The position numbers and the translations under genes were made by a program. A stretch of DNA of 37,129 bases, from positions 1 to 37,129 of the forward strand of contig JAGFZV010000025.1 in assembly GCA_017889545.1 (NCBI GenBank), in the 5' to 3' direction. Position 1 is the stretch's first letter. Each line of letters begins with the position of its first letter. This document shows positions 1-37,129 of this stretch, one piece after another. The DNA comes from Bacillota bacterium. Its GTDB lineage: Bacteria; Bacillota; Negativicutes; CTSoil-072. The notes below the pieces were generated by a model, which was not told where the DNA came from, did not search any database, and saw only the letters and a program-made list of their open reading frames with translations.

Positions 1-1
1 A

Positions 2-217
2 TGGGAAAATCAATATCTTGTCAACTTTACTTATGAAAGCGGCAATACAACAGTTATGCCTTGTACGCCGGTTCAGTTCGGAGGGAATAAAGCAGCTCCG
101 TGTGAAAAGGCGCCGCAGTTGGGCGAACATACAAAGGAAGTTTTAGCTGAGTTAGGGTATAGTGCAGAACAAATCAATGAATTGGTTGCAAAAAAAGTGG
201 TTTCCTCTTATCAATGA
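2..217 (+). CDS. CaiB/BaiF family CoA-transferase, C-terminal end (partial)
   Basis: The reading frame enters from the left edge and stops at TGA 215-217, giving about 71 residues. The end resembles the C-terminus of class III CoA-transferases (CaiB/BaiF): a proline/glycine stretch (PCTPVQFGG), then PQLGEHTKEVLAELGYS and a short charged helix. These enzymes move CoA between acyl-CoA and a free acid. The catalytic Asp lies upstream of the window, so substrate cannot be judged. The call rests only on the tail motif. The next genes on the same strand are a flavodoxin-fold remnant and an HdrD-like Fe-S protein. Confidence 0.72.
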   Translation, partial: WENQYLVNFTYESGNTTVMPCTPVQFGGNKAAPCEKAPQLGEHTKEVLAELGYSAEQINELVAKKVVSSYQ

Positions 218-281
218 AGTTCGTATTTTTGTCTAAACCTTTGCACACCAGACAATAACTTTTTGTTTTGGAGGGATTTTC

Positions 282-410
282 GTGAAGGTGGTTGGTATCA
301 ATGGCAGTTCCCGTAAAGATGGCAATACGACCATCCATATCCGGACAGTGTTTAAAGAACTAGAGAAACAACGAAACAACCTTGAATTGAATAGTAAATT
401 AAGCATATAA
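282..410 (+). pseudogene. N-terminal remnant of a flavodoxin-fold NAD(P)H/FMN reductase
   Basis: A GTG at 282 lies 5 nt after GGAGGGA (270-276) and opens a 42-codon frame. It begins KVVGINGSSRKDGNTT, the FMN-phosphate-binding first strand and loop of NADPH-dependent FMN reductases and iron-sulfur flavoproteins, which are normally about 180-250 residues. After residue 30 the sequence turns into a charged tail and stops at TAA 408-410, 11 bp before the next gene. The rest of the domain is absent, so this looks like an internal deletion relic still carrying its SD site. A functional micropeptide is possible but unsupported. Confidence 0.6.
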
Positions 411-421
411 GGGGGGATGAA

Positions 422-1450
422 ATGTTTCATTCTGAAAGATGCGACTATTGCGGGGAGTGCTTGGCTTCTTGCCATTACCTTCCTTTCGGGTGCGAAGACG
501 GTGGAAAAGCGATTGCTCAATTAGCTGCCGGCGAACATGCGGAATGGATCAACGATTGTGTGACGTGCATGGCTTGTAATGAGTATTGTACGAAAAAAGC
601 CAGGCCTTTCGATCTGATACTTGGGAAAATGGAAGAAAAAGGAGATTTTATTGACGAAGAGTTAGTATTAGAAATGAAGGATCGTTTTACGCCGAAGACC
701 GGTCCAAAACCGGTTGAAATCAATGGGCCGGTAATTTCACTTTGTGTTATGACCGGCAATGCACCATGGGCTTTTCACGGACAGTTGTTTGAAAATGTCA
801 CGATATTGAAGGGACTTCCTTATTTTTGCAATGTTCTTTTTGCTCATATGGGGAATGAAACAATTATGCGGGAACGGTTGCAGAGCATGGTGGATAATTT
901 GGCTGCATCCGGTGCGAAAGAGATTGTTTTTGTTCATGAAGACTGTTATGCAGTTCTCACGGATATCGCCGCAGAGTATAACATTGAATTGCCTTTTCGG
1001 CCGATCCATCTTTTCGAATATTTGCGGGATTATCTAAAAGAACATCCTGACCGGATCAGCAAATTAAACCTAAGAGTAGCTTATCAGCGGCCCTGCGCTT
1101 CTCGGCATACTCCAAGGGAAATAGAAAATGTACTTTATGAGGTATTCGATTTAATTGGCGTGGAGAGAGTTGTCCGCCAGTATGACGGTGTTAACGCTAT
1201 TTGTTGCGGTGTGGAGGTAGCGGGCCCGAATAAGAAACTTTTCCCGCGGGGTAAAAACTTTGAGCCGTTCCGCGATAAGAATGTAAAAGACGCAAAGAAC
1301 AGCGGTGCTGAAGCAATGGTATATCTATGCCCTCTGTGTTTCCAAACGCTGAGCGGTAAGGCTCACGCGCTGGAAATGAAAAATTACATGGTAACCGATC
1401 TTTGCCGTTTGGCGTTAGGAGAAAAATTACCGGAAGACAAGCCAGAGTAG
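422..1450 (+). CDS. HdrD-like (Fe-S)-binding oxidoreductase with one CCG domain
   Basis: A 342-residue soluble protein. The N-terminus carries two ferredoxin-type Cys clusters, CDYCGECLASC (residues 7-17) and CVTCMACNEYC, predicting two [4Fe-4S] centres. The C-terminal half has one CCG-type cysteine domain: an isolated Cys (RPCASRH), then ICCGVEVAGP, then LCPLCFQTL. This is the domain of heterodisulfide reductase HdrB/HdrD and of glycolate or lactate oxidase Fe-S subunits. The family passes electrons between flavoproteins and thiol or quinone acceptors. The partner is unknown; a flavodoxin-fold remnant directly upstream and a CoA-transferase before it suggest a small acyl-CoA or 2-hydroxyacid redox operon. 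The SD AAGGGGGGATGAA precedes the ATG. A strong terminator follows the stop. Confidence 0.8.
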   Translation: MFHSERCDYCGECLASCHYLPFGCEDGGKAIAQLAAGEHAEWINDCVTCMACNEYCTKKARPFDLILGKMEEKGDFIDEELVLEMKDRFTPKTGPKPVEINGPVISLCVMTGNAPWAFHGQLFENVTILKGLPYFCNVLFAHMGNETIMRERLQSMVDNLAASGAKEIVFVHEDCYAVLTDIAAEYNIELPFRPIHLFEYLRDYLKEHPDRISKLNLRVAYQRPCASRHTPREIENVLYEVFDLIGVERVVRQYDGVNAICCGVEVAGPNKKLFPRGKNFEPFRDKNVKDAKNSGAEAMVYLCPLCFQTLSGKAHALEMKNYMVTDLCRLALGEKLPEDKPE

Positions 1451-1459
1451 ACTTACACA

Positions 1460-1502
1460 AAAAAACGCGCTTAAACCGATCACAGTTTAAGCGCGTTTTT
1501 TT
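1460..1502 (+). terminator. Rho-independent terminator
   Basis: A perfect 17-bp stem (1460-1476 with 1485-1501) and an 8-nt loop (CGATCACA) begin 9 bp after the Fe-S protein stop and end in a T run. The stem starts with A6, so the hairpin can also terminate transcription from the convergent minus-strand gene. Confidence 0.93.
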
Positions 1503-1551
1503 ATTTGTAACAAGAAAGGCGGATTGTTGCATGGAACTACAGGAGCATAAA

Positions 1552-2457
1552 TTATTCAATCACATTGATCAATTTGCCGATCCCGGAAATTTCCAGTTCC
1601 ATTACGTCGCCTGATTTCAGGAATTTCGGTGGAATGAAGCCGACACCGACACCTGCTGGTGTTCCCGTAGCGATAATATCGCCGGGTTCGAGGGTAATTA
1701 CAGAAGAAATGGTGGCGAGAATAGTTGGAATATCAAAAATCATATCCTTGGTATTGCTGTTCTGTCTTATTTCGCCGTTGATCGCAGCTTGGATATGGAG
1801 GTCATGAGGATTTGGGACCGCTGATTTGTGAACGATGCAGGGACCCATCGGAGCGAATGTATCCGGACCTTTGCCCATCAGCCACTGCATATGATTTTTT
1901 TGCAGATCGCGGGCGGTCACATCATTGATAATCGTGTAGCCAAAAATATAGTCATAGGCATTTTCTTTCTGAATTCGGGAGCCTTTTTTACCGATGATCA
2001 CGCCTAACTCGACTTCATAGTCCAATTGTGAAACAAATTCGGCATGCCGTTTAACCTTGGCGTTCGGTCCGATTACACAAGTGGGCGGCTTGGAAAAAAC
2101 AACAGGATATTTTGGCAGGACGCTCTCGTCACGCGTTTTTTCAAATTCAAAAGCATGTTCTTGATAGTTTTTCCCGATGCAAAAAATGTTTTTGGCCGGA
2201 CGGGGAATAGGTGCGAGAAGTGCAACATCGGAAACGGCGATTAAAATAGACTGGTCACATAAGGCTTTTTCGACCACCTGTTGAATGACCGGCATCAATT
2301 CGGAACCGGCGCAAATGATGTCCATCATTGACATCGGGATCATTGCCGTCCCTGCAAGGCATTGCTCGGCGGTGTTCAGCGGAACAATGTGTTGTTGATC
2401 AAGTGTGAAAACCCCAACGTATTGACGGTTATTTTGTTCAAAGGTTACAAATTGCAT
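1552..2457 (-). CDS. Fumarylacetoacetate hydrolase (FAH) family protein
   Basis: About 301 residues. The C-terminal two thirds form an FAH catalytic fold: IFCIGKNYQEHAFE (about 91-104), then the metal-ligand motif LDYEVELGVIIGK with E148 and E150, D179 in TIINDVTARDLQ, and GDIIATGTPAGVG near the end. Members hydrolyse C-C bonds of acylpyruvates, isomerise 2-oxo-hept-3-ene-dioate or decarboxylate oxaloacetate; the substrate cannot be read here. The N-terminal ~80 residues are the usual FAH lead domain. I chose ATG 2457 because GAGGAGG lies 7 nt upstream; the overlapping TTG at 2460 would sit too close. It is a single gene converging on the Fe-S protein. Confidence 0.88.
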   Translation of the reverse strand: MQFVTFEQNNRQYVGVFTLDQQHIVPLNTAEQCLAGTAMIPMSMMDIICAGSELMPVIQQVVEKALCDQSILIAVSDVALLAPIPRPAKNIFCIGKNYQEHAFEFEKTRDESVLPKYPVVFSKPPTCVIGPNAKVKRHAEFVSQLDYEVELGVIIGKKGSRIQKENAYDYIFGYTIINDVTARDLQKNHMQWLMGKGPDTFAPMGPCIVHKSAVPNPHDLHIQAAINGEIRQNSNTKDMIFDIPTILATISSVITLEPGDIIATGTPAGVGVGFIPPKFLKSGDVMELEISGIGKLINVIE

Positions 2458-2695
2458 CAAGAAGCCTCCTCGTATTTAGAAAAGATTTTGCTTTAAAAAC
2501 GCAGTCTACATTTATTTTATAACAGAGACAGAGATCTGTACAGAATTTCGCGAGATGAAATATTTGCTGTCCAAAGGACTTTCTGAAAAAATCACTAATA
2601 TATAAGTAAACATTTGGTTCAGGAACGGAATGGAGTTGTGGGATCGAAAATTCCGGTTTTGTGAAACAAAAGTTACTTTTCAGGGAGGGATCACC

Positions 2696-3004
2696 ATGGC
2701 TAAAATCAGGAAAAATCTTAGCGACCGTGAGATGTTCGGCGCGACAGAAGAAAATCTTACGTTTGAAAATATGGGTGACGAGGAAGAAACAACGTCAAAA
2801 ATCCAAAAAACGGCAAAAAAACAGGATAAAGTATTGGATGAAGGATACTTGAGCCGTCAGGCTGCCGATCACTTGAATAAAGCGCTGCTGGAGTTTAAAG
2901 TAAGTATGTTCCAAAAAGGGATACTGGATTATGACTTTAAAATCAGTCGTGAAGAGAACCGCATTGTTCTTACCGCTGTTCCACAAAAAAAGACCAGAAC
3001 GTAA
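2696..3004 (+). CDS. Conserved hypothetical protein, 102 aa
   Basis: Unrecognised. The ATG at 2696 follows AGGGAGGG with good spacing; an in-frame ATG at 2630 has no SD. The protein is highly charged: basic start (MAKIRKNLSDREMFG), acidic patch (GDEEE), a Lys/Gln-rich segment around residues 35-45, then a more structured half with ALLEFKVSMFQKGILDYDFKI cut short here as two pieces, ALLEFKVSMF and KGILDYDFKI, and a basic tail. No signal peptide or membrane segment. It lies 115 bp upstream of ssb, but ssb has its own consensus promoter, so co-transcription is not required. The good SD and charged, globular-looking second half argue it is real. Confidence 0.65.
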   Translation: MAKIRKNLSDREMFGATEENLTFENMGDEEETTSKIQKTAKKQDKVLDEGYLSRQAADHLNKALLEFKVSMFQKGILDYDFKISREENRIVLTAVPQKKTRT

Positions 3005-3027
3005 GTTTGATTAATTGCAAAAAACCC

Positions 3028-3056
3028 TTGATATCGAACGTGCGTTGTATTATAAT
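3028..3056 (+). promoter_or_regulatory. Sigma-A type promoter of ssb
   Basis: TTGATA (3028-3033), a 17-bp spacer, then a perfect TATAAT (3051-3056). It lies about 60 bp before the ssb start. Confidence 0.8.
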
Positions 3057-3118
3057 AATAGACGAACATATGTTTCAAACAAAACACAAACACGGTGATA
3101 CGAGGGGAGATTGGTGAA

Positions 3119-3544
3119 ATGAACACGATTATGATTACGGGCAACATGGCGCAAAATCCGGAAGTTCGTTATACGAAAACGGGAAAAGCGGTAGCTTCTT
3201 TTTCGGTTGCTGTTCATCGTCAAGGGAACCAAAGCGACAATGTTGATTTTATTCCGGTCGTTGCATGGGAAAAATTAGGCGAAAGTTGTGGCAACAGCTT
3301 GAGTAAAGGACAGCGAGTTTTTGTGCAGGGCCGGTTGCAAATACGTTCTTATGACAGTAGTGATGGCCAGAAAAAATGGGTTTCTGAAGTAGTCGCTGAA
3401 TTGGTGGCTCCGAATCTGGAACAGGCTTCAGGCCGCTTAAACGGAGAAAACCATTCGAAATCTGCAGCCGCAATCTTGCCGGAGGCAGGGACTTCCCGTG
3501 CGGTTGGTCCTAAGCCGGAGCATAACGAAGAAATTCCATTTTAG
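3119..3544 (+). CDS. ssb: Single-stranded DNA-binding protein
   Basis: 141 residues from ATG 3119 (SD GAGGGGAG upstream; an in-frame start at 3095 would add eight atypical residues). It begins MNTIMITGNMAQNPEVRYT, the OB-fold start of bacterial SSB, continues with VASFSVAVHR and VDFIPVVAWEKLGESC, and ends in a low-complexity linker and the tip EEIPF. That acidic-IPF tip recruits replication and repair partners. It binds ssDNA as a tetramer in replication, recombination and repair. It is on the short side for SSB (typically 150-180) with a brief linker. It is not flanked by rpsF/rpsR, so it is likely a stand-alone or secondary ssb. Transcribed from its own promoter and closed by a hairpin at 3579. 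Confidence 0.93.
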   Translation: MNTIMITGNMAQNPEVRYTKTGKAVASFSVAVHRQGNQSDNVDFIPVVAWEKLGESCGNSLSKGQRVFVQGRLQIRSYDSSDGQKKWVSEVVAELVAPNLEQASGRLNGENHSKSAAAILPEAGTSRAVGPKPEHNEEIPF

Positions 3545-3578
3545 CATGATACTGGAGATTGACCTTTTTAATAGTCTG

Positions 3579-3606
3579 AGACTTGTCTTGATGGCAAGTC
3601 TTTTTC
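3579..3606 (+). terminator. Rho-independent terminator after ssb
   Basis: AGACTTG (3579-3585) pairs with CAAGTCT (3595-3601) across a 9-nt loop, followed by TTTTCTTTT. Confidence 0.8.
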
Positions 3607-3710
3607 TTTTCGCTGCCAGGCGCAGGACGTTGTTTCTTCCATGGCGAATATTGCAATAGAGTATACACTGGCCTGAGACAGAAAATTCTTCAGGGGAAAG
3701 AGGTAGCGGC

Positions 3711-6635
3711 ATGCCATATCAAATCGGCGATAACTATCATGGATTTCGCTTATTGGAAGACAGAAAAATTGACGAAATCAATTCGCAGGGGAAAATCTTT
3801 TTGCATGAAAAAAGCGGAGCCAGGCTTCTGCATTTAGGAAACAATGATGACAATAAGGTGTTTTCGATTAGCTTTCGCACCCCTCCTGCCGATAACACCG
3901 GCGTGCCTCACATCATTGAACATTCGGTGCTTTGCGGGTCGCGTAAGTTTCCCTTGAAAGAGCCATTTGTGGAACTAGTGAAGGGCTCTTTAAACACTTT
4001 TTTAAATGCGATGACCTTTCCGGACAAAACGATGTATCCGGTTGCCAGCCGCAACGACAAAGACTTCCGAAACCTGATGGACGTCTACCTCGACGCCGTA
4101 TTTTATCCCAATATTTATGAAAGCCCGGAAACACTAATGCAAGAAGGCTGGCATTATGAAATAGAAACCCCGGAAGCGGAATTGACGTATAAAGGGGTCG
4201 TATACAATGAAATGAAGGGCGCTTTTTCCTCGCCGGATTCCATTTTAGAGCAGAAAATATTAAAAACGTTATTTCCTGATACGACGTATGGTCAGGAATC
4301 AGGCGGTGACCCGGAATTTATTCCCCAGCTGACCCAGGAACAGTTTCTTGATTTTCACCGGACGTATTATCACCCGGCAAATAGCTATATTTTTTTATAT
4401 GGCGATATGGACCTTTTAGATTATCTCAAATTTTTGGATGAAGCTTACCTGAGTTCATTTACCCGCATTCCAGTTGAAACGGCAATTCCTTTGCAAGCTC
4501 CGTTTTTGAAAACGGTGAATAAGGTATTTGATTATCCGATTTCAATGGCGGAAAAAACCATTGATAAAACATTCCTTAGTCTCAATTTTGTGGTCGGTAA
4601 AGCGATCAATCCGGAAACAACTTTAGCGTTTCAAGTATTGGAGCATATGTTGCTGGAAAGTCCGGCTGCGCCGTTGCGTAAAGCGTTGACTGAGGCAGGC
4701 ATTGGCAAAGATGTCAGCGGAAACTTTCAGGAGGGGATGATTCAACCGGTGCTGACGATCGGAGTCAGCGGATCGAATCCGGAACAAGAAGAAGCGTTTG
4801 TAAAAGTGGTTTATCGGACGCTGCAAGAACTAACAACGAATGGAATTGATAAAAAGCTGATTGAAGCTTCGCTCAATTTATTGGAATTCCGGCTGCGGGA
4901 AGCGAATTATGGCACGAATCCCAAAGGGTTAATCTATAACATCAATTGTATGGAGAGCTGGCTGTATGATGAAAGTCCGTTCCTCCATCTGGAATACGAA
5001 CCGATTTTGGCGAAAATAAAAACTGCGCTGACGACGCGCTACTTCGAAGAAATGATCGAGCAATGTCTAATGGACAATACCCATCGGGCATTGGTTGTTC
5101 TCCGACCGCGGCAAGGGATGACAGAAGATTTTGATTCTCAGGTACGCGAACAACTAGCAGCCTATAAAGCGGGTCTGGCTCCAGCCGAGATTGATGCGCT
5201 AGTCCGGCAAACACAGGCGTTAAAGCAACAGCAAGAGGCTCCGGACACACCGGACAATCTGGCGAAGATCCCTTTGTTAGATCGCTGTGATATTAAGAAA
5301 GAAGCGGAGAAAATCATTCTGGATGTCCGTAAGGAGGGTGAAACAGCCATCCTGTTTTCACCTTTATTTACAAACAAAATTGCTTATCTGACCTTCTACT
5401 TCGATGCTGGAGTGATCCCGCAGGAACAGGTGCCGTACATGTATTTGCTGGCTGATGTATTGGGCAAAATTTCCACTGAAAAATATGCTTATGGCGATCT
5501 GGCGAATGAAATTAATATCCATAGCGGCGGGATTGGGTACGATGCGGTTGCTTACAGTGAAGGGGATACCGACGAAGTTTTTCATCCTAAATTTATTGTC
5601 AGTCTTAAGGCACTGGTAGAAAAACTGCCGGCAGTAATGGAATTGCTGCAGCAGATCCTGACGGCCAGCGCATTTGGAGATACAAAACGTCTGCAGGAAA
5701 TTGTTGCGGAAACGAAGGAAGGGTGGTCGCAAAGCCTGTTCCGGTTAGGCCGTAACATTGCTTCCGGCAGGGCCTTGGCCTATTTTTCGCCGGTCGGCCG
5801 GTATAACGAGCAATCCCTGTTGTCGTTCTATCAATTTATCGTTGAGCTTGAAAAGAATTTTGAGGAACGCAAACAAGAAGTGTTCCAAAATTTAACCTCT
5901 GTTGCTGAAAAGCTATTTGTTAAACCCAATTTGCTGGTTAGCCTGACGGCAGAGCAGGAACATTATTCTGATTTTCAAGCTTCATTTGCATTGCTGGGTA
6001 ATTGCTTGAAAGAAGAGGCGCCGCCAAAACAAAATTTTGAACTTGAATTTTTGCCGCAAAATGAAGGTCTTATGACTTCCGGCCAAGTTCAATATGTGGT
6101 CAAAGCTGCCAATTTCCGCCGCCACGGATATTCGTACCGTGGCAGTATGCGTGTGCTGGAAACAATGCTGCGCTATGATTATCTTTGGACGAAGATCAGA
6201 GTACAAGGCGGAGCGTATGGCGGGTTTGCCAATTTCTATCGCAATGGGAATATGATCCTTGGGTCGTACCGGGATCCCAATTTGTCTGAGAGTCTGCAGG
6301 TATTTGATCAAACAGCCGATTATTTGCGAAACTTTAAAAGCGATGAACGGGAAATGACAAAATATATCATTGGTACGATGAGTAAAATGGATGCGCCACT
6401 GACGCCGCCCATGAAAGGGGAAAGAGCGGCATCAAGCTATATCAGAAAAATCTCGCAGCAAGATGTGCAGAAAGAACGGGATGAAATTCTGGCAACCGGT
6501 ATTGAGGATATTCGTGCATTGGCCGACTTAGTGGAAACGGCTATGAAAGATAACTATCTCTGTGTTTTGGGCAATGAGGACAAAATACGGCAAAATGAAA
6601 CGGTCTTCCGGCAAATCGTTCATGTCTTCGAATAA
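3711..6635 (+). CDS. M16C-family zinc metallopeptidase (PreP/Cym1-like)
   Basis: A 974-residue cytosolic peptidase with no signal peptide. The inverted zincin motif HIIEH (H67, E70, H71) gives two zinc ligands and the general base. The distal ligand is E167 in VVYNEMKGAF. Length and the HxxEH-VLCGS context match the presequence protease (M16C) subfamily: two halves, each a doubled M16 domain, closing around short unstructured peptides. The second half keeps the non-catalytic M16 fold, including RVQGGAYGGFANF near the end, which binds the peptide. The likely role is degrading oligopeptides of up to about 65 residues in the cytoplasm. The SD AAAGAGG precedes ATG 3711. It is monocistronic, followed by the tRNA-Ala promoter. 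Confidence 0.92.
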   Translation: MPYQIGDNYHGFRLLEDRKIDEINSQGKIFLHEKSGARLLHLGNNDDNKVFSISFRTPPADNTGVPHIIEHSVLCGSRKFPLKEPFVELVKGSLNTFLNAMTFPDKTMYPVASRNDKDFRNLMDVYLDAVFYPNIYESPETLMQEGWHYEIETPEAELTYKGVVYNEMKGAFSSPDSILEQKILKTLFPDTTYGQESGGDPEFIPQLTQEQFLDFHRTYYHPANSYIFLYGDMDLLDYLKFLDEAYLSSFTRIPVETAIPLQAPFLKTVNKVFDYPISMAEKTIDKTFLSLNFVVGKAINPETTLAFQVLEHMLLESPAAPLRKALTEAGIGKDVSGNFQEGMIQPVLTIGVSGSNPEQEEAFVKVVYRTLQELTTNGIDKKLIEASLNLLEFRLREANYGTNPKGLIYNINCMESWLYDESPFLHLEYEPILAKIKTALTTRYFEEMIEQCLMDNTHRALVVLRPRQGMTEDFDSQVREQLAAYKAGLAPAEIDALVRQTQALKQQQEAPDTPDNLAKIPLLDRCDIKKEAEKIILDVRKEGETAILFSPLFTNKIAYLTFYFDAGVIPQEQVPYMYLLADVLGKISTEKYAYGDLANEINIHSGGIGYDAVAYSEGDTDEVFHPKFIVSLKALVEKLPAVMELLQQILTASAFGDTKRLQEIVAETKEGWSQSLFRLGRNIASGRALAYFSPVGRYNEQSLLSFYQFIVELEKNFEERKQEVFQNLTSVAEKLFVKPNLLVSLTAEQEHYSDFQASFALLGNCLKEEAPPKQNFELEFLPQNEGLMTSGQVQYVVKAANFRRHGYSYRGSMRVLETMLRYDYLWTKIRVQGGAYGGFANFYRNGNMILGSYRDPNLSESLQVFDQTADYLRNFKSDEREMTKYIIGTMSKMDAPLTPPMKGERAASSYIRKISQQDVQKERDEILATGIEDIRALADLVETAMKDNYLCVLGNEDKIRQNETVFRQIVHVFE

Positions 6636-6653
6636 CCGAAAAGTATTTTTCCC

Positions 6654-6682
6654 TTGAATAAGAATTAGGATCGTGTTAGAAT
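6654..6682 (+). promoter_or_regulatory. Promoter of tRNA-Ala
   Basis: TTGAAT (6654-6659), 17-bp spacer, TAGAAT (6677-6682), placing a start site about 25 nt before the mature tRNA. Confidence 0.7.
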
Positions 6683-6713
6683 GAAACATGTTAGTCATTG
6701 TCATAGTTTTCCT

Positions 6714-6789
6714 GGGGGCGTAGCTCAGTTGGGAGAGCGCTTGATTCGCATTTAAGAGGTCAGGGGTTCGAATCCCCTCGTCTCCACCA
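6714..6789 (+). tRNA. tRNA-Ala (anticodon CGC)
   Basis: A 76-nt cloverleaf with encoded CCA. The acceptor GGGGGCG pairs with CGTCTCC (two G-U pairs). The D-arm is TAGCTCAGTTGGGAGAGC, the T-arm GGGGTTCGAATCCCC. The anticodon loop TTCGCAT gives anticodon CGC, reading GCG. The anticodon stem CTTGA/TTAAG is AU-rich and includes a G-U pair. It is a single gene with its own promoter and terminator. Confidence 0.95.
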
Positions 6790-6799
6790 AGAAAAAATA

Positions 6800-6840
6800 C
6801 AAGCTTCGCGGAATATGCCGTGAGGCTTGCTGTTTTATTT
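6800..6840 (+). terminator. Terminator after tRNA-Ala
   Basis: A 12-bp stem with two G-U pairs (6800-6811 with 6818-6829) and a 6-nt loop, followed by CTGTTTTATTT. Confidence 0.75.
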
Positions 6841-6869
6841 GTCTAAGAAGAAATGTTTGAGGTGATCGA

Positions 6870-7454
6870 ATGGAAGAGATTATTGCTCTGCTGCTGAGCT
6901 GGGGCCTGATTGGACTAATTGCCGCCGCTTTTACCGAATCCTTCTGTTCGCCTATTCTCCCGGATGTCGTGCTGATCCCTTTGGCATTGGCACAGCCTGA
7001 ATATGCTATATACTATGGGGTTCTTGCTACCGGCGTTTCCGTATTGGGCGGTTTTATCGGCTATGGGATTGGCCGTAAGATTGGTCCGGCTGCGGCGCAT
7101 AAGCTTTTGCCGGCCAGGCATGAAGAAAAGATTCGACATTTTGCCGATCGCAATGCCACTTGGGCCGTGTTTTTGGCCGCGATGTCGCCCATTCCTTATA
7201 AATTTGTCAGTATCAGCGCCGGAGCGTTGAAAATCAACTTTACCGTTTTCGTGGTCGCATCGTCGCTCGGCCGGGCGAAGAGGTTTCTTGTGGAAGGGAT
7301 ATTAATTTACTACTATGGACCGGCCGCGGTGCAAATTTTTACTCAGCACACGGGCGATGTTTTGCTGGCTTCATCCATTGCTGTAATCGTTCTTGGTACC
7401 GGAATATATGTTTATAAAAAAATGAAAAAAAAAGCATCCTATGAACGGGCCTGA
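6870..7454 (+). CDS. DedA/SNARE-associated (YqaA-like) membrane protein
   Basis: 194 residues with several hydrophobic segments. It starts with a helix (IIALLLSWGLIGLIAAAF) followed by a re-entrant-like stretch ESFCSPILPDVVLIPLALAQ. A glycine-rich segment follows (GGFIGYGIGRKIG), then a cytoplasmic basic loop and the DedA-type motif AAMSPIPYKFVSISAGALK. It ends in a TM helix and a Lys-rich tail. DedA relatives are proposed lipid scramblases or undecaprenyl-phosphate/PE flippases needed for envelope homeostasis; the exact substrate of the YqaA branch is not settled. Weak SD (GAGGTGATCGA) before ATG 6870. It precedes an unrelated transcriptional activator by 63 bp. Confidence 0.83.
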   Translation: MEEIIALLLSWGLIGLIAAAFTESFCSPILPDVVLIPLALAQPEYAIYYGVLATGVSVLGGFIGYGIGRKIGPAAAHKLLPARHEEKIRHFADRNATWAVFLAAMSPIPYKFVSISAGALKINFTVFVVASSLGRAKRFLVEGILIYYYGPAAVQIFTQHTGDVLLASSIAVIVLGTGIYVYKKMKKKASYERA

Positions 7455-7517
7455 TGTCGAATTTCACTTTCCATGTAATTGCTGCAGGTTTTGAAAAGAG
7501 GGGAGTAGACACCGACG

Positions 7518-8891
7518 ATGAATTGCAGGTATTCAGAAGACAATAAGGAATTTTTCTTTGACTGTATTTTGGATGTTTTAAGTGACGGAATATATATTTC
7601 CGACCGGGACGGCAATACACTCAAAGTAAATCGTTCCTACGAGCAGCTTACGGGATTGACAAAAGAAGAGATGCTTGGCCGAAAAGTCACGGATTTGCAG
7701 GCGGACGGGAAATATGACGTCATTTTGAACCCTGAGATCGTGCGCACAGGGAAGCCTTGCACCTCCGTTCAGACGACCAAAGTAGGCCGAAAAGTGATCC
7801 TGAATGGCTATCCGGTTTTAGATGAAGCCGGTGAGGTTGCGCTGGTCGTTACGTTTGTCAGAGATGTAACGGTAATAACGCAGATGAAGGAACAGCTGAC
7901 GAACCAGCAGGAACTGATCGACAGGTATCGCAGCGAGGTCAAGTATTTTTCCAAAAAAGGCGGATGCGACGCCGCTTTGATGGTGCATAGTCCAGAAATG
8001 CGCAGGATTGTGGGCGTATTGAACACCATCGCCAAAACCGATGCTACGGTTTTGCTGTTGGGGGAAACCGGCGTAGGCAAGGATATGCTGGCCCGAAAAA
8101 TACATGAAACCAGTTCACGGGCTAATCAGCCGTTTTTCAAAGTGGATTGCACATCCATTCCGGAAAATTTAGTCGAATCGGAACTCTTTGGCTATGAACC
8201 CGGGGCTTTTTCCGGTGCCAATGCTAAGGGAAAACCGGGATTCTTTGAAATGGCACACAAAGGAACTCTGTTTTTAGATGAAATCGGAGAGCTTCCGCTG
8301 CCTACACAGGCTAAATTACTTAGAGTTTTGCAGGACCAGGAATTTATGCGCGTTGGATCAACCAAGGTGAAGGAAGTGGACGTGCGGTTTATTGCTGCTA
8401 CGAACCGGGACCTGAACGAGGCGGTCCGCGCCGGAACCTTTCGGAGCGATTTGTTTTACCGGATCCAGGTTGCGGTATTGCAAGTACCGCCGTTGCGTGA
8501 AAGAGTAGAAGATATCGAACCGTTGGCGCGCTGCTTTCTGGACAGATACAATTTGAAGTATCGAAAAAAATTCGTCTTTTCACCGGATGTATATAAAGTT
8601 TTTCGCAACTACCGCTGGCCGGGCAATATTCGTGAAATGGAAAATTTCATACAAAGTTTAATTGTTACCCGAGAGAAAGAAATGGTGGAAGTCGTTGATT
8701 TACCTCACCGCATGCTGCACGATGCGCCGCATTTGGAAACTCGTTCCCTGCAGCAAATCATGGATGATGTTGAAAAAGGGCTGCTGTTGAAAGCCTGGGA
8801 AACAAACGGATCGGTTGCTGAGATCGCCAAAATTTTCAAAGTAGACCGTACCACGATTTTTCGCAAGTTAAAAAAATATTCGATTATATAA
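7518..8891 (+). CDS. PAS-domain sigma-54-dependent transcriptional activator
   Basis: 457 residues in three parts. An N-terminal PAS sensor (about 10-120) begins LDVLSDGIYISDRDGN. The AAA+ core has Walker A GETGVGKD (182-189), the sigma-54 contact loop GAFSGA (229-234, Ser in place of the usual Thr) and Walker B LFLDEIGELP (from 251). A C-terminal Fis-type helix-turn-helix ends VDRTTIFRKLKKYSII. There is no receiver domain, so it is probably driven by a small ligand or redox signal through PAS. It would remodel RNA polymerase-sigma-54 at -24/-12 promoters. I found no convincing GG-N10-GC promoter in the intergenic regions I read, and the DNA immediately downstream was overwritten by insertion elements, so its target may be lost or elsewhere. 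SD GAGGGGAG before ATG. Confidence 0.93.
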   Translation: MNCRYSEDNKEFFFDCILDVLSDGIYISDRDGNTLKVNRSYEQLTGLTKEEMLGRKVTDLQADGKYDVILNPEIVRTGKPCTSVQTTKVGRKVILNGYPVLDEAGEVALVVTFVRDVTVITQMKEQLTNQQELIDRYRSEVKYFSKKGGCDAALMVHSPEMRRIVGVLNTIAKTDATVLLLGETGVGKDMLARKIHETSSRANQPFFKVDCTSIPENLVESELFGYEPGAFSGANAKGKPGFFEMAHKGTLFLDEIGELPLPTQAKLLRVLQDQEFMRVGSTKVKEVDVRFIAATNRDLNEAVRAGTFRSDLFYRIQVAVLQVPPLRERVEDIEPLARCFLDRYNLKYRKKFVFSPDVYKVFRNYRWPGNIREMENFIQSLIVTREKEMVEVVDLPHRMLHDAPHLETRSLQQIMDDVEKGLLLKAWETNGSVAEIAKIFKVDRTTIFRKLKKYSII

Positions 8892-9013
8892 CGTATCTTG
8901 ACCGATAAACGAAAAAGCAGTTCTGCGCCAACTGAAATGCCCCCTGTCAAGTAGACAGATAAAAAAACAAAAGTTTATGATGTCAATCTTTGAAATAAGG
9001 TTGGCATCATTTT

Positions 9014-9941
9014 TTATGCTGCTGTATGACTCCGATATCGTCTGTACTCTATCGGAGTCATACAGCTGAGCTGTTTTTGATATCGATGATTATTGTAATA
9101 CTTTATGTATTCATTGATCGCAGTTTCAAGTTCATCGTAGGAACTGAACTTATTCAAATAATACATCTCTGATTTCATCATTCCCCAGAACGCTTCCATG
9201 GGACCATTGTCTATGCATCTTGAGATCCTGGACATACTTTGTGTCATTCCGGCATCAACAAGCTTTTTATGAAAAATCTTACTCGTGTATTGAAAGCCCC
9301 TGTCACTATGAAAGAGGGGAGTTGCATCTGGATATTCTTTATGAGCCATATCAAAGGTCTTGAAAACAAGGTCATTATTGTTGGAATGACCAAGCACAAA
9401 AGCGACTATACTTTTATCTGCCAAATCCAGTATTGCGCTTAAATATGCTTTCTGGTCTGGACCATGCTTCATCTCCGTCACATCACTAAGCCATTTTTCG
9501 CCAAAGTGATCTGCTGTAAACTTTCTGTTCAGGATATTTTCAGCAGTGATTTCCGGTGTGGACTGTATATATTTTTTTCGCTTTCTGCGGCATATGGACT
9601 GAAGCTGTAAAATCTTCATTAGTCGGTAAATCCGCTTATGATTCAGAGTAAAATTGTGCTCGCGATTGAGTTTTATAGTCATTTGGCGATACCCCAAAAT
9701 ACCATTACGTTCTTGATAGGCGTCTATAATCAGGCGGGATCAATTCTTTATTTATCTGCTCATTAGCATTCTCTTTTCTGTTTAGCCATTTGTAATAAGA
9801 AGATCTTTGTATACCTGCAATTTCACAGAGTTTTTGTATTGGATAAGTTGCTATATTATGAAGTTCTCGGATTACAAGGTAAATGGGTTCATGTTTTACC
9901 TGACTCAGAATCGCCGCCTTTCTAGTTCCTCTAGCTTTTTT
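9014..9941 (-). pseudogene. IS3-family transposase OrfB (DDE integrase), frameshifted
   Basis: The intact 3' frame (9014-9697) contains the rve integrase core: LSDVTEMKHG (first Asp), HSDRGFQYTS (second Asp) and EAFWGMMKSE (Glu), ending in the usual IS3 tail NNHRYQKQLSCMTPIEYR. Upstream the homologous reading continues in another frame (VKHEPIYLVIREL, then NRKENANEQINKEL) and must shift to LIIDAYQERNGILGYRQ. The switch coincides with a G run at 9736-9738 that has one base too many. The 5' end would be reached by -1 slippage on AAAAAAG (9935-9941, minus strand) at the end of OrfA. A sequencing error is possible for a single-base change. Confidence 0.82.
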
Positions 9942-10541
9942 AGGAAATCAATCTCCATTTTCTGCCTCTTGTTCTTTGCTTCAAGAAGTTTATTCTCAGC
10001 TCTTAATTTCTCGATCTCGGACATTTCATCTAGGGTCTTTCTTTTGCCACGATTGTCTTGTAGAGCTTCTACACCATCTGCTTCGTATTTGGTTGTCCAA
10101 CTATAGACTTGCTGATAGGACACTCGATATTTTTGTGCGGTTTCCGCATAGTTATTCTGGTTTTCAATGCAATATTTAACGATTTCCACTCGCTCATCAT
10201 AGGTTGTTTTGCGGCCTTTGGTCATGATGCTTACTCCTCCCGTCCCAGAAGCTTTCAACTTTTCATGACCATTATACTTTGAAATCCAGTTGTGTAGTTG
10301 ACGGGTTGATTTAATTCCGTATTTTTTACAAAGTTCCATCTGAGAATTGGCACCTGATAGATAATCCAATACGGCTGCTTCTTTCAGCTCCGAAGGACTG
10401 ATATCTTGCTAACCACCGTTTAATGGTTGTTGTACCCACTTTCAACTGCTTTGATAGATCACTCATAGAATATTCGTACCGTAGGTACTTTTCAACCGTA
10501 TCAATGCGGTCTTCATATGAAACCGTAAATTTTCTTCCCAT
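9905..10541 (-). pseudogene. IS3-family transposase OrfA (two HTH plus leucine zipper), frameshifted
   Basis: The N-terminal half (from ATG 10541) is an HTH_28-type domain: GRKFTVSYEDRIDTVEKYL and KQLKVGTTTIKRWLARYQ. The second half is a second HTH (YRVSYQQVYSWTTKYEADG) and a coiled coil (IEKLRAENKLLEAKNKRQKM) ending at TGA 9905. The two halves lie in different frames that meet at about 10395-10411, so OrfA is broken. The slippery A AAA AAG near the 3' end is intact, and the -1 frame is open into OrfB. Confidence 0.8.
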
Positions 10542-10554
10542 AAAAACCAAAAAT

Positions 10555-10957
10555 CAGTCAACATGAAGGCGCATATTGATGAAGCAACACCGATAATAAT
10601 AATGATCGTCGCGCCCGCTTTTCTTCCAATCCTGTCAAGCACTTTCCCGTTAATGTATATGATCCCGAAACTGAAAAAGATCTGTGCCATAAGGACATAG
10701 CTCAGAAGTTTAGCCGACCATTTCAAATCATTTACGGCATGCATGGCGAAAAAGTTGAGTCCGCCTTTAATACCGAAGTACAACAGAATCCATACCAGCG
10801 CCATAGCTGCAACGTATTTCCCGTACGGTGCTTTCCATATGTCAAATGCACCTGGTTTATCTTTCTTGTCGCCGCTATTTTCTGAAGAACCCTCTTTATA
10901 GCTTAGAAAGCGTTGTGTTTCGGGGAGTCTAGCTCTAAATATATACGCCGGATGACG
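10555..10957 (-). pseudogene. Internal fragment of an MFS transporter
   Basis: Minus-strand reading from about 10957 gives YIFRARLPETQRFLSYKEGS, then DIWKAPYGKYVAAMALVW, FGIKGGLNFFAMHA and GKVLDRIGRKAGATI, ending at MLTDFW. This aligns end to end with residues about 185-345 of the intact transporter at 19281-20543 (YIYRNRLFETERFL, PYGKYVFAMALVW, FGIKGGLNFFAMHA, GKMLDRIGRKAGATI, MLTEFW). Both ends are missing: the C-terminal side is cut by the IS3 remnant and the N-terminal side abuts a MoaD-like fragment on the other strand. It is the relic of a paralogous or ancestral copy of the cluster's transporter. Confidence 0.85.
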
Positions 10958-11113
10958 GGGTCATTCACGGTTGAAGAACTTCTTAAGCGATGTTCTCTGG
11001 CGGATGTAGCGGAAGAACTTTTCATTTCGTTTAATGGGAAAGTTGTCTTTTTGGATGACGATATTAGAGAAAGCGGGATGGTAGTCATACTGCCGCGAAT
11101 ATGCGGCGGCTGA
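10952..11113 (+). pseudogene. 5'-truncated MoaD/ThiS-like ubiquitin-fold sulfur carrier
   Basis: 53 codons from ATG 10952, ending in the diagnostic diglycine. SFTVEELLKRCSLADV matches the helix after the second strand of the ubiquitin fold, and KVVFLDDDIRESGMVVILPRICGG (read as KVVFLDDDIR then ESGMVVILPRICGG) matches the C-terminal strands and the ...PPxxGG tail that is adenylated and thiocarboxylated. The first two strands (about 20-25 residues) are missing; upstream DNA is MFS fragment on the other strand. No SD is visible. It is most likely a gene decapitated by rearrangement; its former partner (an adenylating enzyme, or a tungsten/molybdenum enzyme) is not here. Confidence 0.65.
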
Positions 11114-11147
11114 TAATACAACTTATAGGATTGGGTTTAGTTATTTG

Positions 11148-11351
11148 GGTTCTGCTACAAAAAAAGCCATGATATAATCTTACTCGAAATTTGAAAATGA
11201 AGGTAAGAAAATGCCTCGGCATTTGTTTAAGTGGAAACCTTTTGCGTCTGAAATTATAATTGTCTGCGTTCGCTGGCACATTAAATATCTACTCAGTTAC
11301 AGAATGCCGCTTGATAGGATGAATGAGCGGGGATGGAAGTGCCTTACTTAA
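11148..11351 (+). mobile_element. Left-end remnant of an IS6-family element
   Basis: GGTTCTGCTACAAAAAAA (11148-11165) resembles the terminal inverted repeat of IS6-family elements (the IS257/IS240 group begins GGTTCTG). At the expected distance an ATG (11211) opens RHLFKWKPFASEIIIVCVRW and HIKYLLSYRMPLDRMNERGW, the N-terminus of IS6 DDE transposases. The frame ends at TAA 11349-11351 after 46 codons, and the catalytic core and right end are absent. Confidence 0.78.
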
Positions 11352-11370
11352 TGTTTTGGGAAAAAGATAC

Positions 11371-11402
11371 AAGAAAAGCAGGCTATTTGGCCTGCTTTTC
11401 TT
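11371..11402. terminator. Bidirectional hairpin downstream of the LysR gene
   Basis: A perfect 13-bp stem (AAGAAAAGCAGGC with GCCTGCTTTTCTT) and 6-nt loop. A-rich DNA on the left gives a T-rich tail for minus-strand transcripts, so it probably ends the lysR message. The 136 bp between it and the lysR stop hold no gene I can support. Confidence 0.65.
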
Positions 11403-11538
11403 GTTGTTGGGCTCACGTTTCTCTTCACTCGGTCCCGTTCTTGGCGATTCTATTGGGGTATGATGCCAGCAGTCTGTTGCTCGGCCAATTTTATAATATG
11501 GGCATAGATATCTGTAGTTGTTAAACTCGCTTCCACGA

Positions 11539-12441
11539 TCAGTACGAAATAAATTGATCTTCCTTGCAGTGTTGGATAATGGCATTTTTGGCCTCAATGA
11601 CAATGGGGTTATTCTCATCTTTTCGCCAGACAACGGCGGTTGGAATGCTTATGGTTGACTTCGCAAAAGGGCGAGAGTATATTCCGGGAGGCATGTAAAT
11701 TGAGTTTGAACCGGGAATCAGGGCGATGCCCATGCCGCGTTTGACGAATTGTAAGATGGTTGCTCCCGTTTCGGCGTAACAGAAGACTTTTGGCCGTGTC
11801 CCCGCATCCTCTAGTACTTGGAAGATACGGCTAAATCCGCTGCGCGGCATATTCGTCTGAATTAAAAGCAATAAACGGTTTTTCAGATCTTCAGGCAATA
11901 TGATCTCTTTGCTTGCTAATGGATCATCGTCTCTGAGGAAAGCACGAATGGGATCATGCCCTAGTACTGTATAGTTTATTTGATCATTCATCACAGGAAG
12001 ACGGGTAATGCCTATTTGCGCCTGAGCGTTTTTGATACAATTAAGAACCATTTCGGCAATGCCTTCTCGGATGGCGATACGCACGTTAGGCGCTTTATGC
12101 CAATAGTGGAAGAGGGCGTTGCTCAACATGCCTGCCAACCCCGTATGGGTGGCAATTGTAAGAGTAGAAATAGCTTCATGGGGATCTATTCCTGATATGT
12201 AACTTTTGAGTCCTTGAAATTGCTGCAGTAAGGGTCTGATCTGTTCAAGCAATAGGTAACCTTCGTTGGTAAGAAACATTCCATGTTTGTGTCTTTCAAA
12301 AAGCTTGACACCGAGTTCTTTTTCCAGAACCTTAATTTGTTGGCTAAGCGGTGGTTGAGAAATATTCAAAACTGCAGCTGCCTTGGTAAGATTTCCTAAT
12401 TTGGCTACAGTTTCAAAGTATCGCAATTGCCTGATTTCCAT
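11539..12441 (-). CDS. LysR-family transcriptional regulator
   Basis: 300 residues. The N-terminal winged HTH (1-60) begins MEIRQLRYFETVAKLGNLTK and includes the recognition segment LNISQPPLSQQIKVLEKELG. It is followed by the linker helix and a two-lobed periplasmic-binding-like effector domain (about 90-290), with the C-terminal LTTR signature FVKRGMGIALIPGS. SD AGGAGAGGTG precedes ATG 12441. It diverges from the lipoyl-complex operon across a 334-bp gap, the usual LysR arrangement for activating a neighbouring catabolic operon in response to substrate. The effector is unknown; acetoin, a 2-oxoacid or a related metabolite would fit. Confidence 0.92.
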   Translation of the reverse strand: MEIRQLRYFETVAKLGNLTKAAAVLNISQPPLSQQIKVLEKELGVKLFERHKHGMFLTNEGYLLLEQIRPLLQQFQGLKSYISGIDPHEAISTLTIATHTGLAGMLSNALFHYWHKAPNVRIAIREGIAEMVLNCIKNAQAQIGITRLPVMNDQINYTVLGHDPIRAFLRDDDPLASKEIILPEDLKNRLLLLIQTNMPRSGFSRIFQVLEDAGTRPKVFCYAETGATILQFVKRGMGIALIPGSNSIYMPPGIYSRPFAKSTISIPTAVVWRKDENNPIVIEAKNAIIQHCKEDQFISY

Positions 12442-12775
12442 AACACCTCTCCTGTGCAGATATTTCTATTTTAAATAAATATTCAATAATGAAGTTAAGT
12501 TAACCTGCAAAAAACAAATGAACCATATGTAAAAAGTATGGATAAGGGTTCCTGCTAGCAGGCAAAGGTAGAGAATCATTTTCGGATACTAGCTATGGAT
12601 TCAGAAAATTAAAGACATTATCAGAGACTTCGGACATACATAGGAAGTATTATATTTAATATTCTAAAAATGCTATGATTTTCATACGATATTTTGAAAA
12701 TTCGATCATAAGGAGGAAAACATCGGTTTGTCTATTATGGCAATATGAGAAAAATAAGCGGGGGGTCACTGCACA
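12442..12775. promoter_or_regulatory. Divergent lysR / dehydrogenase-complex control region
   Basis: A 334-bp AT-rich region with no gene. It has a 12-bp perfect palindrome CCTGCTAGCAGG (12551-12562) and, nearer the operon, TTTTCA-N10-TGAAAA (12679-12700), a T-N11-A-type dyad typical of LysR sites. A second AGGAGG at 12711 is followed by only a few codons, so I do not call a leader peptide. The E1alpha start has its own GGGGGG SD. Confidence 0.5.
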
Positions 12776-13744
12776 ATGTATGTGGAAAAACTGCAAAAAA
12801 AAGATTATGAAGAATTGTATTATTACCTGTATCTGACCAGGTATGCCGATGAGATCTTCTGCAAGTATTACAAGCAAGGGAAACTGCAGGAGAACCATCA
12901 TTCCAGCCAAGGAGAGGAAGCGGTTGCCGTGGGCAGCGGGATCCTGCTGCGGGATGATGACTATGTCGTGCCTTCGTTGCGTTCGAGAGGTCACTTCTGG
13001 ACCAAAGGGATTACCGTGAGAGAAATGATGGCCGGGATGTACGGCAAGGTTACCGGTCCGGCGAAAGGGAAAAACACTTCTCATCATATGGGGGACATGG
13101 CGCGCGGGGTTGTTTGCGGCAGCGGCATCATTGGCGGTGCATTGCCGGTAGCTGTGGGAGTGGGACTGGGTATCCAGAAGAGAGGTCAGGACAGCGTGTG
13201 CCTTGTATCCTTTGGCGATGGAAGCACCAGCCGTGGAGACTTCCATGAAGCCATGAACCTTGCAGCAGTTTGGAAACTGCCGGTAATCTTTGTTTGCGAA
13301 AACAACTTCATTGCCATGGGCAACTCTTTCAAGAAAGAGATGGCTGTCGATAATGTTGCCATCCGGGCCAGTGCATATGGGATGCCTGGCGTTACCGCCG
13401 ATGGCAATGATGTGCTGGCGGTATATGAGGCAACCGCCGAGGCCATCGCACGGGCGCGTAAAGGCGATGGACCAAGCCTTCTTGAATTCACTACCCATCG
13501 ATGGTCGGGACACGGCGTCAAAGATCCCGATACATACCGCGACAGAGACGAAGTGGAAGGCTATAAGAAAGACTGCCCGCTAGTTAATTTTAACAAGCAT
13601 CTTATTGAGAAGGGTATTTTGACTGTTGAGGAAATAGCCGCTGTCGAGCAGAAAGTAATCAGCGTGGTGGACGACGCCATAGAATATGCGGAACAGAGTG
13701 AATTGCCAACGGCTGATATCGTCAGTACTAACGTGTATGCGTAG
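12776..13744 (+). CDS. TPP-dependent dehydrogenase E1 component, alpha subunit (acetoin/2-oxoacid type)
   Basis: 322 residues. The thiamine-pyrophosphate motif is clear: GDGS at 147-150 and NN at 176-177, spaced as the classic GDG-X26-NN, within FHEAMNLAAVWKLPVIFVCE. With E1beta it would decarboxylate or cleave a keto substrate and transfer the acyl unit to the E2 lipoyl arm. The overall match is to AcoA/PdhA-type subunits, but the usual GKGGSMH segment reads GKNTSHHMGD and the conserved RGHG region reads RSRGHFW, so this is a divergent subgroup. Acetoin cleavage to acetaldehyde and acetyl-CoA is the leading guess; pyruvate or branched-chain oxoacids are not excluded. First gene of the operon; E1beta follows after 29 bp. 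Confidence 0.87.
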   Translation: MYVEKLQKKDYEELYYYLYLTRYADEIFCKYYKQGKLQENHHSSQGEEAVAVGSGILLRDDDYVVPSLRSRGHFWTKGITVREMMAGMYGKVTGPAKGKNTSHHMGDMARGVVCGSGIIGGALPVAVGVGLGIQKRGQDSVCLVSFGDGSTSRGDFHEAMNLAAVWKLPVIFVCENNFIAMGNSFKKEMAVDNVAIRASAYGMPGVTADGNDVLAVYEATAEAIARARKGDGPSLLEFTTHRWSGHGVKDPDTYRDRDEVEGYKKDCPLVNFNKHLIEKGILTVEEIAAVEQKVISVVDDAIEYAEQSELPTADIVSTNVYA

Positions 13745-13773
13745 TCGCAAATTGATATAGGGAGTGGAGATTA

Positions 13774-14766
13774 ATGGCTGAAATTTCGGTTCGTCAAGCT
13801 ATTCGCGAAGCGATGAGAGAAGAGATGCTACGCGATGAAAAAGTATTTTTGATTGGTGAAAGTATAGGACCATATGGCGGCTGTTTCAAAGTTACCGAGG
13901 GACTCTGGGCGGAATTCGGCGACGAGAAAATCATGGACACGCCGTTATCGGAATCAGCGATCGTTGGTTGTGGTGTCGGAGCCGCTATGATGGGGTTTAA
14001 ACCGATCGTGGAATTGATGTTTGCTGATTTCGTAACCATTGGTATGGATCAATTGGTGAACAATGCCGCTAAGATGAAGTATCTCCATGATGGGGACATC
14101 GATTTTTCGATGGTATTGAGGATGCCTCAGGGAGCCGGCGCTACCATGGGGCCGCATCACTCCCAGAGTGTCGAGTCCTGGATCATGAACATCCCGGGCA
14201 TCAAGATCGTGCTGCCATCCAATGCCTACGATGCCAAGGGGTTGCTTAAAAGCGCCGTAAGGGACAACAACCCGATCGTTTTCATCGAACACAAGCTGCT
14301 GTACAACGACAAAGGGGAAGTTCCTACAGGAGACTACACGGTGCCGCTCGGCAAGGCCAAGGTTGTACGGGAAGGAACCGATGTCACAATTATCGCTTAC
14401 TCTTATATGGTAAAGATAGCATTACAAGCCGCCGAAATGCTTGCTCAGGAAGGCATCAATGCTGAAGTTGTGGATGTCAGGACTATTCGTCCGCTGGACA
14501 TTGACACACTGGCTGACTCCGTAAAGAAGACAGAGAAGGCGGTCATCGTTCATGAAGCACCGGTATTCGGTGGCGCAGCGGGGGAAATTGCGGCCGCGCT
14601 GCAGGAGAAAGTATTCGATTATCTTGACGCTCCCATCGGACGCATCGGGGCGGCGGAAACTCCGGTGCCGTATAGCCAGCCCCTCGAGCATGCCTACCTG
14701 CCGAATGCAAAAACAATAGCCGCAAAGGTTAGAGAAATTGTTACGCCACGTTGGGGGGGAAAGTAA
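13774..14766 (+). CDS. TPP-dependent dehydrogenase E1 component, beta subunit
   Basis: 330 residues, full length for the family. The N-terminal pyrimidine-binding domain contains VFLIGESIGPYGGCFKVTEG and TPLSESAIVGCGVGAAMMG; the C-terminal transketolase-like domain has VVDVRTIRPLDIDTL and VIVHEAPVFGGAAGEIAA. It forms an alpha2beta2 heterotetramer with the preceding protein; the catalytic Glu (in PLSES) activates TPP. SD GGAG before ATG 13774. Its stop codon overlaps the E2 start by one base (TAATG), implying translational coupling. Confidence 0.92.
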   Translation: MAEISVRQAIREAMREEMLRDEKVFLIGESIGPYGGCFKVTEGLWAEFGDEKIMDTPLSESAIVGCGVGAAMMGFKPIVELMFADFVTIGMDQLVNNAAKMKYLHDGDIDFSMVLRMPQGAGATMGPHHSQSVESWIMNIPGIKIVLPSNAYDAKGLLKSAVRDNNPIVFIEHKLLYNDKGEVPTGDYTVPLGKAKVVREGTDVTIIAYSYMVKIALQAAEMLAQEGINAEVVDVRTIRPLDIDTLADSVKKTEKAVIVHEAPVFGGAAGEIAAALQEKVFDYLDAPIGRIGAAETPVPYSQPLEHAYLPNAKTIAAKVREIVTPRWGGK

Positions 14767-15971
14767 TGCCTACTGAATTACTTATGCCTCGGGTGCAGCC
14801 AGCCATGCAGGATGGGATGATTGTTAAATGGCTAAAAAAAGAGGGCGACCAGATAAAAAAAGGAGAAGTTGTTGTTGAGATAACCTCCGAAAAAGCTTCT
14901 TGTGAGGTTGAAACCTTTCATGACGGTATTCTCTATAAAATATTGGCCAATCCCGGAGATGTTATTCCTGTAAATAACCCCCTGGCGATCATTCAATTAG
15001 CCGGGGATAAACCGGAGGATTTTCCAGGTCTTGAGACAGTAAAGCCCGTTCCGATCATTGTTGTAGAAGGGAAACAGATCCAAGTGACATCTGAGACGCC
15101 GAATGGAAATGGCAAGATAAAAGCGTCCCCCTTGGCCCGGTGCCTGGCGGCTGAGCATGGTGTAGATTTGGCAAGCCTGATCGGGAGCGGCCCTGGCGGG
15201 CGAATTATCAAACAAGATGTACTGCAGTATCACCAATCGCATCCTACTGTTGCTAAACAGGCACCAGCCATGCAGCAACAGGACGACAAGCGTATCCCCC
15301 TAAGTATTATCCGGAGGGAAACAACCCGGAGGCTGCAACTGAGCAAGGATAATGTGATCCCGGTTACTTCTGTCACAGAAATTAATCTTACCGGTCTCCT
15401 GGACTTGTATAAGTCCTGTAAAGAGCTGTGGCGCGATGTTTATAAAACCAACCTTACCCTTAACGCCTTTTTTATTAAAGCTGTTGCGCTGAGCCTTAAG
15501 CGTCATGAACTGCTCAATTCCACTCTGGATAGTGATGCGATCGTCATCAAAGGCAGTATCAATATCGGCCTTGCCATGAATATTGATGATCAGCTCTATG
15601 TTCCGGTCATCCGGAATTCGGACACCATCACTGTCCTGGAAATTGCACAAAGGGTATCCCTGTTCGCCCAGAAGGCCAAAGATAAGCAGCTGACCCTTGA
15701 CGATATGAGTGGAGGCACTTTTACAATCACCAATGTTGGACCGTTCGATGTGCAGTTTTCCACTCCGGTTATTGCATATCCCCAGGTGGGTATCCTTGGC
15801 ATTGGCACAATAAACGTACGCCCTGTATATCAAGGCGATGATATCGTTAAACAGTCGCTGTGCTATGTGTCCCTGACCTACGATCATCGTGTCATTGACG
15901 GAGCACCGGCTGCCGGATTCAGAAAAACGCTGAAAGAGCTTTTGGAGAAACCTTTTGTTTTATTGAACTAA
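14766..15971 (+). CDS. Dihydrolipoamide acyltransferase E2 component
   Basis: 401 residues from ATG 14766, which overlaps the E1beta stop and follows GGGGGGAAAG; an upstream ATG at 14751 lies inside E1beta. Domains in order: one lipoyl domain (1-80) with lipoyl-Lys K43 in EITSEKAS; a peripheral-subunit-binding domain with KASPLARCLAAEHGVDL and GSGPGGRIIKQDVL; and the catalytic acyltransferase domain ending in the active-site motif DHRVIDGAPAAGF (His and Asp as general base and stabiliser). It passes the acyl group to CoA. One lipoyl domain is typical of Gram-positive and acetoin-type complexes. The linkers are short. Confidence 0.93.
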   Translation: MPTELLMPRVQPAMQDGMIVKWLKKEGDQIKKGEVVVEITSEKASCEVETFHDGILYKILANPGDVIPVNNPLAIIQLAGDKPEDFPGLETVKPVPIIVVEGKQIQVTSETPNGNGKIKASPLARCLAAEHGVDLASLIGSGPGGRIIKQDVLQYHQSHPTVAKQAPAMQQQDDKRIPLSIIRRETTRRLQLSKDNVIPVTSVTEINLTGLLDLYKSCKELWRDVYKTNLTLNAFFIKAVALSLKRHELLNSTLDSDAIVIKGSINIGLAMNIDDQLYVPVIRNSDTITVLEIAQRVSLFAQKAKDKQLTLDDMSGGTFTITNVGPFDVQFSTPVIAYPQVGILGIGTINVRPVYQGDDIVKQSLCYVSLTYDHRVIDGAPAAGFRKTLKELLEKPFVLLN

Positions 15972-15994
15972 TATGAGTAATGGGGAGTGCTGAT

Positions 15995-17386
15995 GTGAGT
16001 ATTACGACCTCTTATGACGTTGCTGTTATCGGTGGTGGTCCGGGAGGATATGTTGCCGCTTTGCGGGCGGCGCAGTCCGGGGCCAAAGTATGTCTGATTG
16101 AAAAACAGGATCTGGGTGGGACTTGCCTGAATGTAGGCTGCATTCCGACGAAAACTTTCTATAAGGCGGCGCACCTATTGAACGAAATAAAAGGTTCAGC
16201 TGAACTGGGAATAAAAGTTGAGAAGACCAATTTCGATATGCCGCGGTTGGTGAGCTATAAAAATGGGGTTGTCGCTAAGCTGGTACAAGGAGTAGCATAC
16301 TTGCTCAAAAAAAATAACGTGACGGTCATTAAAGGTGTGGCTTCCTTTGCGGATAAGAACACCCTAGAAGTCAAGACGGCGCAAAGTGCCACAAGAATAA
16401 ATGCTAAAAACATAATCATTGCTGCTGGTTCTTCCAACGCTAAGCCTCCTATCGAGGGCATCGACGGAAAGAATGTGATCGACAGCACGCAAGCGTTGAG
16501 CCTCGAAAAACTTCCCGGTGAGATAGTGGTCATAGGCGGTGGGGTTATAGGCGCCGAATTGGCCTGTATCTTCAATTCGTTCGGGGCCAAAGTAACTGTC
16601 TTAGAGATGCTGCCTGCGATTGTGAACGGGGTTGACCACGAGTGTCAGGCATATTTGGCTAAATCCATGATAGCGCAAGGAATCAGTCTGTTGACCAACA
16701 GCAAGGTGTTGGCAATCAAAGACAAGGACGGCAGAAAACAGATTGATTATGAGTGCGGCGAGCGGAAATCCAACATATTTGCTGATGTTGTGCTGGTGGC
16801 CATTGGGCGAGCCCCCAACTCGGCACAGCTGGGATTGGAGAAAGGAGGGGTTGAGAGCAAAAAAGGCTGGATAAAGGTTAACTCTGCGATGCAGACCTCC
16901 GTCCCAAACATCTATGCAATCGGTGATGCGCTCGGGGAGCAGATGTTTGCTCATGCCGCCTACGAGGAAGCGGAAGTGGCAGTTCAGAACATATTGGGTA
17001 ACCCGTGCAAAATGAAATACAGCTCCGTCCCTAAAGCTGTATTTACCAATCCCGAAATAGGGTGTGTGGGTCTGAGTGAAAAAGAGGCCAAGGACAAAGG
17101 TTACGATGTGGCAGTGGCAACATTCCCTCTGCATGGCAACGGAAGGGCTTTGATCGACGGCGGCGAAGGGTTTGTCAAGATAGTCAGCGAGAGAAAATAT
17201 CACGAAATACTAGGGATCCATATTGTTGGTCCAAGTGCGACCGAGTTGACGGGCGAAGTGAGCTTGGCCATTACCAGCGAATTGAGACTGGAAGATCTGG
17301 CTGCGGCTATTCATGCTCACCCCACTATTTCCGAAGCCGTAAAGGAAGCGGCGCTGCTTGCCATGGGAAGGCAAATACATTGCTAG
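15995..17386 (+). CDS. lpdA: Dihydrolipoamide dehydrogenase E3 component
   Basis: 463 residues from GTG 15995. I prefer this start because GGGGAG sits 7 nt before it, whereas an in-frame ATG at 15980 has no SD. The FAD-binding Rossmann motif is VAVIGGGPGGYVAA (from about residue 9), the redox disulfide GGTCLNVGC (C44, C49), the NAD-binding GGGVIGAELA, a second FAD contact IYAIGDAL, and the C-terminal His-Glu pair HAHPTISEAV. It reoxidises dihydrolipoyl-E2 with NAD+. There is no N-terminal lipoyl domain fused to it, unlike some AcoL proteins. Dedicated to this operon by position, 23 bp after E2. Confidence 0.95.
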   Translation: MSITTSYDVAVIGGGPGGYVAALRAAQSGAKVCLIEKQDLGGTCLNVGCIPTKTFYKAAHLLNEIKGSAELGIKVEKTNFDMPRLVSYKNGVVAKLVQGVAYLLKKNNVTVIKGVASFADKNTLEVKTAQSATRINAKNIIIAAGSSNAKPPIEGIDGKNVIDSTQALSLEKLPGEIVVIGGGVIGAELACIFNSFGAKVTVLEMLPAIVNGVDHECQAYLAKSMIAQGISLLTNSKVLAIKDKDGRKQIDYECGERKSNIFADVVLVAIGRAPNSAQLGLEKGGVESKKGWIKVNSAMQTSVPNIYAIGDALGEQMFAHAAYEEAEVAVQNILGNPCKMKYSSVPKAVFTNPEIGCVGLSEKEAKDKGYDVAVATFPLHGNGRALIDGGEGFVKIVSERKYHEILGIHIVGPSATELTGEVSLAITSELRLEDLAAAIHAHPTISEAVKEAALLAMGRQIHC

Positions 17387-17404
17387 CAAGAAACAGAGGG
17401 TGTA

Positions 17405-18394
17405 ATGAATATGAACATTATCAGAAATAATAACAATGATCCCCGCTACAACCTGGCTTTGGAGGAGTATGTTTTCCGCAATCTGGATTTGCCTGGGGGT
17501 TGCTTGATGCTGTGGCGGAATAAACCATCCATCATTATAGGCCGCTATCAGAACACCTTTGAAGAGATCAATCCGAGTTACGTCGCTGAGAACGGCATCG
17601 AAGTTGTCAGACGGATAACGGGGGGCGGCGCGGTTTATCACGATTTAGGGAATATCAATTTTTCCTTTATCAACCGTTCCAATGCTGAGGTTATCGACTT
17701 TGCCGCATACAATCTAAAGGTGATCGACGCATTGGCGCAGATCGAAATACAGGCTGAGCTTAATAGCCGCAACGATATTGTGGTTGACGGCAAAAAGATA
17801 TCCGGAAACGCGCAGATCATTCACAAGGGCAAGGTATTGCATCATGGCACCTTCCTATATGACTCTAAGCTGGAGAACTTGCAGCAAGCTTTAAATGTAG
17901 ATCCGACCAAATATGAATCGAAAAGTATAAAAAGTGTTATCAGCCGGGTTGCGAATGTTTCGGACTATCTGAGGGATAAAGTTTCGGCGGAAAAATTTAT
18001 GGAAATCTTGTTGGCGAATTTATGCAAAGACAATGAAGTTTACGAGTATAAGCTGAACTCGAGTGACATAAGCGCGATCGGTAAATTATATAATGAAAAA
18101 TACAACACTTGGGATTGGAACTATGGTTCAGCGCCAGCTTTCAATTTCAAGAAGGCCAATTATTTCCCGTGGGGCAAAGTGGAAGTCAGGCTGTATATTG
18201 ACCAAGGAATTATACAGCAGGTGAAAATATATGGTGACTTCTTTGGGATCGAAGATATGGCGGATTTTGAGGGAATGCTGATGGGAATGCAATATGACAA
18301 ACCTTCTGTGATGCAAAAATTGTCAACGGTGTCCTTAGCTGGTTTTTTTTGCGCAGCCGGCACGGACGAACTGGTGAACTGTTTCTTTGACTGA
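17405..18394 (+). CDS. lplA: Lipoate-protein ligase A
   Basis: 329 residues, the length of two-domain LplA. The large catalytic domain shows WRNKPSIIIGRYQNT, the lipoyl-AMP-binding motif RRITGGGAVYHDLGNINFSF (69-88) and the catalytic-Lys motif NDIVVDGKKISGNAQ (K130/K131). The C-terminal accessory domain continues to the end (WDWNYGSAPAFNFKKA). It activates free lipoate with ATP and attaches it to the E2 lysine. Located 18 bp after E3, it is almost certainly there to lipoylate this complex, suggesting scavenging rather than de novo lipoate synthesis. A second ATG at 17411 is nearly as well placed relative to GAGGG. Confidence 0.92.
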   Translation: MNMNIIRNNNNDPRYNLALEEYVFRNLDLPGGCLMLWRNKPSIIIGRYQNTFEEINPSYVAENGIEVVRRITGGGAVYHDLGNINFSFINRSNAEVIDFAAYNLKVIDALAQIEIQAELNSRNDIVVDGKKISGNAQIIHKGKVLHHGTFLYDSKLENLQQALNVDPTKYESKSIKSVISRVANVSDYLRDKVSAEKFMEILLANLCKDNEVYEYKLNSSDISAIGKLYNEKYNTWDWNYGSAPAFNFKKANYFPWGKVEVRLYIDQGIIQQVKIYGDFFGIEDMADFEGMLMGMQYDKPSVMQKLSTVSLAGFFCAAGTDELVNCFFD

Positions 18395-18472
18395 ATAAAG
18401 CTATTGTCTTAATCAGACTAGAAAAGTGGTATCAAACACGTAAAATGATTATTTCAAGAGAGGATGATAATT

Positions 18473-19225
18473 GTGCTGAAAGGTAAAACTGCTTTAATTA
18501 CGGGTGCTGGTCGAGGGATTGGCAGAGCTATTGCGCTTGAGCTCGCCCGGGCGGGAGTAAATATTGCTGTCAACGACTATAATGTACCCAATGAGACGGT
18601 GGAGTTGGTACGTAACGAAGGTGTGAGGAGCCAGGGCTATGGCGCGGACGTTTCTGACTTCCAGGCGGTGTCCCAAATGGTTGAGCAGATCGTGCAGGAC
18701 TTTGGCGGCATTGATATTCTTATCAACAACGCCGGTATTTCGCCGAAACATGACGGTCGCAAACACCATTTATATGAGATGGATCCGGCGGAGTGGCAGA
18801 AAGTTGTCGATATAAATTTGAACGGAGCATTCTACTGTACCCGGTACGTTGCACCCATAATGATGGCAAATAAATGGGGGCGCATTGTTAATCTTGGCTC
18901 AATGGCAGCAAGGGTGTTCAGTCCTGTAGCCGGGATTCATTACTGTGCCACTAAGGCGGGAGTGCTTGGCCTTACCAGAGTCAGTGCAGGCGAACTTGCA
19001 CCATACAATATTCTTGTCAATGCCATTGCGCCGGGCCGGATCGATAGTGAAATGACCCGGGCTGCTGGGGAAGAGGCCAACAAGGCTATTCTCAGTACCA
19101 TACCACTTAATAAATACGGCACGGTGGAAGACGTGGCCAAGACTGTAAAATTCCTGGTCTCCGAGGAAAATGGCTACATCGTTGGTGCGGTTATTGATAT
19201 TAATGGCGGCCGGGCAATGCTTTAA
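18473..19225 (+). CDS. Short-chain dehydrogenase/reductase (SDR, FabG-like)
   Basis: 250 residues from GTG 18473, 9 nt after GAGAGG; this gives the usual start LKGKTALITGAGRGIG, whereas ATG 18464 adds three odd residues. Cofactor motif TGAGRGIG (10-17), structural NNAG (85-88), and catalytic N115, S143, Y157 and K161 are all present. D35 after the second strand hints at NAD(H) preference. Classical SDRs interconvert alcohols and ketones. Next to an acetoin-type complex, a 2,3-butanediol/acetoin or hydroxyketone dehydrogenase would make sense, but FabG-type activity cannot be excluded. It lies 78 bp after lplA and ahead of the transporter. Confidence 0.88.
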   Translation: MLKGKTALITGAGRGIGRAIALELARAGVNIAVNDYNVPNETVELVRNEGVRSQGYGADVSDFQAVSQMVEQIVQDFGGIDILINNAGISPKHDGRKHHLYEMDPAEWQKVVDINLNGAFYCTRYVAPIMMANKWGRIVNLGSMAARVFSPVAGIHYCATKAGVLGLTRVSAGELAPYNILVNAIAPGRIDSEMTRAAGEEANKAILSTIPLNKYGTVEDVAKTVKFLVSEENGYIVGAVIDINGGRAML

Positions 19226-19280
19226 GACAGTTTGTCAGCAATGGTTTCAAAATGATATTGGCAAATTCAAAGGAGGCGAA

Positions 19281-20543
19281 ATGATGGGTTTTTTATTAAA
19301 TATGACTAAACGGCAAAAAACAATATTTCCGTTGTTGATATTAGGTGCTCTTTTCGAAGGATTTGACGATACTTGTGTAAATGTTCTCCTTCCTTTTATA
19401 ACTAAAGAATTCGGAATAAGTACATCATTAGCGAGTATGGGATTATCAATAGTTGCAATTGGTACAATGCTTTCGTTTTTTGTAGTTAGATTGGCAGATA
19501 CATATGGAAGAAAACCTATTTTTTTAAATTGTGTCTATGGTTATTCTATAGCTAGTATTCTTTCTGCATTTGCACCAGATCCATATGTACTCGTAGCACT
19601 CCAGATGATAGCGCGAATATTTTTGATTGGTTGTTGGTCGGTAGGTTTTATCATCATTTCGGAAGAATTTACTACAGCCCAGAGAGGTACGGCAATAGCA
19701 ACCTTTCAATTAATGGCTACTTTTGGAACATTTTTAGTTGCATTGCTGTTATCTGTTATGGACTATCTTCCATGGGGATGGCGTACGCTTTTTGTAGTCG
19801 GTGGATTTCCTTTAATTCCAGTATATATTTATAGAAATAGACTATTTGAAACAGAGCGTTTTTTAAAGGTTAAAGAAGCTTTACTCAGAGGGGAAGATGT
19901 TTCATCAGCCAATAAGGATAAAAAAGACATGTTTGCAATCTGGAAGCCACCTTATGGAAAATATGTTTTTGCTATGGCGTTGGTATGGATTTTCTTATAC
20001 TTTGGAATAAAAGGCGGACTGAATTTCTTTGCAATGCATGCGATAAAGGATTTACATTGGACTACGCAAACTTTAAGCCATGTCATAATGGCACAAGCAA
20101 TTGTTGGATTAGGAATTATGTTCGCTAATGGTAAAATGCTTGATAGGATAGGAAGAAAAGCTGGAGCAACTATTGTAATTATCATGGGTGTTTGTGCATC
20201 TATAGGTGCATTCATGCTAACTGAGTTTTGGATAGTAGTGGTAGCAGCTTGTTGTATGCAAGGATTTAAAAGTTCATATTTAATTGTAGGATCAACGATA
20301 ACGAATGAATTGTTCCCTGCAAAGTTTAGAAGTAATGCTACCGCATGGGCTAATAATATCTTAGGCCGCCTCGGACAGGTATTTGTGCCAACTGTGGTCG
20401 GTATATTAAGTCTATATACATCGTTTGGTACTGCAGTAGCGATCGCAGTGGCTATACCAATTTTAGCTTTGTTAATTATTTGGGCACTACCTGAGTCAAG
20501 TACGATTGCCAAACAAAATGATATCATAGAGACAAACGCGTAA
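19281..20543 (+). CDS. MFS transporter (metabolite:H+ symporter type)
   Basis: 420 residues, predicted 12 membrane helices with a central cytoplasmic loop (DVSSANKDKKD). MFS motif A appears as RLADTYGRKP (70-79) after helix 2 and its second-half counterpart as LDRIGRKAG. Start at ATG 19281, 4 nt after AAGGAGG (a second ATG at 19284 is equally usable); an upstream ATG at 19170 lies within the SDR. It probably imports the substrate catabolised by the adjacent enzymes. The coding DNA is visibly more AT-rich than the flanking enzymes, with A/T third positions, suggesting separate acquisition. A relic of a close homologue lies at 10555-10957. Confidence 0.88.
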   Translation: MMGFLLNMTKRQKTIFPLLILGALFEGFDDTCVNVLLPFITKEFGISTSLASMGLSIVAIGTMLSFFVVRLADTYGRKPIFLNCVYGYSIASILSAFAPDPYVLVALQMIARIFLIGCWSVGFIIISEEFTTAQRGTAIATFQLMATFGTFLVALLLSVMDYLPWGWRTLFVVGGFPLIPVYIYRNRLFETERFLKVKEALLRGEDVSSANKDKKDMFAIWKPPYGKYVFAMALVWIFLYFGIKGGLNFFAMHAIKDLHWTTQTLSHVIMAQAIVGLGIMFANGKMLDRIGRKAGATIVIIMGVCASIGAFMLTEFWIVVVAACCMQGFKSSYLIVGSTITNELFPAKFRSNATAWANNILGRLGQVFVPTVVGILSLYTSFGTAVAIAVAIPILALLIIWALPESSTIAKQNDIIETNA

Positions 20544-20842
20544 TCTATTGTTATGTCCTATGGCGACATTAGGCCAAAGGGCTGTCACATATTATGATAT
20601 CGTTTTTGGGGATGGAGATGTTTGGGTTACAAGTTGTTGAAACTTGCGCCGGCCTCTCCATCCCCCCTACATTGATTTTAGAGCATATCCTACACCTATT
20701 TATCTGTTAGATAACTGCCGGGAAGCCTTCGTGCGCGGAAGGCAAGATGTGGCAAAAGCCGTTCATTTCCTGAATAAATAATCAGTGCGCTTATTCGCCG
20801 GCAAAGCCGGAATGACATAATGCGCCGAGAGGAGAAGGTACC
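20544..20842. other. Structured intergenic region, possible decayed coding sequence
   Basis: 299 bp between the transporter and the alcohol dehydrogenase. It contains an 11-bp inverted repeat GGGGATGGAGA/TCTCCATCCCC (20608-20618, 20655-20665) enclosing a smaller CAAGTT/AACTTG hairpin, then GCCTTC-N7-GAAGGC, then CCGGCAAAGCCGG just before the next gene. A 46-codon open stretch (20641-20781) contains YLLDNCREAFVRGRQDVA and looks protein-like but has no start or SD; I do not recognise it. No clear terminator T-run is present. Confidence 0.4.
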
Positions 20843-22018
20843 ATGTTGTCTTTTTATACCCCCGAGCGTGTCGAGGTGGGATTTAATAGCCTGAACAATA
20901 TCGCCGATTTCGTCAAAGCACTAGGATGCCAAAAACCGCTGATCGTCATGGACGCATTCTTGACATCACCTCAGATCGGCCTGGATCGAAAAGTTAAAGA
21001 ACTTTTAGTAGCACGAGGCATGGCTGTCGCTACATATAGCGGAATTACCGGTGAACCAACCTCTGGCCATGTGCATGAGGGCCTGAAAGTGGCGTCTGAC
21101 TTTGGCTCCGATTGCATTGTAGCGATAGGTGGCGGCAGTTCTATTGACACAGCCAAAGCTATCGCCGTTCTGGCAGTTAATCCGAATTTGTCCTTTGCCA
21201 GTATTTCCAATCAGCAGAAACTTGATCGCCTCCGGTTAATCGCCGTTCCGACCACTTCGGGCACTGGCTCTGAAGCTACCCGAGTTTCGGTAATTACTAA
21301 TGTTGAAACCGGAATTAAGGAGAATCCTGGACATCCCGCGCTAGTGCCGGATATCGCGGTTTTAGATCCGCAGCTTACCTTGAGTTTGCCGCCCAACCTA
21401 ACTGCGTTTACCGGTATGGATGCTCTAACTCATGCGATGGAAGCCTATGTTTCCAATAAAGCGAATAGTTTAACCGACTTATATGCGCATGAAGCTATGA
21501 AAATGGCAGGACAATGGCTGGAAAAGGCTGTGGCCGATGGAACTGATGTCGAAGCTCGGGAGAAAATGGCTTTGGCGAGTTGTTTGGCAGGGGTTGCTTT
21601 TTCTAATGCTTCAACTAATCTAGCTCATGCCGGCGGGCGAGCTTTGGGGACGTATTTTCATGTTCCACATGGTCTGAGCGTCGCTCTGCTGCTGCCTTTC
21701 GTGATGGAATTTGGTCTTGAAGCCGCGGAAGATCGTTATGCGGATGTTGCTGTTGCACTTGGCGCTGCTCCAGGCCGGCCTCGTAATATATTGGCAAATC
21801 AAGCAGTGGAGATTATATACAATTTGAATGATCGACTTAATATCTGGTATGAGGCTAAAATCAAGTATATTCAAGATTTGGCGGCATTCCGGCAGTTCAT
21901 CCCGGTAATGGTCAAAAGTGCATTGTCCGGTAATGGCATTCTTACAAACCGAAAGACACCCACTGAGGCGGATGTTGCGCAGGTCTTTGAAAAGTTGGCT
22001 GCAAAATTAGACGGTTAG
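20843..22018 (+). CDS. Iron-containing alcohol dehydrogenase (copy 1)
   Basis: 391 residues, group III metal-dependent ADH. The NAD-binding domain has IGGGSSIDTAKAIAV (from about 95); the all-helical domain carries the Fe(II) ligands D193 and H197 (TGMDALTHAMEAY), H262 (NLAHAGGRALG) and H276 (FHVPHGLS). D37 in VMDAF fits NAD(H). It reduces an aldehyde or oxidises a primary alcohol. Placed after the dehydrogenase complex, SDR and transporter, it could dispose of acetaldehyde released by acetoin cleavage, or act on a specialised semialdehyde. It is strikingly similar to the enzyme at 32763-33935, so both probably share a substrate class. SD GAGGAGAAGG before ATG; two terminators follow. Confidence 0.93.
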   Translation: MLSFYTPERVEVGFNSLNNIADFVKALGCQKPLIVMDAFLTSPQIGLDRKVKELLVARGMAVATYSGITGEPTSGHVHEGLKVASDFGSDCIVAIGGGSSIDTAKAIAVLAVNPNLSFASISNQQKLDRLRLIAVPTTSGTGSEATRVSVITNVETGIKENPGHPALVPDIAVLDPQLTLSLPPNLTAFTGMDALTHAMEAYVSNKANSLTDLYAHEAMKMAGQWLEKAVADGTDVEAREKMALASCLAGVAFSNASTNLAHAGGRALGTYFHVPHGLSVALLLPFVMEFGLEAAEDRYADVAVALGAAPGRPRNILANQAVEIIYNLNDRLNIWYEAKIKYIQDLAAFRQFIPVMVKSALSGNGILTNRKTPTEADVAQVFEKLAAKLDG

Positions 22019-22054
22019 TTTTTTGCAAAAATTCACAAGGCATTGATTGGTTTC

Positions 22055-22088
22055 GAAGTCGCTTAGTGTTAAAGAACTAAGCGACTTC
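22055..22088 (+). terminator. Hairpin after iron alcohol dehydrogenase 1
   Basis: A perfect 12-bp stem GAAGTCGCTTAG/CTAAGCGACTTC with a 10-nt loop, but a weak T tail (ATAAACAG). Confidence 0.6.
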
Positions 22089-22107
22089 ATAAACAGTAAT
22101 TATAGAC

Positions 22108-22140
22108 AAAACTCCATTTTGGGAAATGGAGTTTTCTTTT
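22108..22140 (+). terminator. Rho-independent terminator before sucC
   Basis: A perfect 12-bp stem AAAACTCCATTT/AAATGGAGTTTT with a 4-nt loop and CTTTT tail. With the preceding hairpin it separates the dehydrogenase cluster from the sucCD operon. Confidence 0.88.
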
Positions 22141-22225
22141 ACAGGTTTGAGTTTACTAGACTATGATCCCCGACCTCTAATGCTGGGGAATAACATATAA
22201 AAATCAAAGTGATGGAGGTTATAGC

Positions 22226-23392
22226 ATGCAATTGCATGAACATCAGGCAAAAGAAATTCTTCGCGGGTATGGCTTACCGGTGTCGAATGGGAAAGTCATT
22301 ACGAAGATAGAAGAGGTGGATCAAGTTCTCGCTGAACTGAACGCTTTTCCATTGGTGGTTAAGGCACAGGTTCATGCAGGCGGTCGGGGTAAAGCCGGCG
22401 GTGTAAAGCTTGTCCGGAACGCAGATGAACTGCGCCAAACCGTAGCGACTCTCTTGGGCACCATACTTAAAACTTACCAATGCCCTGACGGCAAGCCCGT
22501 CAATAGTCTCTTAATCGAAGAGGGAACCGATATCAAGGCGGAATATTATTTTTCCATCACCTTGGATCGCAGCACATCCCGTCCCATGATTGTCGCATCA
22601 AAAGCCGGCGGCATGGATATCGAAACCGTTGCCCGTGAATCAGCGGAAGCCATCATGATGGTCCCTCTTGATCCCTGCCTGGGCCTAACGTTAGGCAAAG
22701 CCCGCAATTTGGCCTTCGACTTGGATCTCCCGGTGCAGGAGTTTGTCAATATTGTCACTGCATTATACCGGGCTTACATTGAACTGGACGCTTCTTTGTT
22801 GGAAATCAACCCCTTGGTTTTAAATAAAGCTGGCAATCTGATTCTTTTGGATGCCAAGTTGGAAATCGACGACAACAGCCTGTTCCGACACAAGGACCTA
22901 CAGGCCTTGGAAGACCTGACCCAGATTGATCCCCTGGAAGTTGCGGCCGGAGAATATAACCTTAACTATGTCCGTCTGGATGGCAACATCGCCTGCATGG
23001 TGAACGGCGCCGGGTTAGCTATGACAACCATGGACACAATTAAACTGGCTGGCGGCAATCCGGCGAACTTTCTTGACGTAGGAGGCGGTGCTAGTGCCGA
23101 ACAGATCGCCAACGCGATGCGAATTCTTATGAGTGACACCAATGTTAAAGCGGTGTTTGTTAACATCTTCGGTGGCATCTTGCGCTGCGGACGTCTGGCC
23201 CAAGGTCTTATTGATGCTGCCCGGATGGTGGAAATTCGAACACCAGTAGTAGTACGTCTGGAAGGGACTAATGTTGAAGAAGGAAGAGCTCTTCTAAATG
23301 AGTCCGGTCTGGATTTTATCGTGACAGCAGCGGATATGTGGGACGGAGCCAACAAAGCCGTAGAACTGGCCAAGAAAAATGGGGAAATGTAA
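22226..23392 (+). CDS. sucC: Succinate-CoA ligase (ADP-forming), beta subunit
   Basis: 388 residues, full family length. The ATP-grasp N-terminus begins [19 protein letters not shown] and shows [19 protein letters not shown]. The C-terminal CoA-ligase domain has [10 protein letters not shown] (read here as [10 protein letters not shown]), [19 protein letters not shown] and [11 protein letters not shown]. With SucD it interconverts succinyl-CoA + ADP + Pi and succinate + ATP + CoA. SD GGAGG before ATG 22226. It leads the run sucC-sucD-sdhC-sdhA-sdhB; tight spacing indicates one operon from the TCA or methylmalonyl segment. Confidence 0.96.
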
Positions 23393-23406
23393 ATGGAGGT
23401 GCAGGC

Positions 23407-24285
23407 ATGTCAATCCTTGTAAATAAAGACACGAAAATTGTGGTCCAAGGGATCACCGGCAAAGAGGGAAGATTTCACGCAAATCAGTGCAATCTGTATG
23501 GCGGCAATGTTGTGGGCGGCGTATCGCCGGGAAAGGGCGGCGCCACAGTAGAAGGCATTCCTGTGTTCAATACTGTTGCTGCTGCGGTAGAGACTGCCCA
23601 TGCTACCTGCAGCTTGATCTTCGTGCCACCGCCATTTGCAGCTGACGCCATCGTGGAAGCAGTAGATAGTGGCATAGAGTTTATTGTATGCATAACCGAA
23701 GGCATACCGATTAGGGACATGATGATGGTGGCGCATTATATGAAGAACAATTATCCCAAGACTATCTTGCTAGGACCGAACTGCCCCGGGATTATCACCC
23801 CTAACGAAGCCAAAGTAGGCATATTGCCTGGTCATATCTTTTCCCGGGGGCGAATCGGGGTTATATCCCGCAGCGGCACCCTGACCTATGAAGCCGCCTA
23901 CCAGTTGACTGGACTAGGTATCGGCCAGTCAACGGCAGTAGGGATAGGCGGTGATCCTATTAGTGGATTATCTCATAAAGACGTTGTGGAAATGTTCGAA
24001 AACGATCCGGAAACCGATGCCATCTTGATGATTGGGGAGATTGGGGGGACGTCGGAGGAGGAAGCGGCTGAGTTCATTGTCAGTCATGTGAAAAAACCCG
24101 TTTTTGCTTACATTGCCGGGACTACTGCTCCACCAGGCCGCCGCATGGGACATGCTGGAGCCATCGTCACCGGAGGCAAAGGGACAGCGGAGTCCAAAAT
24201 CAAGAGCTTGAATAAGGCAGGAGTCCATACAATTGACAATGCTGCCTTCATTGGTAAGACAATCAAGGAGACATTAAAATATTAA
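23407..24285 (+). CDS. sucD: Succinate-CoA ligase (ADP-forming), alpha subunit
   Basis: 292 residues from ATG 23407 (SD GGAGG; the in-frame ATG at 23338 is inside sucC). CoA-binding Rossmann start [20 protein letters not shown], nucleotide motif [10 protein letters not shown], and the phosphorylated His H249 in [11 protein letters not shown]. It forms the catalytic heterodimer with SucC, 14 bp downstream of it. Substrate-level phosphorylation from succinyl-CoA is the likely physiological direction if the block runs oxidatively. Confidence 0.96.
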
Positions 24286-24344
24286 GTAAAAAGATCTAAA
24301 GATATTCTTTCAGTAAAAATATCAAAGCAAGGAGGAAAAAACAC

Positions 24345-25145
24345 ATGCCAACAATGACCAATGAATGCACTGCTGTTACAACGTCTGCCAAGTGGATAAC
24401 GAAGAAACGCACAATGGCAGAAACCGGTGTGAAACCTAAACCTGTGGCACAAACGGCTGCTGCACTTATCCAAGTTACAACGTTTGCCAATCCGGTTACG
24501 AAAAAGATGATGATGGGGGGGACTGGCCTCGCTCTCATCGCGTTCTTGTTTATCCATCTATTGGGCAACCTGTCCCTATTCGCCGGGTCAGGAGGTCTCA
24601 ACACCTATGCGCAGTTTCTCCATACCATGCCTGTAGTGGTGTGGGTTTTTCGCTTCGTCATTGCGCTTATGTTCATTCTTCATGTGTGGTATGCCATCCA
24701 GGTGACCATAGAGAACCGTACCGCCCGCCCTGTCGATTACGCCTGCAGAAGTTACCAGAAGTCCACTCTCATTTCCCGATCGATGATCTGGACAGGTCTG
24801 ATCGTTGCTGGCTTTCTTATCTATCACCTCCTGCACTTTACTTTGCAGTCTCTTTACCCTGACACCTCGGCCGCTGTCTTGAGAGACAGCTTGGGAAGGC
24901 CGGATGTATACCGAATGGTAGTGCTTGGCTTCCAGAATACACTGTCGAGTCTTTTCTACCTAACAGGACTGCTTGCCCTGGCCTTTCACCTTTCTCATGG
25001 CATTCACAGCGCCTTACAGACATTTGGACTGGCGACGCAGCGCACTCTGCCCATAAAAATCAGAGCGGCCTTTATCATTGCCGGCATGTTATTTTTCGCA
25101 TATACGTCTATACCGATCAGCATCTTTGTCGGTGCGGTGAAATAA
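24345..25145 (+). CDS. sdhC: Succinate dehydrogenase/fumarate reductase cytochrome b subunit (B-type) with extended N-terminus
   Basis: 266 residues with five membrane helices, as in the di-heme B-type SdhC/FrdC (single anchor, no SdhD). Candidate haem ligands on successive helices are H71 (FIHLLGN), H113 (ILHVWYA), H161/H164 (YHLLHF) and H215/H218/H221 ([15 protein letters not shown]). It anchors SdhAB and couples succinate/fumarate to menaquinone; B-type enzymes can use the proton potential for endergonic succinate oxidation. The N-terminus carries about 45 extra residues; residues 11-28 imperfectly duplicate residues 44-61, the normal start of helix I. SD AAGGAGG before ATG 24345, so the extension is probably translated. 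Confidence 0.92.
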
Positions 25146-25155
25146 GGAGGCACAT

Positions 25156-27069
25156 ATGATTATTGATGGAAAATGCCCGACGGGGCCTCTGGCGGAACGA
25201 TGGGACAAGTACCGCCGAGAGATGAAACTCGTCAATCCAGCCAACAAACGGAAATATAAGATCATCGTCGTCGGCACAGGCCTTGCCGGTGCGTCCGCCG
25301 CTGCTTCTCTCGGCGAAATGGGTTATCAGGTAGACTCATTCTGCTACCAGGATAGCCCCCGGCGAGCCCATAGCATCGCCGCCCAGGGCGGCATCAATGC
25401 GGCCAAGAACTATCAGAACGACGGGGACAGCGTTTACCGTCTCTTCTATGACACCATCAAAGGCGGGGATTTCCGCTCCCGCGAGTCCAACGTTTACCGT
25501 CTCGCCCAAATTAGCAACAGCATCATCGACCAATGCGTTGCACAGGGCGTCCCTTTTGCTCGCGACTATGCCGGCTATTTGGACAACCGCTCCTTTGGCG
25601 GCGCGCAGGTATCTCGCACTTTCTATGCGAGGGGCCAGACAGGACAGCAGCTCCTTCTCGGAGCTTACTCCGCCTTGTCACGCCAGATAAAGGCAGGGAC
25701 TGTAAGGCTGCATACTCGCTCAGAGATGCTCGACCTCGTGGTTGTTGACGGTGAAGCGAAGGGCATAACTGTTCGCGATCTCGTGACAGGCGAGATATCC
25801 TCTTACGCCGCTGATGCCGTTTGCCTCTGCACAGGCGGCTACGTCAACGTTTACTACCTTTCCACCAATGCCCAAGGCTGCAGCGTCACCGCTACTTTCC
25901 GCGCTTACAAGAAAGGGGCTTATTTTGCCAATCCCTGCTATACTCAGATCCATCCAACCTGTATCCCCGTTACGGGTGAGCACCAGTCCAAACTTACACT
26001 CATGTCCGAATCTCTCCGCAACGACGGACGCGTCTGGGTGCCCCTGAGAAAGGGTGACCGTCGTCCTCCCAATGAAATCGTCGAGGGTGAACGTGATTAT
26101 TATCTTGAACGTAAGTATCCAAGCTTCGGTAACCTAGCTCCCCGTGATATCTCTTCCCGGGCCGCAAAAGAAGTCTGCGATGAAAGACGCGGTGTTGGCC
26201 CTACCGGCTTCGGTGTGTATCTCGACTTCAAGGATGCCATCGATCGCTTGGGCGAGGACACAGTTCGCCAGCGTTATGGCAATCTCTTTGAAATGTATGA
26301 GCGCATCACCGACGAGAACGGCTATAAACAGCCGATGCGCATTTATCCAGCCCTACATTACGCCATGGGCGGCCTGTGGGTGGACTACAATCTTGAAAGC
26401 AATCTGAAGGGCCTTTTCGTGCTCGGAGAAGCCAACTTTTCCGATCATGGGGCCAATCGTCTTGGTGCGAGTGCCCTTATGCAGGGGCTGGCTGATGGTT
26501 ATTTTGTCATTCCCTATACCATCGGTAACTACCTGGCTCAGATCAAGCCGGGGGCTGTCACATCAGACCACGTTGCCTTTGCCGAGTCCCGGGAGAATGT
26601 GAACGTCGTGACGAAAAAGCTGCTCGGTATTAACGGCCGCAAAACTCCCAAGGAATTCCATCGGCAACTTGGCAAGATTATGTGGGAGAACGTGGGCATG
26701 GCTCGCAGCGAAGCCAGCTTGAAGCGAGCCCTCGAGCTCATCCCGGTTCTGCGCGACGAGTTTTGGCAGAACGTGCGCGTCGTTGGCAACGGTTCTGAAC
26801 TCAACCAGGAACTGGAGCGGGCCGGGCGCGTCGCAGATTTTCTCGAATTCGCTGAGCTTCTGACCCGCGACGCCCTGCACCGTAACGAATCCTGCGGTGG
26901 CCATTTCCGTGTCGAACACCAGATGTCCGACGGAGAGGCCCGCCGCGACGATGATAACTATAGCTATGTGGCCGCATGGGGCTATCAGGGGGCAGAAACG
27001 GTGCCTGAATTGCACAAAGAGCCTCTGGTCTTTGAGAATGTACATCTTGGCATAAGGAGCTATAAATAA
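25156..27069 (+). CDS. sdhA: Succinate dehydrogenase/fumarate reductase flavoprotein subunit
   Basis: 637 residues. FAD-binding [20 protein letters not shown] (about 42-61), the flavin-linking His region [17 protein letters not shown], active-site segments [15 protein letters not shown] and [16 protein letters not shown], and [19 protein letters not shown] near the end of the FAD domain. The length and long C-terminal helical domain match the B-type (Wolinella/Bacteroides/Bacillus-like) enzymes. It oxidises succinate or reduces fumarate. Located 10 bp after sdhC; SD AAGGAGG; its stop overlaps the sdhB start (TAATG). The CDS is somewhat GC-richer than flanking genes. Confidence 0.96.
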
Positions 27070-27815
27070 TGAATCTGAATTTATTTGTCTGGAGACAAAA
27101 AGGGCCGAACGAGCCCGGCAAACTTGAAGAGATTAAAGCTATTGACGTCAGTCCTGATATGTCCTTCCTGGAGATGTTGGATGAGGTAAACGAACGGCTG
27201 GTTCACCAAGGAAAGGACCCTATTGCCTTCGATCATGACTGTCGTGAAGGCATCTGCGGCACCTGTTCCCAAGTCATCAACGGGGTGCCGCATGGACCTC
27301 AGGAAAAGACCACTACCTGCCAGTTGCATATGCGTAAGTTTAAGGACGGCGACTCAATCTACATCGAGCCGTGGAGAGCGAAGGCTTTCCCACTCGTCAA
27401 AGACCTTATCGTAGATCGGAGCGCTCTGGACCGTATCATCCAGGCTGGCGGTTACACTTCTGCCCACACGGGCGGAGCGCCGGACGGCAACGCTATACTT
27501 ATTCCCAAGCCTTGTGCCGACCGCGCTATGGATGCGGCGGAGTGCATAGGCTGTGGCGCCTGCGTCGCAGCTTGTCCAAACGGTTCGGCCATGCTCTTTA
27601 CGGCGGCCAAGGTCAGCCAGCTTGCCTACCTGCCCCAGGGCAAACCGGAAGCGGCCCGGAGGGCCTGTGTCATGACCGATGCCATGGTTCAGGAAGGCTT
27701 TGGTAATTGCAGCAACCATTACGAGTGCGAGGCTGCCTGCCCCAAGGGGATCAAGGTATCCTTCATTGCCAAGCTAAACCGGGAAGTCCTCAAAGCCCGC
27801 TGTGAAAGTATCTAA
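27069..27815 (+). CDS. sdhB: Succinate dehydrogenase/fumarate reductase iron-sulfur subunit
   Basis: 248 residues. The plant-type ferredoxin domain holds the [2Fe-2S] ligands C58, C63, C66 (CREGICGTC) and C84; the C-terminal domain holds [12 protein letters not shown] (C159, C162, C165, C169) and [14 protein letters not shown], giving the [4Fe-4S] and [3Fe-4S] centres. It carries electrons from SdhA flavin to the haems of SdhC. The ATG overlaps the sdhA stop by one base. The 303-bp gap after it holds a fumarase relic rather than an intact gene. Confidence 0.96.
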
Positions 27816-27901
27816 ACTTCGCTGTGGGTAGCCGCCGTGTGAGTTATTTTCGGTGACATGTTTTCCATTTAGGTTAAAAATTAGTTCAGAACAAAAAAAT
27901 T

Positions 27902-28070
27902 AATTGCTGCTTTCAAAATTCTTTAATGCTCGTTACGGCATGGAACCCATATAGTGGATATGATAATGCTGCTGAAATTGCAAAACGGCACACGCCATGG
28001 ATTGACCCTGAAAGAAGCAGCCATTAAACTTGACCTTTTATCAGAAGAAGAATTTGATAAATATATATAG
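27902..28070 (+). pseudogene. C-terminal relic of class II fumarase (fumC-like)
   Basis: Reading around ATG 27926 gives [20 protein letters not shown] then EIAK, which matches the conserved [19 protein letters not shown] region near the end of class II fumarases. After AEIAK the frame shifts: [20 protein letters not shown] and then DKYI-stop (TAG 28068-28070) continues the fumarase tail in another frame. The shift lies at about 27990. No sequence for the catalytic core is present. The relic lies between sdhB and the malic enzyme, the natural place for fumarase. It occupies most of the 303-bp gap. Confidence 0.8.
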
Positions 28071-28118
28071 CCGGAAAAAATAGTGGGGAACAAGTAAAAG
28101 AAAGGGAGTTTGAGACAA

Positions 28119-29345
28119 ATGGATTATGCACAAGAAGCACTGCGATTACACAAAGAATTAAAAGGAAAATTGGAAATCAAAAGCAAAGCCCCGGTTACCA
28201 ATAAAGATGAACTATCTATCGCTTATACGCCGGGAGTGGCAGAACCATGCAAATATATCGCGAAGGATAAAGGACTTGCTTATGAATATACCATGAAATC
28301 CAATTATATTGCTGTTATTACCGATGGCACTGCTGTTCTGGGGTTGGGCGACATTGGACCAGAAGCGGCTTTGCCCGTAATGGAAGGGAAATGCGTTCTT
28401 TTTAAAGAATTCGGCGGAGTTGATGCGGTACCCATCTGTTTAGATACGAAGGACACAGATGAAATCGTTAATGTAGTCACAAAGCTAGGCCCCGCCTTTG
28501 GCGGGTTTAACCTGGAAGATATTAGCGGCCCCCGTTGTTTTGAAATTGAAAGAAGACTAAAAAAGGCGCTTAACATTCCTGTATTTCATGACGACCAACA
28601 TGGTACGGCAGTAGTTGTCTTAGGTGGATTGATTAACGCTCTTAAAATAGTGGGCAAAAAGTTTTCCGAGGCGACTGCTGTGGTAAACGGCGCCGGTGCT
28701 GCAGGTGTCAGTATAACCCGTTTGCTGAAAGTCTTCGGGATAAAAGATGTAGTATTGTGTGATACAAAAGGAGCTATCTATGCAGGCAGGAAGGAAGGCA
28801 TGAACCCGGAAAAAGAATTACTGTCTAACGAAACCAACGTTGCCAGGCAAAAGGGAACACTATCGGATGTGATCAAAGGGAAAGACATTTTCATTGGTGT
28901 TTCGGTCGCAGGTGTGGTAACTGAGGAGATGATCCGAACCATGAATAAGGACGCGATTGTTTTTGCAATGGCAAATCCAACGCCGGAAATCTTTCCTGAT
29001 GAAGCAAAGGGCGGCGGGGCGCGTGTTATAGGGACCGGGCGATCAGATTTTCCCAATCAAGTAAACAATGTATTGGCTTTTCCAGGGATATTCCGGGGTG
29101 CCCTTGATGTGATGGCTACTGATATAAATGAAGACATGAAGATGGCCGCTGCCTATGCTTTGGCCGAAATTGTAGAACCTGAAAACCTGAATGAGGATTA
29201 TATTATACCTAAGGCCTTTGATTTAAGAGTAGGCCCAAAGGTAGCGGCTGCTGTGGCACAAGCCGCCGTCAAATCTGGCGTTGCCCGTAGACCGTTAACG
29301 TATGAAGAAGCTTTTAAACTGGCGGAAGCAAAGATGAAGAGGTAA
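28119..29345 (+). CDS. NAD(P)-dependent malic enzyme
   Basis: 408 residues from ATG 28119 (SD AAAGGGAG; the in-frame TTG at 28110 is too close to the SD). Malic-enzyme N-domain motif IAYTPGVAEPC, divalent-metal/malate segment GGFNLEDISGPRCFEIE and VFHDDQHGTAVVVLGG, then the Rossmann motif VVNGAGAAGVSITRLL. It decarboxylates malate to pyruvate with NAD(P) reduction; the short bacterial form lacks a phosphotransacetylase domain. Functionally it completes succinate to fumarate to malate to pyruvate, although the local fumarase is decayed and must be supplied from elsewhere. Confidence 0.94.
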   Translation: MDYAQEALRLHKELKGKLEIKSKAPVTNKDELSIAYTPGVAEPCKYIAKDKGLAYEYTMKSNYIAVITDGTAVLGLGDIGPEAALPVMEGKCVLFKEFGGVDAVPICLDTKDTDEIVNVVTKLGPAFGGFNLEDISGPRCFEIERRLKKALNIPVFHDDQHGTAVVVLGGLINALKIVGKKFSEATAVVNGAGAAGVSITRLLKVFGIKDVVLCDTKGAIYAGRKEGMNPEKELLSNETNVARQKGTLSDVIKGKDIFIGVSVAGVVTEEMIRTMNKDAIVFAMANPTPEIFPDEAKGGGARVIGTGRSDFPNQVNNVLAFPGIFRGALDVMATDINEDMKMAAAYALAEIVEPENLNEDYIIPKAFDLRVGPKVAAAVAQAAVKSGVARRPLTYEEAFKLAEAKMKR

Positions 29346-29368
29346 ATTTAACTGAGCAGTACGACTAG

Positions 29369-29452
29369 GGACTTACTGTAGTGGATCGAGTGATACAGCA
29401 AGCCATTGCCCAAATACTAACCCCGATCTATGAGAGACAATTTTCAGCGTGA
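29369..29452 (+). pseudogene. Group II intron reverse transcriptase fragment 1
   Basis: A 27-codon stretch reads GLTVVDRVIQQAIAQILTPI then YERQFSA and stops. It matches the RT segment 'GIPTVxDRVIQQAIAQVLxPIYE' of group II intron LtrA-type proteins. No start codon or SD. It begins 24 bp after the malic enzyme stop. Confidence 0.75.
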
Positions 29453-29534
29453 GACGCCTTCTCAATATTTTGGTTTTGTGCCTTTCTTGACTGGATCAGC
29501 ACATTGCCATTGTATTACCAGGCGTCTCTTTTTT
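29451..29534 (+). terminator. Possible long-loop terminator after malic enzyme
   Basis: GAGACGCC (29451-29458) pairs with GGCGTCTC (29521-29528), followed by T6. The loop is about 62 nt, so folding is less certain. Confidence 0.4.
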
Positions 29535-29625
29535 CAAAGTCCATTTTTCGTCATTATAGGAATGCTCCTGATGGAAAACAAGTCTGGATACCAAAACCAG
29601 GGAAGCTGGAGACGGGACAAAAGCT

Positions 29626-29772
29626 GAGTTGGTGATGGAAGCAGACCTGAAGAATTTCTTTGGAAGCCTAAACCACGAATGGATGATTAAATTTATTGAA
29701 CACCGGCAGAAGATAGGACTAATAGACCTTAAGAAAACTGTCCAATTAAGTGTTGACAATCCAATAATTTAA
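29626..29772 (+). pseudogene. Group II intron reverse transcriptase fragment 2
   Basis: An open stretch reads ELVMEADLKNFFGSLNHEWM then IKFIEHRQKIG, matching the RT motif 'VVEADIKGFFDNVNHEWLMKFLEHR' that carries the first catalytic Asp. Just upstream (29585, another frame) WIPKPGKLETG resembles the RT N-terminal 'YIPKPNGK' segment. The frame ends at TAA 29770-29772. Domains X and HNH and the intron RNA domains are absent, so this is debris. Confidence 0.75.
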
Positions 29773-29794
29773 TTAAAAGATATCAATTGCTATA

Positions 29795-29822
29795 TTGACA
29801 AAAGAAGAAAATTCGATATAAT
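29795..29822 (+). promoter_or_regulatory. Strong sigma-A type promoter upstream of the GntR module
   Basis: TTGACA (29795-29800), 16-bp spacer, TATAAT (29817-29822): both hexamers match consensus. It reads toward the Com-like gene and the GntR gene with a leader of about 310 nt. Confidence 0.8.
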
Positions 29823-29826
29823 TAAA

Positions 29827-29855
29827 TTGTCCGTACAACCAGATGTCCGTACAAC
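29827..29855 (+). promoter_or_regulatory. Tandem putative GntR operators
   Basis: TTGTCCGTACAAC (29827-29839) and TGTCCGTACAAC (29844-29855), direct repeats 16 bp apart, each with a TTGT/TGT-N4-ACA dyad. They start 4 bp after the -10 box, covering the start site, the classic place for a repressor. The GntR/UTRA regulator encoded 500 bp downstream is the obvious candidate. Confidence 0.6.
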
Positions 29856-30142
29856 TAAATAATTTTATAAGTGAAAAAATGATCATAAAAGTACGCTGAA
29901 ATGCAACTTGCCAAACAGATATTGAGATTGTATTTTAACAATTTGAGGATAGATGACGCTCATGGTGATAAGCCCCAAAACGCGAACTCAGAAACCGATG
30001 ATTCAACAGAAGCGAACAAGGTATAATAACTGTTGCTGTATATTGAAACGAAATGGGAATTTTTCGTATTGATATAGACTGATATGGGATATCAAGAACG
30101 AATGGTATGCAAATTCCTTGCTTATGCTGAAGGAGGAAAATT
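29856..30142. other. AT-rich leader region, no gene supported
   Basis: 287 bp between the operators and the Com-like gene. A 41-codon frame (29901-30026, MQLAKQILRLYFNNLRIDDA...) has no SD and an asparagine/aspartate-rich end; I leave it uncalled. No clear riboswitch or hairpin seen. Confidence 0.35.
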
Positions 30143-30319
30143 ATGTTGACGGAATTTCGGTGTCGTGGGTGCAATAAACTCTTGGGAAAAATTAAAGGGG
30201 AAGCTGAAATCAAATGTTCCAGATGCGGCAGTCTTAATTATGTAGAGGTTTTACAGGGGTACGCGACGGTAGCGGCGGTCAAACAAGTTCAGCGTTGCAC
30301 TGTTGGCGCTACCCGATAG
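30143..30319 (+). CDS. Com-like small zinc-finger protein
   Basis: 58 residues after a strong AAGGAGG (8 nt before ATG 30143). Two Cys pairs, FRCRGCNKLL (C7, C10) and IKCSRCGSLN (C25, C28), form a treble-clef or zinc-ribbon-like site. The layout matches the Com family, named for the phage Mu protein that binds mom mRNA to activate translation; many Com-like genes lie outside phages. No other phage gene is seen nearby. It lies downstream of a consensus promoter with GntR-type operators and 51 bp before the GntR gene, so may be co-transcribed with it. Nucleic-acid binding is inferred from the family. Confidence 0.78.
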   Translation: MLTEFRCRGCNKLLGKIKGEAEIKCSRCGSLNYVEVLQGYATVAAVKQVQRCTVGATR

Positions 30320-30370
30320 TAGTTAGAAAGATTATTTTAGAATAATACTATTTTGAGGTGTATGATTTTG

Positions 30371-31099
30371 ATGAGTTTCGATAAACATGGGTCGCTGCCC
30401 TTGCATTTGCAGATCAGTAATATATTAAAAGAAGAAATATTAAAAGGGTCTTATACTGAGAAAATCCCCCCGGAGTTTCAGCTGATGGAACGGTTTGGTG
30501 TTAGCCGGTCGACTGTTCGGCAAGCGATTGCGACATTAGTAGACGATGGGGTTCTCGAAACAAGGCAAGGGATTGGGACGTTTATTGCGAACAGGCATAT
30601 TGAAGAATGGCTTGGCAATCTGAGCTCTTTTATTGAAATTACGAACGAAATGGGTATGGTTCCGAGCATAGAAGTGTTAGGACAAGGTACTGCGAGGCAC
30701 CCCAAAGAAGTGGCGGAAACACTTGGTCTGGCCCAATTTTACTATACACACCGGCTTAGATTGGCGGATGGAATCCCGATGGTCATCGAAAAACAGTATT
30801 ATCCTTTGGCAATCGGTTTGGAACTGGCAAAATATGATTTAAGCAATGTTTCGACGTATGATATTTTGGAAACAAAGATGGGGCATGTTCTATGGGATGC
30901 AAGACAGTTGATCACCTGCATCGCCCCGAATGAAGAAGAAAAAAAACTGCTGCAATTGGATGCAAAAACTTGCTGCGCAATTTTATCCGAACGGTTTGTC
31001 AATAACCAAAACGGTGAACTTTTAGAGTATGAAAGGAGTATATACCGGGCAGATATGTATGCTTTTAATATCAATTTGACTCGCAGACGCTCAATGTAG
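30371..31099 (+). CDS. GntR-family regulator with UTRA domain (HutC-type)
   Basis: 242 residues from ATG 30371; GAGGTG is about 9 nt upstream, better placed than for ATG 30362. The winged HTH (1-72) has PLHLQISNILKEEILKG and the recognition helix region FGVSRSTVRQAIATLVDDG, with the wing RQGIGTFI. The UTRA effector domain (about 90-235) has the typical FYYTHRLRLADGIPMVIEKQ and LLQLDAKTCCAILSERF. Such proteins usually repress and release on binding a pathway metabolite. Followed by a terminator and then the aminotransferase operon; candidate operators lie upstream of its own transcription unit, suggesting autoregulation as well as control of the module. Confidence 0.92.
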   Translation: MSFDKHGSLPLHLQISNILKEEILKGSYTEKIPPEFQLMERFGVSRSTVRQAIATLVDDGVLETRQGIGTFIANRHIEEWLGNLSSFIEITNEMGMVPSIEVLGQGTARHPKEVAETLGLAQFYYTHRLRLADGIPMVIEKQYYPLAIGLELAKYDLSNVSTYDILETKMGHVLWDARQLITCIAPNEEEKKLLQLDAKTCCAILSERFVNNQNGELLEYERSIYRADMYAFNINLTRRRSM

Positions 31100-31151
31100 C
31101 AGGCGAGATTGATAAATAAAATAAAAACGAATAGTACTTATTGAGCTTCTT

Positions 31152-31193
31152 GAAAGCCTGTTGCCATTTATTGGTAATGGGCTTTCTTTTTTA
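31152..31193 (+). terminator. Terminator after the GntR gene
   Basis: GAAAGCC pairs with GGCTTTC, with an inner TTGCCA/TGGTAA pairing, followed by TTTTTTAA. Confidence 0.75.
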
Positions 31194-31289
31194 ATAAATC
31201 ACAGAAGCAATGGGGGTGAACCCGATATCGTTATTACATGATGAGGAGTTACGTTTGGCAAATATATAAATTAACGAGGGGGAAAAGAA

Positions 31290-32678
31290 ATGTCTGGAGC
31301 ATGTGAAACAAAAACGGTGGATGTCGACAGCTTGGTAAAGATGCAGCGAGAACACTTATGGCTTCACTTAACGAACCATAAAATGTTTGAAACGCAAGAA
31401 CCGCAAATTATGGTGGAGGCAAAAGGCCTGATCGTAAAAGATGCCAGAGGCAATGAATATTTAGATGCGCTTTCTGGCGGTGTATGGGGTGTAAGCGTTG
31501 GTTATGGCCGAGAAAGTATTGTCGATGCGGTTGCCCAACAGCTCAGAATACTGCCGTATTATGCAGGAACAGTCGCAACACCGCCCTATATTATGCTGGC
31601 TGACAAGGTTTCCAATTTACTGCCTGCTTTACCTAAAATGTATCTTTCTAACAGTGGATCAGAGGCGAATGAGAAAGCGTTTAAGATTGCCCGTCAATTT
31701 ATGCGTTCCAAATATCCCGCGAAGGATAAATTCAAAATCATCTACCGCGATCGCGACTACCATGGCACCACACTGGCCGCTCTCAGTGCAACCGGCCAAA
31801 ATGAACGCAAGGTAGGGTATGGACCGTTGTTGGAAGGGTTTGTTGGAATGCCGCATGCCCTCTGCTATCGTTGTGCGTTTGGCAAAGAATATCCTGGCTG
31901 CAATATTGACTGCGCGCAGGTATTGGAGGATGTGATCACGCGCGAAGGCGAAGACAGCGTTGCGGCAGTTATCTTAGAACCGATTACGGCCGGAGGCGGA
32001 ATCATTCCGCCGGTGAAGGAGTATTATCCAATTATCCAGGAAATATGCCGGAAACATGATGTGCTTTTAATACTGGATGAAGTGGTAAACGGGTTTGGCC
32101 GAACAGGGAAAATGTTTGGGCACCAACATTATGATGTTGATCCTGATATGGTAACTCTGGGCAAAGGATTTGCGAATTCGTATATGCCATTATCAGCTAC
32201 GGTAGCCAAACAGTATCTGTTTGACCAATTCTTGGCGCAGCCGGAAGACCTGACCGGTTATTTCCGCGACATCAGCACTTATGGCGGCTGCACGGCCGGC
32301 TGCAGTGCAGCTCTTGAAACCATACGGATTCTTGAAGCGGAAAAATTAGTAGAAAATAGCGCCGCAATGGGAGAATATTTGCTGCAAGGGTTGAAAGAAT
32401 TTGAAAAGCATCCTATGGTGGGCCAGGTTCGTGGACGCGGATTGTTCGTTGGCGTTGAGATGGTGGAAGATAAAAAAACAAAGACGCCGGCCAAAGAAAG
32501 CATTCTCGCAAAAATCGTTGGGGATGTAAAGGCTCAGGGGGTTATTATGGGGCGCATGGGGCGCAGTTTGCCGAATATGAATAATGTGTTGACATTGGCG
32601 CCGGCGTTAATCGCAACCAAAGCGGAGATCGATCAGATTGTCGGAGCAATTGGCAAGGCGTTAGGAAATCTTAAATAA
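31290..32678 (+). CDS. tpa: Class III aminotransferase, probable taurine/omega-amino acid:pyruvate aminotransferase
   Basis: 462 residues, PLP fold type I. PLP-binding Lys K292 in TLGKGFANSYMPLSA, the ring-contacting Asp in ILDEVVNGFGRTGK (D263), and phosphate-binding SNSGSEANEKAFKIAR (120-135). LDALSGGVWGVSVGYGRES and YFRDISTYGGCTAGC closely recall taurine:pyruvate aminotransferases of anaerobes such as Bilophila. A four-Cys insert (C192, C195, C204, C208 in CYRCAFGKEYPGCNIDC) could bind a metal. It would move the amino group of an omega-amino acid to pyruvate, giving an aldehyde and alanine. Neighbouring alanine dehydrogenase and aldehyde-reducing ADH fit this exactly. Beta-alanine or GABA are alternative donors. 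SD GAGGGGGAAAAG before ATG. Confidence 0.83.
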   Translation: MSGACETKTVDVDSLVKMQREHLWLHLTNHKMFETQEPQIMVEAKGLIVKDARGNEYLDALSGGVWGVSVGYGRESIVDAVAQQLRILPYYAGTVATPPYIMLADKVSNLLPALPKMYLSNSGSEANEKAFKIARQFMRSKYPAKDKFKIIYRDRDYHGTTLAALSATGQNERKVGYGPLLEGFVGMPHALCYRCAFGKEYPGCNIDCAQVLEDVITREGEDSVAAVILEPITAGGGIIPPVKEYYPIIQEICRKHDVLLILDEVVNGFGRTGKMFGHQHYDVDPDMVTLGKGFANSYMPLSATVAKQYLFDQFLAQPEDLTGYFRDISTYGGCTAGCSAALETIRILEAEKLVENSAAMGEYLLQGLKEFEKHPMVGQVRGRGLFVGVEMVEDKKTKTPAKESILAKIVGDVKAQGVIMGRMGRSLPNMNNVLTLAPALIATKAEIDQIVGAIGKALGNLK

Positions 32679-32762
32679 GAAAATCATGAAAAATGGCAGT
32701 TCAATATCCAGTGAAATGAAAAACCAATTTTGCAGTTCATTTATGTGGAAGGGGTGAATAGA

Positions 32763-33935
32763 TTGGCTACATTTTGTGTGCCGGGTCGGATTGAAACAGG
32801 CTTTGGCAGTATGAGTCAAGTCGGCGAATTATTGCAAACTCTCGGTGGAAATAATGCTTTGATTATTATGGATTCTTTTTTAGCCCAGATTGGCTTAAAC
32901 AAAAAAATTGAAACCATATTGGCAGAAGCCGGCATGGGCTTTGCTGTATACAGCGGTGTTGCCGGTGAACCAACTTCGGACCATGTCGCGGCCGGAGTGG
33001 AGATTGCGGCAAGATCCCAATGTGACTGTGTTTTGGCTGTTGGCGGCGGCAGTTCTATCGATACCGCCAAAGCGATCGCAGTGAAAATTCCAAACCCGAA
33101 TTTGGCATTTGGCGACATTGCCAAACAGCAATATTTAAAACGTCTGCCGTTGATTGCGGTGCCGACTACAGCCGGAACCGGATCGGAAGCGACCAAGGTT
33201 TCGGTCATCACAAATGCAAAGACCGGAATTAAAGAAAATCCCGGCCATCCGGCGATTGTACCTGATATTGCCGTACTGGACCCGGAACTCATGATGACTT
33301 TGCCAAGCGGACTTACTGCATTTACCGGGATGGATGCATTGACGCATGCCATGGAGGCCTATGTATCGAACAAAGCCAATAAGATGAGTGATCTCTATGC
33401 GTACGAAGCCATCAAGATGGTTGGCGGAGCGCTGGAAAAAGCGGTTGAAGGCGGTCTAAACAGAGAAGCCCGGCAGAGAATGGCAATTGCCAGCTGTTTT
33501 GCTGGAATAGCCTTCTCAAATTCTTCGACCAACTTGGCCCATGCCGGCGGCCGGGCGTTAGGCGCCTATTTCCATATTCCGCACGGTTTAAGCGTTGCGC
33601 TGCTGTTGCCGTTTGTCATGGAATTTGGTTTGGAAGCTGCGGAAGAACGCTATGCGCAAGTGGCGATCGCACTGGGCGCCAACCCGCATGACGGGCGGAA
33701 AGAACTGGCCCGAAAAGCGGTAGCGATTGTTTATGATTATAATGATCGATTTAAAGTCTGGACGGAAGCAAAAGAGAAATTTATTACCGATCTGGATGCA
33801 TTTGCGGCGGCAATCCCGGAAATGGTCAAAAATGCTTTAGCGGGCAATGGCATTCTCACCAATCCGATTGTTCCTACGGAACAAGACGTGACAGCTGTTT
33901 TCCAAAAACTCGCTAAAAAAATAGCAACGGTATAA
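32763..33935 (+). CDS. Iron-containing alcohol dehydrogenase (copy 2), possible sulfoacetaldehyde/semialdehyde reductase
   Basis: 390 residues from TTG 32763, 8 nt after AAGGGG; this matches the length of copy 1, while an ATG at 32730 adds eleven residues with no SD. NAD motif VGGGSSIDTAKAIAV; Fe ligands D191, H195, H260 and H274. The central two thirds are nearly superimposable on the enzyme at 20843-22018 (same TGIKENPGHPA, TGMDALTHAMEAYVSNKAN and LAHAGGRALG stretches). Lying between the aminotransferase and alanine dehydrogenase, it most likely reduces the aldehyde made by transamination; in Bilophila the equivalent (SarD) reduces sulfoacetaldehyde to isethionate. With a different amino donor it would make 3-hydroxypropionate or 4-hydroxybutyrate. 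Confidence 0.92.
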   Translation: MATFCVPGRIETGFGSMSQVGELLQTLGGNNALIIMDSFLAQIGLNKKIETILAEAGMGFAVYSGVAGEPTSDHVAAGVEIAARSQCDCVLAVGGGSSIDTAKAIAVKIPNPNLAFGDIAKQQYLKRLPLIAVPTTAGTGSEATKVSVITNAKTGIKENPGHPAIVPDIAVLDPELMMTLPSGLTAFTGMDALTHAMEAYVSNKANKMSDLYAYEAIKMVGGALEKAVEGGLNREARQRMAIASCFAGIAFSNSSTNLAHAGGRALGAYFHIPHGLSVALLLPFVMEFGLEAAEERYAQVAIALGANPHDGRKELARKAVAIVYDYNDRFKVWTEAKEKFITDLDAFAAAIPEMVKNALAGNGILTNPIVPTEQDVTAVFQKLAKKIATV

Positions 33936-33977
33936 AGCAAAAAAATCTACTTTAAGGAATAATAAGGGGGATTTATC

Positions 33978-35123
33978 GTGATTATTGGTGTAGCAAAAGA
34001 AATTAAAAATAACGAAAACAGAGTTGGATTAACTCCGGCCGGAACGGATGTTTTATGCAAATCCGGACATACGGTCTTGATTGAAAAAGGTGCAGGTGAG
34101 GGCAGCAGCTTTTCCGATGCCGCTTATGAGAAAGCAGGCGCAAAAATTATCGCCGATAAAAAAGAGTTATTTGATCGTTCGGAAATGATCATAAAAGTAA
34201 AAGAACCATTGGCGTCAGAATATGGACTGTTTCATCAGGGACAAATATTGTTTACCTATCTGCATTTAGCGCCGGAACCGGAACTGACGCAAGCGCTTCT
34301 GGCGAAAAAAGTTACGGGAATTGCGTATGAAACGATTGTTGGACGCAATAATACCTTGCCGTTATTATCGCCAATGAGTGAAGTGGCGGGACGGATGTCT
34401 GTGCAAATCGGCGCTCAGTTTCTGGAAAAACCATGGGGCGGAAAAGGCGTTCTTCTGGCCGGTGTTCCCGGCGTGGAGCAAGCGCAGGTAGTCATTATCG
34501 GCGGCGGAATCGTTGGGACGAATGCGGCGAAAATGGCACTGGGCATGGGGGCGCGAGTAACGGTCATTGACCGGTCGGCTGAACGGCTTGTTTATTTAGA
34601 TGATATTTTCGGTGGCAGGGTGACTACGGTAATGTCGAACAGCTATAATATAGGCAAATGGGTGCAGCAGGCTGATCTTCTGGTTGGAGCTGTTCTTATC
34701 CCGGGGGCAAAAGCGCCGAAATTGGTTACGGAAGAAATGGTACAATCAATGGAAGCCGGTTCCGTAATTGTCGACGTAGCGATTGACCAGGGCGGATCGG
34801 TTGAGACGATTGACCGGGTTACGACGCATAGTGATCCAACCTATGTTAAACATGGCGTGGTTCATTATTCTGTAGCCAATATGCCGGGGGCGGTCGCGCA
34901 AACTTCGACGATGGCGCTGACGAATTCCACCTTGCCATATGCATTGGCAATTGCCAATAAAGGCTGGCGAAATGCTCTGATCGAGGATGCTGGATTGGCA
35001 AAAGGACTGAATGTGTGTGACGGCAAGCTGACATTTAAAGCAGTGGCTGATGATCAGAACCTTCCATACACCCCTGTGGAAGAAATGCTTCATGTGAAAG
35101 AGGCGTGCCGGAAAGCAGTCTAA
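33978..35123 (+). CDS. ald: Alanine dehydrogenase
   Basis: 381 residues, slightly longer than the usual 371-378. Pyruvate-binding R15 (NENRVGLTP), K75 (IKVKEP) and catalytic H96 ([10 protein letters not shown]); Rossmann motif [21 protein letters not shown]270-region motif [11 protein letters not shown]; and [14 protein letters not shown]. It oxidises alanine to pyruvate, ammonium and NADH. Beside an alanine-producing aminotransferase it recycles pyruvate as amino acceptor and supplies NADH for the adjacent alcohol dehydrogenase. Located 42 bp after that gene; SD AAGGGGG. Confidence 0.96.
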
Positions 35124-35334
35124 GAATGGTTTTGTGCGCCATCTGCCGCAGTCAATGGACTTAGCAAAGGATAAAATTAAATCGGGGGGCAACAGGAAAT
35201 GCAAATTTCGAAGTGTCCCCCGGTGACAATGCAATTTGGATGATAAGCGAAAAAAGAACTGCCTGATTCTCTAATATAGTCTCTATATCGCCTCTGGTTA
35301 GCTTAATTGCTGAATTATTAAGGGGGAAAATTAT

Positions 35335-36774
35335 ATGAATCAACAGGAGATTGCGAAAGGCATTGAACGCGATGGTTTGCAGCCTGGGCTGAAACCGCGC
35401 CATATACAAATGATTGCACTAGGCGGAGTCATAGGAGCCGGATTGTTTGTTGGGGCGTCTGTTGTCGTTAAAAATGCCGGTCCGGCTGCCATTATTTCTT
35501 TTTTAATTACCGGAATCCTTATTGTTCTTGTGATGCGAATGTTGGGTGAGTTGGCATCATCGATGCCTGCTACAGGTTCGTTTTATGAGTATGCCCGCCA
35601 GGCTTGCAACGAAAATGTGGTATTATCAAAAATCGCAGGATTTACTACCGGCTGGTCCTATTGGTATTTTTGGTGCATGGTCGTAACGTTTGAAACGCTG
35701 GCGGCGGCCAAACTGGTTCACTATTGGTATCCGGATCTTCCCGGCTGGATGATCAGCGTAGTGTTTTTGGCGTTAATGACATTAACGAACTTATACTCAG
35801 TCAAATCTTTCGGTGAATTTGAGTTTTGGTTTGCATCCATTAAAGTTGCGGCCATTTGCGTGTTCTTGCTTTTTGGCACTCTTTATATGCTGGGAATGTG
35901 GCCGAGCCATGCGTTTAGCGGACTGAATATCATGCTTTCCAACGGTGGATTTGCTCCTAATGGATGGGGTCCTGTCCTTGCAGGCGCTGTAGCGGCCACC
36001 GGTTTTTACTGCGGAGCAGAACTTTGTACGATAGCCGCAGCGGAAACGGCAGATCCTGTTAAATCGGTGGCGAAAGCGACGAGTTCCGTTATCAGCCGGG
36101 TATTGCTGTTCTATGTCGGTTCGATTTTCTTTGTGGTATGTATTGTCCCCTGGAACTCAGAAGCGATTTCTTTTCCGTATGTTAGCGCATTAACGATTAT
36201 GAAAGTGCCATATGCTCCGGATATTATGAATGCTGTTATTTTAGTTGCGGTCTTATCCTGTCTGAATTCCGGCATATACGCTACTTCACGAATGCTGTTT
36301 GCGCTGACGCGGCATGGTGACGCTCCTAAATTTGTGGCAAAGCTTTCAAAAAACGGCGTACCAAGGAATGCCGTTTTGCTTAGTACGGTAATCGCGTGGT
36401 TGGCAACGGTGGCTTCCATTATGAACGACGATATTATGACTTTTTTAGTGGAATCATACGGTACAGCAGCAATTTTTGTATATGTCTGCATCGCGTTTTC
36501 GCAAATCAAATTGCGTAATCGCATGGAACGTGAAGATCCAAGCAAGATCCGTGTAAAGATGTGGGGCTTTCCATATCTTAGTTATGTGACGATAGCGGGA
36601 ATGCTGATTATTATGCTTTCCATGGCTTTTATTCCTTCTCAACAGATGGCTTTCTGGTTTGGCATGGCTGCCATTGGAACCATTGTTATTTGTGGTGCAT
36701 TGCGTGTTTTTTTCGGCCAGCAGGAAACTGTCAGAATCAATATCGATGAGGTCGAAGCAAAGACTAACCACTAG
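35335..36774 (+). CDS. APC-superfamily amino-acid permease (AAT/GabP-like)
   Basis: 479 residues, 12 predicted membrane helices. The N-terminal family signature is clear: LKPRHIQMIALGGVIGAGLF followed by VGASVVVKNAGPAAIISF. SSMPATGSFYEYARQA and the AAAETADPVKSVAKAT loop between helices 6 and 7 are typical of the AAT family (AroP, LysP, GabP, ProY). It imports an amino acid with H+. In this operon the natural cargo is the aminotransferase substrate, an omega-amino acid such as GABA, beta-alanine or taurine, though alanine export or uptake is possible. It lies 211 bp after ald with its own SD (AAGGGGG), so it may have a separate promoter. Confidence 0.88.
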   Translation: MNQQEIAKGIERDGLQPGLKPRHIQMIALGGVIGAGLFVGASVVVKNAGPAAIISFLITGILIVLVMRMLGELASSMPATGSFYEYARQACNENVVLSKIAGFTTGWSYWYFWCMVVTFETLAAAKLVHYWYPDLPGWMISVVFLALMTLTNLYSVKSFGEFEFWFASIKVAAICVFLLFGTLYMLGMWPSHAFSGLNIMLSNGGFAPNGWGPVLAGAVAATGFYCGAELCTIAAAETADPVKSVAKATSSVISRVLLFYVGSIFFVVCIVPWNSEAISFPYVSALTIMKVPYAPDIMNAVILVAVLSCLNSGIYATSRMLFALTRHGDAPKFVAKLSKNGVPRNAVLLSTVIAWLATVASIMNDDIMTFLVESYGTAAIFVYVCIAFSQIKLRNRMEREDPSKIRVKMWGFPYLSYVTIAGMLIIMLSMAFIPSQQMAFWFGMAAIGTIVICGALRVFFGQQETVRINIDEVEAKTNH

Positions 36775-36851
36775 TCAAACAAATGTCAGGTAATGTTGTT
36801 TTCCTTGCTTTGACTAAACTTGTAAAGTAGTACCAATGTCATTTGATACAC

Positions 36852-36893
36852 GTTCTGACAAGAGTCAATTTAAAAATTCGCTCTTGTCAGAAC
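36852..36893. repeat. 13-bp inverted repeat after the permease
   Basis: GTTCTGACAAGAG (36852-36864) and CTCTTGTCAGAAC (36881-36893), perfect, with a 16-nt loop and no T tail. It may be a transcript-end structure or operator. The rest of the 274-bp gap before pdxS shows no gene. Confidence 0.6.
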
Positions 36894-37048
36894 AAGAATA
36901 ACAGATCATACTTAAGATCATCATACCCCTTTCTTGCTATGAAAATAAACGGTTGCGCTGTAATGTCATCCTGTGTGAGCGCGCAGCGCCCTTGTTGATA
37001 GAAAAAATCCATCTTCGATTGTAAATTTTTATTGGAGGTTATTACGAT

Positions 37049-37129
37049 ATGGAACAAGGAACATTTCGGGTAAAAGCCGGCCTGGCAGAAATGCTCAAAG
37101 GCGGCGTTATCATGGACGTAACAACGCCG
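37049..37129 (+). CDS. pdxS: Pyridoxal 5'-phosphate synthase PdxS, N-terminus (partial)
   Basis: 27 codons to the right edge after GGAGG (37034). RVKAGLAEMLKGGVIMDV matches the conserved start of PdxS (usual form RVKRGMAEMxKGGVIMDV). PdxS condenses ribose 5-phosphate, glyceraldehyde 3-phosphate and glutamine-derived ammonia from PdxT into PLP. The rest, including the catalytic lysines, is outside the window. Confidence 0.88.
   Translation, partial: MEQGTFRVKAGLAEMLKGGVIMDVTTP

Follow-up and report, generated by a model that had tools for sequence, protein, structure and literature searches.

Why is a small zinc protein of phage type encoded directly ahead of a metabolic regulator, and what could it act on? 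The question arises from a 37,129-nucleotide stretch of a Bacillota bacterium of the class Negativicutes (GCA_017889545.1, contig JAGFZV010000025.1), which is referred to below, at its full length, as the window. An earlier note on this DNA had singled out a Com-like gene between GntR-type operators and a GntR gene, and left open whether it acts on RNA or is a phage residue.

The com gene and its neighborhood

The features of the locus are given below; names of the operon genes follow the best NCBIfam matches.

29795–29822, + strand: sigma-70 type promoter TTGACA-16-TATAAT, a 12/12 match in the promoter scan
29827–29839 and 29843–29855, + strand: two tandem TTGTCCGTACAAC-like sites resembling GntR-type operators, immediately past the -10 (mismatches counted against the first site: 0 and 1)
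30130–30136, + strand: com Shine-Dalgarno sequence AAGGAGG, with the ATG six bases further on
30143–30319, + strand: com, an open reading frame for a 58-residue CxxC/CxxC zinc ribbon (Pfam, PHROG, genome-wide profile search), proposed RNA-binding antiterminator
30371–31099, + strand: gntR (GntR and UTRA domains by Pfam), behind com; candidate starts at 30353, 30362 or 30371
31143–31158, + strand: Com-type RNA hairpin GA-GCUU-CUUGA-AAGC-C, proposed antiterminator (pattern scans, fold, form of the SELEX motif)
31152–31192, + strand: predicted intrinsic terminator with a 15-pair stem and a T run, between gntR and the aminotransferase operon, its 5' arm overlapped by the Com-type hairpin
31290–32678, + strand: aminotransferase, the first gene past the terminator (best NCBIfam match PRK07678, slightly under its cut-off)
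32730–33935, + strand: iron-containing alcohol dehydrogenase (NCBIfam; no equivalog cut-off reached)
33978–35123, + strand: alanine dehydrogenase (TIGR00518, over cut-off), alone among the operon genes in passing an NCBIfam cut-off
35335–36774, + strand: amino-acid permease, GABA-permease-like (NCBIfam, under cut-off)

The protein is what the earlier note took it for: its reading frame, its strong Shine-Dalgarno sequence and its Pfam match (Zn_ribbon_Com, PF10122; E 4.3e-8, 32.9 bits against a curated cut-off of 22.9) agree, and PHROG 6417, 'translational regulator', is matched at E 1.8e-8. It is the sole PF10122 match (E 0.001) in the 3.27-Mb source genome (G000), which is 96% complete. The cysteine pairs are C7xxC10 and C25xxC28, and R6, C7, C10, L14, C25 and C28 are invariant in an alignment of 29 Com sequences. 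The AlphaFold model exhibits four strands, with a pLDDT of about 90 at residues 1–30 and a low-confidence tail. A Foldseek search of this model against the PDB gave nothing better than E 0.86; hence, the label of zinc ribbon reflects the sequence and the four-stranded model. By sequence, no convincing relative of solved structure was found (best E 0.037). The protein is free-standing, with neither a second domain nor a sensor domain, and no CAT, PRD or ANTAR domain is present among its Pfam matches.

The nearest sequence relatives of the 30-residue Com core, 72–74% identical, are encoded by viral contigs and Paenibacillus genomes; therefore, a phage ancestry of the gene is still likely. No phage gene is evident among the window ORFs read by eye, in line with the earlier remark that no prophage surrounds com. 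The nearest mobile DNA noticed is a transposase-like ORF pair on the minus strand (9014–10369, by eye). Upstream of com, two short frames (29369–29449 and 29572–29769) resemble, by eye, remnants of a group II intron reverse transcriptase. Neither has a Pfam match, and an origin of the hairpin element described below from two such suspected fragments was rejected. Directly behind com there is neither mom nor a methylase gene: gntR comes next. A role via mom-like modification was rejected, as no methylase is encoded beside com.

The position of com between operator-like sites (29827–29855) and a gene for a GntR-UTRA protein was recognized before and agrees with the domain matches. These sites are probably bound by GntR, which would thereby control com-gntR. 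As for their statistics, the promoter scan of the window is hardly above shuffles (14 vs. 11.3), with 29795–29822 as its only 12/12 site, and the TTGTCCGTACAAC-type motif, at three mismatches, shows no enrichment there (11 vs. 7.8 expected).

A Com-type hairpin across a predicted terminator

The RNA preference of one Com protein has been measured. SELEX with the zinc finger of Haemophilus sputorum Com selected NGAGNNCC(N)2-3GAGNNCCNN, a hairpin with a crucial GA in the loop, and the pair closing the selected loop was invariably C-G; the Mu mom site starts with GAAUGCCUGCGAGCAUC and has the form GA-AUGC-C-UGC-GA-GCAU-C (PMC6483171, as far as its text was available). In the same available text, the Com function tested is translational activation of Mu mom via this hairpin (PMC6483171); binding of Com to the hairpin rather than to a duplex is disputed.

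Between gntR and the aminotransferase gene, the window carries an element of this form; its spacer is two bases long, and its loop is closed by U-A instead of C-G. The measured motif comes from a single Com, that of H. sputorum, which is distant from the window protein. The stem is GCUU/AAGC and the loop is CUUGA. The likeness to the Mu pair thus extends from the protein (PF10122, small, CxxC/CxxC, disordered tail) to the form of the target, GA-N4-C-N(2-3)-GA-N4-C. Judged by the match to the measured motif, the window Com would bind the hairpin at 31143–31158, in which case the label 'orphan' given to it by the earlier note does not fit. The difference lies in the context: Mu Com activates the translation of mom, whereas the window target overlaps a terminator, with no mom or methylase gene behind it.

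The terminator reads GAAAGCCUGUUGCC..GGUAAUGGGCUUUC-UUUUUU, and its 5' arm is the second half of the 16-mer that forms the Com-type hairpin. The hairpin and the T run are clear in the DNA, and transcription would be expected to end there. RNAfold gives -1.9 kcal/mol for the Com-type hairpin and -22.7 kcal/mol for the complete element folded as terminator. In a series of growing RNA prefixes, the small hairpin is predicted in every prefix tested up to 36 nt and is lost at 40. The hallmark of antitermination, a hairpin excluding an overlapping terminator, is thus visible here in the overlap and in the predicted switch of fold.

Each of the two hairpin-plus-terminator scans, flanks-only and pairing-plus-fold, hits this element and no other on the two strands of the window. 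Chance occurrence was gauged on 10 Mb of Markov shuffles, which gave 45 flanks-only hits, one of them with all four stem pairs, and on 400 kb of DNA from genomes in which Com was not matched, which gave two hits in the flanks-only scan and three in the pairing-plus-fold scan. A known riboswitch or leader was rejected as an explanation: only tRNA exceeds its Rfam gathering score in the window, and L10_leader, which scores best of the leader families in the vicinity of the element, reaches 26 bits (E 0.13), below its gathering score of 44. Likewise, no leader of Rfam 15 matches in twelve related loci at E 1.

In the BglG/SacY/LicT family, marked by a CAT RNA-binding domain and PRDs, the protein holds a small RAT hairpin in the leader of a catabolic operon, and this hairpin is incompatible with the intrinsic terminator that it overlaps. 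The arrangement proposed here is the same in principle. However, the protein is unrelated: Com has no CAT, PRD or sensor domain, and its target is shorter. Regulators of the ANTAR type recognize two ANTAR hairpins. Their RNA-binding output domain, in EutV for example, acts by antitermination (PMC3369931, from the part of the text available), as is proposed for Com, but Com lacks an ANTAR domain and its target is a single hairpin with the loop C-N2-3-GA.

Com and its element in other genomes and phages

Com profile A1, built from 14 Com sequences, finds a match in 28 of the 380 class genomes. The best scores belong to a genome of another family, G090 (82.2 bits), and to the source genome (81.4 bits), with the next at 43.8; as both were rows of the profile, their high scores follow in part from its construction. 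The Pfam search gives them 41.5 and 31.7 bits, respectively, where the matches range from 21 to 41 bits. The two proteins are 37% identical, and both lack an 'FRG'-like stretch common to the other short Com proteins of the class (by eye). The G090 locus likewise has com followed by a GntR-UTRA gene and a catabolic operon (genes of the operon named by eye). A repeat, GTATACACTGTATATA, occurs there twice, ahead of com and in the gap that separates gntR from the gene behind it. Compared by eye, the two loci have a common 16-mer, GAGCTTCTTGAAAGCC, heading a T-tailed hairpin. The pattern of this 16-mer with its 3' arm occurs once in the source genome (31143) and twice in G090, at 66471 before com and at 69062 ahead of a transporter-like gene; neither genome has a further match. 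Among 379 class genomes, the exact element is confined to these two, plus a match without T run in G053. The same 16-mer is also present in viral contigs L206 and L214. A second Com type of the class (CNRLLFRG) is paired with a GAGAGCC-NN-GAGCTCC element; an RNA scan of viral contigs for this type gave nothing.

At E 1e-8 or better, Com is encoded by 13 of 398 sampled genomes of the phylum. Most of the loci fetched from these 13 have com between a sigma-54-type activator and a thiolase/CoA-transferase/acyl-CoA operon (by eye; Pfam detects the sigma-54 activator domain in L097 only). Here the element takes the form GAGAGCC-NNN-GAGCCCC..GGGG, and 10 of the 12 Com genomes other than the source genome contain this 17-base pattern, with 23 matches in all, against one when it is read backwards. 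In viral contigs, the stems include GACC/GGCC, GCGC/GCGC and GCGT/ACGC, among others. The count of Com-like genes and neighbors proposed in the earlier note thus finds them not confined to Mu-like prophages: in this phylum, they also occur beside catabolic and iron-uptake genes (names mostly by eye).

Several arrangements were met along the way. Three loci (L097, L098, L101) carry two tandem com genes with an element behind each, flanked by a sigma-54 activator and a thiolase gene, possibly a two-step cascade. Three genomes (L114, L125, L131) have elements away from com, before cobalamin-adenosyltransferase-like (cobO-like) genes (by eye), possible targets in trans. An Aeromonas phage Com, unannotated in its record, immediately precedes a DNA methylase gene (L155, 1441–2629), an arrangement like that of Mu. 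Finally, in relatives within the class of the window, the Com ribbon is fused N-terminally to Peripla_BP_2 in L017 (1453–2502) and L056 (3719–4657), both by Pfam, and similar frames were recognized by eye in L055 and L074. These fusions have no evident signal peptide and a Com-type element in their leader, with ABC-transporter and TonB-like genes nearby (by eye); a ligand-sensing antiterminator is possible.

The linkage of gene and element was counted over 80 distinct Com sequences. Related sequences among these are not independent, and the set takes in three members from loci of Gram-negative phages as well as several weak or partial matches (one each in L082 and L085, two each in L083 and L053). 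For 66 of the 80, an element lies no more than 1.5 kb away on the same strand, against 8 of 80 in reversed DNA; some of the 66 (stems TGAT/AACA, AAGC/ATTT) are possibly due to chance. By group, the numbers are 33 of 41 for the class of the window, 16 of 18 for other genomes of the phylum, 13 of 16 for viruses and phages and 4 of 5 for genome-contig hits. On the opposite strand, an element accompanies 22 of 80, mostly at loci with Com on both strands; with the eight loci of this kind left out, the counts are 50 of 64 (same strand) and 6 of 64 (opposite strand). For the remaining 14 sequences, among them all three Com matches of L154 and L155, two loci of Gram-negative phages, no element was found in this range; most genome loci span 1.5 kb from Com, and farther elements are missed, such as the one about 1.9 kb behind Com in L059.

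Stem pairing was assessed in a way that avoids circularity. When only the flanks and the terminator were required, the loci gave 56 hits against one in reversed DNA, and 54 of the 56 have at least three of the four stem pairs. Over 16 distinct stem combinations, the mean is 3.5 pairs, versus 2.5 with shuffled partners (maximum 3.06 in 2000). One stem position is unpaired in 23 of the 56 elements, 19 of which are GAGC/GCCC. A looser fold-energy scan gave 85 distinct candidates against 11 in reversed DNA.

The search was also run from the RNA side, where G511 and the viral scans are the prospective parts. R1, a covariance model of 58 elements trained on Com loci, matches (E 0.01) in 27 of 398 genomes: 12 of the 13 Com genomes and 15 of the 385 others (Fisher p 8e-15, with two phylum samples of 398 genomes, requested alike, taken as identical), a recovery that is partly circular because of the training set. 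G511, found by R1 and outside the E 1e-8 list, has a Com gene just upstream of the element. In G714 and G531 (loci L166 and L168), good-looking elements precede integrase-like genes (by eye), with no Com within 1.5 kb; L168 also has further GAGCGCC or GAGCCCC repeats. The weaker R1 matches looked at mostly read as plain terminators (by eye).

In viral contigs, the GAGAGCC/GAGCCCC pattern was found on eight contigs, and three types have a Com gene ending 16 to 258 bp upstream: L147; L048 with L152; and L150, whose sisters L148, L149 and L153 appear similar and were not scored singly. The phage gene 16 bp before its element was missed by the regular expression and found by the profile; on the GC-rich contig L151, the profile detects no Com. 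The window-type element was matched 51 times, on 49 contigs. Of these matches, 26 have a Com gene (profile E 0.01) no more than 1.5 kb upstream and on the same strand, one of them (L244) on the contig of L044, met before, and none has one on the opposite strand; by distinct element, the count is 24 of 42. The distance from Com start to element is 103–722 nt, with a median of 170. The profile finds no Com near the other 25, and if any small CxxC-CxxC frame is also counted, a Com-like gene is present at 30 of 51. For the viral GAGCGCC-type pattern (L257–L306), 50 matches were obtained, with Com near 7 and none recognizable near 43. Changing both GA to GT reduces the 50 to one; hence, the loop GA seems to be under selection even where no Com is seen. 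At such sites, Com may have diverged too far or be encoded in another part of the phage, or the hairpin may be read by a different protein.

A proposed antitermination switch and its alternatives

Taken as sequence evidence, these observations make it quite probable that Com provides the trans-acting component of a protein-dependent antitermination switch at the boundary between gntR and the aminotransferase gene. A single promoter gated by GntR would yield a com-gntR RNA that by default stops at the terminator (31152–31192). The nascent RNA would first form the small hairpin, using the 5' arm of the terminator. Bound by Com, this hairpin would withhold the arm, and the polymerase would continue into the genes for the aminotransferase, the alcohol dehydrogenase, the alanine dehydrogenase and the permease. 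GntR would thus set the supply of Com, and Com the passage of the polymerase: expression of the operon would require derepression by GntR as well as a sufficient level of Com. The same module, with different compensating stems, would serve for the Com of phages and for Com genes that follow sigma-54 activators or adjoin iron-uptake-like genes.

Antitermination is the outcome of Com binding that we infer, and Com could also bind the hairpin to another effect: stabilized termination, protection or destabilization of the RNA, or translation of the next gene, as with Mu mom. This would agree with the sole tested function found, the translational one (in the available part of PMC6483171), and with L102, where a Com-type motif precedes GGAGG with no terminator accepted by the scan. 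However, at 56 places the second half of the motif doubles as the 5' arm of a hairpin with a T tail, which is the geometry of an antiterminator, and in the window the aminotransferase starts some 100 nt past the element, which speaks against an action on its translation. We regard such another effect as rather unlikely. The RNA-level role that the earlier note thought conceivable is accordingly favored by a feature it had not seen, the Com-type hairpin over the terminator (31143–31191), in the form of antitermination and not of translational action.

The viral and Paenibacillus affinities of the Com core would also fit a leftover phage gene, with the terminator as the ordinary end of the com-gntR transcript. 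Yet the frame is open behind a strong Shine-Dalgarno sequence, the motif heading the terminator matches the measured Com target, and G090, in another family, retains com before its GntR gene together with two copies of the element; for the gene to be such a residue is very improbable. Naville and Gautheret described mobile attenuators, leader terminators that may derive from the ends of insertion sequences or prophages and were exapted (PMC2965389, in its available part). The window element could likewise stem from mobile DNA, as part of a unit carrying com and with no regulatory link to it: com is present in viral contigs and the element is usually near it. Against this, stem and loop sequences vary with compensation, the G090 copies precede two different genes, and copies stand far from com before the cobO-like genes of three genomes; moreover, the window element differs from those attenuators in having a cognate RNA-binding protein encoded alongside. 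An unlinked mobile origin is thus given hardly any credence.

The full-text literature search, with most subscription journals outside its reach, turned up no account in which Com was recognized in antitermination. The available part of PMC2965389 yielded no Com-element sequence or gene terms, and terminators and antitermination are unmentioned in that of PMC4324140. The switch proposed for the window may belong to a wider picture, for which we see the case as evenly balanced: Com of Firmicutes and phages would be a widespread, undescribed class of RNA-hairpin antiterminators, in which free-standing Com gates catabolic operons under GntR or sigma-54 control and phage structural genes, the Com-PBP fusion, apparently cytoplasmic, senses a ligand for iron or haem uptake, and Mu mom is a special, translational case of an older use.

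For a family that Pfam still names 'Mu-like prophage protein Com', the finding suggests a function, with the RNA target predicted to the base. If true, 58 residues would suffice for an antiterminator, acting on a class of leader RNA without a Rfam 15 match in the loci given. One mechanism would link phages and anaerobic catabolic operons, and the Com-PBP proteins may offer a ready-made ligand-sensing, RNA-binding fusion. It would also explain why a protein of phage type has been kept next to a metabolic regulator.
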